Source of the DNA: Cryobacterium glaciale
GTDB lineage: Bacteria; Actinomycetota; Actinomycetes; Actinomycetales; Microbacteriaceae
Length of the DNA: 64,000 nucleotides
Direction of reading: 5' to 3'
Assembly (NCBI RefSeq): GCF_004402535.1
Contig: NZ_SOEY01000006.1
Location: 124,001 to 188,000 of the forward strand
Below, in pieces: positions 1-64,000 of this stretch. The notes under the pieces were generated by a model. It saw only the letters and a program-made list of their open reading frames with translations, made no database searches and was not told the origin of the DNA. The translations under genes and the position numbers were made by a program. Position 1 is the stretch's first letter, and every line of letters begins with the position of its first letter.

Positions 1-661
1 GGGCGCGGCCGTACCCGTAGGCGTAATCGCTCTGCGACATGCGGATGCCGTGCTTGTCGGGCAGATAGCTGACGAACGGGATCGGCGACGTGTCTGACCG
101 GAACGGGGTACCGGTCAGTGACAGCCTGCGGGTGGCCGGGCCAAAGGCCTCACGGATCGCGTCGCCCCAGCTCAGGGCGTCTCCCCCGTGGTGGATTTCA
201 TCGAGGATCACCAGGGTGCGGCTCGACTCGGTGAGCTGCTTGTGCAGGGCGGCGCGCGCGGCGACCTGGGCGTAGGTGACGACGACCCCGTGATAATGGC
301 TGCCGTAACTGCGGTCGGCGTTCTTGAACATGGGATCGAGACGGATGCCTGCGCGCGCCGCGGCATCGGCCCACTGGTTCTTGAGATGCTCGGTCGGGGC
401 GACGACGGTAATGCGGTCGATCGTGCGCCGAGACCGGAGTTCGGCCGCCAGGCGCAAGGCGAACGTCGTCTTGCCGGCACCGGGCGTGGCCGCGGCGAGG
501 AAGTCGCGGGGTTCGTGCACAAAGTAGGCTTCGAGCGCTTCGGCCTGCCAGGCCCGCAGCTTGCCGGCGGTACCCCAAGCTGCGCGTTCGGGAAAGGACG
601 GCGAGAGGTGTTCGGCTGCACTCGTTCCCTGTGCAGGACCGAAAACCGATGGAGTATTCAC
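1..661 (-). CDS. DEAD/DEAH-box helicase, partial (C-terminus beyond window)
   Basis: N-terminal part of a superfamily 2 helicase; the frame stays open to the window edge, so the C-terminal helicase lobe is missing. The minus-strand translation contains a Q-like entry (KLRAWQAEALEAYF), Walker A (ATPGAGKTTFALRL), VVAPTEHLKNQW, the Walker B/DEAH-type box VILDEIHHGGDALSWG, and motif III-like LTGTPFRSD. These residues support an ATP-dependent nucleic-acid translocase of the SSL2/type III restriction-like branch. I chose the GTG at 661; a TTG at 679 preceded by a GAAGG-like ribosome site is an alternative. It is divergent from the SGNH hydrolase. Substrate and role cannot be told from this fragment. 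Confidence 0.85.
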   Translation of the reverse strand, partial: MNTPSVFGPAQGTSAAEHLSPSFPERAAWGTAGKLRAWQAEALEAYFVHEPRDFLAAATPGAGKTTFALRLAAELRSRRTIDRITVVAPTEHLKNQWADAAARAGIRLDPMFKNADRSYGSHYHGVVVTYAQVAARAALHKQLTESSRTLVILDEIHHGGDALSWGDAIREAFGPATRRLSLTGTPFRSDTSPIPFVSYLPDKHGIRMSQSDYAYGYGRA

Positions 662-748
662 TTCTGCCAAATCTATCAAAGCCCGCCGACCTTCGTAGCC
701 GACGGCACCGTTTGCACCGTTGACACAGGGTTCAGACAGAATGGTTTG

Positions 749-1537
749 ATGACGAAGCAACAGCATCCATGGTCGCGCTACGTCGCGCTCGGCGATTCGT
801 TCACCGAGGGCATCGGTGACCCCGAAGACCAGAGCCCCGGCGGGCACCGTGGCTGGGCGGACCGGGTCGCCGAGGTACTGAGCGAAGGGACCGATGATTT
901 CGCCTATGCGAACCTCGCCGTGCGCGGCAAACTCATCCGGCAAATCGCCGACGAACAGATCGAGCCGGCGCTGGCGCTGCGCCCGGACCTGATCACGATC
1001 TCGGCCGGCGGCAACGACGTCATTCGCCCCGGAACCGACCCGGATTTCATCGCGGCGCGCTGTGACGAGGCGATCTCCAGATTGAGCCGGGACGGCGCGA
1101 CGGTCGTGCTGTTCACCGGAGCCGACGTGGGATTCTCTCCCGTTTTTCGCAGCATTCGCGGCAAGGTCGCCATCTACAACGAGAATATCCGGGCCATCGC
1201 GTCAAAGTATGACTGCATCGTGGCCGACATGTGGCAGCTGACCGAAATCCAGGACCCTCGCCTGTGGGCGCCCGACCGGCTGCACCTCAACGCGCTCGGA
1301 CACCACACCGTGGCGCGCATGGTGTTGAAGACCCTCAATGTGAAGAACTCGCTGGAGCCGAGCGAGCCGGAGCCGATGCCCGGAACCAGCTGGCGTCAGG
1401 CCCGCACCGAAGATTTCGCCTGGGCGCGCGAGTACCTCGTACCCTGGGTGCTGCGTCGGGTGCGCCACCAGTCTTCCGGCGACCACGTGTTGCCCAAACG
1501 GCCGGAGGCCGGCCCCTTCACCCTGCCGCCGCTCTGA
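749..1537 (+). CDS. SGNH/GDSL-type hydrolase
   Basis: 262-residue serine esterase/lipase of the SGNH family. Block I is ALGDSFTEG with the nucleophile Ser17; block III is SAGGNDV (87-91); block V is DRLHL with Asp176 and His179, completing the triad. There is no signal peptide, so it probably acts in the cytoplasm. The open frame extends far upstream, but that part does not resemble the family, and the ATG at 749 places the GDS motif at the usual distance from the start. The family cleaves varied acyl and acetyl esters, so the substrate is unknown. It lies divergent to the helicase and convergent with the carboxypeptidase. Confidence 0.85.
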   Translation: MTKQQHPWSRYVALGDSFTEGIGDPEDQSPGGHRGWADRVAEVLSEGTDDFAYANLAVRGKLIRQIADEQIEPALALRPDLITISAGGNDVIRPGTDPDFIAARCDEAISRLSRDGATVVLFTGADVGFSPVFRSIRGKVAIYNENIRAIASKYDCIVADMWQLTEIQDPRLWAPDRLHLNALGHHTVARMVLKTLNVKNSLEPSEPEPMPGTSWRQARTEDFAWAREYLVPWVLRRVRHQSSGDHVLPKRPEAGPFTLPPL

Positions 1538-1556
1538 CCCGCGAGTCCTCCGTGGA

Positions 1557-2798
1557 TCAGCCGCCAGCGAGTTCGCCCGGGTGCCCCATACGCCAGGCCG
1601 GGCCGGGATCGGCCAGGGTGCGCCGGAGTTCGAGCGGCACAGTCACCGTCGTCGGCGTTCCCATGCCGATCGTGAAGGACACCTCCCCCACCTCGTCGCC
1701 GGCTCGACCAAGCTGCACGTCGGCGGCCGCCGCGGCACCGGTGATCGGTGAGTCCGACCAGACCAGAACGGATGCCGCCCGCTCGGCTACGATGTCGCTC
1801 ACGTCGCCCCACTCCGTCGTATAACTGCCGAACACGCCACCGGCTTCAGCCAGCACGACCTCGTGAAACCCGGGCTGCACGCTCGTGATGAGCTCGGAAA
1901 TCGCAGAATTGAGCTCGGAGTGCGTGTCTCCGCCGAGCACCACTCCGACGAGGGTGACCGTGTTGGTTCCGACCGTGAAGTCGGTCGAGAACAACAAGCA
2001 GGCTCCGGCCACATCCGTGGTTCCCGTCTTGATGCCGTCGACACCATCACGGCCGAGCAGCTTGTTGGTGTTGGTGATGGTGCCGATCACGGGCAGCACC
2101 GCCGAGGGCAGGGCCACGATCTCGGCGAGGGCCGGGTGGCCGACGACGAGCTTGCCGATCTCCACGAGGTCGGCCGTGCTGCTCACGCTCGAAGCGGATA
2201 GACCGCTGGTGTCTGCGACGCTGGTATGGGCCAGAGCATTGCCGTCCAGCCAGGCTTTCGCCGCTGCCAGGTAGTTGTCAACGGATCCATACGCCCAGAC
2301 CGCGAGGGAGGCGGCGTAGTTGTTGGCCGACGGCAGCAGCATCGCCTCAAAGGCCTGCCGCTGGGAGAGCACCATTCCGGCCACGACGGGGGCCACCGAA
2401 CCGTTTTCGGCGACCACGTCGTAGTAGATGTCCACGTCGGCGTCGGTGAACGTGATGTCGGGCCCAGCCTCGCCAGCGCCGAGCGGCTTCGCGTCGAGGA
2501 TGACGAGGGCGGTGACCATCTTGGTGATGCTCGCAATGGGAACCGTGTCTTCTGCGCCGCTCGAAGCCAGAACACCGGGAAACCCGACCGCGCCAATGGC
2601 GCTCGCACCGAAGGAGGGCCAGGTCGGTGCGGCTATCGGCTGGGTGAGGTCGGCGGGCTGCACGAGGGCTGCGGCGCTCGCCGGCACGGGAGCCAGGTTG
2701 GTGGCGCCGATATATCCGACGCTGCCCAGCACGACGAGCACAACGCTGAAGACGGCCAGTCGCCGTCGCTGGAGGATTACACGTCGAGAGGGAGACAT
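1557..2798 (-). CDS. D-alanyl-D-alanine carboxypeptidase (penicillin-binding protein, S11-type)
   Basis: 413-residue low-molecular-weight penicillin-binding protein that trims the terminal D-Ala from peptidoglycan stem peptides. An N-terminal hydrophobic segment (about residues 14-34, after a basic RRR stretch) acts as a signal sequence or membrane anchor. The three active-site motifs are present: SxxK as SITK (Ser90-Lys93), SxN as SAN (157-159) and KTG (257-259). The C-terminal 100 residues look like the beta domain that follows the S11 catalytic domain. It reads as a single-gene unit convergent with the SGNH hydrolase, only 19 nt away. Confidence 0.88.
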   Translation of the reverse strand: MSPSRRVILQRRRLAVFSVVLVVLGSVGYIGATNLAPVPASAAALVQPADLTQPIAAPTWPSFGASAIGAVGFPGVLASSGAEDTVPIASITKMVTALVILDAKPLGAGEAGPDITFTDADVDIYYDVVAENGSVAPVVAGMVLSQRQAFEAMLLPSANNYAASLAVWAYGSVDNYLAAAKAWLDGNALAHTSVADTSGLSASSVSSTADLVEIGKLVVGHPALAEIVALPSAVLPVIGTITNTNKLLGRDGVDGIKTGTTDVAGACLLFSTDFTVGTNTVTLVGVVLGGDTHSELNSAISELITSVQPGFHEVVLAEAGGVFGSYTTEWGDVSDIVAERAASVLVWSDSPITGAAAAADVQLGRAGDEVGEVSFTIGMGTPTTVTVPLELRRTLADPGPAWRMGHPGELAGG

Positions 2799-2844
2799 CC
2801 GTTCAGCCTAACTTCTTCGTGTCGTCCATCAAGTGCTTCCGGGG

Positions 2845-3654
2845 TTACGAACGACTGCGCAGGGCGTAGAGCGCGACGGCGCTCGCGGAGGCGACGTTGA
2901 GCGAGTCAACGCCGTGCAGCATCGGAATCGTCACGATCGTGTCGGCTGCGGCGAGAGCGTGCTGGCTGAGCCCGTCGCCCTCAGCACCGAGGATGATCGC
3001 GAGTCGCTCGGGCGGCGCACCGGCGAACACATCGAGCGACACCGCGTCATCGGAAAGCGCCAGGGCGGCCAGGTGAAAGCCGGCCGCGTGCAACAGCGGA
3101 GTGGCGACGCTCCACTCCGGCAGGCGAGTCCAGGGCACCTGCAGCACGGTGCCCATGCTCACTCGCACGCTGCGCCGGTAGAGCGGGTCTGCGCAGCGAG
3201 GGGTGATCAGTACCGCGTCGGCACCGAGCCCGGCAACGGAACGAAAGATCGCACCGACATTGGTGTGGTCCACGATGTCTTCCAGGATCACAATGCGGCG
3301 GGCATGCGTCAGCAGTTCCTCGACCGGCTCGAGCGCGGGCCGGTGCATGGCGGCGAGGGCGCCGCGGTGCAGGTTGTAGCCGGTCAACTGTTCCAGCACG
3401 CTCGCCTCACCGACATAGACCGGCACGTCCGGCCAGTCGGCGAGCAGTCGCTCGGCGTCGGGCATCCACCGTTCCTGAATGAGCAGGGAACGGGGCCGAT
3501 GTCCGGCGTTCAGCGCCCGGGCGATGACCTTGGGCGACTCAGCGATGTACAGGCCGCCAGCCGGTTCCAGAACTCGACGGAGGGCTACATCGGTCAAACG
3601 CGAATAGTCGGCGAGACCCGCACTGGACAGGTCGGTAATGCGGGTGATCTGCAC
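2845..3654 (-). CDS. SpoU-family RNA 2'-O-methyltransferase
   Basis: 269-residue SPOUT methyltransferase of the TrmH/RlmB group, which methylates the ribose 2'-OH of rRNA or tRNA with SAM. The N-terminal third resembles the L30e-like substrate-binding domain. The catalytic half carries motif 1 (HTNVGAIFRSVAGLGADAV), motif 2 (LGAEGDGLS) and motif 3 (IPMLHGVDSLNVASASAVA), which form the trefoil knot. GTG at 3654 is chosen because GAAAGG lies about 9 nt upstream; an in-frame ATG at 3711 would add 19 unconserved residues. It is divergent from the sirtuin gene. The target nucleotide cannot be inferred. Confidence 0.85.
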   Translation of the reverse strand: MQITRITDLSSAGLADYSRLTDVALRRVLEPAGGLYIAESPKVIARALNAGHRPRSLLIQERWMPDAERLLADWPDVPVYVGEASVLEQLTGYNLHRGALAAMHRPALEPVEELLTHARRIVILEDIVDHTNVGAIFRSVAGLGADAVLITPRCADPLYRRSVRVSMGTVLQVPWTRLPEWSVATPLLHAAGFHLAALALSDDAVSLDVFAGAPPERLAIILGAEGDGLSQHALAAADTIVTIPMLHGVDSLNVASASAVALYALRSRS

Positions 3655-3785
3655 GAAAAAGTGCCTTTCGAGATGAGTGTTTGAGGCCAAGCCTGACAGG
3701 TGGGTAGTCAAACAGGAAAACAGACGAGTTTAGAATCAAGGGACGAGCATTTGCTCTTGTTCGCCCTGGCCCGAAAGGAGCGCCG

Positions 3786-4709
3786 ATGACTGCCGACTCG
3801 GCCCCGCCCAGCGACACGGTACTGGTCGACGCGCTCGAGCCGGCCGACGCTCCCGACACCGCCGCCGCACTCGCCTCGGCGCTCGCCCTTGATTCCGAGC
3901 GCGCAGTGGATGCTGTCGCGACGTTGCTGCGCGGCAAGCGTGCCGCGGTGCTCACCGGAGCCGGCCTCAGTACCGATTCCGGAATTCCGGACTATCGCGG
4001 CGAGGGTGCGCCGACGCGCACCCCGATGACCTTCCAGACTTTCATCGCCGACGAACGGTCCCGTAAACGTTACTGGGCCGGCAGCCACCTGGGCTGGAGG
4101 GTGTTCCACCGGGCCACACCCAACCTCGGGCACCGGTCCCTCGTGCAACTGGAACGCGCCGGAGCCATCGTCGGGGTCATCACCCAAAACGTCGATGGCC
4201 TGCACACCCGCGCCGGCTCACGACACGTCGTCGAGCTGCACGGATCCCTCGACCGAGTGATCTGCCTGGCCTGCGGTCAGGCCTTCGGCCGCGACAGCAT
4301 CGCCGCCAGGCTCGAGACCGACAATCCGGTGCTCCGCGACCCGGAGAGCATCCACATAGCCCCTGACGGCGATGCCGACGTGGGCAACATCGATGACTTC
4401 GTCGTGCCGGACTGCACCGTCTGCGGCGGCATGCTCAAACCGAATGTCGTGTTCTTCGGTGAACTCGTACCCGCTGAAACGTTTCTGGAGGCATCCGCTT
4501 TGATTCAGGGTGCCGACGCCCTCATCGTGGCCGGTTCGTCGCTGGCCGTGAATTCCGGCATCCGTCTGGTGGAACAGGCTCGCCGGCGCAAACTGCCCAT
4601 CATCGTGATCAACCGCGGCGTGACCAAGGGGGATGGGCGCGCGCTGCACAAACTTGAGGCCGGTACCTCCGAAACCCTCGCTGCCCTGGCCGCCCGGCTG
4701 CTGGGCTGA
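3786..4709 (+). CDS. Sir2-family NAD-dependent protein deacylase
   Basis: 307-residue sirtuin removing acyl groups from lysines with NAD. Seen: the NAD-binding motif [15 protein letters not shown] (58-72), TQNVDGLH (133-140), catalytic His152 in ELHGS, zinc-ligand pairs Cys160/Cys163 and Cys210/Cys213, and the [12 protein letters not shown]-ribose loop. About 45 residues precede the core and are Ala/Asp-rich and probably disordered. The start is supported by GAAAGGAG just upstream of the ATG. A histidine phosphatase follows 44 nt downstream on the same strand, possibly co-transcribed. Protein targets cannot be predicted from sequence. Confidence 0.92.
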
Positions 4710-4753
4710 CCGCGCTTGTGCACCCCACGAATCACCCGGGCAGGGGTGAACCA

Positions 4754-5371
4754 ATGATGACGTTGTTTTCCATCGTTCGTCATGGCCAGACGGACTGGAA
4801 CCTGCACCATCGCATCCAGGGCAGCACGGACATCCCCCTCAACGCAACGGGACGAGCCGAGTCCGTCGCCGCCGCGGTGCGTCTTGCCGGCCGCCGCTGG
4901 GATACCATTGTGACCAGTCCGCTGGTTCGCGCGGCAGAATCCGCCCGCATCATCGCCGCAGAGCTCGGTCTGAACGACCCGCAGATAGTTGCCGCGCTCA
5001 CCGAACGTCACCATGGCGCAATTGAGGGGCTCACGTTCGCTGAGCGTCAGATTCGCTTTCCCGATGGTGTCGCTGTTCCCGGGCTGGAAACCCGGCGAGA
5101 TGTCGTTGACCGGGTGCTGGTCGCCCTGGCGACGCTCGCCGCCGACGGGCGAGCGGGCCAGCGCGTGCTCGTGCTCAGCCACGGAGGCATCATCGGCACA
5201 CTGCTGCGCCACGTCACCGCGGGCGACCGGCCGAGGCACGGTGAATTCATCGCCAACGGCTCCGTGCACGATTTTCGGTGGGAGAATGATCAACTCCTGC
5301 TGACGCATTTCGACACAACATTGCGGTCCCACGGCGATCGCGGCGAGGCCGCCGGTCCTCCGGTGTTCTGA
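4754..5371 (+). CDS. Histidine phosphatase (phosphoglycerate mutase-like)
   Basis: 205-residue member of the histidine phosphatase superfamily. It contains RHGQTDWN near the N-terminus with the phospho-accepting His10, the acid-base Glu in TERHHGAIEG, and the second conserved His in LSHGGIIGTLL. The size and the lack of the insertions of dPGM fit a small broad-specificity phosphatase such as GpgP, CobC or a sugar-phosphate phosphatase rather than the glycolytic mutase. ATG at 4754 follows AGGGGTG; upstream in-frame codons lack family similarity. Substrate is undetermined. It runs convergently into the glycosyltransferase at 5376. Confidence 0.85.
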   Translation: MMTLFSIVRHGQTDWNLHHRIQGSTDIPLNATGRAESVAAAVRLAGRRWDTIVTSPLVRAAESARIIAAELGLNDPQIVAALTERHHGAIEGLTFAERQIRFPDGVAVPGLETRRDVVDRVLVALATLAADGRAGQRVLVLSHGGIIGTLLRHVTAGDRPRHGEFIANGSVHDFRWENDQLLLTHFDTTLRSHGDRGEAAGPPVF

Positions 5372-5375
5372 TCCC

Positions 5376-6467
5376 TCACCGCTGACCGCGCGGTACCCCG
5401 CCACTGGGAGCTTGTCCCTCGAGTACCCCGAGCAGGGTACGGGCCGACGCCGCCCAGGTGAAGCCGGCCGCCTGATCGACCGACCGGGCGGATCGCTCCG
5501 CCCACTCCCCCGGGATTGCCAGCTGACGCACGACCGTGGCGAGCGCCTCCGCACTACGCGGCTCGAAGTACAGCGCGGCGTCGCCACCGATCTCTCGAAA
5601 GATCGGAATGTCGCTGACGACGACGGGGATGCCAAGACTCATCGCCTCGACCAGGGGAATTCCGAAGCCCTCATCGAGCGAGGCGGTCACGAGCGCGGTC
5701 GCCGAGCGCAACAGGCGGTGATATTGCTCGTCGCTGACCCCGTCGTGGAAGACAAGGCGGGCTTGCGGTGCCAGCCGGCCCAGCCGAGCCCGTTCGGTCG
5801 ACGACACCCGACTGAGCAGGTGCAGTTCGTATTCGGGCAGGTCGGCCAGGGCCAGCACGAGCGTGTCGAGGTTCTTGTACGGCATGAAGGAACCCATATA
5901 GATCAGCCGGGTAGTTTCCGGAATGCTCCGGTGACCGGGCAGACCCGGTGCGGCATCGGCGGCGTTCGGCACCACGGTGATCGGACGCCGGGTGAGGTGG
6001 TGTTCCCTGATCAGTGAACGCGTGGTCTCGGATACCGTCACGACGCCGTCGGCGCCATTCAACAGCATCCGCTGTGGCCACCAGGACAGGTGGTAGGCCC
6101 GCCAGAGCAGCCGGATGAACGGGGAGAGATCGCGCGGCGGTGTGCGGTTACGGTAGTAGATCAGGTCATGCACGGTCAGGAACAAGCGGTACTTGCGGCC
6201 CCAGGATCCCATCGTCTGCATCGGGCTGAAGACGACGTCGGGTTTCAGCCGGTTGACCGACAGTGCGACCAGCGGTTCGAAGAGGCTGGTCGGTGCGCGC
6301 ATCAACTGCCAGGGCAGAGCCGGAAGCATCCGTAGCTGCCGATGGTCGCTGATCAGCATGATGAGCGGATGCAGTCGGCCCAGTTCGGTGACCAGCCCCG
6401 CGGTGTACCGGCTGATGCCGTCATGCTGATCGAGGCGCACATAACGGCAGTCGACGACAATCCTCAC
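5376..6467 (-). CDS. GT4-family glycosyltransferase
   Basis: 363-residue GT-B glycosyltransferase. The N-terminal Rossmann lobe starts MRIVVDCRYVR and carries the glycine-loop equivalent DGISRYTAGL. The C-terminal donor-binding lobe has YMGSFMPYKNLDTLV and the EX7E-type region ASLDEGFGIPLVEAMSLG. These features fit family 4 (mannosyl- or glucosyl-transferases using nucleotide sugars). Its start overlaps the end of the upstream alpha/beta hydrolase by 4 nt (ATGA), so the two are translationally coupled and probably share a pathway, perhaps a cell-envelope or lipid glycoside. No acceptor can be named. Confidence 0.85.
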   Translation of the reverse strand: MRIVVDCRYVRLDQHDGISRYTAGLVTELGRLHPLIMLISDHRQLRMLPALPWQLMRAPTSLFEPLVALSVNRLKPDVVFSPMQTMGSWGRKYRLFLTVHDLIYYRNRTPPRDLSPFIRLLWRAYHLSWWPQRMLLNGADGVVTVSETTRSLIREHHLTRRPITVVPNAADAAPGLPGHRSIPETTRLIYMGSFMPYKNLDTLVLALADLPEYELHLLSRVSSTERARLGRLAPQARLVFHDGVSDEQYHRLLRSATALVTASLDEGFGIPLVEAMSLGIPVVVSDIPIFREIGGDAALYFEPRSAEALATVVRQLAIPGEWAERSARSVDQAAGFTWAASARTLLGVLEGQAPSGGVPRGQR

Positions 6468-7399
6468 AGCGGGCGCTCCTCCGCCAGAAATTCCCGGATG
6501 AATGCGGCGGCGGGTTTCGGCTTTTCGTAGTGGATGAGGTGGCCGACATTCTCAATGACCCGCACTGTCGCGTTCGGAAACATGGTCGCCAACCGATACT
6601 GCGCGGCGAGCGGTGTGATGTCATCTTTGTCGGCGGCGATCAGCAGCGTGGGCTGCCGGATTTGTGCAGCGAACTCGCCCACATCGTGGCTCACCGAGGC
6701 GGTGAAGGCGGCCATCACGACCCGGCGATCGGCGAAGGCACTGAAGTACAAGTCGTGCTGGTTGTGAATCCAGCGTCGCAGCTGCGCATCGCGAGTCTTG
6801 GCCATGCTCACGCTCATGATGCGCACAATGGCACGGTTCTGCAGCAGCGCGTAGCCCCAGCGCTCCGGAAGGGCCGCCGCCGCCCAGTAATAGAACACCG
6901 CCAGGCGGGTCAGCACGCCGCGCGGTCCGGACAGTGCCGGCGCGGCAATCGGATTGACCAGGACGACCTCGTCGGCGGCCAGCCCGTCTGCGACGGCCGC
7001 AGCGACCACGATCGAGCCGAAAGAATGGCCCAGCACCACCATTCGCCCGGTCGGAGCCAGCACGCGGAGAAATTCCTGGAGCCAGCCGGCGTAGGCCGAG
7101 AGGGAATGTCCCCCGTCGCGGAACGGAGCTGACTGGCCGAAACCGGGCAGGTCCGGTGCCACGATGCGCAGGTCCGGTGTAACCGGATCCTCGCCGAGCA
7201 ACTCGGCCACGACCAGCTGCAGGCCGTGGTGATCGCCCCGAAAGCCATGTACCAGCACCAGGGTGGTAGACGCACCGGGGTCGCCGTAATCCCAGTACCG
7301 CGTGTCACTGCACTGGCGTTCGGTGCCGGGTACGGATGCGGTGAGCTCGCGCACCGGGAGGCTCTGCAGGAGCCTGTCGTAGGGAGAAGAAACGATCAT
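6464..7399 (-). CDS. Alpha/beta-fold hydrolase
   Basis: 311-residue alpha/beta hydrolase. Seen: the oxyanion-hole motif LVHGFRG (49-55), nucleophile elbow LGHSFGS with Ser126, an acidic residue in AADKDDIT (about 257-260) and catalytic His287 in NVGHLIHYEKP. Length and motifs fit esterase, lipase or haloalkane-dehalogenase-like members. ATG at 7399 was chosen because the protein begins just before the family core; an upstream in-frame start would add 45 unconserved residues. The stop overlaps the GT4 gene by 4 nt. The promoter must lie in the 115-nt gap shared with treS. Confidence 0.82.
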   Translation of the reverse strand: MIVSSPYDRLLQSLPVRELTASVPGTERQCSDTRYWDYGDPGASTTLVLVHGFRGDHHGLQLVVAELLGEDPVTPDLRIVAPDLPGFGQSAPFRDGGHSLSAYAGWLQEFLRVLAPTGRMVVLGHSFGSIVVAAAVADGLAADEVVLVNPIAAPALSGPRGVLTRLAVFYYWAAAALPERWGYALLQNRAIVRIMSVSMAKTRDAQLRRWIHNQHDLYFSAFADRRVVMAAFTASVSHDVGEFAAQIRQPTLLIAADKDDITPLAAQYRLATMFPNATVRVIENVGHLIHYEKPKPAAAFIREFLAEERPL

Positions 7400-7514
7400 C
7401 GGCCCTAGTTTAGGCGCGAGACTTGCGCAAGGCTGGACGCGCACCGGGGTGGTCGATCTAGACTCGAGCCACCATTGCATCGAGAGAGCCCTTTGCGGGG
7501 ACGGAAGGAACGCC

Positions 7515-9212
7515 GTGAGCTTCACCGCACCCATTCAGTTGCCCGGTTTGGCCCTCGATCCGCGGTGGTATCGCCGCGCCGTCTTCTATGAGGTCATGGT
7601 TCGATCCTTTGTCGACAGTAATGCCGACGGGTCCGGAGACCTGGCCGGCCTGGTGTCGAAGCTCGATTACCTGCAGTGGCTCGGCATCGATGCCCTGTGG
7701 ATTCCGCCGTTCTTCAATTCTCCGCTCAAGGACGGAGGCTACGACGTTGCCGACTACCGCACGATCCTGCCCGAATTCGGTACTTTGGAAGAGTTCAAGG
7801 ACCTCGTGACCAAAGCGCACGAACGGAATATGCGCATCGTGATCGACTTTCCGCTGAATCACACCTCGGATCAGCACGAATGGTTCCAGCAGTCCCGCGA
7901 AGACCCCGACGGCCCGTTCGGAGATTTCTACGTCTGGAGCGACACCGACGAGCGGTATCCCAACATCCGCATCATCTTCACCGACACCGAGGAATCGAAC
8001 TGGGCCTTTGATCCGGTGCGCCGCCAGTTCTTTTTTCACCGGTTCTTCTCACACCAGCCCGACCTCAACTTCGAGAACACTGCGGTTCAGGAAGCCATTT
8101 TCGATGTCGTGCGCTTCTGGCTGGACCTGGGCGTCGACGGCTTTCGGTTGGACGCCATCCCCTACCTGTTCGAGTCCGAAGAGGGCAACGGCGAGGGCGA
8201 GCCGCCGACGCACGAGTTCGTCAAGCGGCTGCGCTCCATGGTGGACCGGGACTACCCCGGCCGGGTCATGATCGCCGAAGCCAATCAGTGGCCGCGCGAA
8301 GTTGCGGCATTCTTCGGCACCGAGGACGAACCGGAATGCCATATGGCGTTCGATTTTCCCGTGATGCCGCGCATCTTCTACTCCCTGCGCTCCCAGCAAG
8401 CCAACGAATTGGTGCGGGTGCTCTCCGAGACGACCGACATTCCCGACGGCGCCGGCTGGGGCGTGTTCCTCCGCAATCACGACGAGCTCACACTGGAAAT
8501 GGTCAGCGAGGAATATCGGCAGGCCATGTATGGCTGGTACGCCTACGACCCACGGATGCGCGCCAATATCGGCATTCGCAGGCGGCTGGCCCCGCTGCTC
8601 GACAATTCTCGGGCCGAGTTGGAGCTCGCCCATGCCCTGCTGTTTGCCCTGCCGGGCAGCCCGTTCCTCTATTACGGCGATGAGATCGGTATGGGTGACA
8701 ACATCTGGCTGCCCGACCGCGACAGTTCCCGAACCCCCATGCAGTGGACCCCGGACCGCAATGCCGGTTTCTCCGATGCCGACCCCGGCAAGCTGTTCCT
8801 GCCCATCGTGCAGTCGCTGGTCTACAACTTCACGCAGACCAACGTGGAGTCCCAGCTGGCCCAGTCCGGTTCGCTCCTGCACTGGATCCGTAACGTTATC
8901 CACGTGCGCAAGGCGCACCCGACCTTCGGGCTGGGCACGATTCGGGTGCTGAAGACCAATCACGAATCGGTGCTCGTGTTCACCCGCAGCTACGCCGGCT
9001 CTGGTTCCATGTTCGGCGATCAGCCGGAAACCGTGATGTGCGTGTTCAGCTTCTCGCACAACCCGGTCGCATTCACCATCGAGGATGTCGACATGGCAGG
9101 TACCCGGCTTTACGACCTGTTCGGCGGCGCCGTCTTTCCCAGTTTCAACGAGGAGGGCGCCCTCACCCTTACCCTCGGGGCGCAAAGTTTCTACTGGCTG
9201 CACTGCGGTTGA
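7515..9212 (+). CDS. treS: Maltose alpha-D-glucosyltransferase / trehalose synthase
   Basis: 565-residue GH13 subfamily 16 enzyme interconverting maltose and trehalose by intramolecular transglucosylation. The four GH13 regions are visible: DFPLNHTSD (111-119), GFRLDAIPY with nucleophile Asp213, IAEANQWP with acid/base Glu255, and LRNHDELT with His322/Asp323. LPDRDSSRTPMQW is characteristic of TreS rather than alpha-amylase. GTG at 7515 follows GGAAGGA. No maltokinase domain is fused and no pep2 follows, so maltose phosphorylation must be encoded elsewhere. Together with glgC and glgM downstream it links trehalose to glycogen metabolism. Confidence 0.93.
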   Translation: MSFTAPIQLPGLALDPRWYRRAVFYEVMVRSFVDSNADGSGDLAGLVSKLDYLQWLGIDALWIPPFFNSPLKDGGYDVADYRTILPEFGTLEEFKDLVTKAHERNMRIVIDFPLNHTSDQHEWFQQSREDPDGPFGDFYVWSDTDERYPNIRIIFTDTEESNWAFDPVRRQFFFHRFFSHQPDLNFENTAVQEAIFDVVRFWLDLGVDGFRLDAIPYLFESEEGNGEGEPPTHEFVKRLRSMVDRDYPGRVMIAEANQWPREVAAFFGTEDEPECHMAFDFPVMPRIFYSLRSQQANELVRVLSETTDIPDGAGWGVFLRNHDELTLEMVSEEYRQAMYGWYAYDPRMRANIGIRRRLAPLLDNSRAELELAHALLFALPGSPFLYYGDEIGMGDNIWLPDRDSSRTPMQWTPDRNAGFSDADPGKLFLPIVQSLVYNFTQTNVESQLAQSGSLLHWIRNVIHVRKAHPTFGLGTIRVLKTNHESVLVFTRSYAGSGSMFGDQPETVMCVFSFSHNPVAFTIEDVDMAGTRLYDLFGGAVFPSFNEEGALTLTLGAQSFYWLHCG

Positions 9213-9337
9213 CCCCTGCGGTGATCGCCGGCCGGTCGGTGAATAATCTGGTCGTGAATTTTCATTGTCGAGCAGGCTCGCAGCACGTACTCTTGGGCTA
9301 AAGCAAGCAATCGTCAAGGTCTGGAGGCCGGTCGATC

Positions 9338-10027
9338 GTGGCTGAATGGTCGAGCACAGACGGTGGAGTAGAGGACACGGAATTGTGCGCCCATTTTGTC
9401 TCCTCCCTGCCGGTTGACGGTGCTGCGGTGTCTGTTTTTGGTGGCGAGGTCCCGGAAACGGTCGTCTGCGCCACCGACGGCCTCGCTGCTCGCCTCGATG
9501 AACTGCAGTTCGATCTCGGCGAGGGCCCGCGGTGGGAGGCGGCTCGCACCCGACTTCCCGTGTTGGAACCTCGGATTCGTGAGGTGGCGCATCCGCTGTG
9601 GCCCGTCTTCTATACGGCGCTGATGGACACCGCCGTTGAAGCGCTCTACGTCTTTCCGCTCACCCTCGGCGCGCTCGATGTCGGAATCGTCGAGCTGTAC
9701 AGCACAACGCCTGGGGTATTGGATCGCACGGACCGGGCTAAGGCCCTGGTGCTGGCCAACGAGACCGCCTGGAACCTGCTCGACCGCCTGCTCCGCGTGC
9801 AGGAATCAGCAGCCAGCGGCGAGACCACGTCGGCGTCCTCGGCATCGCCCCTGTCGCGACGGGAAATTCACCAGGCGACCGGCATGGTGCTCGTGCAGAT
9901 GAACGTGACGCCAACGGATGCCCTGCTCGTGCTTCGCGCGCATGCCTTCTCCCACGGAACGACGGTGCGCAGCATCGCGGGTGACGTAGTCGCCCGCCGC
10001 CTGCAATTTTCACCCAAAAATGATTGA
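9338..10027 (+). CDS. GAF-ANTAR transcription antitermination regulator (first copy)
   Basis: 229-residue regulator with an N-terminal GAF sensor (about 10-150) and a C-terminal ANTAR RNA-binding domain (about 170-225). The ANTAR part is recognised by RREIHQATGMVLVQMNV followed by DALLVLRAHAFSHGTTVRSIA. ANTAR proteins bind nascent RNA hairpins to prevent termination. There is no receiver domain, so the input should be a small ligand bound by GAF. GTG start follows GGAGG. A second GAF-ANTAR gene begins 27 nt downstream, so the two likely form an operon. They share little sequence beyond the architecture. Confidence 0.85.
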   Translation: MAEWSSTDGGVEDTELCAHFVSSLPVDGAAVSVFGGEVPETVVCATDGLAARLDELQFDLGEGPRWEAARTRLPVLEPRIREVAHPLWPVFYTALMDTAVEALYVFPLTLGALDVGIVELYSTTPGVLDRTDRAKALVLANETAWNLLDRLLRVQESAASGETTSASSASPLSRREIHQATGMVLVQMNVTPTDALLVLRAHAFSHGTTVRSIAGDVVARRLQFSPKND

Positions 10028-10054
10028 AATTCAAGAAAGGTCAGAGAATCACTC

Positions 10055-10768
10055 ATGGTCACCATGACTCGCGCCGCGCTGGTGAGCGCCGCCTTCGTGA
10101 AGTTGACGGACACTCTCGTAGGCGAATATGACGTCCTCGACGTGCTGCATACCCTGGTCGAGGAGTGCGTGGAGTTGCTCGACGCCACTGCGGCCGGCCT
10201 CCTGCTGGCCGATCCCAGCGGGGAACTCCAGGTGGTCGCGTCCACCAGCGAAGAGAGCTACCTCGTCGAGGTCCTGCAGCAGCAGGCCGGTTCCGGTCCC
10301 TGTGTGGACTGCTACCTCACCGGCAAAGTCGTCACCCTCGGCGATATTGACGCTTTTCACGACACCTACCCGGAATTTGCAGCTGCCGCGCTCTCCCAGG
10401 GCTTTCGCTCCGTACACGCGATTCCCATGCGAGTTCGCCATCGGGCGATCGGGGCGCTGAATCTGTTTCGCACCGAAACTGGCGACGTCACCCCTGAGGA
10501 CGCAGCGATCGGGCAGGCCATGGCCGATGTCGCGACCATCAGCATCCTGCAGGAACGCACCGTGCGTGAAGACGCCGTCGTCAACGAGCAGTTGCAGCGG
10601 GCGCTGAACAGTCGCATCTTGATTGAACAAGCGAAGGGGGTCATCGCCCAGGTCAGTACCGTCGACATGGACGAAGCCTTCAAACGGTTGCGGGCCGATG
10701 CCCGGGCGCGTGATCACACCATGCGTGAGAGTGCAGAAGACGTCATCAACCGGCGGATCACACTCTGA
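10055..10768 (+). CDS. GAF-ANTAR transcription antitermination regulator (second copy)
   Basis: 237-residue protein with a GAF domain (about 15-165) and an ANTAR domain (about 175-230). The GAF region includes GSGPCVDCYLTGKVV, typical of actinobacterial GAF-ANTAR proteins. The ANTAR region reads LIEQAKGVIAQVSTVDMDEA and continues with the three-helix segment ending EDVINRRI. The closely packed tandem pair suggests they could heterodimerise or answer two ligands at shared RNA targets; this is inference. AGAAAGG upstream of the ATG supports the start. Confidence 0.87.
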   Translation: MVTMTRAALVSAAFVKLTDTLVGEYDVLDVLHTLVEECVELLDATAAGLLLADPSGELQVVASTSEESYLVEVLQQQAGSGPCVDCYLTGKVVTLGDIDAFHDTYPEFAAAALSQGFRSVHAIPMRVRHRAIGALNLFRTETGDVTPEDAAIGQAMADVATISILQERTVREDAVVNEQLQRALNSRILIEQAKGVIAQVSTVDMDEAFKRLRADARARDHTMRESAEDVINRRITL

Positions 10769-10840
10769 CTGCAAGTCATACGGGAGCCATCGCTCTGGGC
10801 GGCGCGGATGCCTGTCGGTGGTCGCCCCTAGGGTGGAGGT

Positions 10841-11527
10841 ATGAGCACCTGGAGCGATCACCTCGCCGTATTCGACCTTGAAACCACCGGCATCGACGTG
10901 GAAACCTGCCGCATCGTGTCGGCCACCGTCGCCGTTCTCGACGCGAGCGGCACAGCCGTGGAGCGAATCGATTGGCTGGTCGATCCCGGTGTTGATATTC
11001 CGGCCGGCGCGACCAGCGTGCACGGCATCACCACCCAGCAGGCCGTAGAGCACGGCCGAAATGCGTCAGAAGCGGTGGCCGAGATCGTCACGGCTCTCCG
11101 CGGGCATCTGAGCGACGGTCTGCCCATCGTGGCCTACAACGCCCCCTACGACCTCACCCTGCTCGACCGTGAAGCCCTGCGCTACGGCATTGCCCCCCTG
11201 GTGGCGCCCAGTCCGGTCGTTGACCCCCTGGTCATTGACAAAGCAGTCGACAAGTATCGCAAGGGAAAGCGCACCCTCGAAGTCACGAGCGCGTTCTACG
11301 GCGTCGTCCTCGACGACGCTCACGATGCCGGCGCCGACGCGATCGCGGCCGGACGCGTCGCTCAGGCGATTCACCGCGCGCACGAACGCGCGCTTCCCGC
11401 AACGCTCGGTGAGATGCATTCCCTGCAGGTCACCTGGTATCGCCAGCAGGCAGAAAGTTTTCAAGAATACATGCGGCGCGGCCGCGATCCCGAATTTCTG
11501 GCCGACACCGCCTGGCCTCAGCGCTGA
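10841..11527 (+). CDS. DnaQ-like 3'-5' exonuclease (DEDDh)
   Basis: 228-residue exonuclease of the polymerase III epsilon-like superfamily. Exo I is VFDLETTGID (metal-binding Asp/Glu), Exo II is VAYNAPYDLTLL, and Exo III is HDAGADAIAAGRVA with the DEDDh histidine. There is no polymerase or UvrC-like fusion. The C-terminal 50 residues (ending RGRDPEFLADTAWPQ) are typical of the stand-alone actinobacterial version. It could proofread or process DNA or RNA ends; the partner is unknown. ATG is preceded by GGAGGT. It is followed by a hairpin terminator at 11561. Confidence 0.87.
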   Translation: MSTWSDHLAVFDLETTGIDVETCRIVSATVAVLDASGTAVERIDWLVDPGVDIPAGATSVHGITTQQAVEHGRNASEAVAEIVTALRGHLSDGLPIVAYNAPYDLTLLDREALRYGIAPLVAPSPVVDPLVIDKAVDKYRKGKRTLEVTSAFYGVVLDDAHDAGADAIAAGRVAQAIHRAHERALPATLGEMHSLQVTWYRQQAESFQEYMRRGRDPEFLADTAWPQR

Positions 11528-11560
11528 CTCCCTCAGCGCTGACAGTTGCGGCCCCAACAA

Positions 11561-11590
11561 GAAAGCGACCAGCCGGAGCTGGTCGCTTTC
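11561..11590. terminator. Bidirectional hairpin terminator
   Basis: Perfect 13-bp stem, GAAAGCGACCAGC at 11561-11573 pairing with its complement at 11578-11590 around a 4-nt loop. Flanking CAACAA and TGTTGTTG extend the pairing. It sits between the convergent exonuclease and rpmE2 genes and can serve both. Confidence 0.85.
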
Positions 11591-11625
11591 TGTTGTTGTG
11601 AACCGGAGCGTTCCGAAACCTGGTG

Positions 11626-11877
11626 CTATTTGCCAAAGCCCTTGTAGCGCGAGTTGAACTTCTCGACGCGGCCGGCGGAGTCCATGATGCGCTGCTTGCC
11701 CGTGTAGAACGGGTGCGACTCGGAGGAGATTTCCACGTCGATGACCGGGTACGTGGTTCCGTCTTCCCACTCGATGGTCTTCTTGCTGGAGACCGTCGAA
11801 CGAGTCAGGAAGGTCGCGCCGGAGGCGAGGTCGCGGAAGACGACGGCAGCATACTCGGGGTGGATGTCAGACTTCAT
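11626..11877 (-). CDS. rpmE2: 50S ribosomal protein L31 type B
   Basis: 83-residue ribosomal protein starting MKSDIHPEY, with [20 protein letters not shown] and the [20 protein letters not shown] block characteristic of type-B L31. It has no cysteines, so it is the zinc-independent paralogue that often replaces zinc-binding L31 when zinc is scarce. AAAGGAAA precedes ATG 11877; an upstream in-frame GTG at 11895 is less likely. The 178 nt upstream hold no obvious gene. A Zur operator might be expected there, but I could not recognise one with confidence. Confidence 0.95.
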
Positions 11878-12055
11878 GAAAATTTCCTTTTGCACTTCTG
11901 GTGAACAGACTTGTAACTGGTCACAGTGCTGTTCGATTATTAGGCCCTGCCCGCCGTGTCACAGAAAGGCGACGGCAAGCTGGGTGGCCAGATGGCCAGC
12001 CACTTACTTTAGCAGACATTGCTTTAGCAGAAAGCCGCGCTCGCCGAGCGCTCGG

Positions 12056-12838
12056 TTAGACCGCGCGAGCCGAGTAACGACCGTCGGTCTCGATGAGTTC
12101 GATGTTCAGGCCGAACGTCTCACTGAGGGCCTCGGCGGTGAGCGCCTCACCGATGGGCCCGGAGGAGACGACCTGGCCGCCCGACAGCAGCAGCACGTGG
12201 GTGAACCCGAGTGGGATCTCTTCGACATGGTGGGTGACCATGATGATGGCCGGCGAATTGGGCTCTTGCGCGAAACCGCTGAGCAGTTGCAGAAGCGATT
12301 CACGGGCACCGAGGTCGAGACTCGCAGCAGGCTCGTCAAGCAGCAGAATCTCCGGGTCGGTCATGACCGAACGGGCGATCTGCACCCGCTTCTGCTCTCC
12401 ATCACTGAGGGTGCCGAACTTGCGGTCGGCGAGGTGATCGAGGTTCCATTCCTGCAGCACCCGCTGGGCGCGGCGTTCGTCAATGGTCTCGTATTCTTCG
12501 TTCCACCGGCCGGTGACAGAATAGGCCGCCGTCATGACAACATCGAGGACTTTCTCGTTGCCGGGCACCTTACGGGCCATGGCGGTCGACGCGAACCCGA
12601 TCCGGGGCCGCAGTTCGAAGACATCCGTTCCGCCGAGCGTCTCATCGAGCACTTCGGCTTGACCGCTCGACGGGTGCATGAAGGCGGCGGCGATCTGCAG
12701 CAGGGTGGTCTTGCCCGCACCGTTCGGGCCGAGAATGACCCACCGTTGCTCGTCGTCGACGCTCCAATTCACTGAGTCGAGGATGGTGGTGCCACCCCGG
12801 ACGACGGAGACGTCGGTGAAATGCAGAACGTTGGCCAT
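12056..12838 (-). CDS. ABC transporter ATP-binding protein, stand-alone
   Basis: 260-residue single nucleotide-binding domain: Walker A GPNGAGKTTL (about 38-47), a degenerate signature LSDGEQKRVQIARS, Walker B EILLLDEPAASLD and the H-loop MVTHHVEEIP. The HVEEIP ending of the H-loop resembles ModF/YnjD-like ATPases. No permease or binding protein adjoins it, so its transporter partner is encoded elsewhere or it acts in trans. It lies 72 nt from the end of glgM with the same orientation. Confidence 0.85.
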   Translation of the reverse strand: MANVLHFTDVSVVRGGTTILDSVNWSVDDEQRWVILGPNGAGKTTLLQIAAAFMHPSSGQAEVLDETLGGTDVFELRPRIGFASTAMARKVPGNEKVLDVVMTAAYSVTGRWNEEYETIDERRAQRVLQEWNLDHLADRKFGTLSDGEQKRVQIARSVMTDPEILLLDEPAASLDLGARESLLQLLSGFAQEPNSPAIIMVTHHVEEIPLGFTHVLLLSGGQVVSSGPIGEALTAEALSETFGLNIELIETDGRYSARAV

Positions 12839-12910
12839 ACAGCCATGTTATCGGGCGGGGCCGGTGCTGAAATACGCCGGGCCGTCGCTCGACGACCCGG
12901 CGCTTGCACG

Positions 12911-14092
12911 TCAGAGGAGGGACGTGTAGATCTCTCGAGTGCGCGTAGCGATCTGACTCCAACCGAACTCGTGCTCCGCCCGCAGGCGGCCAGCGCGCCC
13001 CATGTCGGCGGCGCGGGCTGGATCGCTCACCACTTCGGTGAGGATGCGGGCGAGGTCGGAGACGAACTGGTCTGGATGCAGCGGGGTGCCCGTTCCGTCG
13101 GTCAGTTGCTCGATCGGCACCAGCCGCCCGGTCTGGCCGTCGGCCACGACCTCCGGAATTCCTCCGGTGGCCGTGCCCACAACCGCCAGGCCACAGGCCA
13201 TGGCCTCGAGGTTGACGATTCCGAGTGGTTCGTAGATGGACGGGCAGACGAAGACCGTGCCGTGGGTCAGGACGGCGGCGAGCTCGGGCTGGGCGAGAAG
13301 CCGGTTGATCCACACGACTCCCGATCGTTCTCGTTGCAGGGCCTCGACGCCGGCGGTGACTTCAGCCAGGATGCCGGGAGTGTCGGGCGCGCCGGCGCAC
13401 AGCACGAGCTGCACCTCCGGTGGCAGCAATGCTGCGGCGCGCAACAGATACGGCAGGCCTTTTTGCCGTGTGATGCGGCCGACGAAGACGACAGACGGCC
13501 GGTCGGGATCGATCCCCAGCCCGCGTACGAAATCGACGTCGAGCCTGGGCTTCCAGCGCTCGAGGTCGATGCCGTTGTACACCGTGTGCACCCGGCTCTC
13601 GTCGAGTGCTGGATAGCTGCGCAGGATGTCGCGGCGCATGCCGTCGCTGACGGCGATGACGGCATCCGCTGCCTCGAAGGCCGTCTTCTCGATCCAGCTC
13701 GACACCCGATAGCCGCCGCCGAGTTGCTCGGCCTTCCACGGACGCAGGGGTTCGAGGCTGTGCGCGGTCACCACGTGCGGAATGCCGTGGAGCATCTTGG
13801 CGAGGTGCCCGGCGGCGTTGGCGTACCACGTGTGCGAGTGCACCAGATCGGCCCCAGCAGCGTCCTGGGCCATCTGAAGGTCGACGCCCAACGTGCCCAA
13901 GGTGGCGTTGGCATCGACCAGCTGGGCCGGCACCGCATAGGCGAATGTGTCGGCATCGGGGCGGGGCGCACCGAAACAGCGCACCGAGACGTCGATATCT
14001 TCGCGGAGCGCTCGCACGAGCTCCGTGACGTGTACGCCCGCTCCCCCGTAAATCTCCGGGGGGTATTCCTTGGTCATCAGATCCACTCGCAT
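12911..14092 (-). CDS. glgM: Actinobacterial glycogen synthase / maltose-1-phosphate synthase (GT4)
   Basis: 393-residue GT4 enzyme of the corynebacterial-type GlgA group, now known in mycobacteria as GlgM, which makes alpha-maltose-1-phosphate from ADP-glucose and glucose-1-phosphate. It starts [20 protein letters not shown], carries [14 protein letters not shown], the donor-lobe [14 protein letters not shown] and the EX7E region [17 protein letters not shown]. It is divergent from glgC, which makes its ADP-glucose donor, with an 80-nt gap. ATG 14092 is preferred over an upstream start that would add 11 residues. GlgA-type glycogen elongation activity is the alternative. Confidence 0.88.
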
Positions 14093-14172
14093 GCAGCAAA
14101 GGTAGCGCAGCCCGACCCGACGCACATCTCGTGGTGCTAGTCGTGTCGCTCGGTTGGCCCTACTCTGGACAC

Positions 14173-15417
14173 ATGAAGGCCAAGAAGATCTTTGGAATCG
14201 TTCTCGCCGGTGGTGAGGGAAAACGGCTAATGCCGCTGACCGAGGACCGGGCGAAGCCCGCTGTCCCCTTCGGCGGGCATTATCGCCTGGTGGATTTCGC
14301 CCTTTCCAACCTCATCAATTCCGGTGTCACCCAGATCGTGGTGCTGACCCAGTACAAGTCACACAGCCTCGACCGCCACGTCTCCCAGACCTGGCATGTG
14401 TCCGGCGGACTGTTCAACTCGTACATTGCCTCGGTGCCGGCCCAGCAACGGCTCGGCAAGCGCTGGTTCAGCGGCTCGGCCGATGCGATTCTGCAGAGCC
14501 TCAACCTCATTCACGATGAGAAACCCGACATCGTCGTCGTCGTCGGCGCCGACCACGTCTATCGGATGGACTTCAGCCAGATGATCGACGCGCATATCGC
14601 GTCGGGAATGTCGGCGACGGTCGCGGCCATTCGCCAGCCGATCGGCCTGGCCGACCAGTTCGGCGTCATCGAAGTGGATGCCGCGACCCCCGATCGGATC
14701 TCCGATTTTCGGGAGAAGCCCAAGGATGCCGTCGGGCTCGCCGACGCCCCGCACGAGGTGTTCGCTTCGATGGGCAACTATGTTTTTAACACCGATGCCC
14801 TGATCGAGACGGTGCTCCGCGATGGTGAGCGTACCGACTCCAGTCACGACATGGGCGGCGACATCATCCCCGATTTTGTCTCCCGCGGCGACGCGGGCGT
14901 GTACGACCTGCAGCGCAACGAAGTGCCAGGGTCCACCGATCGGGATAAGTACTACTGGCGCGATGTGGGAACCATCGATTCGTTCTTCGAAGCGCACCAG
15001 GATCTCATTTCTGCGCTCCCCGTGTTCAACCTGTACAACCAGAAGTGGCCGATCTTCAGCATGCAGCTGAACTCGCCGCCGGCGAAGTTCGTGCGCGACG
15101 GTCATGGCGCACTCGGAACCATGATCGACTCGATCGTCTCGCTGGGCTGCGTCATCTCCGGCGCTCACATCGAGCGGAGCGTACTCGGTCCGTGGACCTC
15201 GATCGGCTCCGCCTGTGAGGTCGTCGACTCGATCGTGTTCGACCGGGTGCAGATTCGGCCGGGCGCCATAGTTCGACGCGCCATTCTCGACAAGGAAGTA
15301 ATCGTCGAGGCCGGGGCCACGGTCGGTGTCGATCGGGATCGCGACCTCGCGCGCGGTTTCAGTGTGACCGAATCCGGCATTACCGTCGTCGGCAAGGGCG
15401 TGCTCGTTACTCCGTGA
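14173..15417 (+). CDS. glgC: Glucose-1-phosphate adenylyltransferase
   Basis: 414-residue ADP-glucose pyrophosphorylase, the committed step to glycogen and, in actinobacteria, to GlgM-derived maltose-1-phosphate. Seen: the nucleotide-binding [20 protein letters not shown] (8-27 region), [18 protein letters not shown], the substrate-binding FREKP loop, and a C-terminal left-handed beta-helix rich in GA/IV hexapeptides (from about 300). It is divergent from glgM and overlaps serB by 4 nt (GTGA). The upstream open extension lacks family similarity, so ATG 14173 is chosen. Confidence 0.95.
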
Positions 15418-16067
15418 TCCTTAGCTCCGCACCACGTTTCCTGGTCGTGCTCGACGCCGACTCCACACTGATCCAGGACGAAGTGATCGAGCTGCTGGCG
15501 GATGCTGCCGGCTCACGCGATCTCGTCGCCGATGTCACTGAACTCGCCATGCGCGGCGAACTCGACTTTGCGCAAAGCCTGCGCCAGCGGGTGTTGACCC
15601 TGGCGGGACTGCCGGACACTGTCTTTGCCGAGGTGGGGCAACGCATCCGCCTGACTGCGGGGGTTCCCGAACTGATTGCCGGCATTCATGCCGGCGGGGG
15701 CGTCGTCGGAGTGGTGTCAGGCGGCTTTCACGAGTTGCTCGACCCCCTCGCGGCCGAACTGGGCCTGGACCATTGGCGGGCCAACCGGCTCGAGGTCGAA
15801 GCCGGCCGCCTAACCGGACGAGTTCTCGGACCGATCATCGACGCCGAGGCCAAAGCGGTCGCCCTGCGCGAATGGGCCGCAGGCGGCCGGATCGCCCTGT
15901 CGCAGACGATCGCGGTCGGTGATGGCGCAAACGACCTGTGCATGATGGACGCGGCCGGTCTCGCCGTCGCGTTCAACGCCAAACCGCGGGTGAAGCGTGA
16001 AGCCGACCTGGTGATCGACCACTGCAATCTCAGTCAGGTACTGCCGCTGCTCGGCCTGCGCGGCTGA
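15414..16067 (+). CDS. serB: Phosphoserine phosphatase
   Basis: 217-residue HAD-superfamily phosphatase for the last step of serine synthesis. Motif I is [19 protein letters not shown], with the catalytic Asp14 and Asp16 in DxDST; motif II is VVSGGFHE; motif IV is [12 protein letters not shown]. The [15 protein letters not shown] cap helix is typical of SerB. It lacks the N-terminal ACT domains of longer homologues. The GTG start overlaps the glgC stop by 4 nt, implying translational coupling. The pairing of serine and ADP-glucose genes appears to be conserved context rather than a shared pathway. Confidence 0.92.
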
Positions 16068-16111
16068 GCCGGCAGCTCCGCCGCACGGCAGGCGGTTCAC
16101 GCTCAGGCGGT

Positions 16112-16822
16112 TTAGTGGCCCATACCGAGGCCGCCGTCGACCGGAATGACTGCACCCGAGATATACGCAGCGTCATCGCCGGCGAGCCAGGTCACGACAC
16201 GAGCGACTTCGGATGGAGTGGCGAACCGGCCGGCCGGGATGCTGCGCTGGTACTCCGCCTGCTGCGCTTCGGGCAGGGCTGCCGTCATGTCGGTTTCAAT
16301 GAATCCGGGAGCAACGACGTTGGCGGTGATGCCGCGGGCGCCCAGCTCGCGGGTGACCGAGCGGGCCAGCCCGATCAGGCCGCTCTTGGACGCCGAATAG
16401 TTCACCTGCCCGGCGGAGCCGTACAGGCCCACAACGCTGGAAATGAGCACGATCCGCCCGAAACGTGCCTTGAGCATGCCCTTGCTGGCACGCTTGACGA
16501 CGCGGAACGCCCCGCTCAGGTTCGTGTCGACCACCGACGTGAAGTCATCCTCTGACATGCGCATGAGCAGGGTGTCGCGGGTGATGCCGGCGTTGGCCAC
16601 GACGACCTCGACCGGGCCGTAGATCGCCTCGATCTCGGTGAAGGCGGCATCGATGGATGCGGCGTCGGTCACGTCGGCGCGCACGGTGACGCAGCCAGCC
16701 GGCCCGTGCCCGGACCGAGACGTCACGGCGACGCGGTGTCCCTGGGCGAGGAACTCCTCCGCGATGGCAAAGCCGATGCCGCGGTTACCGCCGGTGACGA
16801 GCACTGTTCGAGCCGTTGTCAT
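16112..16822 (-). CDS. fabG: 3-oxoacyl-ACP reductase (SDR family)
   Basis: 236-residue short-chain dehydrogenase with the NADP-binding TGGNRGIG (about 10-17), NAG in VVANAGITRD, and the catalytic Ser...Tyr-x3-Lys set in LISSVVGLYGSAGQ and NYSASKSG. Residues such as NVVAPGFIETDMT and the terminal VPVDGG-like VIPVDGGLGMGH match FabG/MabA, the NADPH-dependent beta-ketoacyl reductase of type II fatty acid synthesis. SDR sequences are easily confused, so a different carbonyl substrate is possible. It is monocistronic and convergent with serB. Confidence 0.8.
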   Translation of the reverse strand: MTTARTVLVTGGNRGIGFAIAEEFLAQGHRVAVTSRSGHGPAGCVTVRADVTDAASIDAAFTEIEAIYGPVEVVVANAGITRDTLLMRMSEDDFTSVVDTNLSGAFRVVKRASKGMLKARFGRIVLISSVVGLYGSAGQVNYSASKSGLIGLARSVTRELGARGITANVVAPGFIETDMTAALPEAQQAEYQRSIPAGRFATPSEVARVVTWLAGDDAAYISGAVIPVDGGLGMGH

Positions 16823-16988
16823 GAAGTTCCTGTTCTGTTGCTTGCTGTGGATTGACGTCGCGGGTCGGGATCGCTGAAATACCCGGCAGATTCAAGTTTA
16901 AGGCGTGCACCAACCACGCCGCGCGGACGTAGGCTTGAACAGGTGGATTTTCTACCTTGGACGAAACCAACTTGAACCCGATGGACCT

Positions 16989-17282
16989 ATGAAGCAGCAG
17001 TCGATCACCTCGCTCCCCGCCTCTCCGGAGGTCGAACGACGCAGTCGGATGATCAAATATTCGATTGCGATGGGTGTGCGTGTCGTCTGCATTGTGCTCA
17101 TGCTGTTCGTGAACGGCTGGTGGCTGGTGCTGTGCGCGATCGGTGCGATCGTACTGCCGTACTTCGCCGTCGTCGTCGCGAACGTGAAGATTGCGCCGCG
17201 TGGAGCCGAAGTCCTGCGGCCGGGCAGTGTCGAGATCTATACCTCTTCCGAGAACCGCGCGCCCGACGATGGGGTCAAGTGA
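16989..17282 (+). CDS. DUF3099-like small membrane protein
   Basis: 97-residue protein. After a polar N-terminus (SITSLPASPEVERRSRMIKY) come two hydrophobic helices (about 30-50 and 54-73) and a polar C-terminus (APRGAEVLRPGSVEIYTSSE). This matches the conserved actinobacterial DUF3099 layout; function unknown. Its stop overlaps the next start by 4 nt, and that gene in turn overlaps SURF1, so the three form one operon and may all relate to the cytochrome oxidase membrane machinery. ATG 16989 is the only methionine at the domain start. Confidence 0.75.
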   Translation: MKQQSITSLPASPEVERRSRMIKYSIAMGVRVVCIVLMLFVNGWWLVLCAIGAIVLPYFAVVVANVKIAPRGAEVLRPGSVEIYTSSENRAPDDGVK

Positions 17283-17542
17283 GTGCTCGCGCGGCCGCTG
17301 TGATGATCGGACTGGGCGCTCCCCTGCAATCGTCGACGTGCTCGCGGGCGGACTGCAAGAACGCGGGCCGTTGGCGGCTGGACTGGCGCAACCCGCGCAT
17401 CCACTCGGCCGACCGCGTCAAAACCTGGCTCGCCTGCGACGAGCACGTCGACTACCTGCGTGAGTTTCTGACCGCCCGTGACTTTCCCCTGACCGTGAGC
17501 GAGCTGGAGGCCACGTCGAAGCCGAGCGGAGATGAGCAATGA
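17279..17542 (+). CDS. Conserved hypothetical protein with Cys/His cluster
   Basis: 87-residue protein I do not recognise as a named family. Cysteines at about 21, 26 and 53, with a nearby CDEH, could form a Cx4C...CxxH metal site. W-rich patches (GRWRLDWRNPRIH, VKTWLACDEH) resemble small zinc-ribbon proteins. There is no signal peptide or membrane segment. GTG start overlaps the DUF3099 stop by 4 nt and its own stop overlaps the SURF1 ATG by 4 nt. The strict coupling to SURF1 suggests a role near cytochrome oxidase biogenesis, but that is inference. Confidence 0.75.
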   Translation: MSARAAAVMIGLGAPLQSSTCSRADCKNAGRWRLDWRNPRIHSADRVKTWLACDEHVDYLREFLTARDFPLTVSELEATSKPSGDEQ

Positions 17543-18387
17543 CGGGCTGGAGGTTCGCCTTCAGCCGCCGCTGGGCGGGGTACCTGGCGCTGACGATTCT
17601 TTTCGCCGCGGTGTGTTCCGGACTCGGCGTCTGGCAGCTGGCTCGGCGCGACGAGGCCCTCACCGAGCTGTTCAAGATCGATTCCAACTTCGATTCCAAG
17701 CCGATTTCCGTAACCGAAGCGCTCCCCGAGCTGACTGACTTCCATGAATCCCAAAAGTGGATGCCGGTGGAACTGACCGGAACCTACCTCACGGACGACG
17801 AGATGCTTGCGCGCAACCGACCGCTGAACGTCAATCCCGGCTTCGAGGTACTGACCCCGCTGCTGCTCACCGACGGCACTATTTTTATCGTCAACCGCGG
17901 CTGGCTTCCCACCGGTCAGGAACAGGATGCTCCGGACACGGTGCCGGCGCCGCCGAGCGGAACGGTCACCGTCGTTGCCAGGCTCAAGGCGACCGAACCG
18001 GACCTGCCGGGCCGCACCGCCAGCGGTGACCAGGTTGCGACGATCAACCTCACGTCCATTGCCGAACGCCTCGACCAACCCACTTATACTGGTGCCTACG
18101 GTTTGATGGACACCGAGAGCCCCGCCGCCACCGACAAACGCCCGACCGCCGTTGCGAAACCCATCCGCGATGAAGGTCCACACCTGTCGTACGCGTTCCA
18201 GTGGTTCGTGTTCGGCCTGCTCGCGTTCATCGGCCTCGGCTGGGCAGTGCGCGAAGAATACCGAGCAGTGAATGCCGATGACCCCGAGGAACGCGAACGC
18301 GCGGATGAGCGCGCCCGCAAGCGTGCGGCGAAACCGCGTAATGATGCCGAGGTCGAAGACGCACTGCTCGACCGGCAGCTGCACTAG
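17539..18387 (+). CDS. SURF1-family cytochrome oxidase assembly protein
   Basis: 282-residue SURF1/Shy1 protein, which helps insert heme A into cytochrome c oxidase subunit I. A first membrane helix (about 14-32) is followed by GVWQLARRDEAL, the extracytoplasmic domain with LTGTYL and NRGWLPTGQEQD, then the second helix (about 215-235, YAFQWFVFGLLAFIGLGW) and a charged cytoplasmic tail. The FQWFxFG signature matches the family. It is last in the three-gene coupled operon. ctaA and ctaB for heme A synthesis lie about 11-13 kb downstream. Confidence 0.9.
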   Translation: MTGWRFAFSRRWAGYLALTILFAAVCSGLGVWQLARRDEALTELFKIDSNFDSKPISVTEALPELTDFHESQKWMPVELTGTYLTDDEMLARNRPLNVNPGFEVLTPLLLTDGTIFIVNRGWLPTGQEQDAPDTVPAPPSGTVTVVARLKATEPDLPGRTASGDQVATINLTSIAERLDQPTYTGAYGLMDTESPAATDKRPTAVAKPIRDEGPHLSYAFQWFVFGLLAFIGLGWAVREEYRAVNADDPEERERADERARKRAAKPRNDAEVEDALLDRQLH

Positions 18388-18399
18388 CCGCGGTACGCG

Positions 18400-19659
18400 T
18401 CAGGCGACAGCGCGGTGGTCCTGCCGACTGCCGGAGGTGCCCTGGCTGGTGCCGGGACTGAGCAATCCCCGGTAGACGCCGAGCAGCGACGCGGCGGATC
18501 GGGTCCAGTCCAGGCGAAGGGCGTGCTCCCGAGCCGCCACGGACATCCGTTGGGCCCGCTGCGGATCGGCCAGCAGATCGGCGATCGCGTCGGCCCACAC
18601 CCGCGGCTCACGCGACTCCAGCACCAGGCCGGTGACTCCGTCAACGACGGCTTCACGCAGGCCACCGGATGCTGCGGCGATAGCCGGCACGCCGCTCGCC
18701 GCCCCCTCGAGCGCGACCAGCCCATACGTTTCTGAGTGAGACGGAACCAGCACCAGGCGGGCTCCGCGAAACAGGCGGGCCAGGTCTTCCCTGGACCGGG
18801 GACCGACCAACCGAAGCTGGGGCCCGAGCCCGACCCGCTCGGCGAGTTCGCGCAACTCCTCGATGTAGCCGTTGTAGTCGGCCGATGCCGCACCGGCGAT
18901 CACGAGGGACGGACGGATCTCAGCGGGAACGCCGGCAATGGCGGCAATGGCGAGGTCGAGCCCCTTCAACGGCTGCAGGCGGGCAGCAACGAGCAGATAG
19001 CCTCGGTCGTCGGCCTCAAAAGCACGGCTGGACGGACCGACCGGGCGGAATGCCGTGCTGTCGACACCGGGCAGTACGACCGCTGTGCGTTCGGTGGCTC
19101 CACCGAGTCGTCCCATGATCGTCGTGGCCTCGGCCGCACTGATCGCCACAAGCGAATCCGATTCGCGGGCCAGCCAGGCCTCGCCGCGCATCCGCCCCGG
19201 TGATTCGGCCCGCTCACCCGCGGAGAGCGGCGTCGAATCGTCGGCAGCGATGCTGTGAAAACTCTGCACGTGCGGCACGCCCCAGCGCCTGGCGACGGGT
19301 AGGGCCGCCATGCCGGAGAACCAGTGATGCGAGTGAATGATGTCGTGCGGCTCGAGTTCGGCGAGCCGGGACGAAAAGTCAGCCATCCAGTGCTCATGCT
19401 CACCCTTCGGCAGGGCTGCGGGCGGACCGGCGTCGAGAAAGTGCAGGGTCACGCCGGGAGCAAGCGGCATCGAGGCTGGCTGGTTGGCCGCTGAGCGGCG
19501 GGTCACGATGCTCACCTCGTGCCCGAAGGCCGCGAGAGCCTCGGCCTGGTGGCGCACGACAACGTTCATACCGCCGGCGTCACCGGCCCCCGGATCCGCG
19601 CCCGGCGAAGTATGCAGGCACACCAGCGCGATGCGCAATGACTCGTCAGGCGGCAACAC
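18400..19659 (-). CDS. MshA-like GT4 glycosyltransferase
   Basis: 419-residue GT-B enzyme. The N-terminal lobe has GAGDAGGMNVVVRHQAEAL, the MshA-type loop in which related enzymes use UDP-GlcNAc and inositol-3-phosphate for mycothiol synthesis. The donor lobe has ARLQPLKGLDLAI and the EX7E region SHSETYGLVALEGAASG. HSHHWFSGMAAL also fits the MshA group. MshA is a reasonable guess, but sucrose-phosphate-synthase-like relatives share these motifs, so no symbol is given. It is convergent with SURF1 12 nt away, and the ABC-F gene lies upstream in the same direction. Confidence 0.75.
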   Translation of the reverse strand: MLPPDESLRIALVCLHTSPGADPGAGDAGGMNVVVRHQAEALAAFGHEVSIVTRRSAANQPASMPLAPGVTLHFLDAGPPAALPKGEHEHWMADFSSRLAELEPHDIIHSHHWFSGMAALPVARRWGVPHVQSFHSIAADDSTPLSAGERAESPGRMRGEAWLARESDSLVAISAAEATTIMGRLGGATERTAVVLPGVDSTAFRPVGPSSRAFEADDRGYLLVAARLQPLKGLDLAIAAIAGVPAEIRPSLVIAGAASADYNGYIEELRELAERVGLGPQLRLVGPRSREDLARLFRGARLVLVPSHSETYGLVALEGAASGVPAIAAASGGLREAVVDGVTGLVLESREPRVWADAIADLLADPQRAQRMSVAAREHALRLDWTRSAASLLGVYRGLLSPGTSQGTSGSRQDHRAVA

Positions 19660-19715
19660 GCACGATTCCTTTGACTCGGACGATTCGGCGTGCCACCGCC
19701 GAATCAGAAGTTGAG

Positions 19716-21314
19716 TTAGGACAGCTCGATCAGGTCGAGGTAGTCCTTGTTCCAGTGGTCTTCAGTGCCCTCGGGCATGATGAGCACTCGCTCCGGGTTG
19801 AGAGCCTGCACGGCCCCCTCATCGTGGCTCACGAGCACGACGGCTCCGGCGTAGTGCGCCAGGGCATCGAGGATCTCCTCGCGGCTGGCCGGGTCGAGGT
19901 TGTTTGTGGGCTCGTCGAGCAGCAGCACGTTGGCGCCGGAGACGACGATCATGGCCAGGGCGAGACGCGTTTTCTCGCCACCGGAGAGCACTCCGGCGGG
20001 CTTGTTCGAGTCGTCACCGGTGAACAGGAACGAGCCGAGTACCCGGCGGGCTTCCATCTCGGTGATGCTCGGCGACGAGGAGACCATGTTCTCGAGCACA
20101 CTGCGCTTGACGTCGATCGTCTCGTGCTCCTGCGCGTAGTAGCCGATGCGCAAACCATGGCCGGGTTCGATCGAACCGGTGTCGGACTCATCGACGCCCG
20201 CGAGCATGCGCAGCAGGGTGGTCTTTCCGGCACCGTTGAGGCCGAGGATGACAACCTTGGAGCCGCGGTCGATCGCGAGGTCGACGGCGGTGAAGATTTC
20301 GAGGGAACCGTAGCTCTTCGAAAGGTCCTTGGCCATGAGGGGGGTGCGACCACACGGTGCAGGCTCGGGAAAACGCAGCTTGGCCACGCGCTCAACGGCC
20401 CGCACGGCGTCGAGACCGGAGAGGAGCTTCTCGGCGCGGGCCACCATCTGGTGCGCTGCGGCGGCCTTGCTGGCCTTGGCGCCGAACTTGGCGGCCTGAA
20501 GCTGCAGGGTGGACGCCTTCTTCTCGGCGTTGGAGCGTTCCTTCTTGCGCCGGTCGGCATCCGCTGTGCGCTGCAGCAGGTAGTTCTTCCAGTTCATGTT
20601 GTAGATGTCGATCATCATGCGGTTCGCATCGAGGTAGAACACCCGGTTGACCGTCTCGCCGACGAGTTCGATGTCGTGGCTGATGATGATGACGCCACCC
20701 TTGTAGTTCTTGACGAACTCGCGGAGCCACGCCACCGAGTCGGCGTCGAGGTGGTTGGTAGGTTCGTCGAGGATCATCATCTCGGCGGCAGAGAACAGGA
20801 TTCGCGCCAGTTCGATGCGACGGCGCTGACCACCGGACAGTGTGCTCAAGGCCTGGTCGAGGATGTGGTCTGGCAGTTTCAGGTTGCTCGCGATCGACGC
20901 GGCTTCCGCCTCGGCGGAATAGCCGCCGAGTCCGTTGAATTCGTCGGTCAGGCGACCGTACTTCTTCATGGCGGCGGCGCTGATCTTAGGGTCGGGGTCG
21001 GCCATGGCGAGGCTGGACTCGTGCATCCCGAGGGCGATTGTACCGAGGCCGCGGGCATCGAGGATGCGCGTGCGGGCCAGCATGGTCGGGTCGCCGGCGC
21101 GCGGGTCCTGGGGCAGGTAGCCGATTTCACCCGAATGGCTGATCGATCCCTTGGTCGGGTTCGTCTCCCCCGCGAGCGTCTTCGTCAGCGTCGTCTTGCC
21201 GGCTCCGTTACGGCCGACGAGGCCGATCTTGTCGCCGCTCGCGACGCGGAAGTTGACGCCCTCCATGAGCACGCGGGCTCCAACGCGGATTTCGAGATCT
21301 TGCACGTTGAGCAC
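19716..21314 (-). CDS. ABC-F family ATPase
   Basis: 532-residue soluble protein with two ATP-binding domains and no membrane segments. Domain 1: GRNGAGKTTL, signature LSGGQRRRIELAR, Walker B MMILDEPTNHLD. Domain 2: GLNGAGKTTLL, LSGGEKTRLALA, VLLLDEPTNNLD. A Lys/Ala-rich linker (about 250-310) is the interdomain arm that contacts tRNA in ABC-F factors. Such proteins relieve ribosome stalling or protect against ribosome-targeting drugs. Without a resistance context, housekeeping translation rescue is more likely. GTG start at 21314. Confidence 0.9.
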   Translation of the reverse strand: MLNVQDLEIRVGARVLMEGVNFRVASGDKIGLVGRNGAGKTTLTKTLAGETNPTKGSISHSGEIGYLPQDPRAGDPTMLARTRILDARGLGTIALGMHESSLAMADPDPKISAAAMKKYGRLTDEFNGLGGYSAEAEAASIASNLKLPDHILDQALSTLSGGQRRRIELARILFSAAEMMILDEPTNHLDADSVAWLREFVKNYKGGVIIISHDIELVGETVNRVFYLDANRMMIDIYNMNWKNYLLQRTADADRRKKERSNAEKKASTLQLQAAKFGAKASKAAAAHQMVARAEKLLSGLDAVRAVERVAKLRFPEPAPCGRTPLMAKDLSKSYGSLEIFTAVDLAIDRGSKVVILGLNGAGKTTLLRMLAGVDESDTGSIEPGHGLRIGYYAQEHETIDVKRSVLENMVSSSPSITEMEARRVLGSFLFTGDDSNKPAGVLSGGEKTRLALAMIVVSGANVLLLDEPTNNLDPASREEILDALAHYAGAVVLVSHDEGAVQALNPERVLIMPEGTEDHWNKDYLDLIELS

Positions 21315-21432
21315 AGCAATAGTCCATTCGAAGTGTTTGTACGGGTGTGAAGTGTGTGTGGGCCAAAGCGGTCCAACTCACTAGTATATTTGCCTTCAGG
21401 CTGTGCTCGGCACACGAGGGCCCCGCGGCGAC

Positions 21433-22062
21433 CTAGAGCAGGGCTGCCAACAGCGATTTTTCCAGCCAGTTGAGGTACGCCTCGGTCGACCAGCCCAGTG
21501 ACAGAACGAGCGTCCGAAACGTGTGCGGGTGGGCCAGAGCCCACATCGTCGCTGCAGCCTCGTGGTCGCTGATGCCGCCCCGCAGTCCGCGCTTTTCGCG
21601 GAGCGCCGCCGCCACCTCACCGAACCCGTGCAACCGGGCCGCGTCGCGCTTCTGCTCGAATTCGCCCACATCGGGATCGACGACGGCCGCTTCGCTGACG
21701 ATGCGCAAAATGCCCGACGTACGCTCGTTCACGAGGGCGCTCGACCGCGCCAATATACGGATGACCTCGGTCGCCGTGCGTGCCTCGGCAATGCGTTCCC
21801 GAGTCACCCCCGACAACAATGCCGGCGCATCCGGCTCCGCCGCCACCCGGTCGAGCACCGCCGCGAGCAGTTCGGCCTTGGACCCCACTGAGTTGTAGAT
21901 GGTCTGCACCACCACGCCGGCCTCCCCCGCAATGGCCGCGACCGACGTACCCACATAACCGCGCTCCAACATGAGGCGCCCTGCAGCCATGACGATATCC
22001 GCCCTCGTGCTCGCCGCCTGTGCCGCTCGCCGCCGGATCGCCCCGTTTTCCCCTGTATCCAT
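21433..22062 (-). CDS. TetR-family transcriptional regulator
   Basis: About 209 residues. The N-terminal helix-turn-helix reads TRADIVMAAGRLMLERGYVG with SVAAIAGEAGVVVQTIYNSV as the recognition segment, typical of TetR repressors. The C-terminal ligand domain is variable and gives no hint of inducer. ATG 22062 is chosen; another in-frame start at 22083 adds 7 residues. It stands next to the pseudogene-rich region. Its regulated gene may have been lost, or it may control the ABC-F gene 118 nt downstream. Confidence 0.82.
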   Translation of the reverse strand: MDTGENGAIRRRAAQAASTRADIVMAAGRLMLERGYVGTSVAAIAGEAGVVVQTIYNSVGSKAELLAAVLDRVAAEPDAPALLSGVTRERIAEARTATEVIRILARSSALVNERTSGILRIVSEAAVVDPDVGEFEQKRDAARLHGFGEVAAALREKRGLRGGISDHEAAATMWALAHPHTFRTLVLSLGWSTEAYLNWLEKSLLAALL

Positions 22063-22100
22063 ACAACTAGCATATCGTTCCACTCAGTAGACCCTAATGC

Positions 22101-23114
22101 CAGCAAGAGAAGATCATCGCCTGGCCCCAGGCCAGCAACGCCGAGGTCCTCACCGAAGCGTGGGACTACACCACCAACACCGCCGAAACCGGCCGACCCC
22201 AGACCGGACCACAGCACGAACACGACTGGGACGCGACCTTCGCCGCCCAACAAGGCCTCGTCGCAGGGATGGCCTGCGCGCTGCGCATCCCCTATGGCAC
22301 CGCCTCCAGCCTCCTCCACGAGAGCCGCGTGCTGGTGGAATCCCGCACCCAGACTCTCGATGCCCTCCGCACCGGGTAGATCTCCCTGCGGCACGTGCGG
22401 CGGGTGCTCGACCAGCTCGACTCCGTCCCCCCGCCCGCCCGCGCCGAGCTCGAAACGGTGCTGCTGCCGCACGCGAAACGACTCACCCCCGCCCAATTCG
22501 ACGGCAAGGCCCGAAAACTCCGCGAACGCTTCCACCCCGACAGCATCACCGTGCGCCGCCCCAAGTGCCTCGCCGACCGCCGGGTGCAGTTCTTCCCCGA
22601 CACAGACGGCATGGCCACGATCTGGCTCCGCGCCGCCGGCGACGAGTTTCCTGCGCATCCTCACCCACCCGCACACCGGCATCGTCCTCGACGTCAGCGC
22701 CGAGCCCTTCCGGGTGCCGGCGAGCCTGAAGAAGTACCTGCGCCTCCGCGATGGAACCTGCCGGTTCCCCGGCTGCAACCGCTCCGCCGGCCACAGCGAC
22801 CTCGACCACACCTAGATAAGCAATTCGGCGGCCCCACCACCGCCACCAACCTGCACTTCCTCTCCCCCGCCCACCACAACCTCAAGCACTTCAGCGACTG
22901 GAAGGCCGTCGCCACCCCCGACGGCACCCTGCACTGGACCAGCCCCGCCGGCAAGCACTACGCCACCGACCCCGCCACCCGCATCAGCCCACCGCGACAA
23001 CAAACCGCACCAGCACCACCTCCGCCGACCGCACCAACACCACCCCAGTCCGACCCGTGGACCTCCGTTTGGGACACCGACAATGCCGGGGACCCTGACC
23101 CCCAACCGTTCTAG
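22101..23114 (+). pseudogene. Broken DUF222/HNH endonuclease (13E12-repeat-like)
   Basis: Remnant of the actinobacterial DUF222-HNH family, whose cellular role is unclear. The 5' end is missing; recognisable text begins IIAWPQASNAEVLTEAWDY. There is an in-frame TAG at 22378, then LRHVRRVLDQLDSVPPPARA onward to GMATIWLRA. Near 22640 the frame shifts and the central part of the family is absent; the reading jumps to FLRILTHPHTGIVLDVSAEP and the HNH start CRFPGCNRSAGHSDLDHT. A second stop (22813) and another shift precede TNLHFLSPAHHNLKHFSDWK. At least two stops, two frame changes and one core deletion are visible. It cannot be functional. Confidence 0.85.
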
Positions 23115-23149
23115 AGTGGTCGAGGCCAAGACGGGCGAGCGAAGTGCCC

Positions 23150-23287
23150 TGTCACAAGTCCACGACCGGACGAGTGTGGAAGGCATTCGACCTGAAATCA
23201 CACCGGCAGAACGGGTTCAGGCTCTCCAACGATCCCCCGTTCGCAGAGAAAGTCTATGGCGTTGTCGGCCTGTCATCCAGCACTTAG
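23150..23287 (+). pseudogene. IS630-family transposase fragment
   Basis: About 43 codons ending in a TAG at 23285. The translation STTGRVWKAFDLKSHRQNGF and the following LSNDPPFAEKVYGVVGLS match the helix-turn-helix to linker region of IS630-type transposases in actinobacteria (GRVWRAFDLKPH...STDP.F.EKV.DVVGLY). Nothing of the DDE catalytic domain follows, and I see no terminal inverted repeats. It lies between two other broken genes, consistent with past insertion activity here. Confidence 0.6.
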
Positions 23288-23320
23288 ACCACCGCAGCGT
23301 TCACTCGTAGGAAGGACCCC

Positions 23321-24131
23321 GTGCTCGTCACCGTCACCTCGACTGCGCCTGCCGCATCCAATCTGAGCCACCTGCTTCGTAAGCACCCAGATCGCGCGCA
23401 GGAATTCTCGCTCGTTACGTGAACGACCGGCCATATGCGTTTTCACCCATGGTCGCCATCGCGCTGGGCCGGGTCTTCCGCACGGCCATGAACGGTTTAA
23501 GCGAGTCGTTTCCCGAGCTCGCAGCATCCGCGTTGCCCCTCGAAGTCACCGTGGCGGCCGTGCCGGCCAAGGGCCCCGACACAGCCGGCCTCGTCACGAG
23601 CCTGTTCGGGCAGCTCGGCTGGTCCGTCGATGAGACGCCGATTCTGCTGGACCCGGACTCCCCGGAGTGGGGCGATTCCGTCTACGTCGACCTCGTTTTG
23701 CGCGGCGACGTCCTCCTCAGCGATGGGCTCCGGCGCCTTTATGTTCTGCTGCCCGTGCACGACGACGCCAAGAACTCTTGGGTATCGGACGACGAGGTCG
23801 GCAAGCTCCCCCGCGCGGGCGAAGGCTGGCTGCCTGACCACCCCGAGCGCGCGCTCATCACCCGCCACTACCTCGCGCATCAGCGGTCGATGGTCGACGA
23901 GGCAACGACGCTGTTTGCCGCGAATGCCCGGCTGAACGACCTCGACCACGGGCCGGTACCGGAGCTGGCCTCGATCACGGATTCGAGTGGTCCCGGGCCG
24001 AGTGCGTTGCCTGGGCGGCTGAAGTCGCGGCTCGCCGCGGGTTCACGGTCGAGTACCGAACGGTCGGCGACGTCGACGTCCAACTCGGCTCCCCGACCCA
24101 ACTCGCTCTGTTCCGAAAGGCCACCCAGTGA
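23321..24131 (+). pseudogene. hen1: Gutted bacterial Hen1 (3'-terminal RNA ribose 2'-O-methyltransferase)
   Basis: Three pieces of bacterial Hen1 in order. (1) 23321-23422: GTG after GTAGGAAGG, 33 codons including SNLSHLLRKHPDRAQEFSL, ending in TGA. (2) From about 23410 in another frame: RYVNDRPYAFSPMVAIALG to HPERALITRHYLAHQRSMV (about 23905), the Hen1 N-terminal domain. (3) 23976-24131 in a third frame: HGFEWSRAECVAWAAEVAAR to GSPTQLALFRKATQ, the C-terminus. The SAM-binding methyltransferase core between pieces 2 and 3 is gone. Known bacterial Hen1 methylates RNA 3' ends so that repaired RNAs resist recleavage, working with Pnkp. The stop overlaps the ATG of the adjoining pnkp remnant by 1 nt. 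Confidence 0.82.
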
Positions 24132-24355
24132 TGACGCGTCTCACTCTTCTCGACCTGTCGCTCGTAGTGCTCGGCGGCGCCTCGGGCTTCGGAAAGTCGA
24201 CGTTCGCTGCCAGCCACTTCGGACAGTTCGAGACGCTGTCGCGGGACCTTTTCCGCAGGCTCGTCTCCAACGACGAGAACGACCAGGCTGCGACTTCCAA
24301 GGCTGTATTCGGCGTGCTGGCCATGGAATTCGAGCCGGTCGACCCGCGGCTCTAA
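24131..24355 (+). pseudogene. pnkp: Gutted polynucleotide kinase-phosphatase (Pnkp)
   Basis: About 74 codons. It begins MTRLTLLDLSLVVLGGASGF with the kinase P-loop GASGFGKST, then LSRDLFRRLVSNDENDQAAT, the start of the bacterial Pnkp 5'-kinase domain. After roughly residue 57 it passes straight into FGVLAMEFEPVDPRL and a stop, which resembles (from memory) the extreme C-terminus of Pnkp. Intact Pnkp is about 850 residues with kinase, phosphatase and ligase-like adenylyltransferase domains, so nearly all of it has been deleted. It is translationally coupled to the hen1 remnant, the order expected of the bacterial RNA-repair operon. Confidence 0.75.
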
Positions 24356-24369
24356 GCCACAAACAGAAG

Positions 24370-24395
24370 GCCCCGCCGGCTGATGCTGGCGGGGC
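24370..24395. terminator. Hairpin terminator, convergent
   Basis: GC-rich stem GCCCCGCC (24370-24377) with GGCGGGGC (24388-24395) and a small inner GC-TGAT-GC stem. On the minus strand it is followed by a T-rich run. It ends the SUF operon and also follows the pnkp remnant. Confidence 0.75.
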
Positions 24396-24413
24396 TTCCA
24401 AATCGAACGAGTA

Positions 24414-24743
24414 CTACATGGCGAAGCCGAGGGCGCGCATCATGTCGCGACCGTCGTCGGTGATCTTCTCCGGACCCCACGGCGGCATCCAGACCCAGTT
24501 GATGCGGAACTGGTCAACGACGCCGTCCAGAGCCTCGGCCGTCTGCTCCTCGAGCACGTCGGTCAGCGGGCAGCCGGCCGAGGTGAGGGTCATGTGGATG
24601 ATGAGAGCGTTGTTCTCGTCGTCCCAGCCGAGGTCGTAGATGAGCCCGAGGTCGACGACATTGATGCCGAGTTCCGGGTCCATGACATCTTTGAGGGCTT
24701 CTTCGATTTCATCGAAGCGCGCCGGACTGAGTGTGGAGGCCAT
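24414..24743 (-). CDS. SufT-like metal-sulfur cluster biosynthesis protein (MIP18/DUF59)
   Basis: 109-residue MIP18-family protein that helps mature iron-sulfur proteins. It has the DPELGINVVDLGLIYDLGWD motif and the conserved cysteine in TLTSAGCPLTDVLEEQ. Last gene of the SUF operon, 4 nt after sufC, which strongly supports a role as accessory factor or cluster carrier. PaaD-like phenylacetate proteins share the fold, but the neighbours exclude that pathway. Length is normal for the family. Confidence 0.9.
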   Translation of the reverse strand: MASTLSPARFDEIEEALKDVMDPELGINVVDLGLIYDLGWDDENNALIIHMTLTSAGCPLTDVLEEQTAEALDGVVDQFRINWVWMPPWGPEKITDDGRDMMRALGFAM

Positions 24744-24747
24744 GGTA

Positions 24748-25512
24748 TTAGCCTACGTTCGACGGGACGAGAAAGCGATCGTAGCCTTCGTCCTCGAGGC
24801 GGTCGGCGAGCTCCGGGCCGCCCTGTTCGGCGATGCGCCCGTTGACGAACACGTGCACGAAGTCAGGGTGGATGTAGCGCAGGATGCGCGTGTAGTGCGT
24901 GATCAGGAGCAGTCCGAGGCCGGTGTTGGCCTTGGCGCGATTGACGCCCTCGGCGACGATCTTGAGCGCATCGACATCGAGGCCGGAATCGGTCTCGTCG
25001 AGGACGGCGAACTTGGGCTTGAGCAGTTCGAGCTGAAGGATCTCGTTGCGCTTCTTCTCGCCACCGGAGAAGCCCTCGTTGACGTTGCGCTCGGCAAAGG
25101 TCTTGTCCATGCGCAGGTTGGTCATGGCCTGGCGAACGTCCTTGATCCAGGTGCGGATCGGCGGAGCTTCACCCTCGATGGCCGTCTTGGCGGTGCGGAG
25201 GAAGTTCGTGACGGTAACGCCGGGAATCTCGATCGGGTACTGCATGGCGAGGAACAGGCCGGCACGAGCGCGGGCATCCACTGTCATGGTGAGCACTTCG
25301 GCGCCGTCGAGCAGGATGGAGCCGCTCTCGACGTGATACTTGGGGTGGCCGGCGATTGTGTAGGCCAGGGTGGACTTGCCGGAGCCGTTCGGGCCCATGA
25401 TGGCGTGGATTTCGCCCTCATTGATGGTGAGGTTGACGCCACGCAGAATCTGCTTGGTGCCCTGGTCGGTTTCGACACTGACGTGCAGGTCTTTGATCTC
25501 AAGAACAGACAT
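24748..25512 (-). CDS. sufC: SUF system ATPase
   Basis: 254-residue ABC-type ATPase of the SufBCD scaffold. Walker A GPNGSGKSTLAYTIAGHPKY, signature FSGGEKKRNEILQ, and Walker B AVLDETDSGLD are exactly the SufC forms. With SufB and SufD it forms the complex on which iron-sulfur clusters are built in the cytoplasm. It is separated from the Rieske gene by 98 nt, long enough for an internal promoter or processing site, although none was clear. It starts at ATG 25512 after AGGAATAGGA. Confidence 0.96.
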   Translation of the reverse strand: MSVLEIKDLHVSVETDQGTKQILRGVNLTINEGEIHAIMGPNGSGKSTLAYTIAGHPKYHVESGSILLDGAEVLTMTVDARARAGLFLAMQYPIEIPGVTVTNFLRTAKTAIEGEAPPIRTWIKDVRQAMTNLRMDKTFAERNVNEGFSGGEKKRNEILQLELLKPKFAVLDETDSGLDVDALKIVAEGVNRAKANTGLGLLLITHYTRILRYIHPDFVHVFVNGRIAEQGGPELADRLEDEGYDRFLVPSNVG

Positions 25513-25610
25513 GAATGTCCTATTCCTTTCTGAATTCTAAAAAATGAGCTGGTGGGGCGGTCGGTGCTTTGAGACAGGCTCTGCTTGAGACTGACTCTGC
25601 TTGAGACGAT

Positions 25611-25937
25611 TCAGACCGCGACGGTGACGGAAGGATCGACGAAGACATAACCGTCGATGAGTTCAACGTTGTAGACCGGAACCGGGTCGTAGGCCGGCAG
25701 GGACAGCGGCTTGCCGGTGGTGAGGGAGAACATCGAGCCGTGGGCCCAGCACTCGAGAGTCTGGCCTTCCACGAATCCCTCGGACAGGGAGATGTCACCG
25801 TGCGTGCAGGTATCACCGATGGCGAAGACGTCGCCGGCGGCATCACGCACGAGGGCGATGGCGACCCCATCGATTTCGACCTTGACGGCCTGGTTTACTT
25901 CGAGCTCATCGAGAGCGCAGATCTTCGTTGCGGCCAT
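25611..25937 (-). CDS. Rieske [2Fe-2S] ferredoxin-like protein of the SUF operon
   Basis: 108-residue soluble Rieske protein. The two cluster-binding boxes are CTHGDISLSEG and CWAHGSMFSLTTGKP, giving the Cys-x-His...Cys-x2-His ligand set. It resembles the small ferredoxin subunit of bacterial dioxygenases and nitrite reductase NirD, but its place between sufD and sufC is a conserved actinobacterial arrangement and points to electron supply for cluster assembly or repair. ATG at 25937 lies 2 nt after the sufD stop. Confidence 0.92.
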   Translation of the reverse strand: MAATKICALDELEVNQAVKVEIDGVAIALVRDAAGDVFAIGDTCTHGDISLSEGFVEGQTLECWAHGSMFSLTTGKPLSLPAYDPVPVYNVELIDGYVFVDPSVTVAV

Positions 25938-25939
25938 GC

Positions 25940-27187
25940 TTACTTGTCGTCCGTTCCAATAAGTTCGGCTTCGATTGCGAGTTGCAACCGAGCTTCAAGT
26001 TCGGGGGAACCAATCTGCTGCACGACCTCGGTCAGGAAACCGCGCACGACCAGTCGCCGCGCTTCCTCCTCGGTGATCCCGCGAGCCTGGAGGTAGAACA
26101 GCTGCTCGTCGTCGAACCGCCCGGTAGCACTGGCGTGACCGGCCCCGACGATGTCGCCGGTTTCGATCTCCAGGTTGGGGATGGAATCAGCGCGGGTACC
26201 CGCGCTGAGCACGAGGTTGCGGTTCTGTTCGTAGCTGTCGGTCCCGGCAGCCTTGTGTCCGATCAGCACATCGCCGATCCAGACCGTGCGGGCGTCCTGG
26301 CCCTGCAGCGCGCCCTTGTAGTTGACGCGGCTGCGGCTCTTGGGGGCGTCGTGGAACACGTAGACCTGCTGTTCCAGGTGCTGGCCGGCATCCGCGAAGT
26401 AGAGACCGAGGAGGAGCGTGTCGGAGCCTGATCCGGCCAGACGCACCGAGGGATTGACACGCACGATGCTGCCACCGAGGGAGACGACGACGTGCTTGAG
26501 GCGAGCGTCGCGACCGACGGATGCGAAATGGTTGGCCAGGTGCACCGCGGAATCGTCCCATTCCTGCAGCGAGACGACCGTGAGGTTCGCGGACTCACCG
26601 AGGATGATTTCGACGTTTTCGCTCAGGCGAGCGTCACCGGTGTTGTGCAGGATGACCGTGGCCTGGCTGAACGGCCTGGCCTCGATGATCGTGTGGGCTC
26701 CGCGGGCGGAGTTGCCGAGAGCCGATCGAGTGACCGTGATCTCCTTGGCTTCTTCGCCGCTCACCGTGATGGCGAGGGCCTCGTCGAACACCGACCAGGC
26801 GTTCGCAGCTGCGCGTTCTTCCGGCAGCCCGGCGGTGCCGATGCGGGCATCCGTTCTGGGGACCCACTCAACGGACACGTCCGCCGACGGGGTGGATTCA
26901 ACGGCGTAACGCGAGCCGTCGAGGTCACCCGCGGTGAGGTCCGTGAACTTCGCGACCGGTGAGTGCTTCCAGACGGCTTCGCGTCCGGTGACGGCCTCGA
27001 AGTCGGCCACGTTGACGCTTTTGAAGCGGCCGGAGCGGGTTTGCACCGGCACGTAGCCGAAACGGCCGTCTGAGTGTTCCTTGATTCCGTGCTGGCCGAC
27101 CGGCAGGGTCGACGAGTCGGCGGCGGGGGTGGATGATTCGGGCACAGTTTTTGAAGCGCTCTTCGAAAGCGCTGAAGCGGCGGACAT
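25940..27187 (-). CDS. sufD: SUF scaffold protein SufD
   Basis: 415-residue SufD, a paralogue of SufB that pairs with it and SufC. The C-terminal beta-helix region includes GSGSDTLLLGLYFADAGQHL, SRSRVNYKGALQGQDARTVW and SAGTRADSIPNLEIETGDIV, with the family GHASATGRFDDEQLFYLQAR segment. The N-terminal 40 residues are low-complexity Ser/Ala. It begins at the base following the sufB stop codon, so the genes are tightly coupled. Confidence 0.95.
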   Translation of the reverse strand: MSAASALSKSASKTVPESSTPAADSSTLPVGQHGIKEHSDGRFGYVPVQTRSGRFKSVNVADFEAVTGREAVWKHSPVAKFTDLTAGDLDGSRYAVESTPSADVSVEWVPRTDARIGTAGLPEERAAANAWSVFDEALAITVSGEEAKEITVTRSALGNSARGAHTIIEARPFSQATVILHNTGDARLSENVEIILGESANLTVVSLQEWDDSAVHLANHFASVGRDARLKHVVVSLGGSIVRVNPSVRLAGSGSDTLLLGLYFADAGQHLEQQVYVFHDAPKSRSRVNYKGALQGQDARTVWIGDVLIGHKAAGTDSYEQNRNLVLSAGTRADSIPNLEIETGDIVGAGHASATGRFDDEQLFYLQARGITEEEARRLVVRGFLTEVVQQIGSPELEARLQLAIEAELIGTDDK

Positions 27188-28606
27188 TTAGCCGACGGAT
27201 CCTTCCATGCCCATTTCAATGAGCTTGTTGAGTTCGAGGGCGTACTCCATCGGGAGCTCCCGGGCGATCGGTTCGATGAAACCGCGAACGATCATGGCCA
27301 TTGCCTCGTCTTCGGGCATGCCGCGGCTCATCAGGTAGAACAGTTGCTCTGCGCTGACGCGGGAGACGGTGGCCTCGTGGCCGAGCTGTACGTCGTCCAC
27401 GCGGATGTCGATGGACGGGTAGGTGTCGGAGCGCGACTGGGTGTCGACCAGAAGGGCGTCGCACCGAACCGTGTTGGCGGAGTGGTGCGCGGCAGCATCC
27501 ACTCGAACCTCACCACGGTAGCCGCTGCGCCCGCCACCGCGAGCGATGGACTTGGAAACGATCGACGACTGCGTGTACGGAGCCATGTGGATCATCTTGG
27601 CTCCGGCGTCCTGGTGCTGGCCGGGGCCGGCGAAGGCCACCGAAAGCGTCTCGCCCTTGGCGTGCTCCCCCATCAGGTAGATCGAGGGGTACTTCATTGT
27701 GACCTTGGAACCGATGTTGCCGTCGATCCACTCCATCGTGGCGCCTTCGCCGGCCGTGGCCCGCTTGGTGACGAGGTTGTAGACGTTGTTCGACCAGTTC
27801 TGGATGGTCGTGTAGCGAACGCGCGCGTTCTTCTTCACGACGATTTCGACCACGGCCGAGTGCAGCGAGTCGGACTTGTAGATCGGGGCCGTGCAGCCCT
27901 CGATGTAGTGCACGTAACTGCCCTCGTCGGCGATGATGAGCGTGCGCTCGAACTGGCCCATGTTCTCGGTGTTAATGCGGAAGTAGGCCTGGAGCGGGAT
28001 TTCGACGTGCACGCCGGGCGGCACGTAGACGAACGACCCGCCGGACCAGACCGCCGTGTTGAGCGCAGCGAATTTGTTGTCGCCGGAGGGGATGATGGTG
28101 CCGAAGTACTCTTCGAAGAACTCCGGGTGCTCTTTGAGCGCCGTGTCGGTGTCCATGAAGATGACGCCCTGGGCTTCGAGCTCCTCATTGATCTGGTGGT
28201 AGACCACTTCGGATTCGTACTGCGCGGCGACACCGGAGACGAGGCGCTGGCGCTCAGCTTCGGGGATGCCGAGCTTCTCGTAGGTGTTCTTAATGTCGTC
28301 GGGCAGGTCTTCCCAGGTCTGGGCCTGTTTCTCCGTTGAGCGCACAAAATACTTGATGTTGTCGAAGTCGATCTCGGAGAGGTCGGCGCCCCAGGTGGGC
28401 ATCGGCTTGCGTTCGAACAGCTGTAGGGCCTTGAGGCGTCGCTGCAGCATCCAGTCCGGCTCGGACTTCAGGTTCGAGATGTCCGTGACGACCTCGGGAG
28501 AAATACCACGGCGAGCGGATGCGCCGGCCTTGTCGGAGTCGGCCCACCCAAATTCGTAGGTTCCAATCCCCTCAAGGTCGGGACGGTCGAGCAGGACATC
28601 CGACAT
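27188..28606 (-). CDS. sufB: SUF scaffold protein SufB
   Basis: 472-residue scaffold on which the nascent Fe-S cluster forms. Seen: [40 protein letters not shown] and [20 protein letters not shown], all hallmark SufB blocks. The length is normal with no intein, although SufB inteins are common in mycobacteria. ATG 28606 follows GAGAAGAGGT; the upstream in-frame start at 28630 adds 8 unconserved residues. First gene of the operon. No sufR regulator precedes it, and sufS and sufU are absent from the window. Confidence 0.96.
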
Positions 28607-28959
28607 AATTACCTCTTCTCTACCCAGCACAACCCGGATATTAGTCCGGTCATTCCCGGGTGGCCCCAGTATCGATCAACTCAGTCGAGATGAACTCAGT
28701 CGAGGTGAACTCAGTGGAGACCACGGGGAACGGGTTGTGTGGACAGCTACGTTGCGTACCTAGAATATTCATGGAGTAGGAAACTAACCTGAGCCGACCA
28801 GACCTCGGTGGGGGCTGTTCGGTTCCGATTGCAAACGTGCAATCACCATGACCGCACGAAGTATCTCCATGAGATATCAATTCTACAGGTTGATCAGCAG
28901 GATACGCGTGCTTTGCGGGTCGATTTACATTTGCACAGGGCACGATCAGAAGACACTCG
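28607..28959. promoter_or_regulatory. Divergent control region between sufB and ctaA
   Basis: 353 nt with no convincing gene and a visibly lower GC content toward ctaA. It contains three 15-nt tandem repeats (28674-28718), a perfect inverted repeat GATTGCA-N4-TGCAATC (28827-28844), and a second, TATCTC-N3-GAGATA (28862-28876). The two inverted repeats sit about 85-130 nt upstream of ctaA and look like operators. Which regulator binds is unknown. Iron, heme or cluster-responsive factors are plausible given the flanking genes. Confidence 0.5.
28674..28718. repeat. Three 15-nt tandem repeats upstream of sufB
   Basis: Units 28674-28688, 28689-28703 and 28704-28718 read GATCAACTCAGTCGA, GATGAACTCAGTCGA and GGTGAACTCAGTGGA. 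Each neighbour pair differs at one to three positions. They lie 68-112 nt upstream of the sufB start and could be stacked binding sites or a slippage product. Confidence 0.85.
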
Positions 28960-29931
28960 ATGAGAAGCAACACAGTGGGAGCAGAACCGGTGAATGCGAT
29001 ATACCAGTGGTTACCGAGCGCTATCGACGCACGGATTCGGGTGGTCGCCTGGCTGTCACTTGTGACGGAGATTTTGATTGTCGGAACCGGAGGCGCTGTT
29101 CGCCTGACGGGTTCCGGGCTCGGCTGCCCGACCTGGCCGACCTGTGTCGCCGGGTCCCTGGTGCCGACACAGGAGATGGGGGTGCACGGAGTCATCGAAT
29201 TCGGAAACCGACTGATGACCGGGCTGATCGGCATCATTGCGATCGCGGCCGTCGTGCTGCTCTGGCGTCTCCGCAAGGGGCGCAAGGACCTGTTCGTGCT
29301 CGCCGTGATCCTCGGATCCGGCGTTCTGGCGCAGGCGCTCGTCGGCGGCGTCACCGTGTTGACCGGCCTCAACCCCTTCATCGTTGGATTTCACTTCACC
29401 GCGTCGCTCATCATGGTCTGCATCGCGACCGTGCTCGTGCACCGGGTCTACCTCGCACCGGGCCTGCGCGCACTGGTCGTGCCGGTCGGTTTCGCCGGGC
29501 TCGCCCACGCCACGAGTTTCGTCGTTGCGCTGACCGTACTGATGGGTGTGCTCACCACCGCCTCCGGACCGCATTCGGGCGATGTTGCCGCTGGGCGCAC
29601 CGGCTTCAACGCCGAGTTGCTCGAGCACCTGCACGCCTGGCCGGGCTACGCGACGCTGGTCCTGACGCTCGTGCTGGTCGGGGCATCCGTTCGTGGCAAG
29701 CTGCCCGTGCGTTCCTTCGTCGTCACGTTGCTGGTGGTCGAGCTCGTGCAGATTGTGGTCGGACTGCTGCAGGCAAATCTGGGGCTCCCGCCGTTGCTCG
29801 TCGGGCTGCACATGGTGCTCGCCTGCGTGCTTGCCGCAGCGATGACCGCCGTTGTGCTGAACCTCAAGGCCCCAGTCGGTCAGCCCGCCGGACTCCCCGA
29901 GTTTGCCGGGAACGGGACCGCGAGGAATTAG
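28960..29931 (+). CDS. ctaA: Heme A synthase
   Basis: 323-residue integral membrane enzyme oxidising heme O to heme A for aa3-type oxidase. About eight transmembrane helices are evident. The signature GTGGAVRLTGSGLGCPTWPT, with GVHGVIEFGNRLMTG supplying the conserved Glu and His ligands, identifies CtaA/COX15. The ATG at 28960 is listed; GTG at 28990 with GGGAG nearby is an equally good start and removes 10 residues. It is divergent from the SUF operon. CtaB, which makes its heme O substrate, is convergent about 700 nt downstream. Confidence 0.93.
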   Translation: MRSNTVGAEPVNAIYQWLPSAIDARIRVVAWLSLVTEILIVGTGGAVRLTGSGLGCPTWPTCVAGSLVPTQEMGVHGVIEFGNRLMTGLIGIIAIAAVVLLWRLRKGRKDLFVLAVILGSGVLAQALVGGVTVLTGLNPFIVGFHFTASLIMVCIATVLVHRVYLAPGLRALVVPVGFAGLAHATSFVVALTVLMGVLTTASGPHSGDVAAGRTGFNAELLEHLHAWPGYATLVLTLVLVGASVRGKLPVRSFVVTLLVVELVQIVVGLLQANLGLPPLLVGLHMVLACVLAAAMTAVVLNLKAPVGQPAGLPEFAGNGTARN

Positions 29932-29978
29932 TTCGCGTAGCTCTCCCCCGGCGGTGCCGGCCGGTGTACTCTCCAGAC

Positions 29979-30566
29979 ATGCATCTCGCTCCGGGAGCCA
30001 AATCGAAGCCGCCAGACGATGCGGCGCGCCTTGCCCTGTTCGGTCCGCCGGTGTTCGGTTTCGTGCCGCAATCGCGCATCCAGGAGCGCGGCTGGAGCTG
30101 GTACGGCAACCATGGCCGCACGCTCGAAGCGCAGGCGCATTACTGGCTCGCCGACCCGTCGGGCAATTTTTGGTTCGAAGATTCCCCGGCCGGACCGGTC
30201 GGCATCGCCGAACTGCGCGGCTTCGTCTTCACCGACGTGCCGGGATCCACCAGTCGCGGCGGGGACCCCATTCGGGATGCGCTCAACCAACACCTGCAGT
30301 ACATCGTGATGAACTACGCCAAGAACCCGTACGACTTCGGGTCGCAACTGTGGGCGGACCGACACACGCAGCAGCAGTCGGAGATCGAGCTGGCACTGGC
30401 CCACCGGTCGAATCTGGTCGTGGACGACAGGGCCCTGCCCGCCATCACCGTCACGGCCTCCGACTTCACGGCGACCGCGATGGCCCTGGCCGGACGCGTT
30501 GTCACCGTCGTCATCCACTCGGCGGACGTCGGCAAGATCGACACCCGCCTCACCCGGCGGGTCTAA
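29979..30566 (+). CDS. Conserved hypothetical protein
   Basis: 195-residue soluble protein without signal peptide, membrane segment or a motif I recognise. It is rich in aromatic residues in the first half (RGWSWYGNHGRTLEAQAHYW) and has a helical middle (NQHLQYIVMNYAKNPYDFGS). The open frame extends upstream across ctaA, but that part is an overlapping shadow. ATG 29979, 47 nt after ctaA, gives a self-consistent protein. Its position between ctaA and ctaB suggests it belongs to the same transcript as ctaA. Role unknown. Confidence 0.75.
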   Translation: MHLAPGAKSKPPDDAARLALFGPPVFGFVPQSRIQERGWSWYGNHGRTLEAQAHYWLADPSGNFWFEDSPAGPVGIAELRGFVFTDVPGSTSRGGDPIRDALNQHLQYIVMNYAKNPYDFGSQLWADRHTQQQSEIELALAHRSNLVVDDRALPAITVTASDFTATAMALAGRVVTVVIHSADVGKIDTRLTRRV

Positions 30567-30605
30567 ATCAGTCAGAGGCGGACGACGAAAACGAGGCGCG
30601 CCGGC

Positions 30606-31526
30606 CTAGAACGGGAGCAGCGGGTCGACTCCGACGGCGACGAACAACAGGGTCAGGTAGGCGATCGAACCGTGGAAGACACGCATCGGTGACACGTGCT
30701 CGTGCCGAATAGCCAAGCTGTACAGGCGGTGTGTCTCATAGATGAACCAACCACCGGTGACGAGCGCGGTAAAGCTATACAGAAGTCCCATGTCGGCGAT
30801 AGGAATGAGCAGCAGCGAGCAGGCGACGGTAGCCCACGCATAGAGGATGACCTGCAGGCCGACCTGGGCGCGACCACGCACCACGGCGAGCATGGGAACT
30901 CCGGCGGCCTGGTAGTCGCTGCGGTATTTCATCGACAGCGGCCAGTAGTGCGGTGGTGTCCAGAGGAAGATGATCATAAAGAGAATGATCGGCGGCCAGG
31001 ACAGGTCACCGGTCACGGCAGCCCAGCCGATCAGTACGGGCATGCACCCGGCGACACCGCCCCAGACGATGTTCTGCGGGGTGCGACGTTTGAGGATGAT
31101 CGTGTAGAACACGACGTAGAGCAGAATGGCACCGAACGACAGCGCGGCGGCGAGCCAGTTGATCAGCAGTCCCAGCCACAGAATGGACGCAGCGCCCAAC
31201 GCCCACGCAAAGATCAGGGCTTCCCGATCGCTCAGTTCTCCCGTGACCAGCGGCCGATTCTTGGTGCGCTTCATGAGGCGATCGATATCGCGATCGAGGT
31301 AACAATTGAACGCACCAGCCGAGCCGGCGCTGAGCGATCCGCCGACCAGCGTTGCCAGGATCAACCACAGATTGGGGATTCCTCGCTCGGCGAGCAACAT
31401 TGTGGGGGCAGTGACCACCAGGAGCAGCTCGACGACTCGCGGTTTGGTGAGGGAGATGTAGGCCTTGATGGTGCGCTTCAGTGTGCGCGGTCCGCTCCGG
31501 ACCGGGGTCTTCAGGGCGACGTCCAT
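30606..31526 (-). CDS. ctaB: Protoheme IX farnesyltransferase (heme O synthase)
   Basis: 306-residue UbiA-superfamily prenyltransferase that attaches farnesyl to heme B to make heme O. The prenyl-diphosphate metal motif [20 protein letters not shown] is present, followed by the second Asp-rich loop in the [20 protein letters not shown] region. Nine hydrophobic helices are expected and evident. ATG 31526 follows AGAGGA; the upstream in-frame extension is unconserved. Divergent from tkt, as in many actinobacteria. Confidence 0.94.
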
Positions 31527-31872
31527 TAATCCTCTAACGCTAGGCAAGTCTTCCCATTCTAGGACACAGCCGCGCGACGCTCCACCGCAGCCCGGATCCG
31601 GATTGTGACTCCATGTCACGTCATTTCGAGCGTCCCGGCACATTCCTTACGTATACTTGCAGTGCTCCCCACAGTGAATCAGTAGTTCGGCGAGCCCCCG
31701 GGTGGGAGATGGCAGCGTGAAGCAGGCCAACTCGCTGGGGGTGACACTTCGCTTGCAGTCCAGCGCCAGGAAGGCGCGACGGGCAAGAACGAAACGGTTG
31801 CCGACAATTGCACAACTATCAAAGGATGGGTTGAGCTCAACCCGCCTTCGCTTCAATGAAGGGTTACGTGAC
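31527..31872. promoter_or_regulatory. Divergent ctaB-tkt intergenic region
   Basis: 346 nt with no supportable gene. A TATACT at 31652-31657 is a possible -10 box for tkt, though I could not identify a good -35. A perfect 16-bp palindrome, GGGTTGAGCTCAACCC, lies at 31828-31843, 29 nt before the tkt start; it could be an operator or an mRNA hairpin. The 200-nt leader implied by that promoter is long for a metabolic gene. Confidence 0.45.
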
Positions 31873-33966
31873 GTGGCAGCTTTCCAATGGGATTCCATTG
31901 ACGATCAGGCGGTCAATACCGCGCGCATTCTGGCGGCTGACGCCGTGGAGAAAGTTGGGAATGGGCATCCGGGCACCGCGATGAGCCTCGCCCCGGCCGC
32001 GTACCTGCTGTTCCAGAAGATCATGCGCCGCGACCCGGCCGATAACGAGTGGATCGGTCGCGACCGCTTCATTCTCTCGGTCGGCCACAGCTCGCTCACC
32101 CAGTACGTGCAGTTGTACCTCGGTGGCTACGGCCTCGAGCTCGAAGACCTCAAAGCCCTGCGCACCTGGGGATCCAAGACCCCCGGCCACCCGGAATACG
32201 GCCACACCGACGGCGTCGAGATCACGACCGGCCCGCTCGGCCAGGGCCTGGCATCCGCTGTCGGGTTCGCCTACGCGTCGCGTTTCGAGCGTGGCCTGTT
32301 CGACCCGGATGCCGCCGCAGGCGCCAGCCCGTTCGACCACTTCGTCTATGTCATCGCCGGGGACGGCGACTTGCAGGAAGGCATCACGAGCGAGGCATCC
32401 TCTCTCGCCGGCCACCAGCAGCTTGGCAACCTCATTGCCATCTACGACAGCAACCAGATCTCGATCGAGGACGATACCAACATCGCCTTCACGGAGGACG
32501 TCGCTGCGCGCTATGCCGCCTATGACTGGCACGTGCAGACGGTGGATTGGAAGAAGACCGGCTCCTACGTCGAAGACGTCGCCGAGCTACACAAGGCCAT
32601 CGAGGCCGCACAGAACGAAACCGGCAAGCCGAGCCTGATCATCCTCAAGACGATCATCGGTTGGCCGAGCCCGAAGAAGCAGAACACCGGCAAGATCCAC
32701 GGCTCCGCCCTCGGCGCCGAGGAACTCGCCGGGGTCAAGTCGGTTTTGGGCTTCGACCCGGAGAAGGCCTTCGACGTGGCCCCCGCGGTCATCGCCCACA
32801 CCCGCCTGGCCGTGGAGCGCGGCGCCACCGCCCACGCCGAATGGACCCTGCAGTTCGATGCCTGGGCGACGGCCAACCCCGAGCGCAAGATCCTGCTCGA
32901 CCGGGTGCTGTCCGGCGACCTGCCCGACGGCGTCGACGACGCCCTCCCGCTCTTCCCCGGCGGCACCGCGGTCTCGACCCGCGCAGCCTCCGGCAAGGTG
33001 CTCACCGCCCTCGGCGGCGTCATCCCGGAACTGTGGGGCGGCTCGGCCGACCTCGCCGAGTCGAACAACACCACCATCGGCGGCGCCGCCTCATTCATTC
33101 CGAGTGAGCACTCCACCGGTGCATGGACCGGGAACTCCTACGGTCGCGTACTGCACTTCGGCATCCGTGAACACGCCATGGCCGCGATTCTCAACGGCAT
33201 CGTGCTGCACGGCAACACCCGCCCGTTTGGCGGTACCTTCCTGATCTTCAGCGACTACATGCGCCCGGCCGTTCGCCTGGCAGCGCTCATGAAGGCGCCG
33301 TCGATCTTCGTCTGGACCCACGACTCCGTCGCGCTCGGCGAGGACGGCCCCACCCACCAGCCGATCGAACAGCTCGCCACCCTGCGCGCGATCCCCGGAC
33401 TCGACGTGGTGCGCCCCGGCGACGCCAACGAAACCGCCTGGGCCTGGAAGACCATTCTGGAACGCCGGGGCGGCCCGGCCGGGATCGCCCTGACCCGCCA
33501 GAACATTCCGGTGTACGAGCGTGGCGAGGGCGCAGCATCCGCTGAAGTCTTCGCCTCGGCGAAGAACGTAGCCCGCGGCGCCTACGTGCTGGCCGAAGCA
33601 GCCGGCGGCACCCCGGATGTCATCCTGATCGGCACCGGCTCCGAGGTGCAGCTTGCCGTGGACGCCCGCGCGCAGCTGGCCCTCGAAGGTATCAACGCCC
33701 GCGTGGTCAGCGCCCCGTGCCTGGAATGGTTCGAAGAGCAGAGCAGCGAATACCGCGAATCGGTGCTTCCGGCCGCGATCACGGCCCGCGTGTCGGTCGA
33801 AGCAGGCCTCGCGCTGACCTGGCGCGGTTACGTCGGAGACGCCGGCCGCAGCATCTCCATCGAGCACTTCGGGGCGTCCGCTGACTACCAGACGCTGTTC
33901 CGCGAATTCGGCATCACCACCGAGGCCGTCGTCACTGCCGCCAAGGAATCAATCAGCGCAGCCTGA
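31873..33966 (+). CDS. tkt: Transketolase
   Basis: 697-residue thiamine-diphosphate enzyme moving two-carbon units between sugar phosphates. N-terminal [20 protein letters not shown] and GHSSLTQY; the ThDP/Mg motif [20 protein letters not shown] and its Asn in YDSNQ; the pyrimidine-binding region [14 protein letters not shown]; and the conserved [23 protein letters not shown] at 31873 gives the usual length; the frame is open 57 codons further up, without similarity. First gene of the pentose-phosphate block, with tal following after 93 nt. Confidence 0.96.
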
Positions 33967-33967
33967 T

Positions 33968-33990
33968 GTTGGCCCCAAAACGGGGTCAAC
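33968..33990 (+). terminator. Weak hairpin after tkt
   Basis: GTTGGCCCC (33968-33976) can pair with GGGGTCAAC (33982-33990), one G-U pair, 5-nt loop. There is no T-run, so partial attenuation between tkt and tal is as likely as full termination. Confidence 0.4.
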
Positions 33991-34059
33991 ACCGCACTAT
34001 CCTCTCCACCACACCGCATCAGCCCACTGCCTGACGGCAGCACTAAGGAGATTTCAACA

Positions 34060-35202
34060 ATGACAAACTCGACACCCCTCGCCCAGCTGTCAGCAGCCGG
34101 CGTCAGCATCTGGCTCGACGACCTTTCCCGCGAACGCATCAACTCCGGCGGACTGCAGGACCTGATCAGGAACAGTAACGTCGTCGGCGTCACCACCAAC
34201 CCGACCATCTTCGCCGGCGCCCTCGCCAAGGGCGAGGCCTACACCGAGCAGGTCGCGGCCCTGGCTGCGGCCGGCACGAACGTGACCGACGCCGTCTTCG
34301 CCATCACCACCGACGACGTCGCTGCCGCCTGTGACATCTTTCGCCCGGTCTACGACTCGACCAATGGCCAGGACGGCCGCGTCTCGATCGAGGTCGAGCC
34401 GAGCCTCGCCCGCGACGCTGCCGGAACGGTCGCTGAAGCCCAGCAGCTCTGGGCCAAGGTCAACCGCGCCAACGCGATGATCAAGATCCCCGCGACGGTC
34501 GAGGGCCTCGAAGCCATCACGGCGACGATCGCCCTCGGTATCAGCGTCAACGTCACCCTGATCTTCAGCCTTGAACGTCACCGCCAGGTCATCAACGCCT
34601 ACCTCGCCGGACTCGAGAAGGCCAAGGCCGCCGGTATCGACCTCTCGACGATTCACTCGGTCGCCTCGTTCTTCGTCTCCCGCGTCGACTCCGAGATCAA
34701 CGCCCGCCTTGAGGCGATCGGAACTCCCGAGGCCCTCGCCCTCAAGAGTCAGGCCGGCGTCGCCAATGCGCAACTCGCCTACCAGGTGTACGAGCAGGCG
34801 TTCAGCAGTGAGCGCGCACTCGGCCTGATCAAGGCCGGCGCCACCAAGCAGCGCCCGCTCTGGGCCTCGACCGGAGTCAAGGACGCCAGCCTGCCCGACA
34901 CCCTCTACGTGACCGAGCTGGTCGCCCCCGAGGTCGTCAACACGATGCCCGAGAAGACCATGCAGGCCGCCGCCGACCACGGCATCATCCCCGCCGACTC
35001 GGTCACCGGCTCGTACGCCGCCGCGAACGCCGTACTCGACGCACTCGCAGCCCAGGGCGTCTCGTACGCCGACGTGACCCGCCTGCTCGAAGAAGAGGGC
35101 CTGTCCAAGTTCGAGGTGTCCTGGAACGAACTGCGGGGCACCGTACAGACCGCCCTCACCGCCGCCTCGACCAGCGCGGCCCCGACAAGCTCGGCAGTCT
35201 GA
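34060..35202 (+). CDS. tal: Transaldolase
   Basis: 380-residue transaldolase transferring a dihydroxyacetone unit in the pentose-phosphate pathway. It has [15 protein letters not shown] near the N-terminus and the Schiff-base lysine in [15 protein letters not shown], plus [19 protein letters not shown]. Length fits the long actinobacterial/cyanobacterial class rather than the short E. coli B type. AAGGAG lies just before the ATG. The stop and the pgi start share one base (TGATG), so pgi is translationally coupled. Confidence 0.95.
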
Positions 35203-36803
35203 TGAGCTTTCGCATCTCGGTGAGTGGCTTAGCTGCCGATGCCGTGCGCGCCACCGTGCCTGCCCTGGTCACGGATCTGGTCGCCTCCGGCATCACGGCC
35301 CTGGATCCCGCCCTGTGGGGCCCTGAGGCCGAAGCCGAGGCCGCTGTGCGCCTCGGCTGGACCGAGTCCGTCGCGGTGTCCCGCCCGCTCGTCGCCGAAA
35401 TCGTGGAACTGCGGGCCACCCTGCAGGCTCGCGGTGTCAGCCAGATCGCCCTCGCCGGCATGGGCGGATCGTCACTCGCCCCCGAGGTCATCACCCGCAC
35501 CGCCGGCGTCACCCTCACGGTGCTCGACGCGACCGACCCCGGACAGGTGCTCGCCGCGCTTAACGACAACCTGGCCGGTACAGCCCTGGTGGTTTCGTCC
35601 AAGAGCGGTTCGACGGTCGAAACCGACAGCCAGCGCCGCGTCTTCGAACGCGCATTCCGCGCGATCGGTATCGACCCGGCCGACCGCATCATCGTCGTGA
35701 CCGATCCCGGGTCGCCCCTCGAGGCATCCGCTCGGGAAGCGGGCTACCGTGTCTTCACTGCCGACCCGACCGTCGGCGGTCGCTACTCCGCACTGACCGC
35801 CTTCGGTCTCGTCCCGTCGGGACTGGCCGGAGTCGACGTCGGCGCGCTGCTCGACGAGGCCGAATCGATCACCCTGGCCTTGGCCGTGGACTCCCCCGAG
35901 AACCCAGGACTCGTGCTCGGCGCGGCGATCGCAGCCACCAACCCGCGGCGCGACAAGCTCGCCATCGTCTCGGACGGGACCCACATCGTCGGCTTCGCCG
36001 ACTGGGTCGAACAGCTCATCGCTGAATCCACCGGCAAGCTCGGTACCGGCATCCTGCCGGTCGTGCTCGAGCTCGACGCTCCCGAACTGGCCGAGGCGCT
36101 GCCGGATGTGCAGCTCGTGCGGGTCGTCGCTGATGCCGGACCCGAACTATTCGGTGACTCAGGCGACGAGATTCGCGTCAGCGGTACCCTCGGGGCCCAG
36201 TTCTTAGTCTGGGAGTACGCAACCGTCGTCGCCGGGCGCCTGCTCGGCATCAACCCGTTTGACCAGCCCGACGTCGAGTCCGCCAAGATCGCCACGCGGG
36301 GTCTGCTCGACGCCCGCCCGGCGCCGGAGCCGGCCGCGTTCATCGCGGACGGTATTGAAGTGCGTGGTACCCCGCACGTCATCGGTGCCGCGAGCGACCT
36401 CGCCTCAGCGATTGATGCGCTGCTCGAGGAGCTCGGCCCTGACGGGTACGTTGCCGTGCAGGCCTATGTCGACCGTCTCGCCCTTCCGGAACTGGCCGAG
36501 ATTCGCAACAAACTCGCCGCGTTATCGAAGCGTCCGGTCACCTTCGGCTGGGGTCCGCGCTTTCTGCACTCCACCGGGCAGTTCCACAAGGGCGGACCGG
36601 CAACGGCCGTCTACCTGCAGATCCTGGCCACGCCGGCGGAGGACCTCGACATTCCCGAGCGTCCGTTCACTTTTGGTGAGCTGATCCAGGCGCAGGCGAG
36701 CGGCGATGCCAGCGTGCTCGCCGAGCATGGACGCCCGGTTTTGACGTTGACCCTGACGCAGCCCAAGCAGAACATCAGGGCCCTGTTCCAGGCCCTGGCT
36801 TAG
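35202..36803 (+). CDS. pgi: Glucose-6-phosphate isomerase
   Basis: 533-residue phosphoglucose isomerase. It shows ALAGMGGSSLAPEVI and the phosphate-binding VVSSKSGSTVETDSQ, with the TVGGRYSALTAFGLVPSGLA block and GWGPRFLHSTGQFHKGGPAT near the C-terminus. The sequence is of the type found fused to transaldolase in some bacteria; here tal and pgi are separate but overlap by one base, as if recently split or never fused. A strong hairpin follows at once. Confidence 0.92.
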   Translation: MSFRISVSGLAADAVRATVPALVTDLVASGITALDPALWGPEAEAEAAVRLGWTESVAVSRPLVAEIVELRATLQARGVSQIALAGMGGSSLAPEVITRTAGVTLTVLDATDPGQVLAALNDNLAGTALVVSSKSGSTVETDSQRRVFERAFRAIGIDPADRIIVVTDPGSPLEASAREAGYRVFTADPTVGGRYSALTAFGLVPSGLAGVDVGALLDEAESITLALAVDSPENPGLVLGAAIAATNPRRDKLAIVSDGTHIVGFADWVEQLIAESTGKLGTGILPVVLELDAPELAEALPDVQLVRVVADAGPELFGDSGDEIRVSGTLGAQFLVWEYATVVAGRLLGINPFDQPDVESAKIATRGLLDARPAPEPAAFIADGIEVRGTPHVIGAASDLASAIDALLEELGPDGYVAVQAYVDRLALPELAEIRNKLAALSKRPVTFGWGPRFLHSTGQFHKGGPATAVYLQILATPAEDLDIPERPFTFGELIQAQASGDASVLAEHGRPVLTLTLTQPKQNIRALFQALA

Positions 36804-36805
36804 CC

Positions 36806-36850
36806 GGTGGTTGGTTCCTCGCGGGTATTTGCCGGGAGGAACCAACCACC
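36806..36850 (+). terminator. Long hairpin terminator after pgi
   Basis: A 15-bp perfect inverted repeat: 36806-36820 (GGTGGTTGGTTCCTC) with its complement at 36836-36850, 15-nt loop. It begins just after the pgi stop and is followed by CGTTCCTTTTC. It separates tkt-tal-pgi from zwf-opcA-pgl. Confidence 0.8.
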
Positions 36851-36936
36851 GCACCGATCGTTCCTTTTCACAGCACCCACTGATCTGTCCCTGATGTATC
36901 CCGAAATTTTCTGCACTGTCCCGTCAAAGGAGCTGC

Positions 36937-38478
36937 ATGTCCCCGGTGGAAATTACTCCGGAGTTTAATCCGCTCAGGTCACCCTCCGACTATCGCCTGA
37001 ATCGCATTGCCGGGCCCTCCAGCCTCGTGATCTTCGGCGTCACCGGTGACCTGGCGCGCAAGAAACTCATGCCCGCGGTCTATGACCTCGCCAATCGGGG
37101 GCTGCTGCCGCCCGGTTTCGCCCTCGTCGGTTTTGCCCGCCGGGACTGGGACAACGAAGACTTCATGCAGGTTGTGCACGATGCCGTCAAGGAACACGCC
37201 CGCACCGACTTCCACGAAGACGTCTGGGCGCAGCTGGCCGAGGGCATCCGCTTTGTTTCAGGCACTTTTGACGACGATGAAGCCTTCACCCGGCTCAGCC
37301 AGACAATCGACGACCTCGACCGAGAGCGGGGAACGATGGGCAACCATGCGTTCTACCTGGCGATTCCACCGAAGGCCTTCCCCCAGGTCACCGAGCAGCT
37401 GCGCCGCTCCGGCCTCGCCGAGCAGAAAAACGGCCAGTGGCGCCGTGTCGTCATTGAGAAGCCGTTCGGCAGTGACCTCAAGACAGCGCGTCAGCTTAAT
37501 GACGTTGTTGAGTCGGTCTTTCCGCCCGACTCCGTCTTTCGGATCGACCACTACCTCGGCAAGGAGACGGTGCAGAACATTCTGGCGCTGCGCTTCGCCA
37601 ATGAGATGTTTGAGCCGCTCTGGAACGCCAACCACGTCGAGCACGTGCAGATCACCATGGCCGAGGACATCGGGGTGGGTGGCCGAGCCGGATATTACGA
37701 CGGCATCGGCGCCGCCCGCGATGTCATTCAGAACCACCTGCTGCAACTTCTCGCCCTTACGGCAATGGAAGAGCCCATCTCGTTCGACGCCGCCGACCTG
37801 CGCGCCGAAAAGGAAAAGGTGCTCGCCTCGGTACGGCTGCCCGCCGACCTCGGCCTCGGCACCGCCCGCGGCCAGTACGCCGGCGGTTGGCAGGGCGGCG
37901 AAAAAGTCGCCGGTTTCCTCGAGGAAGACGGCATGAACCCGGAATCCGTCACCGAAACCTACGCCGCCATGCGATTGACGATCGACACGCGTCGCTGGGC
38001 TGGAGTGCCGTTCTACCTCCGCGCCGGCAAGCGGCTCGGACGCCGTGTCACCGAAATCGCCGTGGTGTTCAAACGCGCGCCGCAATACCTGTTCGCTCCC
38101 GGACAGACGGCCGAGCTCGGCCATAACGCCCTCGTGATTCGGGTGCAGCCCGACGAGGGCGTCACGATCCGGTTCGGATCCAAGGTGCCGGGAGTGGTTA
38201 TGCAGGTGCGCGACGTGACCATGGACTTCGGCTACGGCCACGCCTTCACCGAGGCGAGCCCCGAGGCCTACGAGCGTCTCATCCTCGATGTGCTCCTCGG
38301 CGATCCGCCGCTGTTCCCCCGGCACGAAGAGGTGGAACTGTCCTGGAAGATTCTCGACCCGATCGAAGAGTTCTGGGCCACGCAGGGGCAGCCTGAGCAG
38401 TACCGCCCCGGAACGTGGGGGCCCACATCCGCTGATGAGCTACTGGCCCGCGACGGCCGCACCTGGAGGCGTCCATGA
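36937..38478 (+). CDS. zwf: Glucose-6-phosphate 1-dehydrogenase
   Basis: 513-residue enzyme making 6-phosphogluconolactone and NADPH. The nucleotide-binding fingerprint FGVTGDLARKKLMPA (about 33-47), the EKPFG dinucleotide/catalytic loop and the active-site RIDHYLGKETVQN are all present, and the DVTMDFGYG region is normal. AAAGGAG precedes the ATG. It overlaps opcA by 4 nt (ATGA). OpcA acts as its allosteric partner in corynebacteria. Confidence 0.97.
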   Translation: MSPVEITPEFNPLRSPSDYRLNRIAGPSSLVIFGVTGDLARKKLMPAVYDLANRGLLPPGFALVGFARRDWDNEDFMQVVHDAVKEHARTDFHEDVWAQLAEGIRFVSGTFDDDEAFTRLSQTIDDLDRERGTMGNHAFYLAIPPKAFPQVTEQLRRSGLAEQKNGQWRRVVIEKPFGSDLKTARQLNDVVESVFPPDSVFRIDHYLGKETVQNILALRFANEMFEPLWNANHVEHVQITMAEDIGVGGRAGYYDGIGAARDVIQNHLLQLLALTAMEEPISFDAADLRAEKEKVLASVRLPADLGLGTARGQYAGGWQGGEKVAGFLEEDGMNPESVTETYAAMRLTIDTRRWAGVPFYLRAGKRLGRRVTEIAVVFKRAPQYLFAPGQTAELGHNALVIRVQPDEGVTIRFGSKVPGVVMQVRDVTMDFGYGHAFTEASPEAYERLILDVLLGDPPLFPRHEEVELSWKILDPIEEFWATQGQPEQYRPGTWGPTSADELLARDGRTWRRP

Positions 38479-39437
38479 TCGTCGATCTGCCCAACACCAC
38501 GACGGCGAAGATCTCGAAAGCCCTCGTTCGCATTCGCGAAGAGGGCGGCGCCGTCGCCCTCGGCCGGGTGCTGACCCTGATCATTGCTTCAACCCTCGGA
38601 CACGAGGAAGAAGCCATCGAGGCCGCCAATGATGCTTCCCGGGAGCACCCGATGCGCGTCATCGTCGTGTCAACCCAGGAATCCACCGCGTCCGCCGAGA
38701 CACCCGAAGCACGGCTCGATGCGGAAATTCGGGTCGGCGGCGACGCTGGCGCCAGTGAGGTCATCGTCCTGCGTGCGTACGGCGCCGCTGCGAGCGACCC
38801 GGAGAGCCTGGTCACCGGCCTGCTGTTGTCGGATGCTCCCGTCGTCGCCTGGTGGCCGGGGACGGCCCCGGCCGTTCCGGGCGATTCCCCGCTCGGACGC
38901 ATCGCCTACCGTCGTATAACGGATGCTTCGGCGCAGCCGGATCCACAGTCAGCGCTGCACCATCTCTGCGGGAGCTACCGCCCGGGCGACACCGACTTCG
39001 CCTGGACCCGTCTAACCCTCTGGCGCGCCCAGCTCGCCGCAGTGCTTGACCAGCCTCCCTACGAACCGATCACCGGGATCCAGGTCACCGGAGCGGCGGC
39101 CTCACCCTCGACAACCCTGCTGGCCGCCTGGCTGCAGATGCAGCTTCAGGTGCCCGTCGACTACGAGCTGACCACCGGCCCCCTCGCCAACGGCGTACAC
39201 GGGGTACACCTCACCCGCGCGTCGGGGACGATCTCGCTCGAACGAGAGGTGCCCGACATCGCCACGCTCAGCCAGCCGGGACAGCCGATGCAGGATCTGA
39301 CCCTCAAACGTCGCAGCCTGCGCGACTGTCTGGCCGACGAACTGCGCCGACTTGATCCCGACGAGCTGTATGGTGAGGTCATCACCCGCGGCCTGCCGCA
39401 ACTCGATGACGTGGTGACGCCAGGAACGGGAGTGTGA
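38475..39437 (+). CDS. opcA: Glucose-6-phosphate dehydrogenase assembly protein OpcA
   Basis: 320-residue OpcA, a factor needed for G6PDH oligomerisation or activation, conserved in actinobacteria and cyanobacteria. Seen: GRVLTLIIASTLGHEEEAIE, the VVAWWPGTAP motif and DFAWTRLTLWRAQLAAVLDQ, which are family-specific. It starts inside the zwf stop (ATGA) and its own stop overlaps the pgl GTG by 4 nt, so zwf-opcA-pgl is strictly coupled. Confidence 0.95.
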   Translation: MIVDLPNTTTAKISKALVRIREEGGAVALGRVLTLIIASTLGHEEEAIEAANDASREHPMRVIVVSTQESTASAETPEARLDAEIRVGGDAGASEVIVLRAYGAAASDPESLVTGLLLSDAPVVAWWPGTAPAVPGDSPLGRIAYRRITDASAQPDPQSALHHLCGSYRPGDTDFAWTRLTLWRAQLAAVLDQPPYEPITGIQVTGAAASPSTTLLAAWLQMQLQVPVDYELTTGPLANGVHGVHLTRASGTISLEREVPDIATLSQPGQPMQDLTLKRRSLRDCLADELRRLDPDELYGEVITRGLPQLDDVVTPGTGV

Positions 39438-40225
39438 CCGTGACGAATGAACGCCGCGTGCTGTTGCACCAGAATAAGCAAGCGCTGGCCGGGTCGGTCG
39501 CTGCCCGATTTTTGACTAACATGGTCGATGTGCTGGCGAAACAGGACGAAGCCCACGTTGTTCTCACCGGTGGTTCCGTAGGAATTGCCGTTTTGGCCGC
39601 CATCAACGAGTCTGCCGCACGCGACACCATCGATTGGTCCCGGGTGAACTTCTGGTGGGGCGACGAACGTTGGGTTCCGCGCGCCGATGCCGAGCGCAAT
39701 GAGCTACAGGCACGCGATGCTCTGCTCGATCACATCGACGTTCCGCCGGGGAACATCCATGCGTTCGGCGCCTCGGATGATCCGGCTGAAGCTGGGGTGG
39801 ACCCCCTCGACGCCGCCGCGGCTCGGTACTCAGCAGAGCTGCTCGCACACGCACCGGAGGGTGCCCAGTACCCTCGGTTCGACGTGACATTGCTCGGAGT
39901 TGGACCAGACGGGCATATTGCGTCGCTGTTCCCGCACCGATCGGGCATTCGCGAGCGTGACGCCAGCGTGGTCACCGTGCGGGACTCGCCCAAGCCGCCG
40001 TCTGATCGCTTGTCGCTGACCCGGCCCGTGCTCAATTCCTCGGACCGAGTCTGGCTCGTCCTGGCCGGCTCCGACAAGGCCTCCGCGCTCGGACTGGCAC
40101 TTGCGGGCGCGAGCCGCGACGAAGTCCCGGCTGCGGGAATCAAGGGACGCTACCGCACCATGTTCTTCGTCGACAGCGACGCAGCCGCCCAGGTTCCGGA
40201 AAACCTCATTGCCCCGGCTTATTAG
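39434..40225 (+). CDS. pgl: 6-phosphogluconolactonase
   Basis: 263-residue NagB-superfamily lactonase hydrolysing 6-phosphogluconolactone. It contains VVLTGGSVGIAVLAAIN, WWGDERWVPRADAERNE, LLGVGPDGHIASLFPH and the terminal GIKGRYRTMFFVDSDAAAQV. GTG at 39434 overlaps the opcA stop; a second GTG two codons later is also possible. It ends the oxidative pentose-phosphate operon and is followed by a bidirectional terminator. Confidence 0.95.
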   Translation: MTVTNERRVLLHQNKQALAGSVAARFLTNMVDVLAKQDEAHVVLTGGSVGIAVLAAINESAARDTIDWSRVNFWWGDERWVPRADAERNELQARDALLDHIDVPPGNIHAFGASDDPAEAGVDPLDAAAARYSAELLAHAPEGAQYPRFDVTLLGVGPDGHIASLFPHRSGIRERDASVVTVRDSPKPPSDRLSLTRPVLNSSDRVWLVLAGSDKASALGLALAGASRDEVPAAGIKGRYRTMFFVDSDAAAQVPENLIAPAY

Positions 40226-40252
40226 GCCCGGTCTTCGATGGCCATGAGGTCA

Positions 40253-40288
40253 AAAAACCGGCCCTCGATTTCCCAAGGGCCGGTTTTT
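40253..40288. terminator. Bidirectional terminator between pgl and rbpA
   Basis: A 13-bp perfect stem: 40253-40265 (AAAAACCGGCCCT) with its complement at 40276-40288, flanked by A and T runs on both strands. Convergent genes on both sides use it. Confidence 0.92.
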
Positions 40289-40313
40289 GGTGCGATCTGT
40301 CAGGTCAAGCCCG

Positions 40314-40682
40314 CTAGTTCGTGGGCGACAGCTTGCCGCGGCGAACTCGCAACTGATTGAGCGCCTCTTCAAGGAGCGACTCTGCTTCTTCCTCGGTTCG
40401 ACGTTCCTTGACGTACGCCAGGTGCGTCTTGTAGGGCTCGAGCTTTACCACGGATGGGGGATTCTCCTTGTCGCGTCCGGCCGGCAGCCCGGATGACGGG
40501 CAATCGATGGTCACCGGAATCTCTTCGTCGGGCAGGCTCGCGGCGAAGTACCTTACGGTCTCATTGCCGAGTGCATCCCAATAGGAGACCTTGATGCGGT
40601 CCGCGTGGAAACCGCGGTCCTGCTCGCCCATGGGGCCCGCGCCTACACGCGAGCCACGAATTGCGCTGCCGCCTGATGCCAT
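40314..40682 (-). CDS. rbpA: RNA polymerase-binding protein RbpA
   Basis: 122-residue actinobacterial RNA polymerase accessory protein that stabilises the housekeeping sigma holoenzyme open complex. Core text: MASGGSAIRGSRVGAGPMGE, YWDALGNETVRYFAASLPDE, DCPSSGLPAGRDKE and the sigma-interaction helix KTHLAYVKERRTEEEAESLL. The zinc ligands of the Streptomyces protein are largely missing: Asp and Asn stand where the first Cys and His would be, and only one Cys remains. ATG 40682 is chosen; the extension to 40730 is not conserved. Confidence 0.93.
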   Translation of the reverse strand: MASGGSAIRGSRVGAGPMGEQDRGFHADRIKVSYWDALGNETVRYFAASLPDEEIPVTIDCPSSGLPAGRDKENPPSVVKLEPYKTHLAYVKERRTEEEAESLLEEALNQLRVRRGKLSPTN

Positions 40683-40838
40683 CTTGTTCCTCCGTTGACT
40701 CGTGCAGTTGTGCGCTGCATAATCGAGCAATTGTTGGTGCTGCTGAAATACTGTGACCTGAAACTTCAGGCTGACCCTGCGCGGGTTAGCTCCGCGCGGG
40801 TAAACTCTGCACAGGGTAACTCTGGACAGGGCGAAAAG

Positions 40839-41090
40839 TTAAGCCCCGGTGTCAAACTTGGTGATCAACCCGAGCACAACGATGCAGGAGATCCAGAGAA
40901 GCCCCAGAATGATCGTGATGCGGTTGAGGTTGCGTTCGGCAACCCCTGAGGCTCCGAGGTTGGACGTCACGCCACCACCGAACATGTCGGACAACCCACC
41001 GCCCCGCCCCTTGTGCAACAGAATGAGCATGGTGAGCAGGAGGCTCGTAATTCCAACGAGCACCTGCATGACGACCTGGAGAATCTCCAC
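40839..41090 (-). CDS. secG: Preprotein translocase subunit SecG
   Basis: 83-residue protein with two membrane helices (about 5-24 and 53-75) and the interhelical HKGRGGGLSDMFGGG loop that identifies SecG of the SecYEG channel. GTG 41090 follows GAAAGG; longer in-frame versions starting upstream run through the preceding terminator hairpin and are rejected. It sits after tpiA as in many actinobacteria but is separated from it by a strong hairpin, so it may have its own promoter. Confidence 0.94.
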   Translation of the reverse strand: MEILQVVMQVLVGITSLLLTMLILLHKGRGGGLSDMFGGGVTSNLGASGVAERNLNRITIILGLLWISCIVVLGLITKFDTGA

Positions 41091-41162
41091 ACGAAACCTT
41101 TCAAAACACGGTGGGCGCAACTCTGGCGCCCAGACCATCGTAATTATACCCTGCACACGGGA

Positions 41163-41195
41163 GCGAGGTGGTTGCCCCGGGGGCAACCACCTCGC
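41163..41195 (-). terminator. Hairpin terminator after tpiA
   Basis: A 15-bp perfect stem GCGAGGTGGTTGCCC (41163-41177) with its complement at 41181-41195 and a 3-nt loop, 26 nt beyond the tpiA stop. No clear T-run follows. It would end the gap-pgk-tpiA transcript before secG. Confidence 0.8.
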
Positions 41196-41220
41196 CACGC
41201 AGTGTCAGGAACGCGTCGGG

Positions 41221-42021
41221 TTAGAGGTCGACGTGCTTCTGATATCGAACGATGCTGGAGAACTCTGGAATGTCCAGGCTCGCGCCGCCAACCAGAGCAC
41301 CGTCAACGTTGGGTTCCCGCATGAAAGCTGCGATGTTGCCGCTCTTGACCGAGCCACCATACAGAATGCGGGTCTTGTCGGCTACATCCTGCCCGAGGGT
41401 GTCGGCGAGAACGCCGCGGAGCGCGGCGGCAACCTGCTCCGCCTGTTCCGGCGTGGCAGCCTGGCCGGAGCCGATGGCCCAGACCGGCTCATACGCGACG
41501 ACGATATCGGCGGCGTTGGTGACGCCGGCGAGGGCAGCGCGCAGCTGGGCGACCGGAACAGCGCTCGGACCGTGTACGGCGAGGTCTTCGGCACTCTCGC
41601 CGACGCAGATCAGCGGTACGAGATTGTGCTTCAAAGCGGCGGTCACCTTCGCGGCGACCTGCTCGTCGGATTCATTGTGCAGGGTGCGGCGTTCGGAGTG
41701 CCCGATGATGACGTACTGGCATTCCAACTGGGCCAGGAAAGCGCCTGAGATCTCGCCCGTGTAGGCACCGGAGTCCTGGGCTGACACATCCTGAGCACCA
41801 AAGGCCAGCGGAAGCTTGTCGGCTGACACGAGCGTCTGCACGCTGCGCAGATCGGTGAACGGCGGGAAGACTGCCACCTCGACCGCGGCGAAGTCGTGCC
41901 CGGCATCCTTGAGGTTCCACGCGAGCTTCTGCACGAAAGCGATGGCCTGGAGGTGGTCCAGGTTCATCTTCCAGTTGCCCGCGATCAGCGGCGTACGCCG
42001 AGGGTTGATGTTCACTGCCAT
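41221..42021 (-). CDS. tpiA: Triosephosphate isomerase
   Basis: 266-residue glycolytic isomerase. It has the N-terminal LIAGNWKMNLDHLQAI with catalytic Asn and Lys, the electrophilic His in IIGHSERRTLH, the catalytic Glu in VVAYEPVWAIGSG, and the phosphate loop ILYGGSVKSGN. GGAGG lies before the ATG. Its start overlaps the end of pgk by 10 nt, so the two are coupled. Third gene of gap-pgk-tpiA. Confidence 0.97.
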   Translation of the reverse strand: MAVNINPRRTPLIAGNWKMNLDHLQAIAFVQKLAWNLKDAGHDFAAVEVAVFPPFTDLRSVQTLVSADKLPLAFGAQDVSAQDSGAYTGEISGAFLAQLECQYVIIGHSERRTLHNESDEQVAAKVTAALKHNLVPLICVGESAEDLAVHGPSAVPVAQLRAALAGVTNAADIVVAYEPVWAIGSGQAATPEQAEQVAAALRGVLADTLGQDVADKTRILYGGSVKSGNIAAFMREPNVDGALVGGASLDIPEFSSIVRYQKHVDL

Positions 42022-43226
42022 CCGAGGACCTCCAGTCCTGGTAGACGCTTGCCCTCGAGGAATTCGAGGCTCGCGCCACCGCCGGTAGAAATATGACCGA
42101 ATTGGTCGTCGTGGAAACCGAGGATGCGCACGGCCGCGGCCGAGTCGCCGCCACCGACCACGCTGAGACCGGTGACCTCGGTGAGTGCGGCAGCCACCGT
42201 CCGGGTGCCCTCCGCAAAAGGTGCCAGTTCAAAAACACCCATCGGACCGTTCCAGAACACGGTGTTCGACGCGCGGATGATGTCCGCGAATGCCGCCGCG
42301 GTCTCGGGCCCGATGTCCAGGCCGAGTCCGGCGGCGCCGAACGGTGTGTTCTCGATTCCATCAGCCGGGGTGATCACGTGCTCAGCGTCGGCACCGAACT
42401 TCGAAGCCACCACGACGTCGGTCGGAAGCACGATTTTCACGCCGAGACGTTCGGCCTCGGCCAGGTAGCCGCGAACCGTCTCGATCTGGTCGCTCTCCAG
42501 CAGGCTGGCGCCGACAGTGTGCCCCTGGGCGGCGAGGAAGGTGAACAGCATGCCGCCGCCGATGAGCAGGGAATTCACCCTCGGCAGCAGGTGTCCGATG
42601 ACGCCGAGCTTGTCGCTGACCTTGGAGCCGCCGAGGATGACCGTGTATGGCGCCTCAGGCTTCTCGGTGAGACGATCAAGCACGTCGAGTTCGGCGGCAA
42701 TGAGCAGCCCGGCCGCGCTCGGCAGGAGCGAGGCAAGATCGTACACGCTCGCCTGCTTGCGGTGCACGACCCCGAACCCGTCGGACACGAGAGCGTCGCC
42801 GAGCCGGGCGAGCTGCTCGGCGAAGGCGACGCGCTCGGCATCCGCTTTACTGGTTTCTCCGGCGTTGAAGCGCAGGTTCTCGAGGACGACGATGTCGCCG
42901 TCCTCGAGCGCGGCGACGGCCTGGGTGGCTGAATCGCCGACGGTGTCGGTGGCGAAGGCCACCGGGAGATTCACCAGTTCGCTCAGGCGAGCGGCAACCG
43001 GCTTCAGACTGTATTGAGGATCGACCGCCCCGTCGGGGCGCCCAAGGTGAGAAACGATCACCACGCGGGCGCCCTGGGCGACGATGGCGTTGAGGGTGGG
43101 CAGTGACGCCCGCACTCGTCCGTCGTCGGTGATCTGCCCGTTCTTCAAGGGCACATTCAGGTCAAAGCGGACAATAACCCGCTTGCCGCGCAGCGGTCCC
43201 AGCGAGTCAATCGTGCGTAACGTCAC
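42012..43226 (-). CDS. pgk: Phosphoglycerate kinase
   Basis: 404-residue kinase producing ATP from 1,3-bisphosphoglycerate. Seen: KRVIVRFDLNVPLKNGQITD, SHLGRPDGAVDPQYSLKPVA, LLENLRFN-type VVLENLRFNAGE, ILGGSKVSDKLGVI and VVGGGDSAAAVRILG. GTG 43226 gives the normal N-terminus; an upstream ATG would add 30 unconserved residues and overlap gap. It follows gap after 10 nt and overlaps tpiA by 10 nt. Confidence 0.97.
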   Translation of the reverse strand: MTLRTIDSLGPLRGKRVIVRFDLNVPLKNGQITDDGRVRASLPTLNAIVAQGARVVIVSHLGRPDGAVDPQYSLKPVAARLSELVNLPVAFATDTVGDSATQAVAALEDGDIVVLENLRFNAGETSKADAERVAFAEQLARLGDALVSDGFGVVHRKQASVYDLASLLPSAAGLLIAAELDVLDRLTEKPEAPYTVILGGSKVSDKLGVIGHLLPRVNSLLIGGGMLFTFLAAQGHTVGASLLESDQIETVRGYLAEAERLGVKIVLPTDVVVASKFGADAEHVITPADGIENTPFGAAGLGLDIGPETAAAFADIIRASNTVFWNGPMGVFELAPFAEGTRTVAAALTEVTGLSVVGGGDSAAAVRILGFHDDQFGHISTGGGASLEFLEGKRLPGLEVLGWQ

Positions 43227-43236
43227 CGCGCGGCCC

Positions 43237-44337
<1,101 letters not shown>

Positions 44338-44964
44338 CTACGAGAGTAGCAGCAGTCCGTTCGTCTTCTCGCGTGCCACGGTGAAACGCTCCTGCACGTT
44401 TGCCCAGTTCGCGATGTTCCAGAAAGCCTTGACATAGTCGGCGCGCACGTTGCGGTAGTCGAGGTAGTAGGCGTGCTCCCAGACATCGAGCATGAGGACC
44501 GGAACGGTCCCGGCAGCGAAGTTGGACTGCTGGTCGAAGAACTGCTGGATGATCAGGCGCTGCCCGATGGAGTCCCACGCGAGGACAGCCCAGCCGGACC
44601 CCTGAACGCCGAGAGCTGCGGCGGTGAAGTGCGCCTGGAACTTGTCGAAGGATCCGAAGTTGTCATCGATCGCAGCAGCGAGCTCGCCGACCGGCTTGTC
44701 GCCGCCGTTCGGGGACAGGTTCGTCCAGAAGATGGAGTGGTTGACGTGGCCGCCGAGGTTGAAAGCGAGGTCTTTTTGCAGCTTGTTCACGTTGGCGAGG
44801 CTTGCGCTGTCGCGGGCCTCCGCGAGCTGGGCCAGTGCCGTGTTGGCGCCGGTCACGTAGGCCTGGTGGTGCTTGCCATGGTGGAGTTCCATGATGGTGC
44901 CGCTGATGCTGGGCTCGAGAGCCGCATAGTCATAATCAAGGGTGGGCAGGGTGTATTCGGCCAT
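44338..44964 (-). CDS. sodA: Superoxide dismutase (Fe/Mn type)
   Basis: 208-residue Fe/Mn superoxide dismutase. Metal ligands are the His in [13 protein letters not shown], the His in [10 protein letters not shown], and Asp plus His in [24 protein letters not shown] with Gln at the position usually seen in Mn or cambialistic enzymes suggests manganese. No signal peptide, so it is cytoplasmic. AAGGAGA precedes the ATG. Monocistronic, with a terminator directly after it and 102 nt upstream before whiA. Confidence 0.95.
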
Positions 44965-45066
44965 TACTTATCTCCTTGTGAGTTGTGCCACTGCACCGGG
45001 TGCGGCGGCGTTGTAAACGACGTTTTAGTCTACCTGCGGGCGTTGCGCGCCACAGAATTCGTGGCT

Positions 45067-46059
45067 TTATGCGTCATCGGAATGAACCGGGTATTCAACA
45101 TCGGTTCCTTCAACGCCAAGTTCGACGGCCTTCTTGTCGGCCATGGCGAGCAGGCGACGAATTCGGCCGGCGACGGCGTCTTTGGTCATCGGCGGGTCGG
45201 CGTGGTGGCCGAGCTCGTCGAGGCTGGAATCGCGAAAGTTGAGGCGCAGATCTCCCGCGTAGCGCAGGTGTTTGGGGATGTCTTCGCCGAGGATGTCCAT
45301 GGCTCGCTGCACTCGCGCGCAGGCGGCCACGGCAGCCTCGGCGGAACGCCGCAGGTTCGCGTCGTCGAAGTTGACCAGCCGGTTCGCGGTTGCCCGCACC
45401 TCGCGGCGCTGGCGCAGGGTTTCCCAGTTGAGCACCGTATTGGTGGCTCCCATGTGCACCAGCATGGCGCCGATGGCGTCGCCGTCACGGATGACAACGC
45501 GGTGCACCCCGCGGACTTCGCGGGCCTTGGCGGCAACACCGAGGCGGCCGGCTGCCCCGACGAGCGCCATGGCGGCTTCGTTTCCGGGGCAGATGACCTC
45601 GAGGGCGGCTGAACGGCCCGGATCGGTCAGTGTGCCGTGGGCGAGGAACGCTCCGCGCCAGACGGCGGCGATTTCTTCCTTCGAGCCCGTGGTCAGCCGA
45701 TTCGGCAGACCACGAATCGGTCGGCGGCGGGCATCCAGCAGGCCGGTCTGGCGTGCCAGCGTTTCCCCGCCCTCGATCACCTGCACAAGGTAGTGGCTCG
45801 ACTGGCGGATGCCGGTGGCGGCGATGACCTGCAGGGCGCTGCGCACCCCGTAGAGTTCGGCAAGATCTTTGCGCACCCGGCGAGCCAGGATGGCCGTGTC
45901 GAGTTCTGATTCGATCGCGATGCGGCTGCTGATCATGTGCAACCCGCCGGAGAACCGGAGAATCGTGGCGAGTTCGGCCGCGCGCACGGTGGTCCTGGAG
46001 ACCTCCACGCGCGAAAGTTCATCTTTAACGTCGGCGGTGAGTGCCAATCGCTTTTCCAT
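45067..46059 (-). CDS. whiA: WhiA DNA-binding regulator
   Basis: 330-residue WhiA, with an N-terminal LAGLIDADG homing-endonuclease-like domain and a C-terminal helix-turn-helix. Seen: [57 protein letters not shown] and [20 protein letters not shown]. WhiA controls cell division and sporulation genes in Streptomyces and is conserved in non-sporulating actinobacteria. ATG 46059 is chosen; the open frame upstream runs over rapZ and is spurious. It is 68 nt after rapZ. Confidence 0.95.
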
Positions 46060-46127
46060 TCTGTTGATCAGTTGCGTTACGTCTGAGTGGTGAAAGACCG
46101 GGGAGCGGATGCTGCGCCCAGCCTCGC

Positions 46128-47003
46128 TTATTCGCGTCCGAGGTCGCGGTGCTTGATGTTGACCGCGACACCGGGAAGTTTTTCGAGTCGGGACGCCAGT
46201 TCCCTGGCCATCGCGACGGAGCGGTGTTTGCCGCCGGTGCACCCGATGCCGATCGTGGCATGGCGTTTGTTCTCCCGCTGGTAGCCGGCCAGCACGGGTG
46301 CCAGCGCGGCGGCGTAGTGGTCGATGAATTCGAGGGCACCAGTTTGGGCGAGTACAAAGTCTCTCACCTCCGGGTCGACGCCGGTGTGCGCGCGCAGCTC
46401 GGGGATCCAGAACGGGTTCGGCAGAAAGCGGGCGTCAACGACCAGATCGACGTCGGTCGGCAGGCCGTATTTGAAGCCGAAACTCATGATGGTCAGCTGC
46501 ACACCCGCGCGGCCCTCAGCAGCGAACCGCTCGGTGATCGTCGTCGCGAGCTGGTGCACGTTGAGATCTGAGGTATCGATGACCAGGTCGCTGGACTCCC
46601 GCACGGCGAGCAACCGTGAGCGTTCCGCGGCGATGCCGTCGAGTAGAGTGCCGTCCCCCTGCAGCGGATGCGGGCGGCGCACGGATTCGAAACGGCGCAC
46701 GAGCGCGTCGTCACGAGCTTCGAGGAAGATAACCTGCACCTGCGTGCCGCTGCGCAGCAATTGAACTGTCTCGAGGAAGTCGCCGAACAGGTCTCGGCCG
46801 CGAATATCGACGACCGCCGCGATTCTCGGCAGGTTGGTACCGGCCCGTTCGACCAGATCGACCAGCGGCCGCAGCATTTGCGGCGGCAGATTGTCGACGA
46901 CGTACCAGTCGAGGTCCTCCAGGGCGTTGGCTACGGTGGAACGTCCCGCCCCGGACATTCCCGTGACGATCAGCACTTCCTGCTTGTCGGGGTCCGTAGT
47001 CAT
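46128..47003 (-). CDS. rapZ: RNase adapter / nucleotide-binding protein RapZ
   Basis: 291-residue RapZ (YvcJ) family P-loop protein. Walker A is [20 protein letters not shown], with Arg in place of the usual Lys, a variant I know from other actinobacterial homologues. [33 protein letters not shown] text and the C-terminal [20 protein letters not shown] complete the family pattern. In E. coli it guides RNase E to a small RNA; in Gram-positives its role is unclear. Part of the uvrC-rapZ-whiA cluster. Confidence 0.93.
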
Positions 47004-47075
47004 TCTTGCAAATCGCCTTAATGAGAAGTTGATGGACTAGCAAGCCTACCCAGCGCCGGACGGTTCGGGATTCGT

Positions 47076-48986
47076 TCAGGCGCGCAGGTGGGCATGAATC
47101 GACTCGGCCAGCACCGGGCCGATGCCGCGGACATCCGCTATTTCCGACGCCGAAGCCACCTTGAGCCGCGCCACGGACCCGAAATGTTGCAACAACACCT
47201 TCACACGGGCCGGACCCAGCCCGGCGATTTCACCCAGAATCGAGGAGATATCCTTCTTGCGGCGAATGCGCTGATGCGTGATCGCGAATCGGTGTGCTTC
47301 ATCGCGGATGCGCTGGATCAGGAACAGTGCATCACTGTTGCGTGGCAGAATCACGGGGTAGTCGGAGTCGGGAAGCCAGATTTCCTCGAGCCGTTTGGCG
47401 ATTCCGCAGAGTTGGATTCCGGTGACGCCGGATTCGGTGAGGGCGCGTCTCGCGGCGGCCACCTGCGGTTGACCGCCGTCGACGATGAGCAGGTTCGGCT
47501 GATATGTGAATTTCGCGCGCTTCTGCTCGACCTGGGCGACGTCGTTCGCGTCGCCGCCAGCGAGTAGGTTCAGCGCGGGAGCTGCGGCATCCGCTGGGGT
47601 GGAATCGGGTTTCAGGTACGCGAGGCGTCGGGACAGAATCTGGTAGATCGAATCGGTGTCGTCGGTTGATTCGGGAATGTTGAAGCGTCGGTATTCGTCT
47701 TTGCGGGGCAGCCCGTCTTCGAAAACGACCATGGACGCGACGATATTGGTGCCGCTGAGATGCGACACGTCGTAGCACTCCATGCGCAGCGGGGCGTCGG
47801 GCATTTCAAGGGCGTCCTGAATGTCTTCGAGGGCTTTGGACCGCGCGACGAAGTCCGAGCTGCGGCGGGTCTTGTAGAGCATGAGTGCCTGCTTGGCATT
47901 GTTGCCGGCTGTCACGAGCAGGGCGGCTTTCTCGCCGCGCTGGGCGGCGACCAGGCGCACCTTGCGGCCTGCTCGCTCGGCCAGCCAGGTTTCGAGGGCC
48001 TCGGCATCGTCGGGCAATTCGGGGAGTACGATTTCGCGCGGCGGCAACGCGTCGGCGTTGTAGGCGGTCCGCATCATGGAGTCGATGAGTTCACTCGTGG
48101 TGACATCGAGTTCCTTGTCAACCATCCAGCCGCGCACACCACGGATGCGCCCGCCACGCACGATGAACAGCTGCACGGCTGCCGCAAGTTCGTCTTGCTC
48201 AATGGCGAACAGGTCGATGTCGACGTTGTCGCGCAGCACGACCGCGCTCTTCTCGAGCACGGCGTTGAGCGCCCGTACCTGGTCGCGCCGTTTGGCTGCT
48301 ATTTCGTACTGTTGGGCCGCGGCCGCGTCTTTCATCTCCTGGGTGAGTTCGTTGATGAGCTTTTTGTCGTGGCTGCTCATGAAGCTGACGAACTCATTGA
48401 CGATCGTGCGGTGTTCCTCCATCGACACCAGGCCGGAGCAGGGGCCGAAGCACCGCCCGATCTGCCCGGCGAAACACGGCTTGCCGCTCTGCATGGCCCG
48501 CTTGTAGTTGGCGTTGTTGCAGGTGCGGATGGGAAAGGCCTTGAGCATGAGCTCGATGGTTTCGTGGACGGCCCAGACCTTGGGATACGGCCCGAAGTAG
48601 CGGGCACCCTTGATGCCCTCGGTGCGGGTGACCAGGGCGCGCGGCGCCTCGTCGGCGAGGGTCACCGCGAGGTACGGGTAGGACTTGTCGTCCTTGAACT
48701 GCACGTTGAACGGCGGATCAAACTCGTTGATCCACATCCACTCGAGCTGCAGGGCCTCGACCTCGGTGCCGACGACCGTCCACTCCACGCCCGTCGCGGT
48801 GGTGACCATGCGCCGGGTGCGTTCGTGCAGGCTGTGCAGCGGGGCGAAGTAGTTGCTCAGCCGCGCCCGCAGGTTTTTGGCCTTGCCGACATAGAGGATG
48901 CGCCCGGTCGCGTCGCGAAAGCGATACACCCCGGGGGTCGTGGGAATCTCGCCCGTTTTGGGGCGATAGCTCAAGGCATCAGACAT
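47076..48986 (-). CDS. uvrC: Excinuclease ABC subunit C
   Basis: 636-residue nuclease subunit of nucleotide-excision repair. N-terminal GIY-YIG domain ([20 protein letters not shown]), the cysteine-bearing [23 protein letters not shown] domain (about 195-230), the C-terminal RNase H-like nuclease with [18 protein letters not shown], and two helix-hairpin-helix motifs ending [18 protein letters not shown]. It sits 13 nt downstream of uvrA in the same direction, so the two are probably co-transcribed. Confidence 0.97.
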
Positions 48987-48999
48987 GACCGATTACCGC

Positions 49000-51867
<2,868 letters not shown>

Positions 51868-51953
51868 TCATTGAGTCTATGCAACGCCGCTGACACTGCC
51901 TGACAGCAAGCATTGCCGAGAGCGAACACCGACACGTCCACGATATTAATTCG

Positions 51954-51969
51954 GAGTATGTATATACTC
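51954..51969. promoter_or_regulatory. Probable PadR operator overlapping the padR promoter
   Basis: Perfect inverted repeat GAGTAT-GTAT-ATACTC (51954-51969), 36 nt before the padR start, overlapping a TATACT (51963-51968) that could be its -10 box. PadR repressors commonly autoregulate through AT-rich inverted repeats of this kind; binding here is inferred. Confidence 0.6.
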
Positions 51970-52004
51970 GATACTTATAAGTCAAGTGAATCGCCGGAGG
52001 TCGT

Positions 52005-52613
52005 ATGTCTGTTCGCCAGAGTCTGCTCGCCATCCTGGACCAAGGGCCGTGCTACGGCTATCAATTGCGGGCCGAATTCGACCGTCGTACCGGGTCGACC
52101 TGGCCGCTCAACGTCGGTCAGATCTACAACACTCTCGACCGGCTCGAGCGGGACGGCCTCGTTCAGAAGGCGGATATCGACGCCGACGGCCAGAACTACG
52201 TTGAAATAACGACGGCCGGCCGCGCGGAGGTCGCCGACTGGCTCGGCTCCCCCGTGGTGCGCACCATGGCCACCCGTGACGAGCTCGCCATCAAGCTCGC
52301 CATCGCCGTGACTTTGCCGGGAGTCGACATCGCCCGGGTGATCCAGGTGCAGCGCACCGCGACGATGCGTACCCTGCAGGAGCTGACTCGCACCAAGAAC
52401 GCGACCGCCGACCCGGAATCCTCCGAGCAGCTGGCCTGGCTGCTCGTGATCGACTCGTTGATCTTCGCCGCCGAGGCCGAGGCTCGCTGGCTTGACCACT
52501 CGGAGCACCGGCTCACCCGGGCCCGGGCGGCCGGCCTCGCCGCTCCGCTGCCGCTGAACACCGAAGTGCCCAAGCGCGGCCGCCCGGCCAGGACGGAGCA
52601 GGCGAACGCATGA
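52005..52613 (+). CDS. PadR-family transcriptional regulator
   Basis: 202-residue regulator: an N-terminal winged helix (1-85) with RQSLLAILDQGPCYGYQLRA and the wing region NVGQIYNTLDRLERDGLVQK, then a helical dimerisation domain (about 95-180). Such PadR proteins usually repress an adjoining ABC drug or peptide exporter. Here the adjoining ATPase gene begins inside the padR stop (ATGA) but is a wreck, so padR may now regulate only itself. CCGGAGGTCGT precedes the ATG. Confidence 0.9.
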   Translation: MSVRQSLLAILDQGPCYGYQLRAEFDRRTGSTWPLNVGQIYNTLDRLERDGLVQKADIDADGQNYVEITTAGRAEVADWLGSPVVRTMATRDELAIKLAIAVTLPGVDIARVIQVQRTATMRTLQELTRTKNATADPESSEQLAWLLVIDSLIFAAEAEARWLDHSEHRLTRARAAGLAAPLPLNTEVPKRGRPARTEQANA

Positions 52614-52779
52614 CCGGCTCGGATCTTCTCTTGCAACTCGACGGTGTCTCGAAGCGATATGGCCCGCCTGGGCGGACCGGATCGTCTTTCTGCGTGACGG
52701 GCGCATCGTGGACGAGTCACGGGCATCCGCTGTGTCGAGCCTGCTGAGCGGGCTGCCGGCTCTCGTGGCACGCGTTTGA
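52610..52779 (+). pseudogene. Collapsed ABC transporter ATPase gene
   Basis: Begins with ATG overlapping the padR stop: MTGSDLLLQLDGVSKRYG is the normal N-terminus of an MacB/LolD-type ATPase. After about 18 codons, and in another frame, comes WPAWADRIVFLRDGRIVDES to LPALVARV, the normal C-terminus of the same kind of protein. Walker A, signature and Walker B are all absent, so some 180 codons have been deleted between two retained ends. The last codons and stop lie inside the 70-nt repeat that starts at 52764. No permease gene follows. Confidence 0.8.
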
Positions 52780-52833
52780 GAAGTTGGCACGTGTTTGAAC
52801 CAGTGCGAGCTTCTCAAACACGTGCCGCGACGC
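52764..52833. repeat. 70-nt intergenic repeat, copy 1
   Basis: Contains two forward units (GGCACGCGTTTGAGAAG; GGCACGTGTTTGA) and one inverted unit (CTTCTCAAACACGTGCC), so it can fold into a stable hairpin. It aligns without gaps to a second 70-nt copy at 55681-55750, with the last ten bases identical (GCCGCGACGC) and the outer ends nearly so. The two copies flank the SsuABC-like operon. Confidence 0.75.
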
Positions 52834-52952
52834 TTGCCGGCCCGGTTTACGCGACCGTAACACGCGAGAAACTCCCGCTGACCACTCGTCTAGTTGACTG
52901 CATGCTGAACAGATCACGACTTTGTGCGCTGTCATATATCAGGGGGACACAG

Positions 52953-53921
52953 ATGAGAAAATCAACCAGGACTGTCCTCGCCGGCCTGACCCTTGCCGTG
53001 GCGCTTGGTGCAAGCGGATGCTCCGCTACGACCACCGACATCGCTGGCAGTGCCGACAGCGTCACCGTAAAAGTGGGCACCCTGCGTGGGCAGCCGCACT
53101 TCTACCACCCGTTCCTGTACGAGAACGAGGCACCGGAGGGAGTGACCTTCGAGGTCGTCACCCTGGATACGACCCCGGCCCTCAGCGACGCCCTGGTTAG
53201 CGGTGCCATTGACTTTGCCATCACGGGAGTCACACCCACGATCTCGTCGATCGCACAGGGCCGCGACCTGAAAGTCATAGCCAGCGCCGCCGACGGCGGC
53301 AGCGGCTTCGTCGGTGGAGAAGACATCCAGTCGCTCGATGACCTGGTGGGCAAGAACGTCGGCTACATCGCCGGCAGCGCGCAGGAAGTCGCCCTTCGCC
53401 TCACCCTCGACGCGGCCGGCATCGACCCGGCCGATCTCAATCTCATGGTGGTGCCCGTTCCGGACATGGCCGGTGCCTTCGCGAGCGGCAGCGTCGATGC
53501 CTTTTTCGGCGTCGAGATCGGCGCCTCAATCGCACTGCAGAACGGCGGTCACCTGATAGCCGACGCCTACGATACCCCGATCGGCAAGGTCAACATCGGG
53601 CTGGCCACCACGGGTGCCCTGATCGAATCAGATCCTGAACTCGTGCAAAAGGTCGTCGACACCCACATCAAGACCGTCGCATACATGGTCGACAACCAGG
53701 ACATCTGGCTGACGGAAATGGTCAATACGTTCGGCGGCGATGAAGAAATCTTCACCTCGGCGCTGGAGAACTTCTGGATGCGCTCTGACCTCTCCGAGGA
53801 GTATCAGGGCCAGCTGGTGGAACTGGCGACGCAGATGCAGTGGCTCGGTCTGATCGAGGTCGCACCGGACGCGTCCGACATCGTCGACACCACCTTCGTC
53901 GACGCCGCCACTGCAGAGTGA
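52953..53921 (+). CDS. ABC transporter substrate-binding lipoprotein (SsuA/NMT1-like)
   Basis: 322-residue extracellular binding protein anchored as a lipoprotein: a basic start, a hydrophobic stretch and the lipobox LGASGC (Cys about 25). The mature part fits the NMT1/SsuA fold that binds sulfonates, nitrate, taurine or pyrimidine precursors (VVTLDTTPALSDALVSGAID, GKNVGYIAGSAQEVALRLTL). The ligand cannot be inferred. AGGGGGA precedes the ATG. Its stop overlaps the permease GTG by 4 nt, so it is the first gene of a three-gene importer operon. Confidence 0.88.
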   Translation: MRKSTRTVLAGLTLAVALGASGCSATTTDIAGSADSVTVKVGTLRGQPHFYHPFLYENEAPEGVTFEVVTLDTTPALSDALVSGAIDFAITGVTPTISSIAQGRDLKVIASAADGGSGFVGGEDIQSLDDLVGKNVGYIAGSAQEVALRLTLDAAGIDPADLNLMVVPVPDMAGAFASGSVDAFFGVEIGASIALQNGGHLIADAYDTPIGKVNIGLATTGALIESDPELVQKVVDTHIKTVAYMVDNQDIWLTEMVNTFGGDEEIFTSALENFWMRSDLSEEYQGQLVELATQMQWLGLIEVAPDASDIVDTTFVDAATAE

Positions 53922-54787
53922 GTGCTCCCGGGAGTGTCTTGAGCGCGGTGCGGCCTCGCCGCGCCCCGGTGCGGCCGGAGGCCCGGCGCGCCGCTGCGCG
54001 CACCGCGCTCCTGGGCACACTCCTGCCCGTACTCGCGGTGCTCATCTGGCACTGGGGCATCGTCTTCGAATGGCAGCTTCCGTTCGGTATTCGGATGGCT
54101 TTTCTCCCGTACCCAGGAGATGTCGCGCTCACGTTGTGGGATTTCGCCTTCGGCGGGATCAAAAACGACGCCTTCAGCGGCGAACTCTGGATTCATCTCG
54201 CGGCCAGCGCCGGGCGGGTGTTCAGCGGGTTCCTTATCGCGGCGGCCATCGCCGTGCCGCTGGGGATTCTGATGGGCCGATACCGGGCCGTCAACGCACT
54301 GTTCGATCCGGCCATCAACCTGTTACGCCCGATCCCGGCCACCGCCTGGGTACCCCTCGTCCTGCTCATCATCGGCATCGGGGACCAGGCCACGCTGTTC
54401 CTGATCGCCCTATCGGCGTTCTTTCCCATCGTGCTCGGGGCGATCAGCGGATCACGGCAAGTGCCGCAACGCCTGATCGAGGGCGCACAGATGCTGGGCA
54501 CCTCTCGGGCGGGCGTCATCACGAAAGTCGTCCTGCCAGCATCCGCTCCCGCCATCGTGAATGGACTGCGTATCAGCCTGGGGCTCGCCTGGGTTGTGCT
54601 CGTCCTCGGCGAAACGGTGGGAGTGCGCGTGGGACTCGGAGCGACAATCTCCCTCGCCAGGGACATCGTGCGTACCGACCTCATCGTTGTGGGAATGATC
54701 TGCATCGGCGCGGCCGGATTCCTCTCGGATCGACTGCTGATCTGGGCATTTCGGCTGCTCTCGCGCGGCCGCCCCCTGATCAAGTAG
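53918..54787 (+). CDS. ABC transporter permease (SsuC-like)
   Basis: 289-residue integral membrane permease with about six helices. The cytoplasmic EAA loop reads EGAQMLGTSRAGVITKVVLP and continues ASAPAIVNGLRISLGLAWV, typical of the SsuC/TauC/NrtB family. An Arg/Pro-rich N-terminal tail (RPRRAPVRPEARRAAAR) precedes the first helix and is probably cytoplasmic. GTG 53918 overlaps the binding-protein stop. It forms an importer with the flanking lipoprotein and ATPase. Confidence 0.9.
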   Translation: MSAPGSVLSAVRPRRAPVRPEARRAAARTALLGTLLPVLAVLIWHWGIVFEWQLPFGIRMAFLPYPGDVALTLWDFAFGGIKNDAFSGELWIHLAASAGRVFSGFLIAAAIAVPLGILMGRYRAVNALFDPAINLLRPIPATAWVPLVLLIIGIGDQATLFLIALSAFFPIVLGAISGSRQVPQRLIEGAQMLGTSRAGVITKVVLPASAPAIVNGLRISLGLAWVVLVLGETVGVRVGLGATISLARDIVRTDLIVVGMICIGAAGFLSDRLLIWAFRLLSRGRPLIK

Positions 54788-54826
54788 CCGCCGATGCCTC
54801 ACCTCGACCATCCCCTGGAGCCTTCG

Positions 54827-55648
54827 ATGACACTCTCCTCCCCCACGTCCGTCTCCTCCTCGACGGGACGTATGGCTGATATCAGCGTGGCTGGCCTCGC
54901 CAAGCATTACGACGCGACCGACGGGAGCACGGTGATCGCGATGACCGATGTGTCTCTCACCGTCGCCTCCGGTGAGTTCGTCGCGGTGGTTGGTGCGAGC
55001 GGATGCGGCAAAAGTACGCTCTTGCGCATCCTGGCCGGTTTCGAACGTGCCTCGGCGGGAACGGTGCTCGTCGGCGGCGTCGCTGTCGCCGGTCCGAGTT
55101 CCGACCGAGGTGTCGTTTTTCAGGACTACGGGCTCTTCCCGTGGCTGACCACCCGCGAGAACGTAGCGTTCGGCCCGCGCCAACGGGGAGTGGACAGAAA
55201 GGCAGCCGCCGCGTTAAGCGAACGTTTTCTCCACACGGTGGGTCTCGCCATGGTCGCTGACAAGTACCCCGGAGAACTGTCCGGCGGTATGCAACAGCGC
55301 GTGGCGATCGCGCGGGTCCTGGCCAACAACCCCGCACTGCTTTTGATGGATGAGCCCTTCGGAGCCCTGGACGCCCTCACACGGTCTGACCTGCAAATCG
55401 AGCTACGACGCATTCACCGGCAGACGCAGACGACCGTACTGTTCGTCACCCACAGCATCGAGGAAGCCATTTTTCTGGCCGACCGCGTGGTCGTCATGAC
55501 CGGCGGCGCCGCCCACGGCGTTCCCGGTCATATTCGGGCCATCGTGCCGGTACATCTGCCCGCCGAGCGTGACGTGAACTCGCACGAATTCAACGAGATC
55601 AAGCGGGAAATCTCAGCGATGGTGCATGAAGGTGTCGACTACGTCTGA
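54827..55648 (+). CDS. ABC transporter ATP-binding protein (SsuB-like)
   Basis: 273-residue ATPase: Walker A VVGASGCGKSTLLRILAGFE, Q-loop VFQDYGLFPWLTTRENVAFG, signature LSGGMQQRVAIARV, Walker B LLLMDEPFGALDALTRSDLQ, and H-loop FVTHSIEEAIFLADRVVVM. The PWLT/FPWLT segment and EEA...LADR pattern are those of nitrate/sulfonate/taurine importers. ATG 54827 follows GGAG; an in-frame ATG at 54794 lacks a ribosome site. Last gene of the operon; the second 70-nt repeat lies 32 nt after its stop. Confidence 0.92.
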   Translation: MTLSSPTSVSSSTGRMADISVAGLAKHYDATDGSTVIAMTDVSLTVASGEFVAVVGASGCGKSTLLRILAGFERASAGTVLVGGVAVAGPSSDRGVVFQDYGLFPWLTTRENVAFGPRQRGVDRKAAAALSERFLHTVGLAMVADKYPGELSGGMQQRVAIARVLANNPALLLMDEPFGALDALTRSDLQIELRRIHRQTQTTVLFVTHSIEEAIFLADRVVVMTGGAAHGVPGHIRAIVPVHLPAERDVNSHEFNEIKREISAMVHEGVDYV

Positions 55649-55680
55649 GCCGTGAGGCTGCCCGGGTAGGGAGCCGCTGT

Positions 55681-55750
55681 CGCGGCACGCGTTAGAGATG
55701 GCTGCACTCGTTGCACTGAGTGCCACGAGATCGAACGAGTGCCGCGACGC
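55681..55750. repeat. 70-nt intergenic repeat, copy 2
   Basis: Gap-free match in length and ends to the copy at 52764. The sequence starts CGCGGCACGCGTTAGAGATG and ends GAGTGCCGCGACGC. The outer ten bases pair (GTCGCGGCAC...GTGCCGCGAC). By eye about 48 of 70 positions agree. It fills most of the gap between the importer operon and the uvrB stop, where it could also act as a terminator. Confidence 0.75.
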
Positions 55751-55758
55751 GTGCGCGG

Positions 55759-57822
55759 CTACTGCAGGTGGCCGGCCTTCTCCATCTGCCGCAGCTCGCG
55801 CTTGAGCTCGGAAAGCTCATCGCGCAGACGGGCGGCGAGCTCGAACTTGAGCTCCCCGGCAGCCTCGAGCATCTGCGAGTTGAGGTCCGCGATAATCGAT
55901 TCGAGGTCGTTGGCGCCGTTAGCGGCCAGACCGACCCGACGGTTGGGCGTTGAACTCTTGCGGCGGGCATCGCGGCCCGCGAGCAGTTCGGCCGTGTCGG
56001 CCTCCTCACGGGCAAGGGCCTCCGTGATGTCGCCGATGCGCTTGCGCAGCGGAGTCGGGTCGATGCCGTGCAGGGTGTTGTAGGCGACCTGCTTCTCGCG
56101 GCGGCGGTCGGTCTCGTCGATGGCTTTCTCCATCGACGCCGTGAGCCGGTCGGCGTACATGTGCACCTCACCGGACACGTTCCGAGCGGCCCGCCCGATG
56201 GTCTGGATGAGGGACGTGGCCGAGCGCAGGAATCCTTCCTTGTCGGCATCGAGAATGGCGACGAGGGAGACCTCGGGCAGGTCGAGGCCCTCGCGCAGCA
56301 GGTTGATACCGACGAGTACGTCGTAGATGCCGGCGCGCAGCTCGGTGAGGAGCTCCACCCGGCGCAGGGTGTCGACGTCGGAATGCAGATACCGCACCCG
56401 AACCCCGGCTTCGGTGAGGAAGTCGGTGAGGTTCTCCGCCATCTTCTTGGTGAGCGTCGTGACGAGCACGCGTTCGTTACGTTCGGTGCGCTTCTTGATC
56501 TCTTCGAGCAGGTCGTCGATCTGCCCGGCGCTCGGCTTGACGATGATTTGCGGGTCGATCAGGCCGGTCGGGCGAATGATCTGTTCGACGATGCCGTCGG
56601 CGATTCCCATCTCGTATTTGCCCGGCGTGGCCGACAGGTACACGGTCTGGCCGACCCGGTTCTTGAACTCATTGAACTTGAGCGGGCGGTTGTCGAGCGC
56701 GCTCGGCAGCCGAAAGCCGTGGTCGACCAGCGTGCGCTTACGCGAGGAGTCGCCCTCGTACATGGCGCCGATCTGCGGCACGGTCACGTGCGACTCGTCG
56801 ATGACCATGAGAAAATCGTCGGGGAAATAGTCGAGCAGGCAGTGCGGTGCCTCCCCTGGTTCGCGCGCGTCGATGTGGCGGGAGTAGTTTTCGATACCGG
56901 AACAGAATCCGATCTGCTCCATCATCTCGAGGTCGAATGTCGTGCGCATGCGCAGGCGCTGGGCTTCGAGCAGCTTGCCCTCGCGTTCGAGCACCTCGAG
57001 GCGGTCCGCCAGTTCGATCTCGATCGTGCCGATTGCCCGGCGCATGACGTCATCACTCGCGACGTAGTGCGACCCGGGAAAGACCGAGACGGCGTCGAGT
57101 TTCTTGACGATGTCGCCGGTGAGCGGATGCAGGCTGTAGAGCCCTTCGATCTCGTCGCCGAACATCTCGATGCGAATGGCGAGCTCTTCGTACATGGGGA
57201 TGATCTCGATCGTGTCGCCGCGAACCCGAAAATTGCCCCGGGAGAAGTCGACATCATTGCGCTTGTATTGCATTGCTACAAATTTTCGGACCAGCCAGTC
57301 GCGGCTGACCTTCTGGCCGACCTGCAGCGCGATCATGGCGTCGAGGTACCCTTGCGGTGTGCCGAGCCCGTAGATGCACGACACGGTCGACACCACAATG
57401 ACGTCGCGGCGGCTCAGCAGCGAATTGGTGGTGGAGTGCCGCAGGCGTTCGACCTCCTCATTGATTGAGGAGTCCTTCTCAATGAAGGTGTCGGTCTGCG
57501 GAACGTAGGCCTCCGGCTGGTAATAGTCGTAGTACGAGACGAAGTATTCGACCGCATTGTTCGGCATGAGATCGCGAAATTCGTTGACCAGCTGGGCTGC
57601 CAGAGTCTTGTTGTGGGCCAGAACCAGCGTCGGGCGTTGCACCTGCTCGATCAGCCATGCCGTCGTCGCGGACTTACCGGTGCCGGTGGCGCCGAGCAGG
57701 ACGATGTCGGTTTCGCCGGCATTGATGCGGGCAGTCAGGTCGGCAATCGCGGACGGCTGATCGCCACTCGGCGTGTACTCACTGACCACTTCAAACGGGT
57801 TCACAGAGCGCGTTGGTTCCAT
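55759..57822 (-). CDS. uvrB: Excinuclease ABC subunit B
   Basis: 687-residue damage-verification helicase of nucleotide-excision repair. Seen: Walker [21 protein letters not shown], the beta-hairpin region [57 protein letters not shown] and a C-terminal UVR domain (about 640-687) that contacts UvrC. Complete and normal length. uvrA and uvrC lie on the same strand, beyond the importer operon; coaE is upstream. Confidence 0.98.
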
Positions 57823-57851
57823 ACCTTCATTCTACAAAGGCGGTCTGACAG

Positions 57852-58517
57852 TCAGTCCTGCGCAGCCGAAGACGGCGAGCGGATGCCGTCGATCACTGCG
57901 ATCTCGCCGGCTGCAGCGGCGACAACCCGCTCCCAGAGCGCATCGACCTGCGCCAGCGTCGCGTCGAGGGTACCGGTGTTGTCGATCACGACGTCGGCCA
58001 GGGCAAGGCGTTCCGCATCGGTGGCCTGGGCTCCAATCCGCTGAGTGGCCTCCGCCTCGGTCAACCCGCGGAGGTCGATCATGCGCTGAATCCGGGTTGT
58101 GGCATCGGCGTGCACGACCACGACGAGATCGAAGGTGACCAGGCCGCCGGCGACAGCGTCGGCCAAAAGCGGAACGTCATAAACCACGATGGCGTGCGGA
58201 TCTGAGGCGTCCGCGGCTGCAATCCGGTCGCGGGTGAGCTGGCGCACCGCCGGGTGGGTGATCGCGTTCAATCGCTCCCGTCGCTCCGGATCAGCGAAGA
58301 TGATGGCACCGAGCGCCGGACGGTTGAGACTTCCATCCGGCAGCAGCACATTGCTGCCGAACTCAGCCGAGATTGCTGCGAGCCCGGGAGTGCCGGGTTC
58401 GACGACCTCACGGGCGAGCTGGTCGGCGTCGATGCCCACCGCGCCGTGTTCGCCCAGCCGTGTCGCTACTGTGCTCTTGCCCGAGGCGATACCGCCGGTC
58501 AGCCCAATCAAATACAT
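57852..58517 (-). CDS. coaE: Dephospho-CoA kinase
   Basis: 221-residue kinase for the last step of coenzyme A synthesis. P-loop GLTGGIASGKSTVATRLGEH, the acceptor-binding VGIDADQLAREVVEPGTPGL, VYDVPLLADAV and IDNTGTLDATLAQVDALWER. It lacks the C-terminal GrpB-like domain found fused in some mycobacterial CoaE. Immediately upstream of uvrB (29 nt), the standard actinobacterial pairing. Confidence 0.95.
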   Translation of the reverse strand: MYLIGLTGGIASGKSTVATRLGEHGAVGIDADQLAREVVEPGTPGLAAISAEFGSNVLLPDGSLNRPALGAIIFADPERRERLNAITHPAVRQLTRDRIAAADASDPHAIVVYDVPLLADAVAGGLVTFDLVVVVHADATTRIQRMIDLRGLTEAEATQRIGAQATDAERLALADVVIDNTGTLDATLAQVDALWERVVAAAAGEIAVIDGIRSPSSAAQD

Positions 58518-58568
58518 GCCGCCAGACTATCCGCTGCGTGGGCCCGTGAGGCGCACCACCCGACCGCG

Positions 58569-58971
58569 CTACTCCAGGATCTTCCAGAAGGAGTCTTTGC
58601 GGCGGATCTTGCTGATCGAACTCCAGCAGGTCCAGCTAACGCACTTCGATCTGCTGGCCCGCGGTCGATGTGCCGGTCAGTGTCCATTCGGACACCCCAA
58701 TGGCGTCACCGCACACCCAGTGTCGGTCGTCCCCGTAGTGCAGATTCGGCATGCCCGCGAATCGCTGGGCCAGGCCGGCCCGAACCTCTTCCTTGCCCAC
58801 GTACTGGTCCTTGCCCACGTACTGGTCGCCACGCGGTCTCGCACCCCTCGGCATGACGAAGACGCAGTCACTGGCGAAATAACCCATGATGGCGATCGGG
58901 TCCTGATTGTTGAACGCCTCCAGGAACCCCGTCAGCACTTCGCGCGTGACTGCTTCACCCATGCGCCCCAC
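58569..58971 (-). pseudogene. SnoaL/NTF2-like protein, C-terminus frameshifted
   Basis: The first 111 codons form most of an NTF2-fold polyketide cyclase/SnoaL-like protein (TGFLEAFNNQDPIAIMGYFA, VFVMPRGARPRGDQYVGK, GDAIGVSEWTLTGTS). TAG at 58636 stops it after QQIEVR. In the same frame LDLLEF follows, and in another frame the usual family ending KIRRKDSFWKILE reaches a stop at 58569. So the normal C-terminus is still present but out of frame. An 18-nt tandem duplication (58791-58826) adds a second DQYVGK. A shortened product may still be made, but the fold would lose its last strand. Confidence 0.7.
58791..58826. repeat. Exact 18-nt tandem duplication inside the SnoaL-like gene
   Basis: CCTTGCCCACGTACTGGT occurs twice head-to-tail, duplicating six residues. 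It keeps the frame and looks like a recent slippage event. Confidence 0.9.
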
Positions 58972-58980
58972 CGTATCCGC

Positions 58981-61239
58981 TTAGTCGAAAGCCCGCTTGA
59001 TCTCGGCCAAAAGGGCCTCGCGGTTGAAGTCGGGCTTCTTCATCGCGACCACGGGCTGCCCGGGGTCGCTGTCGATGGTGTCTTGCTCCTCGTTCGTGAG
59101 CTGCCCAGACGACATGGCCAGAACGGGGATGTGCTTTGTCGCGGCATGTTCCTGAAGCGCGCGCACGATTTTGAAGCCGGCGAGTTCTTCCATCATGAGG
59201 TTGATCAGGACTAGGTCAGGTTTCAGCGTGAGCGCGTTGTTGATCGCCTCTGCACCGGTTGATGCCGATTGGACCCGATAGGCCGGTTGCTCGAGGTACG
59301 AATAGACTTGGTCGATGGTTGCCAGGTCGTCGTCAACGACGAGGATGCAGCGGGTGTGTGCCGGGTCAGGGCGCAGCTCCAACAGAGTGAGGGAATGCTG
59401 CAGGTCGGCACGCCGCAGTGGCTTCTCCAGCACGGCGGAAGCACCCCGATTCAGTGCCATGCTCATGTCGGCGAGACCCGCGATGACCACCACGGGGATG
59501 GACGCCAACTCGGGTGAATCATGCAGCTTGACCAGAAACTTCCAGCCGTCCATTCCGGGCAGTTGCACATCGAGGGTGATCAGGTTGATCGGTGTGCGGC
59601 GCGCCAACTCCAGCGCAACCTCGCCGCTCTGAGCGGCAATCACCCGGAACCCCTCGGCCTCTAGCAACAGCCGCACGAGTTTCGCGGACTTCTCGTCGTC
59701 TTCAACAACGAGTGCGACGGATGTTTCGCTCGGCTCGATCACGCTGGCAACGTCTTCGCCGAGGCCCTGCAGGTCAACATCGGAGTCCCGGTTAGCCGCG
59801 GTGATGAGTTCTTGCGATGCGTGTTCCAGCAGTGCGTCGCCCGTTCTGCCGTCGGCTTGAAGCGGTCCGTGCGCCTCGGATTCGGACGATTCCGCGGTGC
59901 TCGATACGGTGGGGACAGGCGCCTCGGCGGCGGCGGGCGTCTCAAGAGCGCGGCGTGGCAGCCACACGGCGAAAGTCGCGCCTTCGCCCAGGGCGCCCTG
60001 GACCCCGAGAGTGCCGTCCTGCAGCTCGACCAGCAGTTTGACCATGGCCAAGCCGATGCCATTTCCAATGGACTTCCAGCTGGAATTGGATTCTCCGTGG
60101 CGCAGTGGGCGGAAGACAGTTGGCAGGTCTTCGACCGATAGGCCTACCCCGTGGTCCGCTACCCGGATTTCCAGGAATTCCTTGTAATCGCTGGGGGGAA
60201 TGGGGAAAGACCAGTGCGGTCGGGTACCATCAAATTCACCCACGGCGCTGAGGTCGACGATTCGCGCACTGACTTTCACGTCACCGCCGGTACTCGCGAC
60301 GGTCGCATTAGACAGCATGACGGCCAGAATCTGCTGCACGTTTGAAGCATCGACGGGGAACAACCCCACCCCATCGGAAACGTCAACCGTCATCGAGATC
60401 TTGGGTTCTCCGGACTGATCTACCGCCGTAGCGCTGGCAGCCAGAAGGCCGCAAACGTCCACGTCTTGAAAGTCGAAGTCGACCAGTCCCGTCTCCACTT
60501 TGGACATGCCAATGAGATCGCTGAGTAGCGACTGGAGATGTTTGCTGTCCGAGCAGATGACATCGACGCGCTGCTGTTGGGCCTCGCTCAACGCACCGTC
60601 AACGCCGGTTCGCAGGGCTTCGGACGACTCCACCACCGCCCGCAAGGGGGTGAGCAGATCAACTTTTGCACGCGCGACGTACTCGGCCCGAGCAATTTTC
60701 GCCTGCTCGAGCTTGAGGTTCCTCTCGACGAGTGCGCGTTCCAATCGTTTGCTCTCGGTCACGTCCCTGGCTGCAGCGAAGACCCCGCGCACCATTCGCT
60801 CGCGATCGCGCAGGGTCGCCGCGTTGTAGGACATGACCGTCTCGGTGCCGTCGAGGGACCGCACGGTCAACTCAAAGTCGTTGATTCGGTCTTGGGTCAA
60901 CACCCGAGCGATGGCGGCGTCGGCGCGGGCCGGATCCGTGAAAAAGTTGCGGCACGGAGCGCCGATCAATTCATCGCGAGTGCGGCCGGTCAGGTCGACC
61001 ATCTGCTGATTGACGTCCACGATGATGCCCTTGGTATCGGTCGTCATCAGCGCATCGATACTCGATTCGATCAGCGACCGAGTGTAGAACTGCTGGTCGT
61101 GCAGTCGTCGATTGAGGACCTCAATCGCCAGGGAACCGGCGCCGCCATCGAGCGGCGCGTCGCCCCCATCGGAGGCAACCGACTCAGAATCGTACCCAAC
61201 CCTTGTGTCGACGTTGTCCGGGGGACGAAAACTGTTCAT
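58981..61239 (-). CDS. Hybrid sensor-kinase-like protein with degenerate phosphorylation sites
   Basis: 752 residues: PAS/PAC (about 48-165), dimerisation-helix region (about 175-250), HATPase_c (about 270-430, with N-box LSNATVAS, G1 ADHGVGLS and G2 GNGIGLAMVK), receiver 1 (about 508-622) and receiver 2 (about 630-750). Where the H-box should read SHELRTPL this protein has AKVDLLTPL, so Val193 replaces the phosphoacceptor His. Receiver 1 keeps its Asp557 (LITLDVQLPGMDG) and Lys in LEKPL. Receiver 2 keeps the acidic DDD pocket but has Asn680 where the Asp should be (LVLINLMMEE). No membrane helix, so it is cytoplasmic. It may bind ATP and be phosphorylated by another kinase at receiver 1 only. 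Confidence 0.88.
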   Translation of the reverse strand: MNSFRPPDNVDTRVGYDSESVASDGGDAPLDGGAGSLAIEVLNRRLHDQQFYTRSLIESSIDALMTTDTKGIIVDVNQQMVDLTGRTRDELIGAPCRNFFTDPARADAAIARVLTQDRINDFELTVRSLDGTETVMSYNAATLRDRERMVRGVFAAARDVTESKRLERALVERNLKLEQAKIARAEYVARAKVDLLTPLRAVVESSEALRTGVDGALSEAQQQRVDVICSDSKHLQSLLSDLIGMSKVETGLVDFDFQDVDVCGLLAASATAVDQSGEPKISMTVDVSDGVGLFPVDASNVQQILAVMLSNATVASTGGDVKVSARIVDLSAVGEFDGTRPHWSFPIPPSDYKEFLEIRVADHGVGLSVEDLPTVFRPLRHGESNSSWKSIGNGIGLAMVKLLVELQDGTLGVQGALGEGATFAVWLPRRALETPAAAEAPVPTVSSTAESSESEAHGPLQADGRTGDALLEHASQELITAANRDSDVDLQGLGEDVASVIEPSETSVALVVEDDEKSAKLVRLLLEAEGFRVIAAQSGEVALELARRTPINLITLDVQLPGMDGWKFLVKLHDSPELASIPVVVIAGLADMSMALNRGASAVLEKPLRRADLQHSLTLLELRPDPAHTRCILVVDDDLATIDQVYSYLEQPAYRVQSASTGAEAINNALTLKPDLVLINLMMEELAGFKIVRALQEHAATKHIPVLAMSSGQLTNEEQDTIDSDPGQPVVAMKKPDFNREALLAEIKRAFD

Positions 61240-61450
61240 AAAACTCTCCGATGGGGCTGTAGAACTGTCGTGCAGCGTAATATTCCAGCCAGGAACAGGT
61301 TGTAACCGGCGGAAAACCGCATACGTTCGGCAATCTTGTGAATGCCGGAACGCAATCGATAAAAGGATATTTCCTCACTATCAGGTATATCACGAACGTT
61401 TCCGTGTCTCATGAAAGTCACCAGCGGCGAAACGGCCCGGTTAAAACACG

Positions 61451-61480
61451 GCGGGCCGCATCCAGAAGGATGCGGCCCGC
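61451..61480 (-). terminator. rpsA terminator
   Basis: A 13-bp perfect stem GCGGGCCGCATCC (61451-61463) with its complement at 61468-61480 and an AGAA loop; the minus-strand continuation has TTTT. It begins 26 nt after the rpsA stop. The remaining 211 nt up to the kinase start are relatively AT-rich and hold no gene; they must contain the kinase promoter. Confidence 0.9.
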
Positions 61481-61505
61481 TTTGTGCTGTGGTGAGACCG
61501 TCGGG

Positions 61506-62960
61506 CTAGTTGCCGCCGGACAGCTTCTCGCGGAGAGCCGCGAGTGCTTCGTCGTCGGCGAGGGTGCCGGCGCCAGCCGACTCGCTCGAGAAGGCCGATC
61601 CGGCCGGTGCGACGTCGCTGGGGGCAGCGATCTCGTCGTTCGCGGTTGAAACCTGCTTCTTGTGGGCTTCCCAACGCGCCTGGGCTGCAGCGTAGTCCTG
61701 CTCCCACTTTTCGCGCTGCTCGTCGAAGCCTTCGCGCCACTCGTTGGTCTCGGAGTCGAAGCCTTCGGGGTACTTGTACTGGCCCTTGTCGTCGTACTCG
61801 GTGAGCATTCCGTAGAGCGCCGGGTCGAACTCGGTGCCGTCGGGGTCGACGCCATCGTTGGCCTGCTTGAGGCTCAACGAAATGCGGCGACGCTCGAGGT
61901 CGATGTCGATGACCTTGACGAAGACCTCGTCGCCGACCGAGACAACCTGCTCTGCGAGCTCGACGTGCTTGCCGGAGAGCTCGCTGATGTGCACGAGGCC
62001 CTCGATGCCCTCGGCAACGCGAACGAACGCACCGAACGGGACGAGCTTGGTGACCTTACCCGGTGCAACCTGGCCAATGGCGTGGGTGCGGGCGAAGACC
62101 TGCCACGGGTCTTCCTGCGTCGCCTTGAGCGACAGGGAGACACGCTCCCGGTCGAGGTCAACTTCGAGGATCTCGACGGTGACTTCCTGGCCAACTTCAA
62201 CAACCTCGCTGGCGTGCTCAATGTGCTTCCAGCTGAGCTCGGAAACGTGAACCAGACCATCGACGCCGCCGAGGTCGACGAACGCACCGAAGTTGACGAT
62301 CGAGGAGACGACGCCCTTGCGAACCTGTCCCTTCTGGAGGTTGTTGAGGAACGTGGTGCGGCTTTCGCTCTGCGTCTGCTCGAGCAGGGCGCGACGCGAG
62401 AGCACAACGTTGTTGCGGTTCTTGTCGAGCTCGAGGATCTTCGCTTCGATCTCCTGGCCCAGGTACGGGGTCAGGTCGCGAACGCGACGAAGCTCGATGA
62501 GCGAGGCCGGCAGGAAGCCGCGCAGGCCGATGTCGACGATGAGTCCACCCTTGACGACCTCGATGACCGAACCGGTGACAACACCGTCGGACTCCTTGAT
62601 CTTCTCCACGTCGCCCCATGCACGCTCGTACTGAGCGCGCTTCTTGGACAGGATGAGGCGGCCTTCTTTGTCTTCCTTCTGAAGAACGAGGGCCTCGACC
62701 AGGTCGCCGACCTTGACAACCTCAGAGGGGTCAACGTCGTGCTTGATGGAAAGTTCGCGGGAGGGAATGACACCCTCAGTCTTGTACCCAACGTCGAGGA
62801 GGACCTCGTCGCGGTCGATCTTCACAACGGTGCCCTCGATGAGGTCTCCGTCGTTGAAGAATTTCAGAGTCTTTTCGACCGCGGCAAGAAAGTCTTCAGC
62901 AGATCCAATGTCGTTGATGGCGACCTGCTTGGGTGCCCGTTCGGTCGTTGCGATTGTCAT
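61506..62960 (-). CDS. rpsA: 30S ribosomal protein S1
   Basis: 484-residue ribosomal protein that brings mRNA to the 30S subunit. Four S1 RNA-binding domains are visible (about 33-105, 118-190, 205-277 and 290-365): GDLIEGTVVKIDRDEVLLDV, GSVIEVVKGGLIVDIGLRGF, SIVNFGAFVDLGGVDGLVHV and LVPFGAFVRVAEGIEGLVHI. The C-terminal tail is acidic and Ala/Glu-rich. The four-domain form is usual for high-GC Gram-positives. ATG 62960 is chosen; longer in-frame starts are unconserved. Confidence 0.97.
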   Translation of the reverse strand: MTIATTERAPKQVAINDIGSAEDFLAAVEKTLKFFNDGDLIEGTVVKIDRDEVLLDVGYKTEGVIPSRELSIKHDVDPSEVVKVGDLVEALVLQKEDKEGRLILSKKRAQYERAWGDVEKIKESDGVVTGSVIEVVKGGLIVDIGLRGFLPASLIELRRVRDLTPYLGQEIEAKILELDKNRNNVVLSRRALLEQTQSESRTTFLNNLQKGQVRKGVVSSIVNFGAFVDLGGVDGLVHVSELSWKHIEHASEVVEVGQEVTVEILEVDLDRERVSLSLKATQEDPWQVFARTHAIGQVAPGKVTKLVPFGAFVRVAEGIEGLVHISELSGKHVELAEQVVSVGDEVFVKVIDIDLERRRISLSLKQANDGVDPDGTEFDPALYGMLTEYDDKGQYKYPEGFDSETNEWREGFDEQREKWEQDYAAAQARWEAHKKQVSTANDEIAAPSDVAPAGSAFSSESAGAGTLADDEALAALREKLSGGN

Positions 62961-63100
62961 GTAGTAGTTGCTCCAGGATGGACATAGTCGGGCCACACAC
63001 GAAAATAGTTCGGGTGTTTTGGATGCTCCGCGGTACAGAACGACCGTGAAACGCTCCGCGCATGGCAGCGGATAAGGCGTCACAAATGTGACACTCCATA

Positions 63101-64000
63101 CTAGCTACCCGGGGAGATGAGGGGCAACTCGAGATCCAGCTGCCCGCAGTCGGTTCTACGGAACGACCAGGATACGCCCGGCGGCACCACGCTCGGCATG
63201 GTGGAGCAGTGGTACAGCCAGATGCCGGACCGCGTCGCGGTGAAGGAATACTTGAGGGTCTCGCCCGGCTCGATCGTGCGCATCGGGCCGTCGGGGGCGA
63301 GGGCGCCACCAGCCAGCCGAGCGCCCCAACGCTGAACGCCAGCCAGGCTATCGAAGCGGCCAGGCTCCACCCGGCGAACGTGGTCGGCGGCGCCTGGCCG
63401 GCCTGACGCACAGCCTCGCGCACGACCGGCATGAGGCCGAGCAGGTAGAGCAGGGCGCCCGCTCCGACCCCGAGCGGCAGGCCGGCCAGGCTGGCACCGG
63501 CGGCGACGACCACGCCGGCCGCGAGCACTCCCACGGCGAGGCTCGCGGCGGCGGCCACGTAGTAGCGCACGAGCGAGCCGAAGCGGGTGGGTTTGGCCCG
63601 GCGCAGCTGGCCGCCGAGGAGAACCGCGTGCAGCACCGCGACCGCGCCGACAATTATGCCGCCAACGAGCACCACGGCAAACAGGTCGACGGTCATGCCG
63701 ACCAGCACGAGAATCGCCCCGACGGTGTGCCCGGCCAGGCGAATGATCAGCGACCGGCGCCCACTGAGGGCCGGCCGCCGCACCAGGGTGTCGGCGAAAT
63801 GCTGGCTCCAGATGAGGATCGCAGTGCTGACGGCGCCGAGCAGCAGAAGATGCACCATGAGCCAGTTGGCTCCCAGAAGGCCCTAATGCGCCAATACGAC
63901 GACGCCGAGCACGGCAAGCCAGCCGACGACCACTGCGTTGGTCTGCAGGCACCTGGTACCTGCAGACCACTGCGTTGGTCTGCAGGTACCAGGTGCGGCG
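63101..64000 (-). pseudogene. Collapsed membrane-anchored multicopper oxidase gene (continues past window edge)
   Basis: Reading on the minus strand: TNAVVVGWLAVLGVVVLAH, an in-frame TAG (about 63882), then WLMVHLLLLGAVSTAILIWS QHFADTL and about five further membrane helices to SIAWLAFSVGALGWLV. This is the N-terminal membrane region of actinobacterial copper oxidases/NirK-like proteins. Near 63295 the frame changes and only a late cupredoxin scrap remains: PDGPMRTIEPGETLKYSF and SGIWLYHCSTMP with the type-1 copper HC pair, ending at 63101. The bulk of the cupredoxin domains is missing. An inverted duplication (63929-63996) interrupts the 5' part as well. Confidence 0.72.
63929..63996. repeat. 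Inverted/direct duplication at window edge
   Basis: A 21-nt direct repeat (63929-63949 and 63966-63986; ACCACTGCGTTGGTCTGCAG plus G) is interleaved with a 17-nt exact inverted repeat (63949-63965 versus 63980-63996). The pattern looks like a template-switch (snap-back) event, or a chimeric read end. Confidence 0.85.

Follow-up and report, generated by a model that had tools for sequence, protein, structure and literature searches.

The window, by which we mean the whole 64,000-nucleotide stretch of Cryobacterium glaciale DNA that was analysed, carries pieces of hen1 and pnkp, the two genes of the bacterial Hen1-Pnkp RNA-repair operon, between a TetR-family regulator gene and a sufT-like gene. 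The remains of a DUF222 gene lie upstream of hen1. Deletion lengths are taken from a base-level alignment with the intact hen1-pnkp operon of genome G011, and G050 is a second Cryobacterium genome used for comparison. The site contains the following features.

21433..22083, minus strand: TetR-family regulator gene, left border (Pfam TetR_N, E 5.8e-10)
22107..23114, plus strand: DUF222 gene remains, with the 5′ part gone, a 275-bp internal deletion, a frameshift and internal stops (82-88% nucleotide identity to G050, where the DUF222 frame is open; a stop interrupts the PF02720 match)
23309..23315, plus strand: ribosome-site-like AGGAAGG before hen1 (by sequence; conserved in G050 and G011)
23321..23406, plus strand: hen1 piece 1, about codons 1-29 (TIGR04074, E 9.3e-7), then a 136-bp deletion against both G011 and G050
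23407..23968, plus strand: hen1 piece 2, about codons 75-261 of G011 (Hen1_L, E 9.4e-56; TIGR04074, E 1.2e-57), followed by a 472-bp deletion relative to G011
23969..24131, plus strand: hen1 piece 3, the stop and roughly 53 codons before it (TIGR04074 profile 417-462, E 6.7e-13)
24131..24297, plus strand: pnkp piece 1, about codons 1-56, the beginning of the kinase with its P-loop (TIGR04075, E 3.5e-21; AAA_33, E 4.5e-7)
24298..24355, plus strand: pnkp piece 2, the last ~17-18 codons with the stop, joined in frame to piece 1 across a deletion of 2331 bp by comparison with G011 (placed by tblastn at the Pnkp C-terminus of relatives, 83-89% identity)
24370..24395, no strand: inverted-repeat terminator-like element adjoining sufT (by sequence; similar ones seen by eye at occupied and empty sites)
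24414..24743, minus strand: sufT-like FeS assembly gene, right border (Pfam FeS_assembly_P, E 1.3e-15)

The three hen1 pieces lie in order and each is matched by NCBIfam TIGR04074 (bacter_Hen1, 462 profile positions): piece 1 at positions 1-30 (27.7 bits), piece 2 at 77-244 (195.4 bits) and piece 3 at 417-462 (47.9 bits), all singly below the whole-protein cut-off of 340. Pfam Hen1_L (PF12623) matches hen1 twice, at 23321-23421 (E 4.8e-7, profile 1-31) and, with the far lower E value listed for piece 2, at 23419-24000 (profile 79-238); the homology covers the N-terminal ligase-associating region of bacterial Hen1. Piece 3 has no Pfam match at E <= 1. The pnkp piece is matched by Pfam AAA_33 and by NCBIfam TIGR04075 (bacter_Pnkp), for which two stretches pass singly. 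In tblastn with five relatives its residues ~1-59 align to the start of Pnkp and residues 58-75 to the C-terminus. The match pattern at 23321-24355 is far beyond chance. An earlier note on this DNA had described three ordered pieces of Hen1 followed by the beginning and end of Pnkp, and the comparison with both families that it proposed gave significant matches for every piece. The fusion of the P-loop start to the C-terminal end is also as it described, except that the end comprises the last ~17-18 residues and not 15.

The hen1 stop TGA (24129-24131) and the pnkp ATG (24131-24133) have one base in common, the stop/start overlap that had been pointed out. The overlap is likewise 1 nt in G050, and 4 nt in G011 and G012. 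hen1 is directly upstream of pnkp and coupled to it by the overlap, the arrangement of a hen1-pnkp operon. The ribosome-site-like AGGAAGG lies 5′ of the hen1 start codon, GTG, and is kept in both comparison genomes. Pnkp sequence was present in 79 of the 80 named Hen1 loci fetched (presence was counted, not adjacency). In the intact system Pnkp heals both ends of a toxin-cut RNA and ligates them, and Hen1 puts a 2′-O-methyl group on the 3′ end, by which the RNA resists being cut again. Sections of PMC4411300 describe Pnkp-Hen1 as mending ribotoxin-cut RNA, with 2′-O-methylation making the RNA resist the same toxin; they place hen1 and pnkp always in the same operon and give the in vivo RNA substrates as still unknown as of 2015.

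Relative to G011, hen1 has lost bases 87-222 (136 bp) and 785-1256 (472 bp), both deletions being frame-breaking, and pnkp has lost 2331 bp in frame (3 x 777); a second local alignment gives 2335 bp for the pnkp deletion and leaves four bases unaligned. The alignment with G050, which misplaces the pnkp end, repeats the 136-bp gap and splits the second hen1 gap into 373 and 84 bases, G050 being shorter there. The hen1 frame reaches a stop after 33 codons; the frame of piece 2 is still open. Deletion by short-repeat recombination gains no support: the junctions share 0, 1 and 1 bases against a random mean of 0.8, a weak test, read on G011 in place of the window's own pre-deletion sequence. By sequence mapping, residues 1-231 of G011 Hen1 correspond to 4dqz (Hen1 N-domain) and 271-467 to 3jwi (methyltransferase). 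The 472-bp deletion takes out about codons 262-419, and a complete methyltransferase domain with its SAM and metal sites is absent from the remnant. Residues 3-171, 172-422 and 445-851 of Pnkp likewise map to three solved domains. We take these to be the kinase, phosphatase and ligase (the structure records mostly say ‘Metallophosphoesterase’). The pnkp remnant keeps about codons 1-56 and the last 17-18 of 851, which leaves no kinase-phosphatase-ligase chain. From the deletion lengths and the mapping on solved structures it follows that Hen1 has lost most of its methyltransferase domain, and Pnkp about two thirds of the kinase, the whole phosphatase and almost the entire ligase. Neither whole enzyme, Hen1 or Pnkp, can be made from the remnant.

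Selection was assessed on 262 hen1 and 72 pnkp usable codons, counting changes in the window copy where G011, G050 and G012 agree. The window branch has 24 nonsynonymous and 18 synonymous changed codons. Over the same codons the N:S counts are 3:18 for G050, 3:19 for G011 and 19:49 for G012, each read against two others in agreement (Fisher test, window vs G050 and G011, 3.6e-5; vs G012, 0.003). The nonsynonymous odds in the window copy are about eight times those of the two intact copies, and the purifying selection that marks a working RNA repair system is not seen in the remnant. The contrast of 24:18 with 3:18 and 3:19 indicates that selection on the remnant is relaxed. The observed N:S of 1.3 is below the 2.3-2.8 of neutral change, so selection acted on part of the branch; as a rough inference from N:S, this suggests relaxed selection over about half of the window branch. 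Identity over the concatenated flanking genes is 93.3% with G019 and 92.5% with G050, thus the loss of the cassette is not brand-new. The earlier suggestion of a recent loss therefore stands only in part: selection would have relaxed roughly half way along the branch, and the loss is older than "brand-new" would imply.

A profile search of the genome that holds the window found no second Hen1_L, and neither a PNKP ligase (PNKP_ligase) nor RtcB was found there. Among the 9 genomes searched, this one included, only G021 has RtcB, and it also holds an intact hen1-pnkp. The proposed check for a second intact copy in the genome hence returned the remnant only. With no second Hen1_L, PNKP_ligase or RtcB, the window lineage seems to have abandoned these routes of RNA sealing (the Hen1_L, PNKP ligase and RtcB families). 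The DUF222 gene upstream of hen1, presumably of the 13E12/HNH type and passed over in the earlier note, is also in ruins; in G050 it is open over 647 codons (PF02720, E 3.2e-22). DUF222 is matched 19 times in the genome, some matches being parts of a single gene, so the family is common in it.

Within the genus, Hen1_L is found in 6 of 57 genomes, including that of the window, and the remaining 51 have no Hen1_L match. The sufT gene and an ABC-F gene were each found in 56 of the 57 (on two contigs in G049); G043 gave no match to either at the thresholds used. Four of these 56 have hen1 or pnkp sequence at the TetR-sufT site: the copies of G050 and G011 (Cryobacterium flavum) are intact, those of the window and G006 broken. 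The conjecture that intact relatives still carry the cassette at this locus is borne out by the two intact copies. The G011 operon reaches 659 bits with TIGR04074 (cut-off 340) and 1345 bits with TIGR04075 (cut-off 750), and its Hen1 is identical to that of Cryobacterium flavum NZ_FNIB01000004.1. G012 and G021 have intact cassettes on contigs other than their sufT contigs. The broken copy of G006 (L012, 5226-8636) has a different hen1 deletion, of 548 bases and frame-breaking. Its pnkp is complete but for a 2-base loss at the very end, by which the stop is lost and the frame runs to 978 codons. The N:S of this pnkp (22:40) is above that of G050 (8:62, P 0.0015) and G011 (15:65, P 0.034); that of its hen1 (5:13) is not above G050 (5:22, P 0.49). 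Since N:S is raised in pnkp and not in hen1, the decay of the G006 cassette may be young. Of the 17 genomes in the clade around the window, 11 hold nothing but a short spacer of 103-234 bases at the site (a 363-base figure for G026 takes in some of sufT). Two more of the clade differ from these: G049 carries the DUF222 gene at the site but no hen1-pnkp, with a contig break inside DUF222, and the TetR-sufT interval of G034 (L048) is 938 bases of other DNA. Further Cryobacterium genomes have sufT-to-ABC-F intervals of 1.2-5 kb, looked at by tblastn alone.

In a sample of 398 genomes from the family, Hen1_L occurs in 41, drawn from 17 of 85 genera. The match is near full length by profile coordinates in 39 of these 41, the window and G213 holding fragments, so a fragment is an uncommon state for a carrier in this sample (G006, which is outside it, adds one). 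Across the 20 family loci and 80 named loci that were looked at, the cassette occupies varied places. No fixed TetR-sufT site was seen in the family: none of the 20 family loci, drawn from the 40 matching genomes other than the window's, has TetR, sufT or suf genes in 14 kb (E < 1e-25). One of the 80 named loci has sufT nearby at E < 1e-15 and is C. flavum by content (flanks about 6 kb or less).

How the cassette came to this site can be viewed in two ways, both compatible with a dead copy in the window. The block could have been present in the ancestor of the 17-genome clade, and lost many times, rather than passing between species at the site; we consider this quite possible, somewhat short of probable. 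Descent of this kind agrees with four-fold synonymous divergence in pnkp, which is similar to that of the flanks (G050-G011, 135/500 vs 278/904, P 0.14; G050-G006, 145/483 vs 307/901, P 0.13), and with hen1 of G011-G006 (31/171 vs 212/911, P 0.16). The left border and the DUF222 upstream region are collinear in G050 and G006. Against it, hen1 is less diverged than the flanks in G050-G011 (42/279 vs 278/904, P 9e-8) and G050-G006 (30/168 vs 307/901, P 2e-5), and no hen1 or pnkp scar was found at the other TetR-sufT sites (tblastn, E 1e-5). The trees also disagree. In the cassette tree G011 joins G050, with a strong support of 0.998 on the full alignment but a weak 0.618 over the columns that the window retains, and the window joins G006 (0.775 and 0.841, respectively). 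The flank tree, built on four genes beside the site, instead puts G011 together with G047 and G006 and groups the window with G050 and G019. Between L008 5694-7097 and L009 7524-8945, the G050-G011 pair, hen1 four-fold divergence is about half that of pnkp and flanks. Hidden constraint on hen1 synonymous sites was rejected as a general rule: in only 107 of 268 pairs does hen1 diverge less than pnkp (those with pnkp four-fold divergence of 0.02-0.40 among 98 loci, a few of these loci being duplicate records). As hen1 is not generally the less diverged gene, its low divergence in Cryobacterium is better read as recombination. Comparing sequences in this way gives mixed evidence on origin, which we read as probable occasional exchange of the cassette between species, together with loss. 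The TetR-sufT site may be permissive for insertions. Tentatively, the interval could be an exchange site at which a Hen1-Pnkp immunity cassette is picked up, swapped by recombination and repeatedly lost.

The open frame of hen1 piece 2 and the in-frame pnkp deletion mean that short peptides could be made, which counts against a dead copy. A live shortened system would consist of a mini-Hen1 N-domain and a mini-Pnkp that keeps its P-loop in the in-frame fusion, serving for example in binding or regulation. We rejected it as very improbable: the two hen1 deletions break the frame and bring a stop after so few codons, the lost domains include most of the methyltransferase and nearly the whole ligase, the excess of nonsynonymous change points to relaxed selection, and no relative has the same short form among the 57 genomes or the 56 TetR-sufT sites read. 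A sequencing or assembly artefact, in which the operon is intact in the genome and the deletions are misassembly, is very improbable even for a draft of 35 contigs, given that the site lies inside a 447,806-base contig, that the substitution pattern itself is relaxed and that the neighbouring DUF222 gene carries a deletion, a frameshift and a stop of its own.

Homology, deletions and relaxed selection agree on a Hen1-Pnkp cassette in ruins, as the earlier note had it; intact copies stand at the same site in relatives, and the genome has no substitute copy of the families searched. The segment 23321-24355 is almost certainly a dead copy of a bacterial hen1-pnkp RNA-repair operon. In an ancestor the TetR gene and sufT would have been separated by an accessory block of the DUF222 gene with hen1 and pnkp, as they still are in relatives. 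At least three deletions inside hen1-pnkp, and damage to DUF222, would then have occurred in the window lineage, the remaining pieces drifting under relaxed selection. The order and age of these events, and the reason for the loss, are matters of inference.

What remains is a true pseudogene cassette, belonging to a known system that the genus holds patchily and that has broken more than once. The remnant resembles bacterial Pnkp-Hen1 (TIGR04075 / TIGR04074; 4dqz, 3jwi, 4gp6, 4j6o, 4drf) in gene order, stop/start overlap and the sequence of every remaining piece, and differs in being broken by three deletions so that neither enzyme is whole. The Capnocytophaga Pnkp1-Rnl-Hen1 complex has the same biochemical purpose according to sections of PMC4411300; there hen1 is far from a two-gene operon in which kinase-phosphatase and ligase are apart, whereas the window type has a single-chain Pnkp adjoining hen1. 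In G213, from another genus of the family, the hen1 5′ end is left as a fragment (L177, 7529-7811), as in the window. Its frame runs into the end of an apparent tyrosine integrase (a putative label, based on a motif), whereas the window hen1 has internal deletions; no pnkp match was present within the 14 kb fetched. Our search of the available literature found no paper joining Pnkp, Hen1 and Cryobacterium, and the only match to Hen1, Pnkp and ‘pseudogene’, as far as its available text goes, was a phage genome paper.

The finding adds a case to a known kind, an accessory RNA-repair cassette that has decayed while related species keep intact copies at the same site, and the ruin by itself is ordinary gene loss of an accessory defence cassette. 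Related species with intact, half-broken, broken and no copies at one site provide matched strains in which to ask against which toxins the system gives protection. If the interval is indeed an exchange site, these would form a natural series, from empty and intact sites through G006, with hen1 broken and pnkp near full length, to the window with both broken, and such a series could show in what order RNA repair is lost and at what cost.
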